Below, in pieces: positions 1 through 64,000 of a stretch of DNA of 64,000 nucleotides. The stretch's first letter is position 1, and each line of letters begins with the position of its first letter. The stretch is from NCBI GenBank assembly GCA_023105745.1, contig JALGQZ010000007.1, positions 51,751,569-51,815,568 of the forward strand, written 5' to 3'. Below the pieces are notes generated by a model. The model saw nothing but the letters and a program-made list of their open reading frames with translations, made no database searches and had not been told where the DNA came from. The position numbers were made by a program, and so were the translations under genes. The stretch is from Austropuccinia psidii (Eukaryota > Basidiomycota > Pucciniomycetes > Pucciniales > Sphaerophragmiaceae).

Positions 1-815
1 ATGGATTGAGTTGAGCTTTGACACTTGACAAATGAATTAATGAACTGCCTCTAGAATCCCTTGAGAATGGTTGAACAGTATTGCCTTGGAGGAATACTGT
101 GAATGAAATTACCTAATGACGTCTTGATGGCGTGATTGGTCTTTGATGCTGAAACACTTGCTCTTGAGCCTTGATGAGTCCTCTGAATGATTGGGTGCCT
201 TGATGAAATGATGATATGTTGTAATATTGAAATGACCATTTGATATTTCCACCACTTAATTACTGTTGAAAAATGATGCATAATGATATATAACATCATT
301 TATGGCATATTGGTTCATTGGAGAGAAGATTATGTCCAAAGGTCTTGAGATGGAAAGACAGAGGGGAAAGGAGGGATGTGATGGCTCCAGAGCTTGGGAA
401 GGTGTTTCTGGGTCCTTTGGGGCTTTTGGCCACTTTTGATTTCTGAGCCAAAAACTGGCCCAAAGGGCGGGAAAGTGTCTTTTGGACACTTTGCATCAAA
501 ATGCACAAAATTGCACAAAAGGGCGCAAAATGCACATTATGAGCCCAAATGGCTAAAAAAGCCATTTGGGCCAGTTCCCCTGGTTTTGAGGGAAATGACC
601 AGAAATACCCAATTGGGCATAAATTGCCGCTATGGCTTCTGGATTGAGGTGAAGGGCCATGAAGGCCCCAAAAGACAAATGGCCATAAATGGTCCATAAG
701 ACGATGACATGGCCATATTGGCCACTGGTGATGGATATGGCCAATTGTCCATAAAAGACTGTGGATTGATATGCCATACGGAGATCCAAGGAGGTGAATT
801 GCCATGGTTGTGACA
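1..815 (-). mobile_element. F-family chromovirus LTR, cut by window edge
   Basis: Read on the minus strand this begins TGTCACAACCATGG at 815 and matches the F LTR that starts at 35152 on the plus strand for most of its length. Shared blocks include the runs of ATGGCC-like words, the GTGCA/TTTTG tandem words (here about 497-540) and the stretch around GGCTCAAGAGCAAGTG. The window edge removes the 3' end, so I cannot tell a solo LTR from a full element. Frames that cross it (for example on the minus strand at 296-871) are LTR DNA and not genes. Confidence 0.8.
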
Positions 816-1241
816 GTTGTAATCCTGTTATCAATCAATTTATATGCTTTAAATCCACAATTATCCGTCAAATTTCTCTACTATAATCATTCAATAAGCT
901 CTTTGGAGTGTTAGTGAGTGTTTTGTCTTAATTCTTAAAGGTTTTTCTCTAGTAATTGTTTTCTTCAAAAATTATATTTATAATTATTCTTGCAAAAGAT
1001 AATTCTATATTAAAATAATTTTATTATTTTAATAAGGAAGTTTTATTATTAAATACTTCTTGTAGAAAATTACTGCTTACTGTCATAATCACCAGTAGTG
1101 TATAACAAGTAAAAGAAATGATTAATTAATTACTTATTTAATTGTGGTTATAATAATTTTTATTATTATATTTCATCAGGGCAGTCATAGTGCTGTTAAT
1201 TAATAGTATTATTATCAACAGTTTCATAGACAAATATTACA
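816..1241 (+). mobile_element. B-family LTR, 3' fragment
   Basis: The reverse complement of this stretch follows the outer 440 bp or so of the B LTRs at 5568 and 24632, with many substitutions. It ends at 1241 in the family's TACA terminus. The side facing 815 stops where the F LTR begins, so the F LTR inserted into an older B LTR. Its divergence from the other B LTRs is clearly higher than theirs from each other, so it is an old copy. Confidence 0.75.
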
Positions 1242-4200
1242 ATGGAAATAAAAATCACAACTGACTTTTGGATTTATTTTTAGCTATAAAAATTCTACTT
1301 TCAAAATTTTTCCAAATGTTTATCCCTGAAATTTCCATTTTTCTCAGATATCTAGATTCATAACAGTTATAGTTGTGCTCAAATTCCTTTATCAATAGTT
1401 CAATATTATTGAAGCTACAAGCCATTAGATAAACCAAAATTTGATTTGAGCTATATGTCATTTAAACTTATCTATATGCTAATAATAAGAACCCAAACTT
1501 AAAGTGTCTGTAATATGATCTAAATATCTCAAGCTCACTAAAATATCTTTTTATATTGAAAATTTCATCTTTCTAAAGGATCCTTCTTTGATGAAATGTA
1601 GATACACCTCAAAAGTGGGATTTTAATTTAGAAACAGTCAATATTTTGAGCTTGTAACCCAAAATAGAAAAAGGGTAATACTTAGAAAGACATTTTAATA
1701 AGAATTTCTTCCACTTCTTCCCATATAGCTGTTAGGAATATACATCTAATTTTGAGATTAAATGTTTCCTATTATTAGAGATTAATCATTTCCGATTCAA
1801 ATTTGGATTATTTTCCAATAGGAGAAGTAATTTATTTCAATATATTTGAAAAGGATATATATATAATTAAGAGGAAAGGGGAATGAGGAAATTAGTTGCT
1901 AAAATCATAGAGTAGATGAGTTGTTTCAAAGTTCTCCTTTTTGATAAGCTCAAAATTATCTTTGGAATATAAAATTTAGATTCAAAATCCCCATTCATGG
2001 GGATGGATGATGGCTTTGAAAATCTTAAGGATATTGTGTAATTCATTTTCAATTTTGACAAAAAATATCGCAGATAAATACAAGCAAAATTTTACATTTT
2101 TTTCCTTCATACTAGCCATTATTTGAAAAATTTCATTAAATAAATAAAATAAGCTTTAAAAGGTTGAAAAACCTCTCATGAATTATTTTCAACATCTAAC
2201 ACTAGAAGACAAAAATAATTGTGTTTTCCAGTACTTCTATGGTATTGGATGGTGATTTCCTTGAGCTATGATATTCACAAAAAAACTTCTTCAAAGATCA
2301 AACTAATGAAATTTGTTGTCATATGTTAGAGAATTGATTTTTTTGTGCCAGATATTCAGACCTTTTTATATAACAGAAATTCAATGGGCTAATATCTTAT
2401 ATTTTCACAAGGGCAAAAAGAAAATAAATAGAAATAGAAGGTTTGGTTCTTATTTTTTTTCAAAGGCACAAAAGTAATGTATTATTCAATTTTTTTTAAT
2501 TGGGAAAATTAATCCTTTTATAATAATTGCATACATTAGATGCAGGTTTCAAAATCTTTCCTTTGTATTTCTCTATTATTAAAATACATTGTTTCTTTTT
2601 TGGCTATATCTCTGTTTTTATATTTAATATCCTTCATCATGAGTTTCGTAAAAATAAGAATCTAGTATCTCTTAATACTTGTCCATTGATATATGCACAT
2701 GAGTATTTCATTTTTTGCATTTCTAAATGTCTCCCTCTTCGTAATACAAAATTTCATATTGAATCATGATATATTCAAATAGTTTTGTTCCAAACAATGG
2801 GAATATTTTTCAAGAAATGGAACTGTTTTGTAAAACAATTTTTGAAATATTATTTTTCATAGATAAAATATGTGGTAGGTAATACCCTCTTCAAATAATT
2901 GGTGAGAATTTAAAAACATAAAAAAAGAGAATCATTATTCCCATTCTAATAAAACTTAATACTAAGTATTCCAATTAATGCTTTACGGTTATTTAATTAT
3001 TCTTCTTTATGATAAAGCTGTTCTATTGCGACTGGGGATTTTTCCTTTAAAATCTAATTAATTGAAACAGATCAAAATTTCAATTCAAATTTCTCCAAAG
3101 AAATTAAAAATCAATTTTTTACATTTTCAAAATATATTTTTAGGTCTTTAAGAGTACTCTAAGTCATTTTATTTTCCTTGAAATACTTCAAAATAGGGAG
3201 CTATAGCCTAGGAAATCTTGTTCATTTGAAAGTTATTTGAGTATTGAAGCTCAAAAAAAAGGCTTCAGTATTATAGCTATATTTCTAAAATGATAATTTT
3301 CAAATAGCTTGCAAATGATGAATATTAAGCTTTTACAAGGGTATTCATTTTATTCCTTTCTCAAGTTATTTTTATACAATAAATGGGATTAGAGATTTTC
3401 AAGTATGAGTAATCCAACAATAGTTAGAAATTCGTTTCTGATATATGGCCCAGAGATTTTAATTATATACTCCTTTAAATCCAACTAACCAATATAATAA
3501 TCAATCATAGAATAAAAATGTTTCATTTAATACTCTTCATCATTAGTCAGATTTGTATCTAAGAAATGGTGTATCCAAGAAGAATGAAGAATGAATTGAA
3601 AAATTAGAAAATTCATTTTCAAAGTTCCCAATAATATTGGGACTTTATGTACTACATCCTATCTCTATATTAAATGAGCTGTGAAAGAAGATATTTGATT
3701 CCCCTTGGAGCTATGTATATATTATCATAATTCCATGGAAAATTGGGCTTTTTATTCTATTTGCGTGTAATTGGTGGCTTTTAAGGATCTATATTATTCC
3801 CAAGTTCCCTTTTAGCTGAGATCCTTAATAGACCCCAGCTATTTCAGATTCTTTCACCATTTCTGAATCATTTAAAATTATTACCCATCCATTTGAATCA
3901 ACTTTTTCAAAGAATTAAGAATTTCTTCAGAATTCAGAAATTTCAAACTTTTAACAACATTCCATCCAATCTCGTATTTTGAATTTTTTTTGGAAAACCT
4001 GTTTTTTAATTCAGTTTTTAATTCAGAATACTTATAATTAACTTAGTATATCTTACTCCAAAAATTTCAAAATTTTGAATATTTCCTATTACAGTTAGTA
4101 TCACAGTGAGTATAATATCCTTTTGATTATTAAAAGCCATTATTAATTCAAGAGAATTTTATACCAATAGATTGGGTAGAGAACTAACTGATTCACTTAA

Positions 4201-5562
4201 ATTATAATCTCTCAGTGTTATACTTCTTTAATTTGAAGTTAGAATTAAGTAAAATATTAATTAAAATATCAATTTGGAAATTCATCGCCTCTTTGTCAAT
4301 ACTTCAATCGAAACATTAATAATTTGAGAAATACTTTTGTTGAAGGAATGTGGATTGCCAAAGATATTCTGATATTTTCTGTATTCTATGAGAACTTGGT
4401 TTTTCAAATGCTGTTTATATCTGTAGCACATCAAAAATGATTATGATCCTCCAATAGTTTAATCTAACTACTTGTAAAAAGGGGGTTCTGAAGATTTTGA
4501 ACTCTTTTTAAGGGCCTTTTTCCAATATGAAATTCCTTTCTTTATTAAATAAATAATACAAATCTCCAAGATTCATTTTTTTGAAAAGAAGAACAGTTTG
4601 AAACCAATTTCAATGATGAATAACTATCTAAGAATTAAGAAGGAGAATATAACGATCTCCTTGGTTAATAAAAGTATTTGATCAATTTCAGATATATAAG
4701 CTCAGGCAAAGACCATAATATGTCCATATTCTTCAGTAAAAAAATCCAAATTTTTATTGTCTTAAATAAGATGATATGTAAGCATAGTATATTGATGAGA
4801 AATATTTCCAAAAAACTAAGAGTTTCTCTTTAAAAATCAAAGCCCAAGAATGGAATTTATTTTTTCACATTTTGTTTCAATAAATAGAATTTAATCGCCC
4901 CTTGAAGAAAAGAATTAAATAATCAATATTTTGTGCTTTGATATCTCAAAAAGGTAAAAAATAGCTCTGATATATTGATCATTTTGAACCTTCTCACAAT
5001 ATCAAATCAATTTTATATTGATTTTTCTGTCCCCTTTTTGAATGAATCTTTAATTCAAAAGAATATTTCAAGGATTTATATCCGCAATTATGAAGATCTG
5101 TGGCTTTTCATAATAGTCTATTTTTGAAAAAATGAATCTTCATATATTAAATTGGATATAAAGTGTAAATATTTTCCAAATAACTGTTATTTTCTTTCTA
5201 CAGAAAGGTTATGGTGCTGGTATTAATTCTTAAAACTGTCATTTACCATGACAAAAATGGCTGACAGAAAGGTTTGCATTTGGAAATAAGCTTAAACCCA
5301 TCCTAGACTGAGTGTGGACCCTTTCTCTGAATGATGTTAGACTCAGACCTTAAACTTTTTTTGTTATTCCAAGTTATTCTAAGCCACTGGAATATTACAT
5401 AATTTCCAAGATTTTGTTTCCTTTTTTGATCGAATATAGTAGAAATAGAGAATATTGAATTAAAATCCTTTTCTTTTATATTTTAAGATTCGAAAGAGCT
5501 TTCTCTATGATAAAAAAAGAATTCACAAATATATTTTCAATTTTGACAGTTATATCCTTTTG
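1242..5562. other. AT-rich spacer without recognisable gene
   Basis: I see no coherent coding frame (nothing above about 80 codons), no RNA gene and no LTR signature. The sequence is AT-rich with short homopolymer runs and scattered words such as AAATTTC and TTCAAA. It may be very old transposon DNA. It supplies the left flank of element B. Confidence 0.6.
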
Positions 5563-5567
5563 ATGGC
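5563..5567. repeat. Target-site duplication ATGGC of element B (left copy)
   Basis: ATGGC lies directly before the TGTAAGATG end of the B LTR. The same five bases follow the other LTR at 26553-26557. A 5-bp duplication is normal for Ty3/gypsy integration and shows that 5568-26552 is one insertion. Confidence 0.9.
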
Positions 5568-7491
5568 TGTAAGATGTGACTATGAAACTGATGATAATAT
5601 TACTATTAATCAACAGTACTATGTCTGTTCTTATGAAATATAATAATAAAATATTATTATAACCACAATTAAATAATTCAAGAATTATTTCTTTCACGTG
5701 TTAAGCACTACTAGTGATTTTAACAGTGAGTAAGTAATTGTCTACTAGAATCAATTACAAGAAGAATTTAATAATAAAAACTTCTTTATTAAAATAATAA
5801 AATTATTTTAATATATAATTATCTTTTTCAAGAATAATTATAAAGATAATTCTTGAAGAAAACTAATTTTAGAGAAAAACTTTAAGAATTAAAGATAAAT
5901 CACTCACTAATATTCCAAAGAGCTTATTGAAAGATAAGATAGAGAGATTTGACATAGAATTGTGGATTTTAGAGGATCAAAATGAATTTATAAATGTATT
6001 ACAACAATATATAGTTGATTTCTATGATTTCACGTCTTTCTGATTGATTCTGAAAGAATAAAACACTTAAGAAAAGTTTTAACTAATACTTACTTGTTGG
6101 TAATATTGATATAAATGATTAATAAGATGATGATGCGGAAAAAACAGCAAGAAGAAGCTTCTTTTAAGTCAACAACAGCTCACAGAGGCGTGCCATGGAG
6201 CAAACTGAAAAAAACAGTGAGTGAGAAAACAATAAACCTTTTTGGATTAATGATTGCATCATCTGTTGTCACGTAAGATTATCATAATTACTTAATTGAA
6301 GCTTTTATGTGACCACCAACCCCAATATGGTTAAGAATAAAAGGAGTAACATCTGTAAATATTCTTTTATTCCAAAATAATCATTGATTTCTCAAAGTTA
6401 TCAATGATATTGCTAATTTCATCACAGGTTTTAATTACTGTGAATTTTTGAAGATTCAGTGTTTCATGTAGAATGGTCAAAAATGGACTGTAAGTAAACC
6501 TTTTAATTTTACTAGTAAAACTGTAATTCTTTTTGGCTGTACGATAGATAATACAGTTCTCCATTGGTCCTGAAAGTTTCAGGAGGATTCATTAAGAATT
6601 GTATTTTTAATGAATTTTTGAAGCTTTTACCTCATTTCTACGTAGAATTGCAAATATCAGTGTTTCACTGGTTACTATGAGGTAAATCAATGGATACAAG
6701 TCCAAAAAGGGTTTTAATTCCTCTTTTGGGGTTTATCCATGGAAAGTCATTAAGAATTGACGTGGTTACAGGAGTCTAAGTAGCTCTTTACCTCCTTGGC
6801 ACGTCAAAATAGCGGGTTATTTGCTATTTTCTTAAGATTTACAATAGTTGTGACATGGTAACCAAGTTCCCAAAGAGGTTTAGTTTACCAATTGGGTCAA
6901 GATCAGCCATGGAACCAAGCTTTGGAGCTATTCACGCCTCTGAGTCCTCAGAAGTTGGGTACCCTGGCTCTCTTTGATGTCTTTTGTCCCCCTTACTTAT
7001 TTTTTACGTCAAAATAGTAATTTAAGCTTAAAGTGAGATATCCACTATGGGTGTACCAAAGGTCCATGTAAGAATACCATGATATTAAGTGCTCAAAACA
7101 TGCATAACACTATTCTTAGTGTATATGTAACATGGGATTTCTCACTTTCCCATTATTTTAGCGTGAAATTAAGAAAAACAAAAATTTTCACGGATCTTTT
7201 ATGTGGTATTGATGATGTGGTATTGAAGTATTTTCCATTTTACCACCTCAAAGAGTTAATTTGAGCTTATTCACTCTATGGAGCTACCCTAGGTGAATTT
7301 TTGTGTAGAATCCAAATCTGGCCTTAAATCCATGGATTTACTTACTCAATAAAAAGTTATTCATCTTTTCTGAAATCAAAAATGATGAATTTTGAATATA
7401 TGCATGATTTATGAGTTATGTATAATTCAAAATTTCTTTTTAAGATAATTGTGGCCTATTTGGGTATGTAAAATATACCTCAAGGCTCACA
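5568..7491 (-). mobile_element. 3' LTR of element B
   Basis: It is 1924 bp, running TGTGAGCCTTGAGG (minus strand, from 7491) to CATCTTACA at 5568. It is highly similar to the 5' LTR at 24632-26552 and to the solo LTR at 43980-45879. It carries repeated ACGTCAAAATAG words (around 6803 and 7006), which resemble CRE/bZIP-type sites; that role is inference. A patch at about 6825-7050 differs from both other copies more than the rest does. Confidence 0.9.
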
Positions 7492-7503
7492 TTCCCTCCC
7501 ACC
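7492..7503 (-). other. Polypurine tract of element B
   Basis: On the minus strand GGTGGGAGGGAA sits immediately before the TGTGAGCC start of the 3' LTR. This is the expected place and composition for the plus-strand DNA primer of an LTR retrotransposon. Element C has the near-identical GGTGGTAGGGAA in the same place. Confidence 0.8.
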
Positions 7504-7632
7504 AAAAAAATAAAATTGTACCACAATTATATTAGTGATAAAAGAACAAGGCCCCAAAGGGGGTTAATGTCCACTGTCCAACCTCTTTACATTACTCAGA
7601 TCAAGTAATTTAAAGCACATTTATAGACATAT

Positions 7633-10600
7633 TCAGGCTTGTGGCCTTCTTTCATGTCTAAATCTTCTTAAGAGTTTATCTGAGTCAGGTATTTCTGATT
7701 CTGCCATCCATTCATCTTCATGTACTGCATTTCTATATCTGACAAGATATTCTCTTTGATTTTTACCCCTAAGTCTCCTTTCTTTAATGACTTTCTTTAT
7801 CTTTTTGTCTTCATTCTGTTCCACAGGTGGTACAGTTAAAGGAGTTGGGTTTCTTGAAGGAAACAATTCTTTGTCAGCTGGTTGATAAGGCTTTATCAAG
7901 CTGACTGGAAATGTGGGGTTCTTATTTTCCAATTCACCACTCAATTCCACTTGAACTGCATTGGCTCCATGTAAAGCAAAAATAACAAAAGCCCCTACAT
8001 AAGAATCTTTAAGTTTCTTTGGGCCTTTGATATTATTAAAATTCAAGGTTGAAACTAAAACTAAGTCCCCTACTTTGAAGTCTGGTACTTTATGACTCTT
8101 GTCCCACTTCTGCTTTGCATAATCAAAAGCATCATCCATACTTTGTTTTGCGTGGTGTTTTACTTTATCAAGCATGATCTTGAAGCTGGAAGCTGTAGGA
8201 TGAATGTCAATCAATTCTTTCCTCAGTGTGTCTGCTGGGAGTCTTGGATTCCATCCTTTTTCTAACATAGCAGGAGTTTGTCCTGTGGAAGAATGGACTG
8301 ATGTCTTGTATGCCAATTTTAGTGCAGGTATCAGAGTGCACCAGTCATGGGTAAAGCCATCTGAGTCTTTGAATTCTAATCCATAAGCACAAAATCTCCT
8401 GATCATGTCTTCTAAGGTCTGAATCATCCTCTCTGCTAGCCCATCTGTTTGAGGGTGATATGCTGTAGAGGATGATAACTTAGTCCCAAACAATCTATGA
8501 AGATTGGTCGAAAGTGCAGATGTGAACTTGGGATCTCTGTCACTTATGATATTCTTAAATAATCCTGTATGAGAAATAACTCTACTCCATAAAATAAGAG
8601 CTGTATCCATAGCAGTGTCATCTTTATGACATGGTAAGAATATGGGAGTCTTGCTATATCTGTCTACAATGACTAAACAAGCATTATAACTTCTGTCACC
8701 ACTTGGAGGAAGTGCTGTGACCCAATCCATGTGAGCAACTTCCCATGGGGATTTTGGTTCTTGAATATGGATCATAAGTCCAAATTTCTTGCCTGGACTC
8801 CTGTTTGCTTTTTGGCATCTGTCACAGGTATGGCAATATTCAATGGTTTCTTTTCTCCAAGATGGCCACCACGCACAGTTCTTCACTTTTTCAAGTGTTC
8901 TGTCTTCTGACAGGTGTCCAGAGTAGATACTATCATGACATTCATGAAGAATGGTATTGATAAGTAATCTACTGCACAATGTCATAACACAAGAATGTTT
9001 TGCTCTGTGGTAAATTATTCCATCAAACAAGTGAAATCTTCCTTCAGAATAGGAATTTTTCCAAACTTCATCAAGTGCATTAATTAAAGATGTATCTTTG
9101 CAGTCTTTATCTAATAAAGAAGTCAAGATATGGCAATTCTTGTCTTGTTTATAAGATTCTCTGACCTCCTCAAAGAATTCAGTTCCAATATCAGTTATGT
9201 TAATTCCTTCAATTGGAATCTGTGGTTCAGCTTCCAAAGGTACATAAGCTGGGTTATCAGGAGTGTTGGCTAAAGCCCATCTCCTCAGCCTATCAGCATT
9301 CTTGTGAATGTTTCCTGCTTTATGAACTATAGTCATGTTTCCTCTATATTCTTGAATAGCTATTTGCCATCTCAACATATGTCTGTTGGGAGTTTTCATG
9401 TTAAGAAGTGATTTTACGGCATTACAGTCAGTTATCACTTCAAAAACACTGCCATCAAGATAATAGTGTAATTTCTCAAGTGCCCATACCAAACATAAGC
9501 ACTCCATTTGGTTTGCACCATATCTGGCTTCTGTTGGTTTGATCTGCCTTGAGATATAACAAACTGGTCCTTCTGTAGGTTTGTCATCAATAATTTGGAC
9601 TTGATGTAGGGCTGCCCCTAATCCATCTCCACATGCATCAATGTACAACTTAAAAGGAATATTCCAGTCAGGCATGAGGAGTAAAGGTGCTTCTGTAAGG
9701 GCTCTCTTTATCTTCTCATAAGCCTTAATTCTTTCATGTGTCATCTCAAATACAGTCTGTTGATCACAGATTCTATAGAGTGATTTGGCTAGAATTGCAA
9801 AGTCTTTTAAATGTTGCCTATAGTAACTAGCAAATCCAAGAAAAGACATCATTTCTTTTTTATTCTGGGGTATTGGCTTAAGCAGTACTGCTGCCACTTT
9901 GTTTTTGTCAATACCCAAGCTTAAACCAGAAACAACATGTCCCAATGCTTTAAGTTCTTCAAAACCAAAGTTGCATTTCTTAAGTGAAATTTTCATATTC
10001 ACTTCTGAAACTTTGTGAAGTACTCTTGCAAGTCTTTCAAGGTGCAAAGACCATGAGTCAGAACATATGATAATATCATCAATATAAATGATAAGCCATC
10101 CCTCAGACAATTCTGTGGGGAAGATGGTATTCATCATTCTTTTATAATGAGATGGAGCATTTTTAATGCCAAATGGCATTCTAAGATACTCAAAAATACC
10201 ACAGTGAGTGATGATTCTAAGTAATTTCTTAGCTTTAGGTGTCAAAACATTTTGATGGAAGCCTTTCAATGCATCCATTGATGTTATATACTTGGCTTTG
10301 GATAATTGAGTCAAGGTTTCTTGGATTCTAGGGATTGGATACCTATCTGGAACTGTGTAGGTATTCAATGCTCTGAAATCTCCACCCATCCTTGACTTAT
10401 CATTATGCCAAGCAATGATAACAGGTGTTGTCACCTCAACTTCCTCATTATGGCCTACTTTCCTTAGTACACCAAGTTGAATTAACTCTTGGATATCTTT
10501 CTCCAAGGCTTCTCTAGCTCTGGGACTGGCTGGATAAGCTGGTCTTCTAAGTACTGGGGGATATGGTCTGTCAATATTAAGAGTAATATCAACTTCATGT

Positions 10601-12128
10601 CCTCTTATAGCACCTAATGGTTCATTGTCAGAGGCAAATGCAGTATTGTATGTGTATAACACGTCAATCAGTTCATTCCTCATTTTTGGTGACAAATATG
10701 GATTAATCTGTGCTTCAACAAGTTGATTAGACACAAATTCATCTTTATAAGTATCTCTGACAGAAGATACCACAGATATTTGTTTTGGCATATTGGAAAA
10801 AGCAAATTTTTGTCTTTTGATATACCCAATTGTGAAATATCTGTCTTTATGGTTAGTGATGTCAATACCATATATATTCAAGTAATCATTTCCAAGAATG
10901 ATGTGCTGAGATGTGCAATTATCCATTACAACAATTTCAGTTTTCATCCTTACACTTCCTGCTGGGTGTGGGAATACAAGATTAGTGTCTAATATACCCA
11001 AGGGGTACATATTGTTACTGGCACTACTAAATTGTACACCTTCTATTGGTAACAGATGGTTCTTCCATCCAGGAAGTATAATTTGGAGATAATCTTTGCC
11101 CACACAAGTGCAAAATGCCCCTGTATCCAAATTTACTTTGGCTTCAATATCACTCATCAAGACTGATGTGATACAGGATGCTCCAGCAGTATAACCCTTT
11201 CCTCTAGCAGGTTTTGTTTTACACATTCTGGCATCTTGGATATTGGTCAGGTTGCAGCAATCCTCACTGTACTGTGGCAAGTGGGTGTGGACTTCTGTGA
11301 CCTCAAAGAAAGCTGTGATGTTTTCAATGGGAAAGTCCTCTACTGGTGTATCCTCAGAGACTGCAGAATCTTGATCAGATTCTTCCTTCTCTTCAGTACA
11401 CTTAATCTCTTCAATGACTTGAACTTCATTGATTTTTGTCTTTTTTGTGCAAGTGTTGGCTAAATGTGAAGTGCTTCCACATTTATGACACTTTAAGACA
11501 GGTTTTTCTGGCCTCTTATCATCTCTGGGAATCTTAGAGGTCATCTTGGATTCTGTTGGGATTTTAGACCAAGTTTTACCAATTATTGTTCTGGTAATGA
11601 TATCTTCCATAGAATTAATGTAGTCTTCCGTTGAACAGGGTTCTACACATCTGCTTGTGATAGCATGTTCCAATTCTCCTCCACACTTTCTTAATATTTT
11701 CATATTAATCATAGTGTCAGACATATCTGGTTGTAAAGCAGATAATCTGTCTTTTTGCTTGAAGAACCAAGTAAGTGGTTTATCTTTCTCTGAGTTAAAG
11801 ATGGCATTCTCAAGAGCATTTTCTATTTTAAACCTCCAAGAATTATTGGCCCATTTTGTAATCATTTCAGATTACCACCAAGACCAATCATGTTTACCAT
11901 GATCAATCCTCATTTTGTAATACCATTTCCTTGCAGTTCTGGTAAACAAACAGTGTAATTTTCCCACTATTATTTAATCAGGTATGTTAAAGTCTTCTTG
12001 CAACATATCAATAGTTCTGATGAATTCAATATGGTCGTATTCTCCTTCACCAGAGAATGTTGGCCATTCTCCTATTTTGGGAATGTCTTTTGCAGAGTAG
12101 GCATTTCCTCCCAAGAATGGGGTGAGAC
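7633..12128 (-). pseudogene. Element B Gag C-terminus plus complete Pol
   Basis: The open frame 11865-7633 (1410 residues) encodes, in order: end of capsid-like Gag, CCHC zinc knuckle ([14 protein letters not shown], about residue 123), aspartic protease (DTGA, about 245), reverse transcriptase (YIDD, about 590), RNase H (YIDACGDG, about 740), HHCC integrase with D-D-E (MDW near 1043, SDRD near 1106, AERM near 1141), and a chromodomain-like tail with EYLVRYR and DEW. Upstream the capsid segment (EWPTFSGEGEYDH) continues in the same frame to 12128 but carries two TAA stops, at about 11990 and at 11874-11876. At 12128 element C interrupts the frame; the rest of Gag is at 22835-24049. RT, RNase H and integrase motifs all look intact, so the damage is in Gag. 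Confidence 0.9.
12124..12128. repeat. Target-site duplication GAGAC of element C (left copy)
   Basis: GAGAC precedes the C LTR at 12129 and recurs directly after the other C LTR at 22835-22839. The interrupted gag codons of element B continue in frame across the two sides once a single copy is counted. Confidence 0.93.
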
Positions 12129-14156
12129 TGTAAGGTTTGACCATGAAACAATAAGTAAAAATTACTAATTTATTACTTATTGTACTCTGAATGTCCTTAT
12201 AATTAAAATAAATAAGATTAAAATAATAATAATAATAAAGAAATATTATTATTATGGCGTAAATATATTATATTATTAAATAAATATAATAATATAAATT
12301 AATATTATATGAAATTATAATATTATAAATAATATATTAATATAAAATAATTAATATATTATAAAGCTCTTTGTTATTGTTACCAACAAATAATAAAGGC
12401 GTAAAAAACTGTTTTTTATAAATAAAAAACAATTAATAACAATAATATTACTAATATTAAAGTTATATATTAATATAAATACTATTTATATTAATTAAGA
12501 ATTATTAAGAGTAATAATAAGAGAGAAATTATTATAATAAGATGAAATAACCTACTTTTAACACTTAAAATAATAATTTTGAGATATTTTACGCCAAAAG
12601 AATATAATACAACCTTTTCAAATTGTATTTACAATAAAAAATAAAGAAAATTACTAAATTTCTTGATTTTATGTGGAAATGAGTTTATAGAGAGATTTAT
12701 GACAAAAACAATTAAAGAATTGATTTAATCACGTAAAAATAGTGATTAATATTAAGATGGTCTTTGGTCTTTAATAATATAAGAGTTTTATATATAAAGA
12801 ATCAAGAAAATTACCTTTTATTTAATTGATTTAATGTTTTTGATGCGTCTGAGGGGTAAATAGAGTAAAAAGAGCTCTATTTATAGTAAATACCTCCCTC
12901 CTAGAGTCCAACAGGCTTCTAGTAGACGTGTACTGATCATATCCACTGGAATTGATCAATATTTTAAGGTTTGAGGGTGATTACATCATGATCAAACCAT
13001 ATTACATCATTATTACACCATTATTTAGAGTTATCACTGTAACTCTAAGTTTGATGACATCATAGGCTTGGCAGAACCCCAAATTTCGTGGATTTTATTA
13101 GTTTTAATCATAAACTAATAGTATTCACCAATTTTATCACTCTTAAGACTGTTAAACTTAAATTAAGGTTACAGTATGTGATCATAGCTGCTCAAATTAA
13201 GCTCAAACTTTGATCCTCAATAACCTTTAAGATTTACACGCTACAGCAATTCAGAGAGTGAATTCTGATAGCCTGGCATAACCTTATTATGCTGCCAAGA
13301 GCTTTTCATTACATCATCAAAACTCTAATTTTGATGATTTTTCTTGTAACTCATCTTTTCTGTCGAAATTCAATATTTTAAACTTCAAACCTTGATTTCA
13401 GGGGGTTATACCCTGAATTTAATAATAAAAATTACATCATTCTTCACGAATGAACTAGGAGAATCCAACTGTGTACTTTTTTTTTAAGTTTGGAGCACTT
13501 TCACAACAAAGTGGTCAACAGCTCTGTTGATTTTTATCAATAATTCATCATAGGTTTTAACCTTGTTTATAATTTGTAAAATAAAGTTCATATCTGTGTT
13601 CTTACAGTAATTACGTGGTAACTTTTTTTTTGGTTCATCATTCTATCATGTATAGTTTAGAAGATATTAGCTATGATCCTTGAATATATGCATTGACCAA
13701 AAAAGTGCATATATTCAGGATAATTCCTTAAGTATTAAAATTGGAAATTAGCTTATTAATTGTTTTATGTGTGGATTTTTATGGGGAATCCACTGGTACA
13801 ATTTACTTCACATGTTGTTTCATTAGTGTTTGAGATAAATAAGGTTTTATGGTTTTTATAAGGTATTATACCTTATAATTCTATAAATATTGACTTTACA
13901 GATATACCATAAAAATGGTATACGTGAATTTTTCCATGGGGAATCCAATGGTATAATTTATTTTACATGTTGATTCATTGGTTTTTAAGTTAAACCAATT
14001 TTTGTACCAATTTATGGTATTTTTTGTATATTTAAGTAATTATTCTTAATGTGTAATTATTCTAAGTAATTTTAATATAATTATATTAAAGGTATAATTA
14101 TTCTGAGTCTTTTTTGTGACCTTATTGGGTATGTGGTCATATCTCAAAGGCTCACA
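12129..14156 (-). mobile_element. 3' LTR of element C
   Basis: It runs from TGTGAGCCTTTGAG (minus strand, from 14156) to AAACCTTACA at 12129. It has the same length as the 5' copy. The part near 12129 is extremely AT-rich with ATTATTAT-type words. The most GC-rich part (about 12830-13090) contains a run CCTCCTAGAGTCCAAC that is also found in the degraded C-type LTR around 45890. Confidence 0.95.
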
Positions 14157-14168
14157 TTCCCTACCACC
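14157..14168 (-). other. Polypurine tract of element C
   Basis: GGTGGTAGGGAA on the minus strand directly abuts the 3' LTR start. It matches the tracts of elements B and E in position and sequence. Confidence 0.8.
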
Positions 14169-14274
14169 AAAAAAGATTGTACCACAATCTGATATGTGTG
14201 ATTAGGGTATCATCCACTGTCCTACCTCTTCAATAGAATTTGTTAGTCTTGAAGCTCAATAATGCTTAACTTTT

Positions 14275-16133
14275 TTATTTTTCAGGTTTTCTTTCATGTC
14301 TGAATCTTCTTAGTAATTTGTCAGCATTTGTTATATCTTTCTCAAGTAGCCATTCATCTTCCTGAGTTGAATTTCTATACCTTACAAGGTATTCCCTTTC
14401 TTTTTTGTTTCTTGTCCTTCTTTCTTTAAGGACTTTTACTATTTTCTTTTCCTCTCCTTCCTCCAAGGGGGGAATCTCAAGTGGGGGTTTATTTCTTAGT
14501 GGAAATAACTCCTTGTCACTTGAACTGTAAGGTTTTATCAGACTTACAGGGAAAGTTGGGTGTTTGTTCATTAGTTCACCTGTGAGTTCTAATTGCACAG
14601 CATTGGGTCCATGGAGTGCTTTTATCATAAATGGTCCTGCAAAGGAATCTTTCAATTTCTTTGGGCCTTTTATGTTATTGAAATTAAGGGTTGATACTAA
14701 AACCAAGTCTCCTATTTTGAAATCAGGTGGTTTATGACTTTTATCCCATCTTTCTTTTGCATATTTAAAAGAATCTTGCATGCATCTGTTTGCATGGTGT
14801 CTTGCTTTGTCAAGCATTATCTTGAAACTGCTTGCTGTTGGATGTATATCCACTAAGTCCTTTTTGAGGGTGTCATAAGGAAGTCTTGGATTCCAACCTT
14901 TCTCTAGCATTGCTGGTGTTTTGCCAGTAGAAGAATGGATTGATGTTTTATATGCCAGTTCAAGTGCTGGTATTAGTGTACACCAATCATGGGTAAAACC
15001 ATCAGAATCTTTGAATTCTAGCCCATAAGCACAGAATCTTCTGATCATATCCTCTAGGGTCTGTATCATTCTTTCTGCTAGACCATCAGTTTGAGGATGA
15101 TAAGCTGTTGAGAATGATAATTTTGTCCCAAACAAGTTATGGAGATTTGTCCATAATGCTGAAGTGAACTTTGGGTCTCTGTCACTTATAATATTTTGGA
15201 ATAAGCCTGTGTGGCTAATGACTTTATTCCATATCATTATGGCTGTATCCATAGCTGTGTGAGCTTTATGACATGGTAAGAGCATGGGAGTTTTACTGTA
15301 CCTGTCAACTAACACTAGGCATGCATTATAACTCCTGTCTCCTCCTGGAGGTAAGGCTGTTACCCAATCCATATGAACTATTTCCCATGGGGATTTTGGT
15401 TCTTGGATTTGGATCATCATTCCAAATTTCTTTCCTGTGGCTCTGTTGGCTTTTTGACATCTGTCACAGGTTTGGCAGTACTCTGCAACATCTTTCTTCC
15501 AATTTGGCCACCAAGAGCAGGTTTTCACCCTCTCTAGTGTCCTATCTTCTGAGAGATGTCCAGATGCAACACTATCATGACAATCATGTAAAATAGTGTT
15601 TATTAGTGTTCTATCTGTTAAGGCCATAACACATGTGTGTTTTGTTCTATGGTAAAGGATTCCATCAAGGAGGTGAAATCTTCCTTCATCATATGCCTTT
15701 TTCCATATTTCATCTAGTTTTGATGAAAGTGATGGATCTTTGCAGTCTTTCATTAGAAGTTGGCTTAATATATGGCAATTTTTGTCTGTCTTATAGCTTT
15801 CTTTAACTTGGTTAAAGAATTCTGTGCCAATGTCTGTAACACATATTCCTTCTATATGGTGCTCCTCTTGTGGTACCCATGCTGGATTGTCAGGGGTATT
15901 TGCTAGAGCCCATCTACTAAGACCATCTGCATTTTTATGAATATTCCCAGATTTATGAACAATAGTCATATTTCCTCTATATTCTTGGATAGCAATTTGC
16001 CATCTCAGCATATGTCTATTTGGAGTCTTCATATTTAATAGTGATTTCACAGCATTACAGTCTGTGATTACATCAAATACTGTGCCATCCAAATAATAAT
16101 GCAGTTTTTATAAATCCCATACTAGGCATAAGC
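14275..16133 (-). pseudogene. Element C Pol, end of RNase H through integrase and chromodomain tail
   Basis: The open frame 16092-14275 (605 residues) starts in RNase H (DVITDC) and carries an HHCC zinc-binding region (C-X2-C in CQTCDRCQ), the integrase core (MDWV, SDRDPKF, AERM as D, D, E) and a C-terminal chromodomain-like segment with EYLVRYR and DEW, ending in RRFRHERKP. Upstream the frame continues to about 16133 past a TAA stop at 16108-16110. It is separated from the Gag-Pol frame by a 5-bp tandem duplication (ATTCCATTCC on the plus strand, 16134-16143). Both defects lie inside RNase H, so this was one pol gene that has broken. The integrase itself looks intact. Confidence 0.92.
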
Positions 16134-19100
16134 ATTCCATTCCATTTGGCTTGCTCCATACCTTGCTTCTGTTGGCTTTATCTGCCTTGAAATGAAACAA
16201 ATTGGTCCTTCCACTGGTTTGTCATTGATAATTTGTGTTTGGTGAAGTGCAGCACCTAGTCCTTCTCCACAAGCATCAATGTACAGTTTGAAGGGTAGTT
16301 TCCAATCTGGCATCAGAAGAAATGGGGCATTTGTTAAGGAATTTTTCAATTCTTCATATGCCTTGACTCTTTCTTCTGTCATCTCATAGACTGTTTGTTG
16401 GTCACATAGCTTATACAAGGATTTAGCAATCTTTGCAAAGTCCTTTATATGCTGTCTATAGTAACCAGCAAATCCTAGAAATGATTGCATTTCTTTTTTG
16501 GTTTGAGGCATTGGCTTAAGTAGTACTGCTGCTACTTTATTTTTGTCTATGCCTAGACTAAGGCCAGATACTACATGTCCTAGTGCCTTTAATTCACTGT
16601 ATGCAAAATGACATTTTTTCAAGGAAATTTTCATATTTACTTGGACTATTTTCTGTAATACCCTTTCTAGTCTTGTAAGGTGATTTTCCCAAGTTTCTGA
16701 GCAAACTATGATATCATCAATATAGATAATCAACCATCCTTCTGATAATTCTTCAGGGAATATTGTATTCATCATTCTTTGATAATGGGAAGGTGCATTT
16801 TTTATTCCAAATGGCATTCTTAAGTATTCAAAAATTCCACAATGGACTATTATTCTTATTAATTTCTTGGCATTGTCTGTTAAGACATTTTGATGAAAAC
16901 CCTTCAGAGCATCCATAGCTGTGATGAACTTAGCTTGTGAAAATTGGGTTAATGTCTCATGGATTCTGGGTATTGGATATCTGTCTGGAATGGTATAGGT
17001 ATTCAGGGCTCTGAAGTCTCCTACCATCCTTGATTTTCCATTATGCCAAGTTATAATGACAGGTGTAGTAACTTCTACTTGTTCATTATGTCCAACCTTT
17101 CTTAATACTCCAAGGTCCATTAATTCTTTAATGTGCACTTCTAAGGCTTCTCTAGCTCTTGGACTGGCTGGATAAGCAGGTCTTCTTAATAAAGGTGGGT
17201 AAGGTTTTTCTACATTAAGAATTATATCCACTTCATGTTCAATTATGGCACCTAGTGGCTCTTTGTCAGTTGCAAAGGCATTTTTATACTTAAATAAGAG
17301 ATCAATCAATTTTTCTTTCATTTTTTCTGTTAATTCTTGATTGAATTCTGCCTCTATGAGTTGTTCAGATATAAAAAGTTCCTTTTCTGGAATTTTTTCT
17401 TCATTCTTAATAACTGTGATTTGTTTTTTGTTATTTAAGAATCCAAACTTTTGTCTTTTGTTATCTCCTATGGTAAAATATCTATCCTTTTGGTTGGAGA
17501 TATCTATACCATAGATTGATAAGTAGTCATTCCCAAGTATGAAATGATTACTAGTACAGTTGTCCATTACTACAAACTCTACTTTAATTCTGACACATTG
17601 TGAGGGATGAGGAAAAATTAGTGTTAAATCAATTATTCCAAGGGGCTTCATGCTCTGACTTGCACTACTAAATTTGACACCTTGTATTGGCATAAGTTTT
17701 TCTTGCCAGTCTGGGACAATGGTTTTCAAATAACTTTTGCCAACACAAGTGCAATATGCTCCTGTATCCAAGTTAACCTTTCCTTCTTGGTTATCAACCA
17801 TAACAATACTAATACTTGATTTTCCAGCTGTATATCCCATTCCTCTTGCAGGTTTGGTTCTATACATTTTGGCATCTTGTATGTTTGTCAGATTTGTGTC
17901 AGATGTTCCAACTTGTGGCAAGTTTGAGTTAACATCCAGTACTTCATAAATTATATCAATATTATTAATTTGTGCATTAATTATATTGATTTCATCACTT
18001 TCAGAGCTTCCTGACTCTTCTGTCTCTTTTTCAGAGTCTGATTCCTCTTCTTTGTCATTGTGGTTTTCTGTTTCCACAATTTCATTAATCTTTGCTTTTT
18101 TAAGGCAATTATTGGCTAAGTGTCCAATACCTCCACATTTATGGCATTTTCTTTGCTCATTATTGTTGGATGTATTGGGCTTAAAGGATTCTTTTGATTT
18201 ATCTTTTTTGATAAATGGTTTATTTGGGCTTTTAATGTCCAATTTTTTCCAAGTCCTGCCAATTTTTGTTCTTGTCACTATATCTTCTAGTGCATTTATA
18301 TACTCTTCTGTGGAGCATGGTTCTATGCACCTGCTTCTTAGGGCATGTTCTAGTTCCCCTCCACATTTTTTAAGTATTTTCATATGCACCATCTTCTGTG
18401 ACATTTCTGGGTACAGTGCATTAAGCCTTTCAACTTGTTTTAAGAACCAAGTTAAAGTTTTATCTTTCTCTGGGTCAAAGAAAGATTTTTCAAATGCATT
18501 TTCTATCTTATACCTCCAGGCATCATTTGCCCACTTGGTGATTATTTCTTGTTTCCACCAAGACCAGGTATTTTTACCATTTGTCTGTCTTATGCCATAA
18601 TACCATCTTTTTGCAGATTTCTCAAATAATGAATGTAATCTTGCAGTGATTAATTCATCTGGTATGGCATAGTCTTCTTGTAACATGTCAATTGTTTTAA
18701 TAAATGACATGTGGTCATATTCACCTTCTCCTGTGAATGTTGGCCATTCCTTCAATTGAGGTGCTTCTTTCATTAAGACTTGGTTATTGTCTTGGTGACT
18801 CAAGTCTGTTATGAAAGGATTTGACAATTCGTCTTTTGTTTCAACAGGGCTTCTTATATGAGAAAATGGTGTTGATAACTTTGGCATATTTAAATTAGCC
18901 TCATTAATTTTATCCATTTTTTCTGTAATAAGCCTTATTTCACTTTGAATATCATCTTTCAGATGCATTCTTGCTTCATCACTTTTTTCCACATGGTCCA
19001 AAAGTAATTTTTGGTGTGATGAAGTCTTTTCTTCAAATTTTTCTACAGAAATACTTAATTTATTTAATTTTTCTGTAAGATTGTCAATACTCACATCATC

Positions 19101-20078
19101 ATTGATTGTCAAAGTCTTGTCTTTGATATCTTTTATGTATTTATACAATTCTTGTTGTCCTTTTATTAATTTTTGAGTATTGTCAATTAAATTCTTTGGT
19201 TTATTATTTTCAACAATAAACTTAATGTTGTCAATTTCTTTTTTGTTTTGCACAACAATTTTTGTTAAAGAAGATAAATTGTTATTTATTTCTTGTAGTG
19301 ATAATAAACTATTTTTAATTTCTTTTAGAGGTAATATACTATTTTTAATTTCTGTTAAAGTATTTACAACATCTTTGGACAAGGTTATTTCTTTGGGAAA
19401 TGAGGTGGTCTCATTCTTTGCTGTTCCTTGTCCTTGAATTCCATCAAGGTTCTGGCCATGTTGAAAACATTGTCCATGGCATCCTTTTGGATTCTTGGGA
19501 TTCTGTAACTTGGGGAATATGGTTTCCTCCAATGCTTTTTCTTGTTCTTCTTCCCTTCTTGGGGAAGTGGGTTGGCTTGAGGCTTGCTGGTAGAGGCTAC
19601 TGGTGCTTCTTCCTTGGTTGCCTCCCTCTTTTTGGCATGATAATCCTTGATTTTTTTGATTTGAGGTTTGGATGACAGTGGATTCCATCCATTGGAGTAT
19701 TTCACTATCTCCTCCTCTTTGAGGAACTTTTTCAGGATGTGCCAGGAGTTCATCACTCCTTGGTTTATTTGAGGCAGCATTTCCCAGTCTTTGTCCTTGT
19801 ATACTGTGTAATACTGCTTGTACTGGCTCATGTAGATGTCTATTTGAGCCCTCTGAATGTGATTTGTACCTGTTTGAGTTACTCATACTTAGTTCCAATT
19901 CAGGCTCAGATATCATGGGCATTTCTGGGACTTGCCTTTGGGATAAGGCACTTCCTTGTGTGGATTCTGTTCCACTGGGGATATTGCCCTTTCTTTTCCC
20001 TTTTGAGGGATCAATTCTACCTCTGAGTCCAGCTCCATCTGATTGGATGGAGTATTGGGAACCTCTTCTGGTAGTCAT
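16122..20078 (-). CDS. Element C Gag-Pol frame (Gag, protease, RT, part of RNase H)
   Basis: This is an uninterrupted 1318-residue frame. Residues 1-230 overlap ORF1 and are rich in Q, S, G and N. Residues about 235-430 are predicted coiled coil with leucine/isoleucine heptads. A capsid-like region follows ([13 protein letters not shown], then tryptophan-rich stretches), a CCHC knuckle ([14 protein letters not shown]) near 643, protease DTGA near 768, RT with YIDDII near 1118, and RNase H up to a frameshift at its end. The ATG at 20078 is conserved in B (24049) and sits just upstream of a predicted 3' splice site, so this product would need unspliced RNA. Alternatively translation could enter from ORF1 by a -1 shift. 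Loss of RNase H and integrase from this frame should make it non-autonomous. Confidence 0.88.
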
Positions 20079-20303
20079 AATTTAAAGAATAAGAAAAAAT
20101 AAAAGTATTTTAGAATAAAACTCTTTTATGGCAATTTAAAAAGAGGTGCTCACCTTCAGAGTCTTGAATGGTGGGCCCTGGAAAGTCTAATTTCTTAGCT
20201 TTCTTTCTTTTGGTGATAACTGGTGTTGGAGAACTTTGACAAGTTTCTTCCACCAATCTCTCAACAGTAGCTTGGTTGTCTTCTGTTGGGTTATCTTCAA
20301 ACA
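19385..20303 (-). CDS. Element C spliced ORF1 overlapping gag (three exons)
   Basis: This is my own gene model. Exons on the minus strand are 20303-20154, 20067-19936 and 19869-19385. Introns are 20153-20068 (GTGAGC...TACCAG, 86 nt) and 19935-19870 (GCAAGT...AACAG, 66 nt, GC-AG type with CTAA branch-like word). Joined, they give about 255 codons with no stop, ending in HFPKK. Exon 1 begins with TG after a TTTTTTAG acceptor, so an upstream exon ending in A could supply a split ATG. The protein has an aromatic-rich middle (WEMLPQ, GWNPLS), a lysine-rich patch ([12 protein letters not shown]) and an end with [11 protein letters not shown]. It is in the +1 frame relative to Gag-Pol. No function is recognised; nucleic-acid binding or nuclear targeting is a guess from the basic patch. 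Element B has the same model. Confidence 0.68.
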
Positions 20304-20589
20304 CTAAAAAAGACAAATAAATATAAGTCTTTTTATAAGAAGTGTTATTTTTGGCAAGATATGGCAATTTTCCACGTAGAAATTGCTTTTATATCTTTGA
20401 AAAATTGAAATAAATAAAGAAATGAATAAAAATGAATAAAAATAACTTTTTTATTTGTTTTTAATATTTTTTAATATTTTTTATATATTTTTTATTTTTG
20501 AATAATAAGATAAAAAATGAATATGATTCTTATAAAATTAAATTATAATAAAAATTATTTTTAATTTATAGAATATCTCTTTTAATCAC

Positions 20590-20656
20590 TAGAGTCACTC
20601 AAAGAAAGTTCTTGCAAGTCTAAGGATGTGAAAAACCACGTGTAAGACAGTACAAT
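20590..20656 (-). promoter_or_regulatory. Conserved leader block of element C
   Basis: In the otherwise AT-rich leader, the minus-strand block running from TACTGTCTTACACGTGG through TTTTTCACATCC to CTTTGAGTGACTC is nearly repeated in the leader of element B (about 24400-24465). It could be a packaging or structural element, or hold the donor for ORF1 exon 1 (GA followed by GTGACT at 20598). Neither role is proven by sequence. Confidence 0.45.
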
Positions 20657-20787
20657 TGCTTTCCAAATGCCTCAATAGCTTTTAAAATCAATAAAATATA
20701 AAATTATTATATAATTTTATGATTATAAATATAATTTATTATTGGATAAACCCAAATAGAATTTTTTAAAGGTCTTTTAAGTAAATA

Positions 20788-20804
20788 TCACGGCCAGGCC
20801 ACCA
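20788..20804 (-). other. Candidate primer-binding site of element C
   Basis: Two bases after the 5' LTR, on the minus strand, is TGGTGGCCTGGCCGTGA. It starts with TGG, the complement of a tRNA CCA end. Element B has a closely similar TGGGGGCCTGGCTGTG in the same place. I cannot name the primer tRNA. Confidence 0.6.
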
Positions 20805-20806
20805 AA

Positions 20807-22834
20807 TGTAAGGTTTGACTATGAAACAATAAGTAAAAATTACTAATTTATTACTTATTGTACTCTGAATGTCCTTATAATTAAAATAAATAAGATTAAA
20901 ATAATAATAATAATAAAGAAATATTATTATTATGGTGTAAAAATATTATATTATTAAAGAAATATAATAATATAAATTAATATTATATGAAATTATAATA
21001 TTATAAATAATATATTAATATAAAATAATTAATATATCATAAAGCTCTTTATTATTGTTACCAACAAATAATAAAGGCGTAAAAAACTGTTTTTTATAAA
21101 TAAAAAACAATTAATAACAATAATATTACTAATATTAAAGTTATATATTAATATAAATACTATTTATATTAATTAAGAATTATTAAGAGTAATAATAAGA
21201 GAGAAATTATTATAATAAGATGAAATAACCTACTTTTAACACTTAAAATAATAATTTTGAGATATTTTACGCCAAAAGAATATAATACAACCTTTTCAAA
21301 TTGTATTTACAATAAAAAATAAAGAAAATTACTAAATTTCTTGATTTTACGTGGAAATGAGTTTATAGAGAGATTTATGACAAAAACAATTAAAGAATTG
21401 ATTTAATCACGTAAAAATAGTGATTAATATTAAGATGGTCTTTGGTCTTTAATAATATAAGAGTTTTATATATAAAGAATAAAGAAAATTACCTTTTATT
21501 TAATTGATTTAATGTTTTTGATGCGTCTGAGGGGTAAATAAAGTAAAAAGAGCTCTATTTATAGTAAATACCTCCCTCCTAGAGTCCAACAGGCTTCTAG
21601 TAGACGTGTAATGATCATATCCACTGGAATTGATCAATATTTTAAGGTTTGAGGGTGATTACATCATGATCAAACCATATTACATCATTATTACACCATT
21701 ATTTAGAGTCATCACTGTAACTCTAAGTTTGATGACATCAGAGGCTTGGTAGAACCCCAAATTTCGTGGATTTTATTAGTTTTAATCATAAACTAATAGT
21801 ATTCACCAATTTTATCACTCTTAAGACTGTGAAACTTAAATTAAGGTTACAGTATGTGATCATAGCTGCTCAAATTAAGCTCAAACTTTGATCCTCAATA
21901 ACTTTTAAGATTTACACGCTACAGCAATTCAGAGAGTGAATTATGATAGCCTGGCATAACCTTATTATGCTGCCAAGAGCTTTTCATTACATCATCAAAA
22001 CTCTAATTTTGATGATTTTTCTTGTAACTCATCTTTTCTGTCGAAATTCAATATTTTAAACTTCAAACCTTGATTTCAGGGGGTTATAACCTGAATTTAA
22101 TAATAAAAATTACATCATTCTTCACGAATGAACTAGGAGAATCCAACTGTGTACTTTTTTTTTAAGTTTGGAGCACTTTCACAACAAAGTGGTCAACAGC
22201 TATGTTGATTTTTATCAATAATTCATCATAGGTTTTAACCTTGTTTATAATTTGTAAAATAAAGTTCATATCTGTGTTCTTACAGTAATTACGTGGTAAC
22301 TTTATTTTTGGTTCATCATTCTATCATGTATAGTTTAGAAGATATTAGCTATGATCCTTGAATATATGCGTTGACCAAAAAAGTGCATATATTCAGGATA
22401 ATTCCTTAAGTATTAACATTGGAAATTAGCTTATTAATTGTTTTATGTGTGGATTTTCATGGGGAATCCACTGGTACAATTTACTTCACATGTTGTTTCA
22501 TTAGTGTTTGAGATAAATAAGGTTTTATGGTTTTTATAAGGTATTATACCTTATAATTCCTTAAATATTGACTTTACAGATATACCATAAAAATGGTATA
22601 TGTGTATTTTTCCATGGGGAATCCAATGGTATAATTTATTTTACATGTTGATTCATTGTTTTTTAAGTTAAACCAATTTTTGTACCAATTTATGGTACTT
22701 TTTGTATATTTAAGTAATTATTCTTAATGTGTAATTATTCTAAGTAATTTTAATATAATTATATTAAAGGTATAATTATTCTGAGTCTTTTTTGTGACCT
22801 TATTGGGTATGTGGTCATATCTCAAAGGCTCACA
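20807..22834 (-). mobile_element. 5' LTR of element C
   Basis: It is 2028 bp, the partner of 12129-14156, with about 28 substitutions and no indels by eye. It is flanked on the outer side by the GAGAC duplication at 22835-22839. It presumably holds the promoter for the minus-strand transcript. Confidence 0.95.
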
Positions 22835-24049
22835 GAGACTTTCCTTAACAGAAATTTTTTCTTCAGTTAAAGGTGTAGAATGTCTTGGCATATGTGGTTC
22901 ATGATTCTTATGAATTTGTTCCACACTTGCAATTATTTCATTCTTCAACTTCTGCCTTTCACTGTCACTTTTTTCTAAGTGTATAGCAAATTGGTTGGTA
23001 TTCTCAATTATTTTTAAGACTTGGTCTTGTAAAATTGTAAGTCGATTATTCACTTTGAAAATGGAAAATTCTTCCATCTCATCATGCTGAACTTGGCACA
23101 TGTTTTCAATTCTTTTGCAAGAATTGGTAATTGAGTCAAGTCTGGCATGTGTCACTTGGTGAAATTCAAAGTATGTTTTATCATTTTTCTTTAATTCAAC
23201 TATATCTGATGCAATTTTAGTTAGCTTTTTATCAAGGTTACCAATTTCTACATTAATACTAGTTTGTACATCAATTATTTGCGTGGAAATTTTCTGTTCA
23301 TCCTTTCCTGCTCCTTGGCTGTGAATTCCATAAGAGTCCTGGCCATATTGAAGACACTGTCCACGGCTGAAGGCTCCAATTTGGGGATCCTGTACCCTTG
23401 TGGGTAAGGTCTGTGCCAATTGGCTTTGCCTTTTCCTTTGCCTTGATGGTTCTTGGGGCCTTTCTTCTTCTGAGGTCCCTTGGGCTTGTCCTTGGACACT
23501 CCTGGAGCTGGTTTGGAGCTGGTAGACCCCACTGGTGCCTCTGTTTCCAAAGCTGGAGTCATTTCCAACTCTTCCTTCTGGTCTATAGATAAAAGACTTT
23601 GGTTCTTCAACCAATTATTTATCTTTGTGACCTTGTCTTTGCAAGACAGGGGGCTCCATCCTCCTAAGAGCTCTATGGTCTTCTCCTGACCCAGAAAGCT
23701 CTTGATGTGTAAGTAGGAATTCATGGCCCCCTGCCAAAGGCTTGGGCATATTTCCCATTCCTCTTCCTTGGCTGCTCTGAACCAATTTTTGTACTGGCAT
23801 TGATATATTTCTATTGCTGCCACTTGAAAATGGTTCAGCCCTGGAAATAATATCATGAATTAGTTCAGGCTCAGAATTCACGTCAAAATCTGTTGGTACA
23901 GACCTTGGGGAATGGGGGGCAACTCTGGCATCCTCCAGATGTGTCTTTCTTGTGGAAGATTTGGCACTTCTGGATTTGGTCTTGCCTCTTCCTTGTCCAC
24001 ATCCATCTGGTTGGGCTGAATAGTTGCTTCCATTTCTGGTATGCACCAT
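22835..24049 (-). pseudogene. Element B Gag, N-terminal part
   Basis: The frame from the ATG at 24049 (MVHTRNGS) resembles the start of element C Gag-Pol (shared T-R-x-G-S-x-Y-S-x-Q-x-D-G). It has one TAA stop at 23615-23617 and then stays open through a coiled-coil region (LTKIASDIVELKK and following heptads) to the insertion point of element C at 22839. The remainder of Gag and Pol continues at 12128. The stop lies inside the overlap with ORF1, where the ORF1 frame is still open. It could be a simple mutation, or the upstream part of this frame may not be the true route to Gag. Confidence 0.8.
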
Positions 24050-24243
24050 TTTCACGTCAATTTAAAGATAAAAGTGAAAATATAAGATAAAATACACACC
24101 TTTTGGTGGTAATTTAGCCTTTTCTGAGTTAAATAAGGTGCCTCTTTTAGCAATTTGCACCTCAATACTTTCTTCAGATTCTGGACTAGTGATATATCTT
24201 TTACTGAGTCTGTTGCCAGCTGCACAGTATTTGATTAAAGACA
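23275..24243 (-). CDS. Element B spliced ORF1 overlapping gag (three exons)
   Basis: My model: exons 24243-24100, 24035-23904 and 23840-23275. Introns are 24099-24036 (GTGTGT...TACCAG, 64 nt) and 23903-23841 (GTCTGT...TTTCCAG, 63 nt, with CTAAT as branch-like word). Joined, they give about 280 codons without a stop. Exon 2 is 132 nt, exactly as in element C, and both introns have the same phases there. The encoded protein aligns with C over NQM, LNHFQ-like, QYK, WE, MNS, GW-PLS, the lysine/glycine-rich patch and [12 protein letters not shown]. The part of exon 3 from 23856 is already an open frame of 193 codons without any splicing. Function unknown. Confidence 0.68.
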
Positions 24244-24613
24244 CTAGAAAAAATTCATAAAAGAGAAAAAATTATTTTTGATACTTTTTTAAAATATTTT
24301 TAAAGATTTTTTTATAAGTTTTATATTTTTTAATATTAAAAAATTATTCTTTTTAAAGAAAAAAATTAAAATTTAAGATTTTGAATGAAAATTAATTGAG
24401 AGTAACTCAAAGAATAATTTTCAAGTTTTTGGATGTGAAAAAGCCACGTGTAAAGACAGTATAAAATTAAACCAAATTCCTCAATGAAAAAGATTTCCAA
24501 AACAATTTCAAAAATAAGAATTCTTTTAGCTTTAAAATGAAAGAAAAAAATTATTATGTTAATATATTTTAGAGCTTAAAAATATATTAATTAAGGGTAC
24601 AAGGTTCAAAAAA

Positions 24614-24629
24614 CACAGCCAGGCCCCCA
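24614..24629 (-). other. Candidate primer-binding site of element B
   Basis: On the minus strand, two bases after the LTR, is TGGGGGCCTGGCTGTG. It is like the C element site with two differences, as expected for a conserved tRNA-type primer site. The tRNA is not identified. Confidence 0.55.
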
Positions 24630-24631
24630 AA

Positions 24632-26552
24632 TGTAAGATGTGACTATGAAACTGATGATAATATTACTATTAATCAAAAGTACTATGTCTGTTCTTATGA
24701 AATATAATAATAAAATATTATTATAACCACAATTAAATAATTAAAGAATTATTTCTTTCACGTGTTAAGCACTACTAGTGATTTTAACAGTGAGTAAGTA
24801 ATTGTCTACTAGAATCAATTACAAGAAGAATTTAATAATAAAAACTTCTTTATTAAAATAATAAAATTATTTTAATATATAATTATCTTTTGCAAGAATA
24901 ATTATAAAGATAATTCTTGAAGAAAACTAATTTTAGAGAAAAACTTTAAGAATTAAAGATAAATCACTCACTAATATTCCAAAGAGCTTATTGAAAGATA
25001 AGATAGAAAGATTTGACGTAGAATTGTGGATTTTAGAGGATCAAAATGAATTTATAAATGTATTACAACAATATATAGTTGATTTCTATGATTTCACGTC
25101 TTTCTGATTGATTCTGAAAGAATAAAACACTTAAGAAAAGTTTTAACTAATACTTACTTGTTGGTAATATTGATATAAATGATTAATAAGATGATGATGC
25201 GGAAAAAACAGCAAGAAGAAGCTTCTTTTAAGTCAACAACAGCTCACAGAGGCGTGCCATGGAGCAAACTGAAAAAAACAGTGAGTGAGAAAACAATAAA
25301 CCTTTTTGGATTAATGATTGCATCATCTGTTGTCACGTAAGATTATCATAATTACTTAATTGAAGCTTTTACGTGACTACCAACCCCAATATGGTTAAGA
25401 ATAAAAGGAGTAACATCTGTAAATATTCTTTTATTCCAAAATAATCATTGATTTCTCAAATTTATCAATGTTATTGCCAATTTCATCACAGGTTTTAATT
25501 ACTGTGAATTTTTGAAGATTCAGTGTTTCACGTAGAATGGTCAAAAATGGACTGTACGTAAAACTTTTAATTTTACTAGTAAACCTGTAATTCTTTTTGG
25601 TTTTACGATAGATAATACAGTTCTCCATTGGTCCTGAAAGTTTCAGAAGGATTAATTAAGAATTGTACTTTTAATGAATTTTTGAAGTTTTAACCCATTT
25701 CTACGTAGAATTGCAAATATCAGTGTTTCACTGGTTACTATGAGGTAAATCAATGGATACAAGTCCAAAAAGGGTTTTAATTCCTCTTTTGGGGTTTATC
25801 CATGGAAAGTCATTAAGAATTGACGTGGTTACAGGAGTCTAAGTAGCTCTTTACCTCCTTGGCACGTCAAAATAGCAGGTTATTTGCTATTTTCTTATGA
25901 ATTACTGTAGTTGTAACATGGTAACCAAGTTCCCAAAGTGTTTTAGTTTACTAATTGGGCCAAGATCAGCCATGGATCCAAGCTTTGGAGCATTCCACGC
26001 CTCTTAGTCCTCAGAATTTGGGTACCCTGGCTCTCTTTGATGTCTTTTGTCCCCCTTGCCTATTTTTCACGTCAAAATAGAAAGTTAAGCTTATTGAGAT
26101 ATCCACTATGGGTGTACCAAAAGTCCATGTAAGAATACCATGATATTAAGTGCTCAAAACATGCATAACACTATTCTTAGTGTATATGTAACATGGGATT
26201 TCTCACTTTCCCATTATTTTAGCGTGAAATTAAGAAAAACAAACATTTTCACAGATCTTTTATGTGGTATTGATGATGTGGTATTGAAGTATTTTCCATT
26301 TTACCACCTCAAAGAGTTAATTTGAGCTTATTCACTCTATGGAGCTACCCTAGGTGAGTTTTTGTGTAGAATCCAAATCTGGCCTTGAATCCATGGATTT
26401 ACTTACTCAATAAAAAGTTATTCATCTTTTCTGAAATGAAAAATGATGAGTTTTGAATATATGCATGATATATGAGTTATGTATAATTCAAAATTTCTTT
26501 TTAAGATAATTGTGGCCTATTTGGGTATGTAAAATATACCTCAAGGCTCACA
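24632..26552 (-). mobile_element. 5' LTR of element B
   Basis: It is 1921 bp, partner of 5568-7491, followed by the ATGGC duplication at 26553. It shares with the solo LTR at 43980 the sequence around CTTATGAATTACTGTAG and AGTGTTTTAG where the 3' LTR differs. Confidence 0.92.
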
Positions 26553-26557
26553 ATGGC
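26553..26557. repeat. Target-site duplication ATGGC of element B (right copy)
   Basis: ATGGC follows the LTR terminus CTCACA directly and matches 5563-5567. Confidence 0.9.
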
Positions 26558-29500
26558 CAAAATAAGTTAAATCAAGTCTTATAAATGAATAAAGCCTTTA
26601 TCTTTCTTGATTTTTGACTTATTACTAATTTAGAAAGATATTATCTCTTATTTCTTTTGAAAAAAATGGCTTCTATATATCAAATTCAGATTTTTTCACA
26701 GATCCTCTTCTGAATAAACTGGATTGTGGATATTTTTGCATTTCAAATAGTTAAACTCCCGTTGCTTCAGAACAAACAGACAAGGGATTTAAAATTCCTT
26801 TCAATAAAGTAATTTTCAAGAGACATAATATTTTTCTAATTAATTAATTGAAATTCCTGTAATTTATTTATCATTCTTATTTTTCTCATTTTCTGGTAAC
26901 TTTTGCTCATCATTAAATTTTATCAATCTATATTATTAAGGGTAAAATCTCTCTTTTCTTTCAAGAGAAAATCAATTTCTCTCCCCTTTTTTGGATTATT
27001 ATCACTTATTTTGAAAGAAAAGTACTTGGTGATGAGAAAATAGTAGAGAAGAAGGATTAGAAGCAAAAATTTAACAGAGAAACTCCCCTAAGGGTCAATC
27101 TTTATTGCTAATACATGATGAGAAAATAGTAGAAAATGAAAACAAGAAGCAAAAGTTTCAAAAAGAAACTTCCCTAAGGGGGAAGACAAATTTGATCTAA
27201 GATGAGATTTAAATAGTAATTACAATAATTAATGTTTTGTGTATTAGCATAAATTTTAGTTTTATGCTTATACTTTAACACTGGGCTTTATGTATTACAG
27301 CACTTGCCACTGAAGGGAATCAAAAACTGAAAAGGAAATGACATGAGAGTCCCTATAATTACAGCTAATGTATAATTGTCAACAATCGTTGAAAAATTTA
27401 CAGTAGTAGCACTGGATATTACAGGTATTTTACTGTAACACATTTCACCTTTGTGAATAAATTGAAAGTAGCGGACCTTACAAAGCCTCCTACTGTAATT
27501 TGAATTGACAAAAAAAGCATAAAATTAAGTTAAATCCAATGAATCACATGAAACGAAACATAGGAAAACTCAAATAACAAGACAAAAAATCAAAAAGTCA
27601 TAAAATACTCAAAATGACATATCACCATGGAAATAAATAAGAAAACTTAAAAAGTGAAATAAAAACAATAAAAGACAACTTTTTTGAGTAGCATAAAGAA
27701 AGTTTTTTCTACTTATTTTTTATAACAAAAACCAAAAATATTTATTTTTTATAATGAAAGGAAGTGAAGCACATATTTCATGTACTCTTCTATCCCTTAT
27801 TTTATTGAGTGAGCTCCATCACTTTATTCAAAAGATTTTTTGAAAGGTAATTTTTTGATATTTTTTTTCAGTTTTTGTGTTTCTGTTTGCACATCCAGCT
27901 TTCAAGTTGAAGTATATTTATGCTATTAAAAGATGTGTGAAAGAACTATAGGGTTATAGGAGTTCAATACAGTTCTGATGAGAAAATTGAATATTAGAAG
28001 CTTTGCTTTATTTAAAGGAAGAAAGACCAGTTAGCTGAAGCTCCAAGAACTATCTGTCCATATAGAATAGTATTATATCATAAAAGTCTCACAAAGATTT
28101 TATTTCCCTGTAATATTGCTCAAATATTGTCAATATTATAAATAATAATATGTCTTTGCTTACTTAAATATTTAAGAGAAGATTCATTAAGTTTGAGAAT
28201 ATTTTGTTGCAGACTTTCATTATATTTCCAGGGATAAAAGAATATGATTCATGACTTACTTCAATAATTGATCCATTTCTTTGTAAAATAAATGTCTCTG
28301 TGGTCATGAAAGGTTTTGAGAAAACACTGTTCACAAAATTCCATAAGAAATATTTTAAGCTAATTGAATCCCGTGGCAAACCTTGGATAATAAAAATTTG
28401 ATAATTTAAACATGATTTGGACCATACTTTGATCCTAATTGAACATAGATCTGATGCAACATTTGTGCCAGCTAAAGCTTAGGTCCCAATACTTTCCACC
28501 ATAGCTTTGTGGCTTCCCTCTTCAAAATTTTACCTTAATCAATACTTCCAGCCTTCAATTAAAGATAAACACAAAAAAAGAAATATTCTAATATCCTCTT
28601 TCAAAAACACTTGAAGTAGCTTCAGATATACTATGCTCAACTAAGCTTCACAAACAACTGATAATTAATGATTTGTCGTTATTTTAGGCCGTAAAAATGA
28701 TCTTAGCTTCTCAAAATTCTCAAAAGCTTTACAAATATATCATGAGACAGAAATTTGTTTCAAGAACCAATTTATACCAGTTATTTTTCCTTGTGATAAT
28801 CCTCCCATTATTTCAAAACAACTGAATTGATTATTTTATTTACTTATAGATATGCAGTTTCTAATTCTTCCCAATAGATATTGAATATTGAAGTGAGCTT
28901 CAATAGAGCTCTTGATAAGAGTCTATAAAGGCTTCTTCTATATTCTTTTAGGAAATTCTAATGTAGAGAAACTGGGATATTAGATTCTAAATATTTTCCA
29001 TAATCTGATTTTCTGATTTTGTATCAATGATAAATTCAAGAAGATATTTTGAGGTAATGAATGTTATCAGTCAAACGAGTTCCCATAGAATCTTCAATTG
29101 ATTAGTGCATGGAAAGCTTTCAATATATCCCAATAATTTAAAAGTACATTAATGATTAAGAGAGCTAAATTTATAATGTAAAACTCTTATAGAATACAAG
29201 AAAAATAGTAAAAGAAATGAATTCCATAGAAATATATCTTGATAAAATTTTCTCAAATAATCGGATAATTGTTTGCAATAATGGCCAGCCACATTGATAG
29301 ATGAAGATTACCTTTCCAGAAATGTCACACAAATCCATGCATTATTTTAGCTTTATTTTACATATTGATACAGCTATTAACCTTCTTCACTCCAGATAAG
29401 AACTTCAAAAATCTGGTTTCTTCAGATCTTCAAGTAATACACTTAACCAAAATTCTCAGATCAGAATTAATAGTTTCTTCACAACAGTATAGAAAGTGGA

Positions 29501-30950
29501 TCTAAATTGGTATCAGGAAAGAGAAAAATTAAATTCTCAAAAACATTAACAAATCTTATGTTATTGATGGTTATTGATATTTAAAGTACTATAATTCATA
29601 CATGCTTTTCTATGAAGATCACAAAAATCTTTAGCTTACACCATGGAATTTCATAATGAGAAAGTCCCCCATTGTAATAGTGAAGCCAATATTTCAATTT
29701 AAATATCTATATTATCTAGTTATAAGTGTAAAGACCTCCTCCAAATCAGCTTATGGGCTGAAATAGTGGTTATAGTGTTTCAATAAAGCCTAAATGTGTA
29801 TGTGCCTCTCCCTGAAATGACACTGTTCCCTAAATCTGGACAGACTTTCTCAATTTTAATCATAACCTCCCTAGAAAATGAAGCAAACATAACACATATA
29901 ATTTCCCACAAAATACTTACTTCACAAGAGCAAGAATTTTAATGGTAGAGTATAATTATGAATCTTTTCACGATCTCCCTAAGCCATTTTATTAATAATG
30001 AGGAAGTTAATTCAAACTCAAAGGCTTTCAATACACATATTATGATTCTGTGGGCTCCCATATATGATATTGAAAGTTAGTTCATACTGAAGCTGTATTA
30101 TTTATGTGAAATGGCCTAAGAAATACCCCAAATATTAAATATTTTTGTAAATTGAAGGATAAAAGATAAAAAATAATATTAAAACAAGTATTTTCATAAT
30201 TTATTGTTTAATTCTGAGCCTTGAAGACCTGGAAAAAGCATTGATATTGATCAAACTGAATTCAGAATTCTTGACTTGAATTTATTCTAAAACTTCCATT
30301 TCTAAATCGAAATTCTTTCCCTATGTTCAACCTGCCTCCAGTCTATCTTGAATGTAAAATTCCAAATGCAACACATGTTTTCAGGTGTAGCCAGCTTTCT
30401 AATAGTAATTTTATGGAAGAACATGTACTTGAGAGATTTACCATTCGAAATAATTGAGAAACAGAAATAAAAATTTAAATTCACAAAATAAAGCGTCTTG
30501 AAATGAAATATTGACAAAAAATACATAGAGGCATATTTATAAGATTTTATTTATAAAACTTCTACTTAGTTCATTCATTATATTAACAATGTTCATGTTT
30601 TTCTTTCAGTTTTGATTGAATAAAGAATTAAAGACACAAAATTGATATTTTTTTGGATATTTGTCTGATTTTACATGCAAAGTATTCATAAATGTCTTAG
30701 TACAATGTATCCTTGAATAATTCCAGGAATATGCAGTTCCATAGGCTTGGGGAATATTTCAGAAATATGGAGACAATTTTGTGAGTGAGTAATTTTCTAA
30801 ATAGAAAGATTTTAAATGAAGAATGTTTTTATCAGCTCCTCTAGATGTTTTTCACTTGGAAAAGAAGAAATAGCTATAAAAATGAAATTTCAAAGTAAAC
30901 CTATTTCTATCGTGGTATCAAACCTAGATTCCACCTTCTGAATAAACTTT
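26558..30950. other. AT-rich spacer without recognisable gene
   Basis: No frame above about 75 codons and no domain, tRNA or LTR signature. It is the right flank of the element B target and is compositionally like 1242-5562. A small imperfect duplication lies at 27031-27180 and is listed separately. Confidence 0.6.
27031..27180. repeat. Imperfect direct duplication, about 65 bp twice
   Basis: GATGAGAAAATAGTAGA starts both 27031-27094 and 27117-27180. Both end in CCCTAAGGG with clear but diverged similarity between. The spacing is 86 bp. It is probably an old slippage or short tandem duplication. Confidence 0.65.
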
Positions 30951-33060
30951 GACAGTGTTATTATGAAATTAGTAACCGTGTTATTATGGAAATAATAACA
31001 GTTTTATTATGAAATTTATAATAGTGTTATTATGAAAATAATAACAGTGTTATTCTGAAATTAATAACAGTGTTATTCTGAAAGTAGTAACAGTGGTATT
31101 ATGAAAAAAATAACAGTGTTATGTTGAAAATAGTATCTGTGTTATTATGAAAATAATAAAAGTGTTATCATGAAAGAAAGGACAGTGTATTAATTGAAAT
31201 AAGAACGGTGTTGTTATGAAAATGATAACAGTGTTATTATGAAAATGATATCAGCGTTATTCTTTGCATAATAAAACTGTTATTATGCAAATAATAACAG
31301 TTTTATTATAAAAATGATAACATTGTATCATAAAAACAATAACAGTGCTATTATCAAAATCATAAAAGTGTTATTATCAAAATAATAAAAGTGTTATTAT
31401 CAAAATAATAACAGTGTTATTATCAAAATAATAAAAGTGTTATTATCAAAATAATAACAGTGTTATTATCAAAATAATAACAGTGTAACTATTAAAATAA
31501 TATTAGTGCTATTATCAAAATAATAACAGTGTTATTATCAAAATAATAACAGTGTTATTATCAAAATAATGACAGTGTTATTATCAAAATAATAACAGTG
31601 TTATTATCAAAATAATGACAGTTTTATTATCAAAATAATAACAGTGTTATTATCAAAATAATAACAGTGTTATTATCAAAATAATAACAGTGTTATTATC
31701 AAAATAATAACAGTGTTATTATCAAAATAATAACAGTGTTATTATCAAAATAATAACAGTGTTATTATCAAAATAATAACAGTGTTATTATCAAAATAAT
31801 AACAGTGTTATTATCAAAATAATAACAGTGTTATTATCAAAATAATAACAGTGTTATTATCAAAATAATAACAGTGTTATTATCAAAATAATAACAGTGT
31901 TATTATCAAAATAATAACAGTGTTATTATCAAAATAATAACAGTGTTATTATCAAAATAATAACAGTGCTATTATCAAAATAAGAACAGTGTTATTATCA
32001 AAATAAGAACAGTGTTATTATCAAAATAAGAACAGTGTTATTATCAAAATAATAACAGTGTTATTATCAAAATAATAACAGTTACATTATCAAAATAATA
32101 ACAGTGTTATTATCAAAATAATAACAGTGTTATTATCAAAATAATAACAGTCTTATTATCAAAATAATAACAGTGTTATTATCAAAATAATAACAGTGTT
32201 ATTATCAAAATAATAACAGTGTTATTATCAAAATAATAACAGTGTTATTATCAAGATAAGAACAGTGTTATTATCAAAATAATAACAGTGTTATTATCAA
32301 AATAATAACAGTGTTATTATAAAAATAATAACAGTGTTATTATAAAAATAATAACAGTGTTATTATCAAAGTAATAACAGTGTTATTATAAAAATAATAA
32401 CAGTGTTATTATCAAAGTAATAACAGTGTTATTATAAAAATAATAACAGTGTTATTATCACCATAATAACAGTGCTATTATCAAAATAATAACAATGTTA
32501 TTATCAAAATAATAACAGTGTTATTAACAAAATAATAACACTGTTATTAAAAAAATAATAACAGTGTTATTATCAAAATAATAACAACGTTATTATCAAA
32601 ATAAGAACAATGTTATTATCAAAATAATAACAGTGTTATTATCAAAATAATAACAGTGTTATTATCAAAATAATAACAACGTTATTATCAAAATAATAAC
32701 AGCGTTACTATCAAAATAATAACAGTGTTATTATCAAAATAATAACAGTGTTATTATCAAAATAATAACAGTGTTATTATCAAAATGATAACAGTGTTAT
32801 TATCAAAATAATAACAGTGTTATTATCAAAATAATAACAGTGTTATTATCAAGATAATAACAGTGTTATTATCAAAATAATAACAATCTTATTATCAAAA
32901 TAATAACAGAGCTATTATCAAAATAATAACAGTGTTATTATAAAAAGAATAACAGTGTTATTATCAAAATAATAACAATGTCATCATCAAAATAATGAAA
33001 GTGTTATTATCAAAATAGTAAGATTTTTGTTATGAGAATGATAGAAGTGTTAACATGAAT
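30951..33060. repeat. 23-bp minisatellite with palindromic unit, about 90 copies
   Basis: The core unit is CAAA followed by ATAATAAC-AGT-GTTATTAT, that is, an 8-bp perfect inverted repeat around a 3-base centre plus a 4-base linker. The tract is 2110 bp, or about 92 units by length. Units are most uniform in the middle (about 31620-32340) and decay towards both ends (TATGAAA in place of TATCAAA on the left, TATAAAA variants on the right). That is the pattern expected from unequal exchange. Locally spread variants are visible, such as three adjacent units with AAGAAC near 31976-32040 and a 46-bp dimer near 32340-32450. It ends right before the pol relic. Confidence 0.95.
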
Positions 33061-33066
33061 ATACAC

Positions 33067-35151
33067 CAGTAAGCTTGGAGTTAGAGAAGTTGAAGTCAGA
33101 ACAGTTTAACGAAGCTGAAATTGGGCTTCATGTTACTGATTAAAAATAAAAGAATCTCTCTCCCTTTTTATATGACCACAAAGAAGCCTTTGTATCTGAT
33201 AAAGAACCATTGGGTTCAGTTATTGTTCATGAAGCTTAAATTATTTTGAACATTGAGAGGCCCTATACACCAATATTGAGAAGGCCTGCATACCCAGAAA
33301 GCCCTTGAGCTTCAAATCAAAAAGATACTGTATCTTAGTGTAATAAGAAAGGTTTGTCACAATGAGGAAGTAGAAATAACAACACCAATCATAGGGGGAT
33401 GGCATAAGGGAAGTTCCAGAATGGTTGGGGACATTAGAGCTCTAAACACTTACACTGTCTCAGATAGGTATCCCATACCAAAAATCCAAATCTCCCTCAC
33501 TAAAATATCTCAGAAAGTATACATAAGCACTATGGCTGCCCTTAAGGGATCCCAGAAAAATGTAGAGACACCAAGAGAAAGAAAATATTTGAGAATTATT
33601 GTTCATTGTGGGGTGTTTAAATATTTAAGAATGCCTTTTGGTATCAAAAAGGCACCTTCACACTTCCAAAGGATGATGAATGGAATCTTCCCTGAAGATC
33701 TCTTAGAAGGATTGTTAATCATTTACATTGATGAAATTTTTGTCTGTTACAAGACTTGGGAGGAACATATATACAGACTATCCAGAATTTTGGGAAACGT
33801 ACAATCTGTAAACATGAAAATTGCTTTAAAGAAATGTCATTTTGGATTTCAAGAACTCAAAGCCTTTGGACATTGAGTATATTGTCAATCCCTTGGAATT
33901 GAGAAAAACAAGATTGCAACTGTACTACTGATACCTATTCCTCAGAAAAAAAGGGAATCCACTTATTTTTGGAATTTGCAGGATACTAAAGGCTTCAAAT
34001 CAAATACTTTGCATCCATAGCAAGAACTCTTTATGAATTGTGTGACAAACACACAGTATTTGACCTTTGAGGAAGTAAGGGACAGGTATAATCAAGATAA
34101 GAACTGTACCATCCTTTGCCAATTTCTTACTAAACATTATAAGGATAACTACTTCATACATGCCTTGGATGAAATATGGAAGAAGCAATATGATGAAGGA
34201 AGATTTCATTTACTTGATGACATAATTTACCATAGGACTAAACACACATGATGAGCTTTGTGGAGAGATCCTTAATCAATCTTGTATTAAAGGAATGCCA
34301 TTAAATCCCCTTTTCAGGACACCTATATGAGGACAGAACAAGGGATACAGTCAAGACCTTTATATGGTGACCAATGTGGCAAAACAATGTTTCAGAATAT
34401 TGACAAACCTGTAATAGATTTCAAAAGGAAAAGAAATCCACTGGAAGAAGACTTGAAAATATGATCAAAATCCAAGAACCCAGAAGGCCTTGGGAAATTG
34501 TCCATATTGATTGGGTAACTGGCCTACCACCAGGGGGTGATAGAAGCTATAATGCATGCCTAATGAATTTTGAAATGTTCAGTAATACTCCAATCTTTTT
34601 GCCATTTCACACAGATGATACAGCCATGGATATAGTTCTTCTGATATGGGATAGAGTATAATCATGGACTATCATATTCACAAAAATTATTATTGAAACA
34701 GATACCAAATTCACCTCAGCACTATGGGCAAACCTTCTCCAGCTATTTTGAGGAAAGTTATCCTTCTCTAAAACCTGCAGCTCACAAACTGATCGTCTAG
34801 CTGAAATAATATTTAAAACTGTGAAAGACATGTTCAGATGATTTTTTGCATATTGCCTAGAGTTCAAATATTGCAATTGGTTCACCCATGATGGGCTTAC
34901 CATTCTACTTGAACTCAAATTAGCATATTAAAAATACATTCATGCCAGTACCAAGCAGACTCCTGCCATTCTAAAAAAAGGATGGAATCCCAGATTGGCC
35001 CAATATTTCTTGAGGAAAGAGTTGGTTGAGATATATCCTACAGATTCTAGCTTCAAAGCAATGCTATAAAAATCTGGAAAGCATGCAGTAAGGTGCATGG
35101 AGGACTGATTTTCATATTTCAAAGACAAATGGGACAAATCACATGCTACTC
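33067..35151 (+). pseudogene. Decayed E-like pol relic
   Basis: Fragments in several frames match the Pol of elements B, C and E: an end-of-protease/RT linker (DKEPLGS), RT at 33421-33876 with YIDEIF in place of YIDDII, then a jump across RNase H to FEEVRDRYNQDKN at about 34060, and the integrase core ([15 protein letters not shown]) near 34490. It stops at DKWDKSHAT, where the F LTR begins at 35152. Stops and frameshifts are many and RNase H is largely deleted. Its wording is closest to the E tail at 47667. It is clearly dead and older than element F. Confidence 0.88.
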
Positions 35152-36703
35152 TGTCACAACCATGGCAATTACCCTCCTGGACTCCATATGGCATATCAGT
35201 ACCATATCAATTTTATGGAAATTTGGCCATATCCATAATAACTGGCGAAATTGGCCCCCTCATCTTGTATGACCTTTTATGGTCATTTTCACTTCTGGGG
35301 CCAACCTGGCCCCTTCACCATCATCAGGGCCTTCCTGGCCTTTCTCTGCTTTTGGGCACTCTTTGGTATTTTCCAGTCCACAGGGAAAATACAGCCCAAA
35401 ATCCTGTATTTGGCTTTTTAAGCTTTAAATACAGTTTTGCGCATTTTGTGCACTTTTGTGCATTTTGTGCATTTTTGCTGTATTCAGCTGTATATGCCAT
35501 TTTACCATGTATTATGGGAAATATGTCCAAAAGGACATATCAGGCCTTTTGGGGCTTAATTGCCAATATTTGTGCATTTTGGGCACTTTTGTGCATTTTG
35601 TGCATTTCTGTGCATTTTGCACATTTTTGCGCAAATATAGTTTTAAAGCTTTATTAGCTGTATTTGGCCAAAAAGCCAAAAGTGGCCAAAAACCCCAAAA
35701 GGCACTTTGTCACCTCTGAAGCCTCCAAAACCCAATTTTCACTCTTATCCTCCTGGCATCATTCCAAAATACCTTTGGCCACTTTCAACCTTCAATAACC
35801 AAAAATTCCATAAATGGTGTTATACAGCATTATGCACATTTTTTCACCAGAAATTCAATAGCTCATAAATCAGATGGTTATTTCAACTTTTTATTCAGGT
35901 AATCAAGGCATCACGTCCTCCAGAGGATTCATCAAGGCTCAAGGACAAGTGACAATCTCAAATACCAATGGCACCATCAAGCAATCATTGGTTATTCTTA
36001 TTCACTGTATTCTTCCAAAGGAATACTGGCAATAAATTATCAAGGGATATTCAAGAGGAAGTTCAAAACAGTTTGTCAAGAGTAAGTGCTCCATCAATCC
36101 ACCTTGGCAACCACATTCATTTCAATACAGTCTGGATTCATCAACAGCTGTATTTCAATCATACATAATGGGAAAATCATTCAACACAGTTCATTTCCCA
36201 ATCTGGCACGGTATACACTTCATCAAGCTGTCAATACAGCTTCAAGGATTCAATACAGACTAGCTTTCAGCCTGAAGGAGTAAAGCTCTCAACATTTCAC
36301 ATATACCAGCCTCTTTTGACCTTGGGGGTTTTTCCCCCAGTTAATTAATATATGTTTTTTTATCTTTATTTATTTTATCATTTTTGGTTAAGTGAATACT
36401 GATATTATCAAGTCAGTCATTTAGAACCTTTTCTTTATTCTTGCTTTTCTCGTCAATGGATACTTGGTGGTGATATCCTTACTAATTCCATTGTTCATTT
36501 TGGAATGTGGGAACAGTGATTAAGGACTTACTTGATTGACTCTTTGGCCATTTTGTGTCTCTTTCCTCTTATTGCATCTCATCTTTGTACCTGCATATAT
36601 ATCAGAGGAATTCAATTCTTTATTTTATTTGATTTATTCTTTTGGAGACTTCCATGTGAGATCCAGGCCACTCTTGCTTTTCTGTCCAAGAGCCCTTGTG
36701 ACA
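35152..36703 (+). mobile_element. 5' LTR of element F
   Basis: It is 1552 bp, from TGTCACAACC to CCCTTGTGACA, so its ends are the inverted repeat TGTCAC/GTGACA. The 5' part matches 815-1 on the minus strand. The 3' part (GGGGTTTTTCCCCCAGTTAATTAA near 36330 and GTGACA end) matches 59237-59876. Tandem GTGCATTTT words lie at 35435-35480 and 35566-35636. The GGGGTTTTTCCCCC palindrome may help RNA 3' end formation, which is inference. Confidence 0.82.
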
Positions 36704-37509
36704 TTATATTAATCAACTCATAATTCCTTTTCATTCTGTTCATTCTTTCTTTATAATATCATTTTCTCATTTAATTGAAATGATGACTTTTTTTGCTTAT
36801 GAACTTTATGATTTATTGTCACCTCTCAATTTTTTCTCATTCATTCTTCATTCTGAAAATTGAAAGCTGGACCAATTTTTATCTTTGTTTCTCTTTTTTT
36901 AAATCTTTTGCAAATCATCAAATCCATTTGATTCATAATCCAGGTTTAATTTTAAAGTTTATTTTGAAATTTCTCATCAAATTAATTCAGACACATTATT
37001 CACATCAAGATTCATTTTTGATTCATTCTTCATGAATTTTGATTTTGAAGAAGAGCTCACTTTATTTGAATTGATTGATTGATTTGGCATAAGTGAAATT
37101 GACTTCAAGAAAATTGATTAACCTGAAGATTTTATTGATTTTGCTGACTTTCACATCAAGAACTTTGACATAAATTGATTTTGCTTCAAGATTTCATTTG
37201 ATTGATTGATTTTCTGCAAGCTTTTGATTTTGATTTTGATTGATTTGACATATTGATTTATTGACTTGAAGAATTCATTTTGACATTTGATTGATTGATT
37301 TACCTCAAGATTTCTTTTTACTCATTAATTTTTCTTCAAGACATTGATTTAATTTTGACTTCAACACTTCATTTCAAATATCATTAATTAATGTACCTGA
37401 AAATGTTTATTTGATTCATTGGTTTCCCTCAATATTTGATTGTTTATTTTTTGACTTCAAGCAAATTTTGATTTTTTATTCATTTATCTTAATTTTTATT
37501 CCCAAAATC
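36704..37509 (+). other. Element F leader, TTGATT-rich low-complexity tract
   Basis: There is no coding frame between LTR and gag. From about 37030 to 37470 the sequence is dominated by repeated TTGATTGATT and GACTTCAAG words with few guanines outside them. This looks like a degenerate simple-repeat 5' untranslated region. I could not identify a tRNA-type primer site after 36703. Confidence 0.6.
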
Positions 37510-38755
37510 ATGCCTGTTCAACATTCACTCCTGAAAGAAAGACAAGATCTCAGGCCAGAGATCAAGCTGTTCTCACTGCAACTCCAAGAGCTCCTCTTGA
37601 TGGCACACCAGCAGTTTCTCAACTGAGGGCCCATTGTGGAAGGAGCGGCACCATCCAGGAAGGAAGGAAGAGTGCCAAGAAGATCAATTTCATTTTCATG
37701 AGTAGTTGGTGGACTTCCAGGAACTTCAAGGACCATTTCCAGAGGTCCTGGGGAAGATGGTGAAGAGGAAGAGTCTGATCTTTATTGGCCATTATGCATC
37801 AAATAACTCAAAATATGGCCCATCTTCAAGCAGTTTCATCTTTTGAAGCACCAAGACCACCAGCCTTCAAGACTCCATCTTTGAAGGCACTAGAATGCTT
37901 TGATGGGACTCAACCCTTCAAAGTTCAAAGCTTCATTCAGTCTTGTCAATTGATTTTTCATAATGATCCGGAAAATTTCTCTCAATACAGAAAGAAAGTT
38001 CTCTATGCCACTTCATTTCTCATTGGCAGGGCTGAAAAATGGATTGAGCCTTATATTTCCAATCTCACCAATCAAGTTTTAAATTACCTTCTCAATTCTT
38101 GGAATTTGTTTTAATCAAAACTCTTTACTATGTTTGGGGACCCAAATGAAGTCAGAAAAGCTGAAGCAGAGTTGGGTTCTTTAAGAATGAAAGAAGGTGG
38201 GCATGTATCTTTATACATAGCTGATTTCAGAAGTCTTGTCTCAGGAATTGGGGATTGGGGTGAAAGGGCTCTTATTCATCATTTCAGGAAGGAATTTCCA
38301 TCCAGGATTTTAAATCAATTGGCCTCCCACCCTTCAAGACTTAATGGATATTACCCTTGAGCTTGATACAAGGTACCATAAGAGGCAAAATGAAAAGAGT
38401 AATCATCAAGAGAAGGATACAGAATCCCAAAGTGAAGTTCCTCTCATCTTAAAAATTCCTCAAGCTCAAGTCAAAAGAAGAAGAAGAATTTTCAGAAGAG
38501 GGAAAAACCCCATTCTTCTTTCTTGAATCAAGATTTCAAGTTTATGAATTATGAAAAAGAAAGAAGAATCAAGGAGGGTTTATGTACCTATTGTGGTGGG
38601 AAGCATAGTCTTGAGTCCTGTTTCAAAAGGCCTCAAAACAAGCTTACCCAACCGTCAGGCAAATTTCCCAGCCAGGGAAAAGCCTTAGTGAGGACCATGT
38701 TCTTATCAATGGTCCTCACTGTTTTCCATCCAGAGAACAATTGTGCCTTCTGAAT
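37510..38755 (+). pseudogene. Element F gag
   Basis: It starts at ATG 37510 (MPVQHS) and is broken by several stops and frameshifts. Readable pieces are a retrotransposon-Gag-like capsid segment at 37785-38360 (ECFDGTQPFKVQSFIQSC, then FGDPNEVRKAE), a basic glutamine/lysine region, and a zinc knuckle at about 38585-38625, CTYCGGKHSLESC, whose spacing is C-X2-C-X3-H-X4-C, one residue short of the usual CCHC. This Gag is a separate lineage from those of B, C, E and G. Confidence 0.85.
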
Positions 38756-41700
38756 ACTGGTGTCAAGAATTCTCTTAAATTCTTTGTTTTTTCTTCTCTT
38801 TCTGATGTTTTTTACAGTATTCTCATTGATGCTAGTGCTACAAACTCATTCATTGCAAAGAAGTTTGTTCACAAGTATTCTTTCAATATGTCAGAACTTC
38901 CAGAGAAGATTCCCCTTATAATCTTGGACTCCTCTGATTCCCCTTCCTTATTTGTGACTCACCATACTCAATATATGATTGAGCTTCCTTCATTCCCAAT
39001 CTTTGAATGGGACTTTTCAGTCATTGATACTCCCAAGGGAGAAGACCTCATACGCTTTGCCTTTCTTAATCATTTTAATCCATCTCTTGATTGGAGGCAA
39101 GGGCTGATCACCTTTACAACTGATCATAAGCACTATAATGATCCTTAAAATTATTTCAGTAATGACTTTTCTTCTTCCAAATCATGTGCAGCTCTTGATG
39201 GTGATTCTAGAACACCATCATTTCCATCTTTTGTCCATATTCATTCCCTTAATTGCCATAGGTCATTACTATCCTCTAGAGATGATGTCTTCAAAGAAAT
39301 TCAAGATGTTGGGTAAGATAACTATGTATCTTAACTTCATCTCTTCTTTGGGAATATGGACCTTCCTCCTTCATCTTATCATGACTCCCTGGAGGAGTTG
39401 TGGGATGAAGAGGAAGAGCCAGAAGAAATAGAAACTGTGATGACGGTTTTTCCTTCTGTTTATCACCAGTACTTGGATGTATTCTCCAAGGTGAAAGCAG
39501 AGAAATTTCTTCCTCACCACGCCTGTAATCATCATATTGAGCTGGAGGGGTCTCTACCTCCAGTTGGGGGTGATCTACTCTTTATCAAACCAAGAGTCAG
39601 ATACACTTAGGGCCTAAATTTCAGAGAATGTAGAGAAACATTGTATCTGGCCAAGACCCTCTTCAACAGGAGCACCTGTCCTCTTTGTCAAAAGGAAAGA
39701 TAGTGGCCTTGATTTGTGTGTTCATTACCCCAAACTCAAGGCTGTTACTAGGAAGAACAAGTATTCTGTTCCTCCTATGAATCACCTTCTAACTGTTTTC
39801 AAGGGTTCTTTTGTCTTCTCCAAGATTCATTTGTGTGGGGCATATAACCTGCTCAGAATCAAGGGAGGTGATGAAAATTTGACCTGTTTTAGAACCAAAT
39901 ATGGCAGTTATGAGTATTTGGTTATGCCATTTGGGCTCACCACTGCTCCTGCCTCTTTTCAAAATCTTGTCAATGATATTCTCTATGATCTTCTTGACGT
40001 TTATGTTGTGGTTTATTTGGATGACATTATGGTCTTTTCGAAGTCTGACGAAGAACATGTCACTCATGTGTCCACTGTTCTTGCCAGACTAAGAGCCAAT
40101 AACCTCTTTGCTAAGGCCTCCAAGTGCCTACTTCATGTTTCTAGTGTAAAGTATGTAGGTTATGTTTTTTGTTCTGAAGGACTCAAGATAGACCAAGAAA
40201 AAGTCCAGCAAATTCTCAATTGGCCACCTCCAAGAAACCTCTAGGCTCTTCAATCATTCCATGGCTTTGCCAATTTTTACCACCATTTCATCAAGAATTA
40301 TTCAAATGAAATTAGTTCACTCACAAGTTTCCTCGAGAAAGATTCCTGTTTTCCCCTCAATGAGGAAGCTCTTAGACAGTTTAATCAACTCCAAGAGGAA
40401 TTCACCATTCCTCCAATCCTTTCTCTACCCACCATTGTAGAGACTGATGCTTCATATTATGCCTTGGGTTCTGTACTGAGTCAGATTTCTGCCTCAGGAA
40501 AACATCCCATTGCATTTAATAGCCGTAAGATTCTCCCAGCTGAGCTCAACTATGAGATTCATGACAAGGAACTCCTTGGCATCGTCATGGCTCTCAAGCA
40601 CTGGAGAGGTTTTCTCCTTTTGCTTTCTTCCTCTTTTGAAGTACCCACAGATCATCCATCACTTCAATACTTCAAGACAGCAAAGATTCTCACTTGCCGT
40701 CAAGCCCGGTGGGTTGAATTTCTCTCTGAATTCCATTTTTCAATACCTTACCTCCCTGGCCCCCTGGCCACCCTTCCAGATGAATTTTCACATCAGGATG
40801 ACATTTACCCAGAGAGGGGGGAAGATTTCATCAGCAAGACTACAAGTAATTATCAAAAAATAATGAAGAAAGATGAACTTGAAGCCTCAATATTCTTTGC
40901 AGTCAAGGTGGAAGCATTCTCAAATTTGATTGAATCGATTCAGAAGGCATTATGGCAGGATTCTCAATATAGAAGTATCCTTCAAGATTTGGGTAAAGGT
41001 AAATCTGTCCAAGATTATTCTCTTGATTCCTCCTCCCATCTTCTTCTGTTCAAAGATCGGGTGGTAGTCCCAAATTACCCCACAATTCAACTCAGCATAA
41101 TTTCAAAAAGGCATGACTCTCCTCCAGCTGGACACCCTGGCCAAGAGAAGACTCTCAAACTTGTCAAGTGGGATTTTCACTGGTCTGGCATGACTCAATT
41201 TATCAAGGATTATGTATCATCCTGTCAACAGTCTTCAAGAAAAAAAACTTTTCATCACAAGAAGTTTGGATTCCTCAAACTTCTACCAATTCCATTTGGT
41301 CCTTGCATTTGCTTTTCAATGGATTTCATCACTCAATTGCCACTGTCCAATTAATTTGACTCAATCCTTGTCATAGTGGACAGATTCTCACAAATGGCAG
41401 TTTTTATTCCAACAATGTCTTCAATAACTTCATTAGACTTGGCCTATTTATTCATCAAGAATATTTTCTCAAAGCATGGCCTTAATTCAAGCATTGTTAG
41501 TGATAGAGGTTCTCTTTTTGTTTCTTCCTTTTGGACAAATCTTTGTTAGCAGCTCCAGATTTCAAGAGATCTGTGAGCTGCTTACCATACAGAAACTGAT
41601 GGACAGACAGAGAGGGCAAATCAGATACTAGACCAGTACCTTTGGATGAATGTTGGTTATCATCAAGATGATTGGAACACCTGGCTCCCTTTGGCTGAAT

Positions 41701-41801
41701 TTGCCTACAATGACTCTGACAAATCTTCAGAAAAACAATCACCATTTTTCACTGTTTATGGAAGAGATCCACATTTCAGCTCAGCTCACATTACTCAAGA
41801 C
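38756..41801 (+). pseudogene. Element F pol, protease to integrase core
   Basis: Pieces in order: a retropepsin-like segment with ILIDASATNSFI near 38825 (DASA where DSGA is usual), RT at 39714-40244 with VMPFGLTTAPASFQ and VVYLDDIMVF, RNase H around 40440-40800 (ETDASYYALGSVLSQ), HHCC integrase near 41110-41250 (the second CXXC cysteine is replaced by serine in CQQS), and the catalytic core with MDFITQLP, SDRG and QTERANQ. It stops within the core's C-terminal side at 41801, where an E LTR starts. Frameshifts separate protease, RT and RNase H, and stops interrupt integrase. The order and motifs are typical of fungal chromoviruses. Confidence 0.9.
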
Positions 41802-42518
41802 TGTGAGCCTTAGAGGTATTTTCATATACCCAAAAGACCACAAATAAAAAATTAACATATAAATATAAATAAAATAAATTTATTTATATTATTAAAATGA
41901 AAATTAAAATACAAATATAAATATATATAATTGAAAATCTAATTACAATTCAAATATAAAATTACTTTAAATTTTAAAATTGTAAAAACACATTTATACT
42001 TGAAAAAATTAAGTTAATATGAATTTTTAACAAAATCATCAGAAATAAAATAAAATTTATCATAACTTTTTATTCAATAAATAAACAAACAATAATTATT
42101 TCACCATTGGATTCCTCATAAAAAATTAGGTGAGGTCACCTCCGAGTGAAATTTCTGTAACTCAACTCTAATTAAGCTTAAATTAAGTTTTTAGTATTTT
42201 CTGTACAAAAGTTGAGAATCCTCAAAACATTGATTTAGTTGACACAAGACATAGTGTTAACCACCTAATTATGTGTTAAAATTGAGGTGTTGTGTATAAT
42301 TTAGAAGCTATGAGGAATTGAATTATTTTCAATTGAATTCAATTGAAATGTCGAAATGTGCGTGTGTATTACATAAGTGAACTTTTATTTACATATGAGA
42401 TATCAATTATTACTGCACTGTACTGTAAAATTCACTTGAATTACATATGTAAATTACAAGTATAATACATCATGAGGAATTAAAGGAAAAAATAAATTGG
42501 AAAGATTGAAATTGGGGG

Positions 42519-42713
42519 GAGAAGGAACTCTAGCTCTAAGGGGGAGCCAGACCCCCAAAATCCTTGCTGACAGGCGTGGGATGTCAAAATCCACGCAAAC
42601 GTTCATCACTTTTGGCCTGGAATTGAGTCACAGGGTCTGTGACTCAATTGATGATGAGGTTTTGATACCAACCAGGGTAGTTTTAACTTTTTCCAAGAGG
42701 GTAAAACTACCCT
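42519..42713 (+). other. Cluster of hairpins in E-family LTR
   Basis: Four inverted repeats follow each other: GGGGG...CCCCC near 42541, GCGTGG...CCACGC near 42574, a perfect 13-bp pair at 42621-42633/42637-42649 around GGT, and GGGTAGTTTTA/TAAAACTACCC at 42675-42685/42702-42712. The last pair is preserved in the LTRs at 48563 and 53466, and the 13-bp pair there has small lesions. They could shape RNA in the leader or be protein-binding palindromes. Confidence 0.7.
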
Positions 42714-42862
42714 TAAAATAAATCAGTCTTAGTAAAAACAGTTTTAACTGGTTTCCACATCTCTTAAACACATTCTGACGTGTTTTGAAGGCTCTAGGCC
42801 AGGTATTACTATAGTAGTGGCTGATTTAAGGGTCTAAAATGGCTCGAAATAGCAAAAAATGG

Positions 42863-43223
42863 CTAAAACCAGGCCTTTTTTGGTCTAAACCAGGGTTCAA
42901 TGATTCCATAATTGGCTTTTCTGTTTTCAGAGTGTTTTCCACAATTGACAAGAGTAAATTTAACTTTTGGAGTAAGAAAATTGATGGCTATAAAAGAATG
43001 TCTTCTTAGCCCCACTTTTCCCTTCATGTTAGAATCTTTTCCTTTTATAATTAGTTTAAACACTGTTAAACCAATCAATAAAAGATTCCAACCAACCTTT
43101 TTAAATCCTTTTAAGCCTTCTAACCTCGTGAGAAAATCAATATAATCACTGTTTGCAACTCTTATAATCATTTTTACCCCTGAACCGCCCCAAAAGTGAA
43201 TTAAGGAATCTTCAATCACTGAT
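42863..43223 (-). other. Antisense open frame inside E LTR (copy 1)
   Basis: On the strand opposite to the LTR there is an open frame with a run HFWGGSGVKMII and later GWNLLLIGLT and RRHSFIAINFL. It corresponds residue for residue with a frame in the LTR at 48563 (49671-50015, minus). No family is recognised. It may be non-coding sequence that happens to be open, or the relic of a captured gene. Confidence 0.35.
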
Positions 43224-46200
43224 TGTAAGGTTTGACTATGAAACAATAAGTAAAAATTACTAATATTTTACTTATTGTACTTTGAATGTTCTTATAAATG
43301 CAACAAATAAGATAAAAATAATCATAATAATAAAGAATTATTATAATTATGGAGTAAAATAATTATATTATTAAATAAATATAATAATATAATTTATATT
43401 GTAAAAAAATAATATAATAAATAAATATCTTAATATAAGATACTTCATATATTTAAGAGAACTTTATTATTGCTACCAACAAACAATAAATGCGTAGAAA
43501 ATTGTTTTTCATTAATAAAAAAACAATTAATAACAATAATATTACTAATATTAAAGCTATAAATTAATATAAATACTATTTATATCAATTATAGAATTAT
43601 TAAAGTAATAATAGAGAAAAATTATTATTATAAGAGAAATAGCCTACTTTTAATGCTTAATGTAATAATTTTGAATACCTTTACGCCTAAAAATGTAAAT
43701 ACAACTTGTTTAAATTTTAGTTACAATACAATTTAAGAGAAATTACAATTTTTCATGATTTGACGTGGAATTGAGGTTTTTAAGAGAAATTTAGACAAAA
43801 CAATTAAATAAATGCAATAATCACGTGAGAGATGAAGATTATTATAAGATTAGCTTTTGCCTTTAATAATATAAAAGTTTTATATATAAAGAATAAAGAA
43901 ATTACCTTTTTTTGATGATTTAATGTTTTGTAAGTGTCTGAGGTGAAAACAGAGTAAAAAGAGCTCTACTTATAGTAAATGTAAGATTTGACTATGAAAC
44001 TGATGATAATATTACTATTAATCAACAGTACTATGTCTGTTCTTATGCAATATAATAATAAAGTATTATTACAACAACAATTAAATAATTAAAATTATTT
44101 CTTTCACGTGTTATACACTACTAGTGATTATAACAGTGAGCAGTAATTGTCTACAAGAATCAATTACAAGAAGATTTTAATAATAAAAACTTCTTTTATT
44201 AAAATAATAAAATTATTTGAATATATAATTATAATGATAATTCCTGAAGAAAACTAATGATAGAGAAAAACTTTAAGAGTTTAAGATAAATGACTCACTA
44301 ATACTCCAAAGAGCTTATTGAAAGATAAAAGTAGAGAAATTTGACATAGAATTGTGGATTTAAAGGATCAAAATGATTTATAACAGTATTACAACAATAT
44401 ATGGTTGAATTCAATGATTTCACGTCCTTCTGATTGATTCAGAAAGTATAAAACACTTAAGAATAGTTTAACTAATACTTACTTGTTGGTAATAATGATT
44501 TAATCAAATCATAAGATGATTTGATCTGGAAAAAAAAGCAAGAAGAGGCCTTTATTAAGTCAATAACAGCTCACAGAGGGGTGCCATGGAGCAAGCTGAA
44601 AAACCAGTGAGTGAGAAAACAATAAACCTTTTTGGATTATTGATTGCATCATCTGTTGTCACATAAGATTATCATAATTACTTAATTGATGCTTTTATGT
44701 GACTACCAACCCCAATATGGTTAAGAATAAAAGGAGTAACATCTGTAAATCTTCTTTTATTCCAGAATAATCATTGATTTCTCAAAGTTATCAATGTTAT
44801 TGGCAATTTCATCACAGGTTGTACTTACTGTGAATTTTTGAAGATTCAGTATTTCACGTAGAATAGTCAAAAATGGACTGTAAGTAGAACTTTTAATTTT
44901 ACTAGGCAAACTGTAATTCTTTTTGGTTGTACCATGGATAATAAAGTTCTCCATTGGTCCTGAAAGTTTCAGAAAGATTAATGAAGAATTGTATTTTGAA
45001 TGAATTTGTAAAGGTTTTACCTCATTTCTATGTAGAATTGCAAATATCAGTGTTTAGCTGGTTGCTATGAGGTAAATCAATGGATACAAGTCCCAAAAGG
45101 GTTTTAATTACTCTTTTAGGGTCTATCCATAGAAAGTCATTAAGAATTGACGTGGTTACAGGATTCTAAGTAGCTCTTTACCTCCTTGGCACGTCAAAAG
45201 AGCAGGTTATTTGCTATTTTCTTATGAATTACTGTAGTTGTAACATGGTAACCAAGTTCCCAAAGTGTTTTAGTTTACTAATTGGGCCAAGATCAGCCAT
45301 GGATCCAAGCTTTGGAGTATTCCACGCCTCTTAGTCCTCAGAATTTGGGTACCCTGGCTCTCTTTGATGTCTTTTGTCCCCCTTGCCTATTTTTCACGTC
45401 AAAATAGAAAGTTTAGCTTATTGAGATATCCACTATGGGTGTACCAAAAGTCCATGTAAGAATACCATGATATTAAGTGCTCAAAACATGCATAACACTA
45501 TTCTTGGTGTATATGTAACATGTGATTTCTCACATTCCCATTATTTTGGCATGAAATTAAGAAAAACAAAAGTTTTCACGGACCTTTTATGTGGTATTGA
45601 TGATGTGGTATTGAAGTATTTTCCATATTACCACCTCAAAGAGTTAATTTGAGCTTATTCACTCTATGGAGCTACCCTATGTGAATTTTTGTGTAGAATC
45701 CAAATCTGGCCTTAAATTCATGGATTTACTTACTCAATAAAAAGTTATTCATCTTTTCTGAAATCAAAAATGATGAATTTTGGATATATGCATGACTTAT
45801 GAGTTATGCATAATTCAAAATTTATTTTCAAGATAATTGTGGCCTATTTGGGTATGTAAAATATACCTCAAGGCTCACAGTAAAGACCTTCCTCCTAGAG
45901 TCCAACAGGCTTCTAGTAGACGTGTATTGATTCTTCCTACTGAAATTGATCAATATTTTGAGGTTTGTCGATGATTACATCATGATCAAACCATCTTACC
46001 TCATGATTACGTCATTATTTAGATTTATCACTATAACTCTAAGTTTGATGACATCATAGGCTTAGAAGAAGCCCAAAATTCGTGGATTGTATTAGTTTTA
46101 ATCATATTTTAATAGTATTCACCAGTTTCATCACTTATATGACTTTTAAACCTAAAATAAGATTACAGTGAGTGATCTTGATTGATCAAATTTAAGCTTA

Positions 46201-47106
46201 AGCTTTGATCATTAATGACTTTTAAGTTATACACGCTACAGATATTCTGAGAGTGGAATCCGATAGCATGGCATGGCCTTTTCAGACTTCCAAGAGCATT
46301 CGATTACATCATTAAAACTGTATTTTTGATAATATTTCTTGTAACTCCTCTTTTCTGTCAAATTTAATATTTTAAACTTAAAGCAATGATTTCAAGAGGT
46401 TATACCTTGAATATTGTAATAAAAAAACATCATTCTTCACAAATGAGCTAGTAGAATCCAACTGTTTACTTTCTTTTAAGTTTGGACCACTTTCACAACA
46501 AAGTGGTCAACAGCTCTATTGATTTTAATCAATAAACCATTACAGGTTCTAACCTTGTTTATAGCTAGTGAAAGATAGTTCATTGCTGTGTTCATACAGT
46601 AATTAAATGGTGACTTCATTTTTGGTTCATCACTGTATCATGTATATTTCAAAAGATATCAGCTAAAATCCTTGAATATATGCATTGACCAAAAAAGTGC
46701 ATATATCCAGCCGAACTGCTTAGGTATTGACTTTGGAGATTAGCTTCTTAATTGTTTTATGTGTGGAATTTTATGGAGAATACAATGGTACCATTTATTT
46801 TACATGTTGTTTCATTGGTATTTGAAATAATCAAGGATTTATGTTTTTTATAAGGTATTATTACTTATAACTCATTAAATATTGACTTTACAGATATGCC
46901 ATAAAGGTGGTATATGTGTATTTTACCATGGGGAATCCAATGGTGTAATTTATGTTACATGCTTATTCATTTGTTTTTAAGTTAAACCAAGTTTTATGCC
47001 TATTTATGGCATTTTTGTAGTCTTAAGGTAATTATTTTTATGTATAATTATTTTGAATATTTCTTGTGACCTTTATGGGTATGTGGTCATGTCTCAAAGG
47101 TTCAAA
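43224..47106 (-). mobile_element. C-type 3' LTR of element D, split by a solo LTR
   Basis: Positions 43224-43979 and 45885-47106 together form a degraded C-type LTR: TGTAAGGTTTGACTATG at 43224, the GAGCTCTA...CCTCCTAGAGTCC stretch across the split, and AAAGGTTC at 47106, where intact copies have GGCTCACA. Positions 43980-45879 are an inserted B LTR. Divergence from element C LTRs is high, with several indels. PPT GGTGGTAGGGAA follows at 47107-47118 (minus strand), then the pol tail. Confidence 0.85.
43980..45879 (-). mobile_element. Solo B-family LTR with TSD GTAAA
   Basis: It is 1900 bp, highly similar to the LTRs of element B. It is flanked by GTAAA at 43975-43979 and 45880-45884, and the host C-type LTR continues on both sides. 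Having one LTR between perfect duplications shows a full B element that recombined between its LTRs, leaving this one. Confidence 0.93.
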
Positions 47107-47225
47107 TTCCCTACCACCAAAAAAAATTGTACCACAATCTGATATGTGTAATTGGGGTATCATCCGCTGTCCTACCTCTTCAATGGACTTTGTTAGTCTT
47201 GAAGCTCAATAATGCTTTAACTTTT

Positions 47226-47666
47226 CTATTCTTTAGGTTTTCTTTCATGTCTGAACCTTCTTAGTATTTTATCATCATTTGTTATATCTTTCTCAAGTAG
47301 CCATTCATCTTCTTGAGTTTAATTTCTATACCTTACAAGGTATTCTCTTTCTTTTTTGTTTCTTGTCCTTCTTTCTTTAAGGACTTTTACAATTTTCTTT
47401 TCTACTCCTTCTTCCAAGGGGGAAATTTCAAGTGGGGGTTTATTTCTTAGTGGAAATAACTCCTTGTCACTTGAGATGTAAGGTTTTATCAGACTTACAG
47501 GGAAAGTTGGGTGTTTGTTCATTAATTCACCTGTGAGTTCCAATTTCACAGCCTTGGGTCCATGAAGTGCCTTTATCATAAATGGTCCTGCAAAGAAATC
47601 TTTCAATTTCTTTGGACCTTTTATGTTATTGTAATTAAGGTTGATACTAGGACCAAGTCTCCTATT
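47226..47666 (-). pseudogene. Element D pol tail (integrase C-terminus, chromodomain)
   Basis: The minus-strand frame matches the end of element C Pol ([37 protein letters not shown]). It has a nonsense codon just after RYRN (TAA where C has TCA) and a 1-bp deletion near 47640. The true C-terminal stop is TAG at 47226-47228. The gene is cut at 47666, where an oppositely oriented E pol begins. Confidence 0.88.
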
Positions 47667-48539
47667 CACCAATTATTTGGCACTAAACTGTCTTTCTCTA
47701 CAGCCTACCACCCACAAACTGATGGCCTGGCTGAAAGGATGATCCAAACCTTGGAGGACATGGTGAGAAGATTTTGTGCATATGGCCTTGAATTTAAAGA
47801 TTGTGATGTATTTAACCATGATTGGTGTAATCTGTTGCCAGCACTGGAATAAGCATATAAAACATCAATCCATGCCAGTACCAATCAGACTCCTGCTATT
47901 CTAGAAAAAGGATGGAACCCCAAGTTACCCCAAGATTCCTTGAGGAAAGATTTAATTGAAATACATCCCACAGGTGCTAGCTGCAAAGGAATGCTAGACA
48001 AAGCTAGAAATCATGCAGTAAGGTGCATGGAGGACTCTTTTGCATATGCTAAAGACAAATGGGATAAATCACATGCAACTCCAGATTTCAAAGTGGGGGA
48101 CCTAGTTCTTGTATCCACCACTCACTTCAATAACATCAAAGGATGTAAAAAGTTGAAAGACTCCTTTGCAGGACCTTTTGTGATTAAGGCCCTCCATGGA
48201 GAAAATGCTGTTGAAGTAGAGTTATCTGAAGAACTTAGCAATAAGCATCCTACATTTCCAGTGAGCTTGATAAAGCCATATAGATCTAGTGATGCTGAGA
48301 AATTTCCCTTGAGGAATAAGATTCCCCAAGTTATACCTCCTATTGAGACATCTGGTACTAAAAAAATTACCAAAGTTCTTAAAGAAAGGAAATTAAGAAC
48401 CAAGAAAGTAAGGGAATACCTTGTTAGGTACAGTGACCCAACATGTGAAGATGAATGGTTAGAAGAAAAAGATATACCAGAAGCTACAAAACTCCTCAGG
48501 AGATTCAGACACACTAGAAACACCAATATTACAAATTAA
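47667..48539 (+). pseudogene. Element E integrase and chromodomain tail
   Basis: The plus-strand frame begins in mid-integrase ([19 protein letters not shown]), carries the catalytic glutamate region ([11 protein letters not shown]), one TAA stop at 47850-47852, and then the C-terminal DNA-binding part ([22 protein letters not shown]) and a chromodomain-like end (REYLVRY, EDEW, LLRRFRHTR). The 5' part of the gene is missing. It is followed at 48551-48562 by the purine tract AGGGGGAGGGAA and by the E 3' LTR. Confidence 0.9.
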
Positions 48540-48550
48540 TATTCTTTTAT

Positions 48551-48562
48551 AGGGGGAGGGAA
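48551..48562 (+). other. Polypurine tract of element E
   Basis: AGGGGGAGGGAA directly precedes TGTGAGCC of the 3' LTR, in the same place and of the same composition as in elements B and C. Confidence 0.8.
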
Positions 48563-50394
48563 TGTGAGCCTTAGAGGTAATTTCATATACCCAAAAGACC
48601 ACAAATACAAAATTAACATATAAATATAAATAAATTTATTTATATTATTAAAATAAAAATTAAAATATAGATCTAAAATTATATTCAAAATAAAAAAATT
48701 AATTACAATTTAAAATTAAAATTACATTAAATTTTGGAATTATAAAATTACATTTATACTTGAAAAAATTAAGTAAAAATGAATTTTTAACAAAATTGTA
48801 AAAAAATAAATAAATTTGGAAAAAAGTTAAATAAAAATTATTATAGATTTTTATTCAATAAATAAACATATAAAAATTATTTCACCATTGGATTCCTCAT
48901 AAAAAATCAGGTGGGGTCACCTCTGAGTGAAATTCTTGTAACTCAACTCTAAATAAGCTTAAATTAAGGTTTTAGTATTTTCAATACAAAAGTTGAAAAT
49001 ACTCAAAACTTTAAATTAATTCAAACCACATGGGGTGTTAACCATCAATTTTTGTGTTAAAATTGAGGTGTTGTGTTTAGTTTAGAAGTTATGAGGAATT
49101 GAAGTATTTTCAATTGAATTCAATTGAAATGTCAAAATGTGCGCATGTATTACATAAGTGAACTTTGATTTAAATATGAGGTATCAATTATTACTGTATT
49201 GTACTGTAAAATTCAATTGAACTACATATGTAAATTATAAGTATAATACATGATGAGGAATTAAAGGAAAAATAAATTGTAAAGATTAAAATTGGGGGGG
49301 AAAAGGAACTCCAGCTCTAAGGGGGAGCTAGACCCCCAAAATTCTTGCTGACAGGCGTGGGATGTCAAAATTCACGCAAACGTTCATCACTTTTGGCCTG
49401 GAATTGAGTTACAGGGTCTGTGGACTCAATTGATGATGAGGTTTTGATACCAACTGGGGTAGTTTTAGCTGTTGCCAAGAGGGTAAAACTACCCTTAAGA
49501 TAAAACCATCGTACTAAAAAGAGTTTTAGCTAGTGTATATGTCTCTTACACACATTCTGACGTGTTTTGAAGGCTCTAGACCAGGTATTTCTATAGTAAT
49601 AGCTGATTTAAGGGTCTAAAATGGCTAAAAATGGCTAAAAATGGCTTAAACCAGCCTTTTTTGGTCTAAATCAGGGTGCAATGTTGCCATAATTGGCTTT
49701 TCTGTTGTCAGAATGTTTTTCAAGACTGACAAGAGTAAATTTCACTTTTAGAGTAAGAAAATTGATGGCTATAAAAGAATGTCTTCTTTGCCCCACTTTT
49801 CTCTTCATGTTAGAATCTTTTCCTTTTATAATTAGTTTAAACATTGTTAAACCAATCAATAAGAGATTCCAACCACCTTTATTAAATGATTCTAAACCTT
49901 TTAACCACGTGAAAAAATCATTATAATCATTGTTTGTAACTTTTATAATCATTTTTACCCCTGAACCACCCCAAAAGTGAATTAAAGCATCTTTCATCAC
50001 TGTAAACTTTGTCACTTTGTTTCCAAATTCACTCTGGTCACTTTTTGGGCATGTTTTCTCTTTAATATTCTCTTTAAAGACTTTGTTCTTTAATTAATTG
50101 ATTGCAGTTCTTTGCTCAATTAATTCCAATTGCAATTGCTCTTGAAGAAATTTCTTTTGTAGCCTTAAATATCTCTTGTAGAGTATTTTTGGATAAATTT
50201 TTATTGTTGGTAAAACAATAAATCTTTATAATATTATTGTTTTATACTAATAAAGCTATAAAAAAATAAATTTGGCGTGTTTTCTCTTAAAAATAATATC
50301 CTTTCCTATCTTTAATTGATTTTTACCTTATACAAATTTTGAGGACAGGAAAAGTACTTGATTTTTAATCAAAGTTTCATATCCACACCTTACA
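48563..50394 (+). mobile_element. 3' LTR of element E
   Basis: It is 1832 bp, from TGTGAGCCTTAGAGG to CCACACCTTACA. It is similar to 41802-43223 (same strand, truncated) and to 55309-53466 (opposite strand). It contains the hairpins described at 42519 and repeats of GGCTAAAAAT near 49622-49650. The flank GTAAA at 50395 does not match any flank of the E LTR at 41802. Confidence 0.9.
49671..50015 (-). other. Antisense open frame inside E LTR (copy 2)
   Basis: This 114-codon frame runs opposite to the LTR. Upstream of its ATG the same frame stays open to about 50085, and after one TAA it reads on as a leucine/glutamine-rich stretch (KKFLQEQLQLELIEQ) to about 50230. The third LTR copy (53466) has a 1-bp deletion and stops in it. 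Unrecognised; it could be chance or an antisense gene. Confidence 0.35.
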
Positions 50395-53300
50395 GTAAAA
50401 CATAAAATATGAAACTTTTATCATCTTATCTCATAAAAGGAATTCTTCACTTGGAAAGCAGAAAGAATGTGGCAAAAGGATTCATGGGTCAAACTATGCA
50501 ATTGGTTGGGGTCCTCCTTGTATTGGTGATTATCATTTAAGACAATATTTCTCTACCAATTAGATTTCTGGAAGGATTGAAGAATATCAACTGGTTTCAT
50601 CTATGCCCCCAGAAATATGGGTTATTCTGGGAACTTTTTTCAACAATATTGCATCAGTAATTTGAGAATAAAATACCCATAGTATGAAAAGCCTTGGAAT
50701 ACCTTGCTTTGAGCAAATTCTTTTCTCTTTCAAGAACAAAAATGAACCTTCTTTTGCAAATAATATTACCTGTACATTAAATTGGTCTTTCAATTTTCCA
50801 CATTGTGATAATAATGCTTAAGAATTTGCTTTTTTCCTTTCTATTCATATTATCAAAAATTCTTCCACAATTTTTAATTCAAATTATGATCTCTTGAATG
50901 AATATTTTGTTTTTCCTGATCAGGATATAAGTATTGAATTGACTGGAAAAATCCGAAGAATTTGCTATATGGTATGGCATGCCAAGACTATCCATAATTT
51001 CAGATTATATACAGATGGTGGCTCAAGTGGGAAATTCATAAGACTTTCAATGTTGATGGAGATTTGAAAAAAAACTTGAAATTTGTTCAAATCTCTCAAA
51101 TATTGAAGAATGTCCAATTTTACCTATGATGACCATCAATCAATTTTTGATAGAATTGCTTCATACTCAAAACAATAGTTACTATCTTGATATCTGTTTT
51201 TGGTATCAAATCCCCACTCATAATTACACTATTCAATTAATATTTTGAATAAAAGTCTATATTAACATACTGAAGTTGAAAATACAACTTTTTATAAGAA
51301 GCATGTCTCAAATCTCACATCAAGTTAATATTTTCAGCATGCAAAAACATAAGTGCATAACCACTATGATATCACATATTGTGTGTATAATCTGATAACT
51401 ACTATAGTAATGTATTTAATATACACACAAACATTCTATGAAAATCTTCAAACAGACAAATATAACATACCATTTATTATTAATTAACTTTATGTTAGCT
51501 TTTGGCTCATTTGATGAGCGATTTGATTGTAAAATTGAAATAGTTAAATACATCTTTTTTTGTTCATGCTGAAAGTCAACTTGAAGTGGTAATTTCTTGA
51601 TTTCAAAATCACTTTGTTTTTTGAGTTTTTGTTCTTAGAATTCCAACTCTTTATCCTTATTATCTCTTTAAAAATCGATTCCACTTTGCTTCATTATCTC
51701 CCCCTTTTTGAGACGTTTGCTTTCAACTCCTTTTTCTTCTGGCCACTTGATTTTTTCAATTCCCATTTGGAAGAATCACTGTTACTATGTGCTAATATAA
51801 GAAAATTTTCAGACTCAAATATAAGATAACTAATATTTGTTTTCGTTAATAACATTCTTGCCTTGTAGTAAATACTGAAGCATATGAGGGTACACAATTT
51901 GATTCCAGTTTTCTTTTTGACCCTCTCTGTGGATTTAAGTTCTTGACTGATTCATGTCTAATTATTGCTGTTGATGGTGTTGAAATACTTTCTTTCCATA
52001 CTGAAGCAGATGTGCTCTCTTATACAAAAATTCCCTTGTTAATATTCACTGTGATAATTGGATCAATTTGAGATGACATTGATACTTCATGGTTTTTTCC
52101 CTTATTCATACATAGAATGCAGAGTTAGAAATTCCTTAGGAATTTATTTAATGAGACACTCTTACTTTGTTTTTGAGAGATTTCTCCATTTGAATACAGT
52201 CATCATTAGGGCTTCTGGTTGCACTTTTTTCAATCCCACTTATGCTGGTAATGTCTTTCTGTTTTAATGGCCCTTCAAACACCTATTGATTTGATAATAA
52301 GCACAATCCACCAAATATTTTTGTCATAAAGTATAAGAAATAATTAACTTTTTATCAAGGATTCATATGCATCAAGAGTCTCATTTTTTTACAACTCAGG
52401 GAAGTTGCAAGTTGCCATTGGTGTTATATTCGGTTTATTACCAAAGAGCTCATCCATTTTTGAATAGCATGGAAAACGTGTTTCCATCCTTTGAATAAGT
52501 GTATGAATCCCTTTCTTTAGGTATTCATCAGTAATATCTGAGCCTGTTTTTTTCTCATAATGTTTGAAGATATATACTTTTTTTTGTAATTTCACCATTT
52601 ATCCCTCATATTGTTAGGTGTCAGCTTCAAACAATTTTTTGAATTTTGTTCACCTCATTAGCCATTAATTGGAATCCAATGTGTTTTGATAATGGGGGCC
52701 TTCCAATTGATGTTTTCCAGAAGAGCCAAAACAAGCTTCAAAATTCTTCTTGATTTTAAGATAACTTATTATTATTAGATAGTTGCCGGTTGTAAGATGT
52801 CCTGATTTCTTCAGATCAGAAGTAGAGTCTTTTTTTGTTGAATCTGATGAACATTTGGGTGGAATTATTTCAATGGTGAGAGTGAATATGAAGCTCAGGA
52901 TGGGTTGTAAGTAATGATTCAATTTTTTTTATGAAAGCAAAATATATTTTAAACCCAAACCTAACATAGTAATTCTGAAAAATTCCCACCTTGAGTTTTT
53001 TTAAAAGAAAGCATTCAAAGTTGAATCACAAGTGGGATTTTGCACCAAGAAATGTGGGTTTTTCTTAAGTGATGCTTTTGCCAAAATACCCAAATAAAAA
53101 TGGTTTTTTGTGTTAAGTCTGAGCCATCCTACTATGATGTTCATGTATCATAATTGTGTGGGTGTATTGTAAATAAACCCACACAATTATATAGAATAAC
53201 AAAAAAATAATACCTAATATAATTTGGCCTGTTGAAATTTAACAACTCAGCCATTTGCGCAAAATCCTTATTGAAAAATGCATGAGAGGTAAAATTTTCA

Positions 53301-53465
53301 TTAACCAAGAAAGCCTAAAATCCGTGAATTCCAAAGCCCTGGAAAATATTTGAGGTCCACTTCATGACTCCTGGCCAAGATACTCAATATAGCTACATTA
53401 AAATGCTTGTTGTGTTATTGATCTTATTGATGTTTCTGTTTTTCTTTGATTCTCCTCACCACTTC
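50395..53465. other. Spacer without recognisable gene
   Basis: It lies between two E LTRs of opposite orientation. Only short frames are present, none with a recognisable domain. The right end CACCACTTC is the target of the solo LTR. Confidence 0.6.
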
Positions 53466-55309
53466 TGTAAGGTGTGGATATGAAACTTTGATTAAAAATC
53501 AAGTACTTTTCCTGTCCTCAAAATTTGTATAAGGTAAAATTCAATTAAAAATAGTATGAAATATTATTTTTAGGAGAAAACACGCCGATTTTATTGTTTA
53601 TAACTTTATTAGTATAAAACAATAATATTATAAAAATTTATTGTTTTACCAACAATAAAAATTTATCCAAAAAATACTCTACAAGAGATATTTTAAGGCT
53701 ACAAAAGAAATTTCTTCAAGAGCAATTTCAATTGGAATTAATTGAGCAAAGAACTGCAAGCAATTAATTAAAGAACAAAGTCTTTAAAAAGAATATTAAA
53801 GAGAAAACACGCCCAAAAGTGACCAGAGTGAATTTGGAAACAAAGTGACAAAGTTTACAGTGATGAAAGATGCTTCAATTCACTTTTGGGGTGGTTCAGG
53901 GGTAAAAATGATTATAAGAGTTACAAACAATGGTTATAATGATTTTTTCACGTGGTTAAAAGGATTAAAATGATTTAAAAATAGTGGTTGGAATCTTTGA
54001 TTGATTGGTTTAACAGTGTTTAAACTAATTAATAAAAGGAAAAGATTCTAACATGAAGAGAAAAGTGGGGCAAAGAAGACATTCTTTTATAGCCATCAAT
54101 TCTCTTACTCCAAAAGTAAAATTTACTCTTGTCAGTCGTGAAAAACAGTCTGACAACAGAAAAGCCAATTATGGCATCATTGAACCCTGGTTTAGACCAA
54201 AAAGGGCTGGTTTAAGCCATTTTTAGCCATTTTTAGCCATTTTAGACCCTTAAATCAGCCATTAATATAGCAATACCAGGCCTAAAGCCTTCAAAACACG
54301 TCAGAATGTGTGTCAGAGGCGTAGAAACCAGTTAAAACTGTTTTTATTATGATTGTTTTATCTTAAGGGTAGTTTTACCCTCTTGGCAACAGCTAAAACT
54401 ACCCCAGTTGGTATCAAAACCTCATCATCAATTGAGTCCACAGACCCTGTAACTCAATTCCAGACCAAAAGTGATGAACTTTTGCGTGAATTTTGACATC
54501 CCACGCCTGTCAGCAAGGATTTTGGGGGTCTAGCTCCCCCTTAGAGCTGGAGTTCCTTTTCCCCCCCAAATTTAATCTTTCCAATTTATTTTTCCTTTAA
54601 TTCCTCATCATGTATTATACTTATAATTTACATATGTAATTCAATTCAATTGTACAGTACAATACAGTAATAATTGACACCTCATATGTAAATCAAAGTT
54701 CACTTATGTAATACACGCACACATTTTGACATTTCAATTGAATTCAATTGAAAATACTTCAATTCCTCATAACTTCTAAACTAAACACAACACCTCAATT
54801 TTAACACAAAAATTGATGGTTAACACCACATGTGGTGTGAATTAAATTAAGGTTTTGAGTATTTTCAACTTTTGTATTGAAAATACTAAAAACTTAATTT
54901 AAGCTTATTTAGAGTTGAGTTACAAGAATTTCACTCAGAGGTGACCCCACCTGATTTTTTATGAGGAATCCAATGGTGAAATAATTTTTATATGTTTATT
55001 TATTGGATAAAAAGTTATAATAATTTTTATTTAACTTTTTTCCAAATTTATTTATTTTTTTTACAGTTTTGTTAAAAATTCATTTTTACTTAATTTTTTT
55101 TAAGTATAAATGTAATTTTATAATTACAAAATTTAATGTAATTTTAATTTTAAATTTTAATTAAATTTTTTTTTATTTTGAATATAATTTTATATTTATA
55201 TTTTAACTTTTATTTGAATAATATAAATAAATTTATTTTATTTATATTTATATACTAATTTTTGTATTTGTGGTCTTTTGGGTACATGAAATTACCTCTA
55301 AGGCTCACA
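53466..55309 (-). mobile_element. Solo E-family LTR with TSD ACTTC
   Basis: It is 1844 bp, from TGTAAGGTGTGG at 53466 to CTAAGGCTCACA at 55309 (plus-strand writing), so it reads on the minus strand. ACTTC flanks it at 53461-53465 and 55310-55314. No internal region is present, so it is a recombination product of a full element. Confidence 0.92.
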
Positions 55310-55314
55310 ACTTC

Positions 55315-56880
55315 TCTTTCAATATTCTGTCAATATATTTCTTAAGCCCTCTCTTGAATATTCTGAATCATCAGCATCAGGGGCCCCATCATGCACTGCA
55401 TTTTTTTGGTCATGTTAGTCAAGAATGTGGATCCCAAGAGAAATGAGGAATACTGACTTAATTAATACTGTCATTTAACTTTAGGTGTATAAAGGTTCTT
55501 CATATGCAATTTTGAAGCTTTAAGCCTGGCCTTTTCTTGAGTATCTCTTATTTTTTCATTTATATTTTCATCCTCACTCTTATGATTTCCATTTTAAAGG
55601 TATGAAACATAATCCTCATTACTAGCAACTCCTTTTCATCTTGAAGTCAAAGGGGTTGGACTATCATTATTGTCTTTCTGTGAAGAAGTAAAATCTCCTA
55701 ATTCCATTCCACCTTCATTAATGCCTGTATTATCCACATTTAATTATTTCAAAATATTATATACCTATGCTGAACAAAATTAGAGTTTAGACTTAAGAGT
55801 TTTAGCTTAGGATTACAAGCCTTACTTATCTTGTTATGTGCTGATATTAGAGTTGTGCCTATAAACTATCCTAAACAGTGCATTTGCATGCATCCTTGAT
55901 TATCAAATACCTATCTATGCTCCAATTTTTCCAGAAAAAGATACTTCAAAGTATCATACTCCTATTTACAATGCTCATTTTTTTAAAAAAGATTAACCAA
56001 GGAATGCGACTGATCAATGTCAAATTGAAGCTGGCATAATTGCTTCTCTATTCCATCCCAAACTCTAAAACCTCCTTTGAAATGTCCTTGCTCTAAAAAA
56101 GTGCATCTTTCAAGGTCCTTGTCTTTGATTATTTGACCTATGCTGTGGGATAAATAATATACAGTACCATGAGAGGGAAATTATTGGTGATTCTGTTTTG
56201 AAATTCAGAATTAGTCAATAAACATGGGTGCTAAGTATTGAAATTTGTGGCTTTTAAATTAAAGAACTTTATTAAGAAGTATCTATCAGTCTTTCAATAA
56301 AAGCCTACCATGATAAGAATGGTAATGGTTAATATATATTTTCAATAATGGGGTTGCTTAATTCTTGCTATTGATGATACAATTCTCTTTACTTATTTGT
56401 TTAAGAGCCCTCTTTTCAATACTTGAGACATTTAAATAGTTTTTTTGAGATCACTATTAATATTCATAATAATCTTTATATCTAATTCCTACTTTTAAAG
56501 GTTATTTATTAACACTATCAATATAAATACAATAATTTAAAGGTGAGATAATTCCATAAGGGTGGTTACGGTTACGATAAGGTTGAAATATAGGTAGTAT
56601 AATACTTATATAATAATATTTGTATAAAAATAAATATAGTCTGATATATCTATAGGATCTATGATATAAGGTATAAAGGTAAGATGATATATCCTTTCTA
56701 TAAATAAAGTTTATTGATAAATTTTATAATATCACTAATGATAACATCTTTGAACACTACCTCAACACTACTGCTATAATGGTAATACTAGTAAATAATA
56801 TCAGGCTCTTTCATTAATATTAGAAAATTCTTTCATTAATTAATCATAAAGAATACTATAGTATTCCAAGCCTTGCTACT
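55315..56880. other. Spacer without recognisable gene
   Basis: AT-rich with TATAATA and ATAGG words near 56500-56720. No frame or motif could be assigned. Confidence 0.6.
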
Positions 56881-57830
56881 TGTCAGCCTGTGACTCAAAA
56901 CCAGAGCACAAGCATGACACCAAAATACAATAAACCAATGGTAGAGAAGAATTTTTCACTAAGAAGTGACCTGAGCAAAAAACGCCAATAAGAGAACTTA
57001 AAAGAAAGAGAAGAGCCACCTCTTTCCCAAGATACAACTCCCATAACCATAGGACAAGGAATGAAAGAGTTATTTAACCTCAAAGCAAGAGCTGAGCATA
57101 AAACTAATTTTCACCTCTCATCTAACATTTAGAGAAAGAGAAAGAACCCCAAAAAATGATTTCTCAGAGTGAATCCATCAGTAGGGGCTATTCAATGGCT
57201 CAAGCCAAATTAAGCTAGCATCCAAACTCCAGACATTATGGCCAAAATAGGCCAAATAAGGGTGAGAAAAATATTCACCTCTCATCAAACTTCTACAGGT
57301 TTAGTGTGAGATACATAGAGTGGGGTCTCTTTTGGAAAAGAAAAATCTGGAAGTTCTGGTGGTTCCATCCATTCCCTCATAGCTCATATAGAACAAAAGG
57401 TATGGAGCAAACAAACTTCATACAGGATTTGAGAAAAATCTATATCTGGATAATTTAAATTAAAAGTGGTAAAACTTTTCCAAATTGAAGTATACCCATA
57501 CATCATGAGACAAAATTGTGTATAGCTTATTAAGGGATACATAATGAACCAATTTTGAGCTCATTATCTCTAAAAATGACAAAGTTATGACAGTTTTAAG
57601 GTAAAGATCCCACAGTATGGCCAAAACCTCAATGCTGTGGGATACTATCCCATATCCTTGAATATGAGGTGTCAATTCTACAAAGCAGCCTGTTTATGCT
57701 TAAATAAATCATAGTTTAGCTTTTATGGGGTCCCCATACAGGAGCTGTACAGCATTTTACAAGTCATACATGTCAGAAGAAGGCTCCAGTCAAAGCCATG
57801 GAGACAGGCAGGGGCATTACCAATAATTAT
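56881..57830 (+). mobile_element. G-family LTR, 5' part
   Basis: It begins TGTCAGCCTGTGACTCAAAACC exactly like the reverse complement of 61613 downward. It matches the inverted copies at 57835-59236 and 60200-61613 over the CACCTCTCATCTAAC, GGCCAAAATAGGCC and GTGTCAATTCTAC regions. The 3' part is missing; the boundary near 57830 is approximate. Confidence 0.75.
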
Positions 57831-57834
57831 TCTT

Positions 57835-59236
57835 TCAAGCTGAGTCTATGATAAAGTGATAATGAGGGTATCTACAGCTTTAACTATGACTGTGACATGG
57901 ATAAAAGTATTTGAAAAGGTTTGGCTAAAAGATATTAAGGGCTTTAATAATAATAATTAGTGGTGATGAGTGCTGCTGAAAGCCCTGGATGCAGGTTTAT
58001 CTGTTGGGTTACAATAATGAAGACTACAATACTTAAGTTTAAAGTATACCTGACTTGCTTTCCAAGAGTATAACTGTTGTGGGATGCTGTACTACATAGG
58101 AGTTTAAGAACAGGATGAGGAAACATTTTCTGGTGGAGAAAAGGTCCCTTTTTATCCTAAAACTGGGTGAAAAAGGCTTCTATAACTTTCCATGTAGAGG
58201 AAGTGAATATTTTTTACTTCCAAGGACTGGCTTGTGGGTTTCACAAGGCCTTTATAGCCTGTATTGGGCTCAGATGTGGCTTTGAAACCACATCTGGCAC
58301 ATCTAGGAAGTTTTCACCAATACAGGGTAAAAACCTTCATCTGGGGACCACATAGCCCTCTTCGTATTTGTATGAAACATAGAGTTCTGTACAGAACCTT
58401 CACAGGACCCCAGTATTGATCACAATATGAGGTATTGAAGTATAAACAGGCTTCCTTGTCTGTTTGACACCTCATAATTGTAATTATGGGAAAATATCCC
58501 ACAGTAAGGCTGTATTGGTCTAACTGTGGGATTTTGACCTTAAAACTGCCATGTCCGCTTTTGAGATATCAAGATCAAAGCTGGCTCATTGTGCAGCCCT
58601 GGATGTGTTCTACACAATGGTACCTCATTTGATATTGCTATCATTAAATATGGCAAAGTTATGCCATGTACAAGATTTTTTGTACATATGTATGATTTGT
58701 TTAAAATCTGTATGGAGCTTGTTTTCCCCATTTGTTTTGTTCTAGATTAGATATGGGGAAATGTATTGCAACATCAGATAGCCCTGATTGTTCTCTTTCC
58801 AAAAAGACCCCGCGTTAGGTATCTCACACTAAAACTGTAGAAGTTAGATGAGAGGTGAATATTTTGTTCACCCTTATTTGACCTTATTTTGGTCATACCT
58901 CCTGTATCTCTGGTTCTAGCTCAATTTGGCTAGTACCATTGGATAGCCCTGACTTAGAGCTTCAATTTAAATACCCATTCGATGGGGTTGAGCCTCTTTC
59001 TCTGGATTTCAGATGAGAGGTGAAAAATAAGGTTTATGCTCAGCAACAACTTTGTTATTCCCTGTCCTATGATGGTGGGAGTTGTTTAATTAGAAAGTGG
59101 AGGGTTCCCTCTTTATTTTGATACCTTTTAAGCTGATTTGGGTCAGATTCATGTTTTGGTGGTATCTTGGCTTTACCATTGATTCATGGTATTTGGCTGT
59201 CATGCTTGTGCTTTGATTTTGAGTCACAGGCTGAAA
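57835..59236 (-). mobile_element. G-family LTR, nearly full, inverted
   Basis: Homologous along its length to 60200-61613 and, inverted, to 56881-57830. The outer end is GAGTCACAGGCTGAAA at 59236. Shared blocks are TATAGCCCTGG-type words near 57980, the GACACCTCATAAT block near 58468, GGCAAAGTTAT near 58650 and TAGATGAGAGGTGAATA near 58845. The lower boundary is approximate. Confidence 0.75.
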
Positions 59237-59876
59237 TATCCATTGAAGATCCTTCAAAGCCCAATCAGCAAGAGGGTTTCATGGAATATATTCCAAATAC
59301 AGTTAAACACAGGCAGGAAATACAGGATTCACTAAATACAGGCCTATCCTCAATACAGGTGCAAATACCTGTATTGGATTCACCAATACAGGTTCCAGTT
59401 TCAAATAAAACTTCTTCCAGCATACAGCCTATGGTATCTCAGCACTAAATCTCCAGGCTGTTATTTTTTCACAGATACCAGCCCCCTTTTTCCCACCTGG
59501 GGTTTTTCCCCCAGTTAATTAAATATTAGATTTATTATTAGTATTATTTTATTTCTCATTAAAGAAGTACTTTATTATTAATTATCAAATCAGTCCTAGC
59601 CTTCCCTCACCTGTTAGGTAGAGTCCTGGTGGTCATATCCTTATTCATCCTTTTCTGTTTTCTGAACTGATTGAAACAGTTATTCAGGATTATTTGTGCT
59701 TGGCTCTTTATTATTGCTTTTGTTTCTTGTTTGTTAAATCCATTTATTCTTTTTGTTTGAAATTCTACTCTTTTATTTATTTCTCTTATCTATTAAGTAT
59801 TCTTCTCTGATCCCTCCATAAGAAAATTTGTTCACTGAGTGCCAGGCCCTCTTCACTTAGAAGAGCACCTGTGACA
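59237..59876 (+). mobile_element. F-type LTR, 3' part
   Basis: It matches the second half of the F LTR: clusters of AATACAG words (59300-59400), GGGGTTTTTCCCCCAGTTAATTAAAT near 59500, and the terminus GAGCACCTGTGACA at 59876. The first half, including TGTCAC, is missing. It lies between two G LTR pieces of opposite orientation. Confidence 0.72.
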
Positions 59877-60190
59877 GCTATGAGGTCCCCAAAAGAAAGT
59901 TTTCACCCTGTATGGGTGAAGGCTGCTCAGATGTGGTTTTGAAACCACATCTGAGACCAATACCAGCTTTACAGGATGTGTAACAGCTGTAAGGCAGTGC
60001 TTTGAAGTGAAAGTTTTTTACTCTTCCTATGTGAACAGGTCCAGAGGTCCTTTCCACCAAATTGCAGGATAAAAAGGTGTCTTTTCTCTCCCAAAAAAAC
60101 CCCATCCTGCTATTGATTTCTTAAATAGTACAACTGTCAAAAACAGCTATACTCTTGGAAAATAACAAGGTATACTCTAAGCTTAGTATT
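59877..60190 (+). mobile_element. G-family LTR fragment
   Basis: Its reverse complement follows the segment of the adjacent G LTR around 58040-58345 (GTATACC...TCCAAGAGTATA, TTTTTATCCT, CAGATGTGG-TTTGAAACCACATCTG). Both ends are internal to the LTR, so it is a broken piece. The upper boundary is approximate. Confidence 0.68.
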
Positions 60191-60199
60191 GTACTTTGT

Positions 60200-61613
60200 C
60201 AGGGTGACTCTATGATATAGCAGTACGATGATGATAAAAAGCTATAACTATGAGTGTGACACAAACATAAAAAATATAATGAATTGAGTAAATGGTTAAA
60301 AGGGCTATGCTAAAAGAATTTAGTGATGGTAAGTGCTATTTATAGCCCTGGGTGCAGTGTTTATCTGTTGGTTTACAATAATAAACCCTAAAATAATTAA
60401 AGTTATAATTATACCTGTTTTAATTCTAAAGGTACCAATTCTTTCAGAAGCTATACCACGTAAGAATACTGAGAACAGGATGATTGATTGGCCTTCTGGT
60501 GAGGAAAGGCCTCCTTTTATCTTGTTCTGGGGTAGGGGGTGGTTGTTTACCTCTGTACACCACCACAGAGTGAAACGTTTCACTACTTTGGGCTGGTTTG
60601 TGGCTCTAAACACTCAATAAAGACTGGTATTGGGTGGAAATGTGGCTTTAGCACCACAAGTTGTCATTTTTACCCTATACAGGGTGACAATTTTCACCAA
60701 TGGAGTTTACAGGTGTGTTCTGGTGCTTCTGACACATCAGAAGCTGTACAGAACCTGTATGGACCCCTGTATCTGACTGAACTAGGATGTATTGAAGTAT
60801 AAACCAGCTTATTTGTCTATTCGACACCTCATAATCATAGTTATGGGATATTATCCCACAGTAAATCTGTATCAGTCCAAATGTGGGAATTTGACCTTAA
60901 AGCTTCTATAGCTTTGTAGGTTTTTAAGATATTGAGCTCAAAGTTGGTTCATTGTATAGCCATGGATGGTATCTACACAATTTTATGTCACTTGGCATGG
61001 TTCACATTAAATATGGCAAAGTTATTCCATGTTTAATTTTAGTTCCCAGATATACGAATATCTTGAAATCTGTATGGAACTTTTCTGCCCCATAACTTTT
61101 CTTGTAGATGAGATATGGGGAAATGAATGGCACCATCGGATAGCCCGATTTTTTTCTTTTCAAAAAGAACCCACTTTAAGTATCTCACACTAAAATTGTA
61201 GAAGTTAGATGAGAGGTGAATATTTTGTCTACCCTTATTTGACCTTATTTTGGCCATAACCTCTGTAATTTTCGCATTAGCTAAATTTGGCTAGTACCAT
61301 TGGATAGCCCTGATGTAGAGCTCTAATTTGAATACCCGTTTTCTGGGGTTAAGCTGCTTTCTCTGGATTTCAGGTGAGAGGTGAAAATTAAGGTTAATGC
61401 TCAGCAACAACTTTGAGCAGGAATAAATTTGTTATTATTTGTCCTATGATGATGGGCCTTGTATGGTTGTAAATAGGTGAGTTTAACCTTTTCTTTGATA
61501 CCTTTTTAGCCTGTTTGGTTCAGCTCCATTCTTTGGTGGTATTTTGCTCTGCCATTGGTTTATGGTATTCCGGCAATCATGCTTGTGCTCTGGTTTTGAG
61601 TCACAGGCTGACA
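60200..61613 (-). mobile_element. G-family 3' LTR
   Basis: On the minus strand it starts TGTCAGCCTGTGACTC at 61613, immediately after a purine tract (61614-61626, GAGGGAGGGTA), so it is the 3' LTR of the gag relic at 61634-63740. It is homologous to 57835-59236. The lower boundary near 60200 is approximate. Confidence 0.8.
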
Positions 61614-61626
61614 TACCCTCCCTCGA
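61614..61626 (-). other. Polypurine tract of element G
   Basis: On the minus strand TCGAGGGAGGGTA ends right before TGTCAGCC. It is the usual purine-rich primer site next to a 3' LTR. Confidence 0.7.
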
Positions 61627-61633
61627 AAAAGGC

Positions 61634-63006
61634 TCATAATTGATGAGACTTTTGTGTCTTTGTTAGGGTACTAGTGTGGTTCATGTGACCTTGATCCAAC
61701 AAATTTCTTGTGGTCATACCCTCTTTGTCTGGTGGTTTATGTTTCAAACCATCCAGATGTTTGGTCATTGGTTTCCTCCTTTTTAAGTGAGCTGAACCAA
61801 TTTCTTTTGCTCCATTGTTCTTGAATTCCACCAAATATTCCTCATTAGGGTTAGTTTCACAGCCATTTCCCACACTATCAGAGTCAGCTTCATGACCTTC
61901 TTGGTCTTTTCTTGTTTCTTTCTCTCTTTCAAATATCTCTTCACTGTCTTTGGGAAAATTATCTACATAGTGATTGGGTGATTCACAGATGTGAGATCCT
62001 GTTGTAATTTCAGATTCTGAATCATGAGTTCCTTTTTCTTCACGGGTTGGATTCTCCCTGTTATCACCAGTACTATGGGTATTGTATCTACCAATAGATG
62101 TTCTAATCCTTACTTATTGCAAAGTAGTTGATATTTCATCCAAAGTAGATTCTTTGGAGCATCTGCATTTTACTTCATGCTCTAAGTCTCTTGGTAGTTT
62201 GGTCAGCAGTTTGTGATTTCTCATTTCTGTTGTTATGTGAGGGTCAATATCTATTATCCTTTTTGACTGTCTAAGACACCAATCATATGGATCTTTGTCC
62301 ACTGTGTATCTATCATTTCCAAAGGAGAGGGCTTTCTGCCATATCAATGTATCATTTGTGTACTTTTTGATTATTTGGATCCTCCACCATGGCCAGTTTC
62401 TTCTGCCATGGACTTCTTTCATTTCTGTGTACTAAATACTAGCATGTCCTTTGAAAGCTGTATTTAATCTGGCAGTAATTCAGTAATCGGGTAGACTTGC
62501 TACATCAATGAAGATTCCATCAATATAATCAATGAGATCCATATGATCATATTCTCCTATGCCAGAGGATTTGGGCCAAATTGAGGCCTCTGACAGCTGT
62601 TTAAGTGCTTCCTTCTCTGAATAAGTCATTTTATAACAATCTTGGTATTTTGATGAGGATCTTGGCTTATTCTCCAATAAGGCATCTGGTTTGATGTCTT
62701 CCTGGTGGTGTGGATTATCCAAAACATTGCCTTGTGTTTGAGGCATATTTTTTGGCAGACATTAAACAATTTCTCAATATCTTGATGCAGGTTTTCCCTA
62801 TCCCTTTTGCAGTGATTTTGCTCCTCTAAGACTTGATTTAGTCTTTTTGTCTCTTCTGAGGCTTTACTCAATTCAGTGTAGTCCTCTTGAAGAGTATGAA
62901 TAGCTTTGGTTTGTAAGGTATTAACCTCTTTTAACCTTGAAATATTTTCATGGAGTCTTTCAAGCTTTTTTTGAGTTTGTTCTACAACTGGGAAAATTTT
63001 ATCCAT
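61634..63006 (-). pseudogene. Element G ORF2: coiled coil and capsid-like Gag, no pol
   Basis: The frame from MDKIF (63006) is a coiled coil (TQKKLERLHENISRLKEV and on). After a 1-bp shift near 62750 the frame from 62746 reads on to 61634 with three stops (62480-62482, 62432-62434, 62114-62116). It contains IGEYDHMDLIDYIDG and the tryptophan-rich RRNWPWWRIQIIKKY, typical of the capsid part in these families, and DLEHEVKCRC like B and C. After it comes an acidic stretch and EYLVEFKNNG, which could be a trace of a Pol C-terminus. Zinc knuckle, protease, RT and integrase are all absent before the PPT, so a large internal deletion is likely. Confidence 0.78.
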
Positions 63007-63740
63007 AGCGTATTACTACTTATGGTACTCTCAAGCATCACAACATTGTGTTTAATCTTAGTCAAGATATTTTTCCTTATTCTAGGGCTGCTAGATTCAT
63101 TAGAAGTATTTACAACTGTTTGTTGTTGTTTTATACTTCTTCTGGTAGGTCCAACAAGTTCTGGATCATAGGATCTGACTCTTTCTGCCTCTGGTTGAAA
63201 GAAGTCTTGTTCTTTTCCTATGATCCTCTTCTTCTCCTGTATTCTACCTGTGATTGGAAAGTATGATGACTCTTGGTCACTTATCTGCTGGTTCCTGAGT
63301 GGTGTGAAACAACTAGGGAGTTTGGTTGGGTTACCACTCCTTATGAGCCCAAAAGAGGCAGAGTATGTTATATCTGGTTCAATTTCTCTTCTATGATAAG
63401 TTCTTTGAAGAATATCTCCTTGAGGGAAATCTTCTGGATAATTTATACAGGTTCTTTCTAGTAGAACTCTAGGTTGAATTCCCTGTCTGCCATTCTCCAC
63501 TGGAGAAGTTCTTTGAAGATTTGATGGGTTGAAATAAACTATTCTATGAAAGTCATTCCTGGAGGTCTTCTGCTGGAAACCATTTTGGAAGGTGTAGGTA
63601 GGTGCATTTTGCCATGTCTTATGACTTTGAGAAACTTCAACTTCTCTCCTTTCCAGGCCTCAAGTACTGCTTATGGTTGATTCTATTTGTAAGCAATAAT
63701 CCCTTGGAACACCAAAGTAACTGAAATGAGGTGTTATCAT
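62982..63740 (-). pseudogene. Element G ORF1
   Basis: This frame starts at ATG 63740 (MITPHFSYFG), has one TGA at 63660-63662, and is otherwise open to TAG at 62982: about 252 residues, close to the 255 and 280 of the spliced ORF1 of C and B. It has polar, arginine-rich and glutamine-rich segments (RRSIKQQQ) and overlaps the start of ORF2 by 25 bases in the relation -1. No intron is needed here. I see no database-type domain. It is probably the N-terminal Gag or an accessory product of this family. Confidence 0.65.
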
Positions 63741-64000
63741 TTCTGATTTGTAAGGTGAGAACTTTATCTAGTTGATTAAATCCCTGTTTTGTTAGGAATC
63801 AATACATCAGTTTGGAAAAATTATTATTGAAACTATCAATAATTATCGAATCAATGTTTCACACCAGTTTGGATGGAAAACTCAATTTTGAGGGTTTTGC
63901 TTGAAGAGAAATCCAAACAATATATACTTTGTATATATTCAAGAATTAAGTAAGAGAAATATTATTATATTTCTTTTATAATAAGTATTATTATTGAAAT
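63741..64000 (-). other. Leader of element G, cut by window edge
   Basis: AT-rich sequence upstream of ORF1 on the minus strand. The primer site and 5' LTR would lie beyond 64000. No other feature is seen. Confidence 0.5.

Follow-up and report, generated by a model that had tools for sequence, protein, structure and literature searches.

Element C, a Ty3/Gypsy element in the 64,000-nucleotide stretch of the Austropuccinia psidii genome analysed here (the window), raises the question of whether the DNA at the start of its Gag-Pol region encodes two proteins in different frames. The initial annotation proposed that three exons join into a second frame (ORF1), lying in the +1 frame of Gag-Pol, and that the splicing that creates ORF1 removes the Gag-Pol start. 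If true, a fungal LTR retrotransposon uses alternative splicing to express a pair of overlapping genes that share a start region, a strategy for overlapping genes otherwise tied to complex retroviruses. Judged from sequence comparisons of element C with the related families B and D, it is likely that these elements form a Ty3/Gypsy group with two overlapping genes, which would be expressed by splicing a single LTR transcript in different ways.

Overall architecture of element C

Element C spans 22834-12129 on the minus strand, as do all features of elements C and B described below. The 5′ LTR (20807..22834, TG...CA) was identified by reading the sequence and by comparison of the LTR pair, and the 3′ LTR (12129..14156) by the same comparison. 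The two LTRs, of 2 kb each, are 98.6% identical, and GTCTC flanks the element at both outer edges as a target-site duplication. The LTR pair and target-site duplication, together with a Pol in the order RT, RNase H, integrase, agree with Ty3/Gypsy (Metaviridae). The Gag-Pol frame (16122..20078) comprises an N-terminal extension, a CCHC knuckle, RT and the start of RNase H. A second frame (14275..16092) holds the rest of Pol, namely the end of RNase H, H2C2, the integrase core, a Tf2-1-like SH3 domain and a weak chromodomain. The Pfam domains follow in order, with PF00078 and PF17919 in the first frame and PF17921, PF00665 and PF24626 in the second; the match to the chromodomain PF00385 is weak (E 0.014; 15.7 bits, where the cut-off is 25.1).

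Element C is inserted within element B, whose LTRs (26552-24632 and 7491-5568) are 97.2% identical and whose internal region is consequently divided into 24631-22835 and 12128-7492. The Gag-Pol frame of C is broken within RNase H at ~16122 (16122-16092). Since B is open at the same place, the break is specific to this copy of C; the 1318 codons previously assigned to Gag-Pol are thus the correct length for this copy and not for the element in general, as B reads on.

Several other repeats are found in the window. A C-type 3′ LTR and pol end occupy 43221-47666, with the LTR interrupted by a B-type LTR (43980-45879). A large 23-bp minisatellite (30821 to ~33050; 88 register copies of a 300-nt reference) abuts a Ty3 pol fragment on the plus strand. 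A more distant Ty3 element, with a gag 33% identical to that of C, is located at 62087-64000 on the minus strand. The frames beside its Gag-Pol N terminus are rich in stops and show no ORF1 counterpart, so the overlap is not general among the elements of this host.

The overlapping reading frames of element C

ORF1 exon 1 (20154..20303, 150 nt) is preceded by TTTTTTAG and begins with TG. It is followed by a predicted GT-AG intron 1 of 86 nt (20068..20153, GTGAGC...TACCAG), exon 2 (19936..20067, 132 nt), a predicted GC-AG intron 2 of 66 nt (19870..19935, GCAAGT...AACAG) and exon 3 (19385..19869, 485 nt), which ends in TAA. The Gag-Pol frame is also open across exon 2, and exon 3 is dual coding with Gag-Pol. 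The initial annotation of this layout is borne out. Joined together, the three exons give a stop-free frame of 254 codons plus TAA (about 255 had been estimated); the Gag-Pol start codon (20076..20078) does lie within intron 1, its A being the 11th base before exon 2; and the splice sites are plausible, although the GC donor of intron 2 had gone unmentioned. As had also been claimed, the unspliced ORF1 frame is closed at intron 2, where it meets three stops; the Gag-Pol frame has none there. The length of intron 2 is a multiple of three, and its retention therefore leaves Gag-Pol open.

The openness of exon 3 in two frames was evaluated by permuting synonymous codons. With the ORF1 amino acids held, the Gag-Pol frame has 0 stops against 5.5 expected (P = 0.0009); with Gag-Pol held, the ORF1 frame has 0 stops against 2.2 expected (P = 0.037). 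Under full codon permutation, 0 stops were reached in none of 10,000 trials in either direction. The third frame of exon 3 contains 11 stops. Exon 1 alone is marginal, its open ORF1 frame having a P of 0.05 in C (0.02 in B); its GC content is 0.41, compared to 0.20 in the preceding leader.

Equivalent layouts in families B and D

Element B contains an ORF1 counterpart at 23275..24243. Its exon 1 (24243-24100) is preceded by TTTTTTCTAG and likewise begins with TG. Intron 1 (24099-24036) includes the Gag-Pol ATG at 24049, and is followed by exon 2 (24035-23904), a GT-AG intron 2 of 63 nt (23903-23841) and exon 3 (23840-23275), ending in TAA. Two ORF1-frame stops, and none in the Gag-Pol frame, are present in intron 2. 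The Gag-Pol frame of B has one stop in the overlap stretch and is decayed elsewhere.

The gigabase genome size of A. psidii is attributed mainly to Gypsy elements in the available text of one report (PMC8063080). We sampled the same genome (1,015,390,075 bases) at random, as twenty 10-kb stretches at round coordinates (200 kb), and found relatives of ORF1 exon 3 in six of the twenty. Three of these loci (L035, L036 and L037) are B-like, and three (L041, L042 and L046) represent a third family, D, with 34-38% tblastn identity. Exon 1 is readable in four of the six, as L035 and L046 run off the end of their stretches. A first look at the genome yielded 1829 C candidates and 3028 D candidates, of which 40 each were scored; the families look abundant.

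The D locus L042 has an exon 1 that follows AG, begins with TG and contains no ATG. Its intron 1 (GTAAGT...CAACCAG) is 64 nt long and carries the Gag-Pol ATG 14 nt from its 3′ end, and the ORF1 of L042 terminates in NVFQMARTMMELQKKEEARLRFQK. The ORF1 frame of L042 is open throughout without an intron 2, and L041 and L046 carry stops or shifts. The D layout is repeated in four more close copies among the 40 scored, which have no ATG from the primer-binding site (PBS) to the Gag-Pol start. Across B, C and D, the Gag-Pol ATG is located 11-14 nt before the end of intron 1, and the Gag-Pol proteins share a common start pattern (M, one or two residues, TR.G..Y). In L037, a decayed B-like copy, no Gag-Pol ATG is left, and the supposed junction start runs straight into a stop.

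Leader, start codons and candidate LTR donors

The 5′ LTR of C has a TATA-like box near 21563 and a putative transcription start near 21535. From the LTR end to the Gag-Pol ATG (20079..20806), the leader contains no ATG, against about 9-12 expected, and the 1457 nt between the inferred transcription start and the Gag-Pol ATG contain one, against 15-20 expected. The same 728-nt stretch after the LTR has zero, one or two ATGs in 13, 13 and 2 of 28 C copies, respectively. The leader of B has one ATG in 582 nt (7-9.5 expected), and those of the D loci L041 and L042 have one and none (7 expected in each). As the leaders are nearly free of ATGs, the Gag-Pol ATG would be nearly the first in unspliced RNA. 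The leaders of B and C also have a block in common between the PBS and exon 1 (~20655-20620 in C), which reads ACTGTCTTACACGTGG[TC]TTTTTCACATCC, with one extra T in B.

Exon 1 of C lacks an ATG in all frames. ORF1 would therefore need a start formed where an upstream exon is joined on, or else would use the ATG of exon 2 at 20038. The latter is the first ATG after exon 1 in the predicted C RNA lacking intron 1, and it is in the ORF1 frame. Exon 1 starts with TG after AG in B, C and D alike, and has no ATG in B and D either. In B, a candidate leader donor of full consensus, ACCAACAA/GTAAGT (25157..25158; the slash marks the splice point), is located in the LTR, and the 12 bases upstream of it are identical in three B-type LTRs. 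Joining this donor to exon 1 (AG/TG) would create an ATG (A/TG). The candidate donor of C, AAAAG/GTAATT (end of exon 0, 21492..21493), lies in the 5′ LTR; the motif is present in three C-type LTRs of the window and is kept in 27 of the 28 copies, the remaining copy having one base change nearby. This best C donor ends in G and would give G/TG instead of ATG. An exon-0 donor producing A/TG in all families was considered and rejected: B fits, but D offers a candidate only and the best donor of C does not comply, ending as it does in G. A start codon made at the junction is therefore hypothetical for the group and unproven for C.

Proposed expression of the two genes

We infer that splicing occurs, is partial and acts as a switch. 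RNA retaining intron 1 would present the Gag-Pol ATG nearly first and be translated into Gag-Pol, and would also serve as genome RNA. Splicing of intron 1 would remove the Gag-Pol ATG and splicing of intron 2 would take out the +1-frame stops, so that the spliced RNA would make ORF1. This protein would be about 195-255 aa long, acidic at its start, with a helical core that a lysine-rich linker connects to a helix at the C terminus. A more detailed version of this scheme is possible, yet doubtful: the LTR donor and exon 1 together would make the ORF1 start (A/TG), the spliced RNA would lack the PBS as well as the Gag-Pol ATG, and ORF1 would act on its own RNA (in export, packaging or translation), setting the balance between messenger and genome in the manner of complex-retrovirus regulators.

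Conservation of the two frames

The ORF1 proteins of the three families share 39-46% of aligned residues (73/158 exon-3 codons for C-B, 59/151 for C-D and 65/155 for B-D). Differences in exon 3 are concentrated at the third position of ORF1 codons, with 55/52/92 at positions 1/2/3 for C-B, 68/54/99 for C-D and 71/57/105 for B-D. When the Gag-Pol proteins are held, the C-B ORF1 score of 400 compares to a null of 57 ± 29 (reached in 0 of 5000 trials). Conversely, with the ORF1 proteins held and codons permuted, the C-B Gag-Pol score is 226 against 103 ± 28 (0 of 5000); by identity alone, Gag-Pol matches at 50/157 positions against 41 expected (P = 0.019). Gag-Pol also exceeds its ORF1-held null for C-D (P = 0.0013) and B-D (P = 0.0067). 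The third frame is not conserved beyond its null in any pair (C-B 93 against 77 ± 28, P = 0.28; C-D P = 0.067; B-D P = 0.74). Gag-Pol-frame stops in the overlap number 0 in C and D and 1 in B, against 5.4-7.9 expected. These comparisons point to purifying selection on both frames between families.

Within the C family, we compared 32 loci: the 28 nearest of the 40 scored copies, including the one in the window, and four more (L049-L052). Intron 1 is 85-87 nt long, and exon 2 (132 nt) and intron 2 (66 nt) have constant lengths in all 32. Exon 1 is 150 nt in 30 of the 32; in L025 and L052 its length differs by a single base and ORF1 is broken. The intron-1 sites and the GCAAGT donor are kept in all 28 nearest copies; ORF1 reads to the same stop in 26 of them, and Gag-Pol is open over the overlap in 26. 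As these copies were picked for their similarity, their integrity is evidence of youth and not of selection. DNA polymorphism among them amounts to one shared variant and 29 rare ones, which is too little variation. Among 122 protein rows of the C family, the shared ORF1 changes are not depleted for damage to Gag-Pol: 114 such changes have 44 synonymous, 65 nonsynonymous and 5 stop effects in Gag-Pol, so that the synonymous share is as expected (33-43%) and stops are above expectation (1.6-2.9%). Perhaps most of these changes arose after insertion, which would account for the absent Gag-Pol signal. Purifying selection on ORF1, which the initial annotation had made a condition of its proposal, is found between the three families; the within-C-family test gave no signal for Gag-Pol.

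Fused copies and a frameshift alternative

Three of the four additional C-type loci have ORF1 and Gag-Pol fused in frame. In L049 and L050, the fusion comes from an additional A close to the ORF1 end, which also cuts short the frame that starts at the Gag-Pol ATG; in L051 the fusion is due to a deletion, and the older L052 has another shift near the same place. Such copies could reflect decay or a misassembled base run, or could belong to a variant that tolerates the fused protein. The fused copies also favor a reading in which ORF1 is the true N-terminal part of Gag, joined to Gag-Pol by ribosomal or transcriptional frameshifting near its end, with the frame from the ATG at 20078 unused. An open frame of 1867 aa in five of the listed matches of the database protein P0112, and a CCCAAAG heptamer directly before the ORF1 stop of C, favor the same reading. 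However, the four loci were taken from the matches of P0112, which is itself fused, and three were chosen for long frames, and they do not represent a family-wide frequency. The end of ORF1 in B has no CCCAAAG, and we dropped a conserved −1 slippery site for this reason. Furthermore, the Gag-Pol frame upstream of the supposed shift is conserved in B, C and D beyond the ORF1 constraint and nearly devoid of stops, and the position of its ATG and its start pattern recur in all three families. We therefore regard a frameshifted Gag as unlikely.

Database models and start of ORF1

A profile search with ORF1 gave 2028 protein matches at E ≤ 0.01; all 120 listed of these, and all 120 listed of 310 homologues, carry A. 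psidii names. Of 165 database proteins compared, 33 are B-type ORF1 models (~232 aa) that, by a strict pattern, have exons 2 and 3 connected where predicted, and P0139 and P0161 show the same join by eye. Many B-type models begin just after the intron-1 acceptor. By a rough pattern, 108 models are C-type. Half of these (54) begin with the ATG of exon 3 and 10 with that of Gag-Pol, while one (P0002) crosses the join of exons 2 and 3. A gene predictor that ignores GC donors would generate C-type models of this kind. With residues 1-430 of Gag-Pol as a protein query, three proteins were found, the low number probably resulting from a length filter.

The starts of these models, at the exon-3 ATG in half of the C-type and often right after the intron-1 acceptor in the B-type, would also suit production of ORF1 without intron 1 splicing, by leaky scanning to 20038 or from internal starts, with intron 2 alone being spliced. 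This is quite improbable. The exon-3 ATG of C is missing from B, and exon 1 is open in the ORF1 frame in C, B and D. In addition, exon 1 lengths within related pairs differ by multiples of three (144 nt in B and 159 in its copy L036, a difference of 15; 198 in L042 and 174 in L041, a difference of 24), whereas intron 1 differs by single bases (64 and 65 nt in each pair), and the ORF1 frame is unbroken across the exon 1-exon 2 join in all four. That the second frame has no product and arose by chance through composition and common descent is very improbable despite the marginal openness of exon 1, given the B-C ORF1 score far above its null and the third-position excess in all three family comparisons.

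We favor two genes expressed by alternative splicing. Counted against it are the missing Gag-Pol signal within the C family, the fused L049-L051, the shifted L052, the decayed L037 and the off-by-one exon 1 of L025 and L052, as well as the GC donor and G/TG junction of C, the lack of intron 2 in D, and the 10 of 108 models that start at the Gag-Pol ATG.

Properties of the ORF1 protein

The ORF1 protein of C has a pI of 9.4, composed of an acidic first part (4.7), a basic middle (9.6) and a basic end (10.2). The predicted structure of a B-type relative (mean pLDDT 58) has helices between residues 47 and 136 and at 197-222, connected by a low-confidence link. ORF1 has no significant match in Pfam, PDB sequences, PDB folds or predicted viral structures, the best Foldseek hit in the PDB being a MIT domain at E 2.0 and that in the viral library having E 0.16, and a scan of viral contigs gave no relative. 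Our guess is that ORF1 binds nucleic acids, in an accessory or particle-associated role.

Comparison with known systems

Additional reading frames are known from plant LTR elements. Retrosat2, a Ty3/Gypsy-type element, has an extra ORF (ORF0) before gag-pol, and Ogre is called partially spliced in a title among the references of the same report (PMC3485330). Going by the available text, Ogre and Retrosat2/RIRE resemble the elements described here in being Ty3/Gypsy-type with an additional ORF before gag-pol. In contrast, ORF0 of Retrosat2 lies upstream of gag-pol, with no overlapping frame or spliced-out start codon described in that text (PMC3485330). Barley Bagy2 produces a spliced RNA for an additional ORF, but this ORF is likened to retroviral env and no overlap with Gag-Pol is described in the available text (PMC7264820). 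The main text of a 2025 paper on rust transposons does not contain the terms gag, splic or open reading frame (PMC12210899). Among the titles and abstract beginnings retrieved from the open PMC literature, no fungal LTR element is named with a spliced frame overlapping Gag-Pol.

In Drosophila copia and barley BARE1, a spliced RNA encodes Gag in the same frame. These elements are similar to those described here in that splicing alters the product of the element, and differ in that no new protein is known to be made in another frame. Complex retroviruses, including foamy viruses, splice a single LTR transcript alternatively to express accessory frames, which overlap structural genes, and the leader donor of foamy viruses is located in the R region of the LTR. 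So far as the sequences indicate, the likeness to complex and foamy retroviruses would consist in an overlapping accessory frame obtained by splicing and in an LTR leader donor, as proposed for B. The difference from complex retroviruses is that the predicted spliced frame and the N-terminal part of Gag-Pol share the same DNA, with the Gag-Pol start codon itself in the intron.
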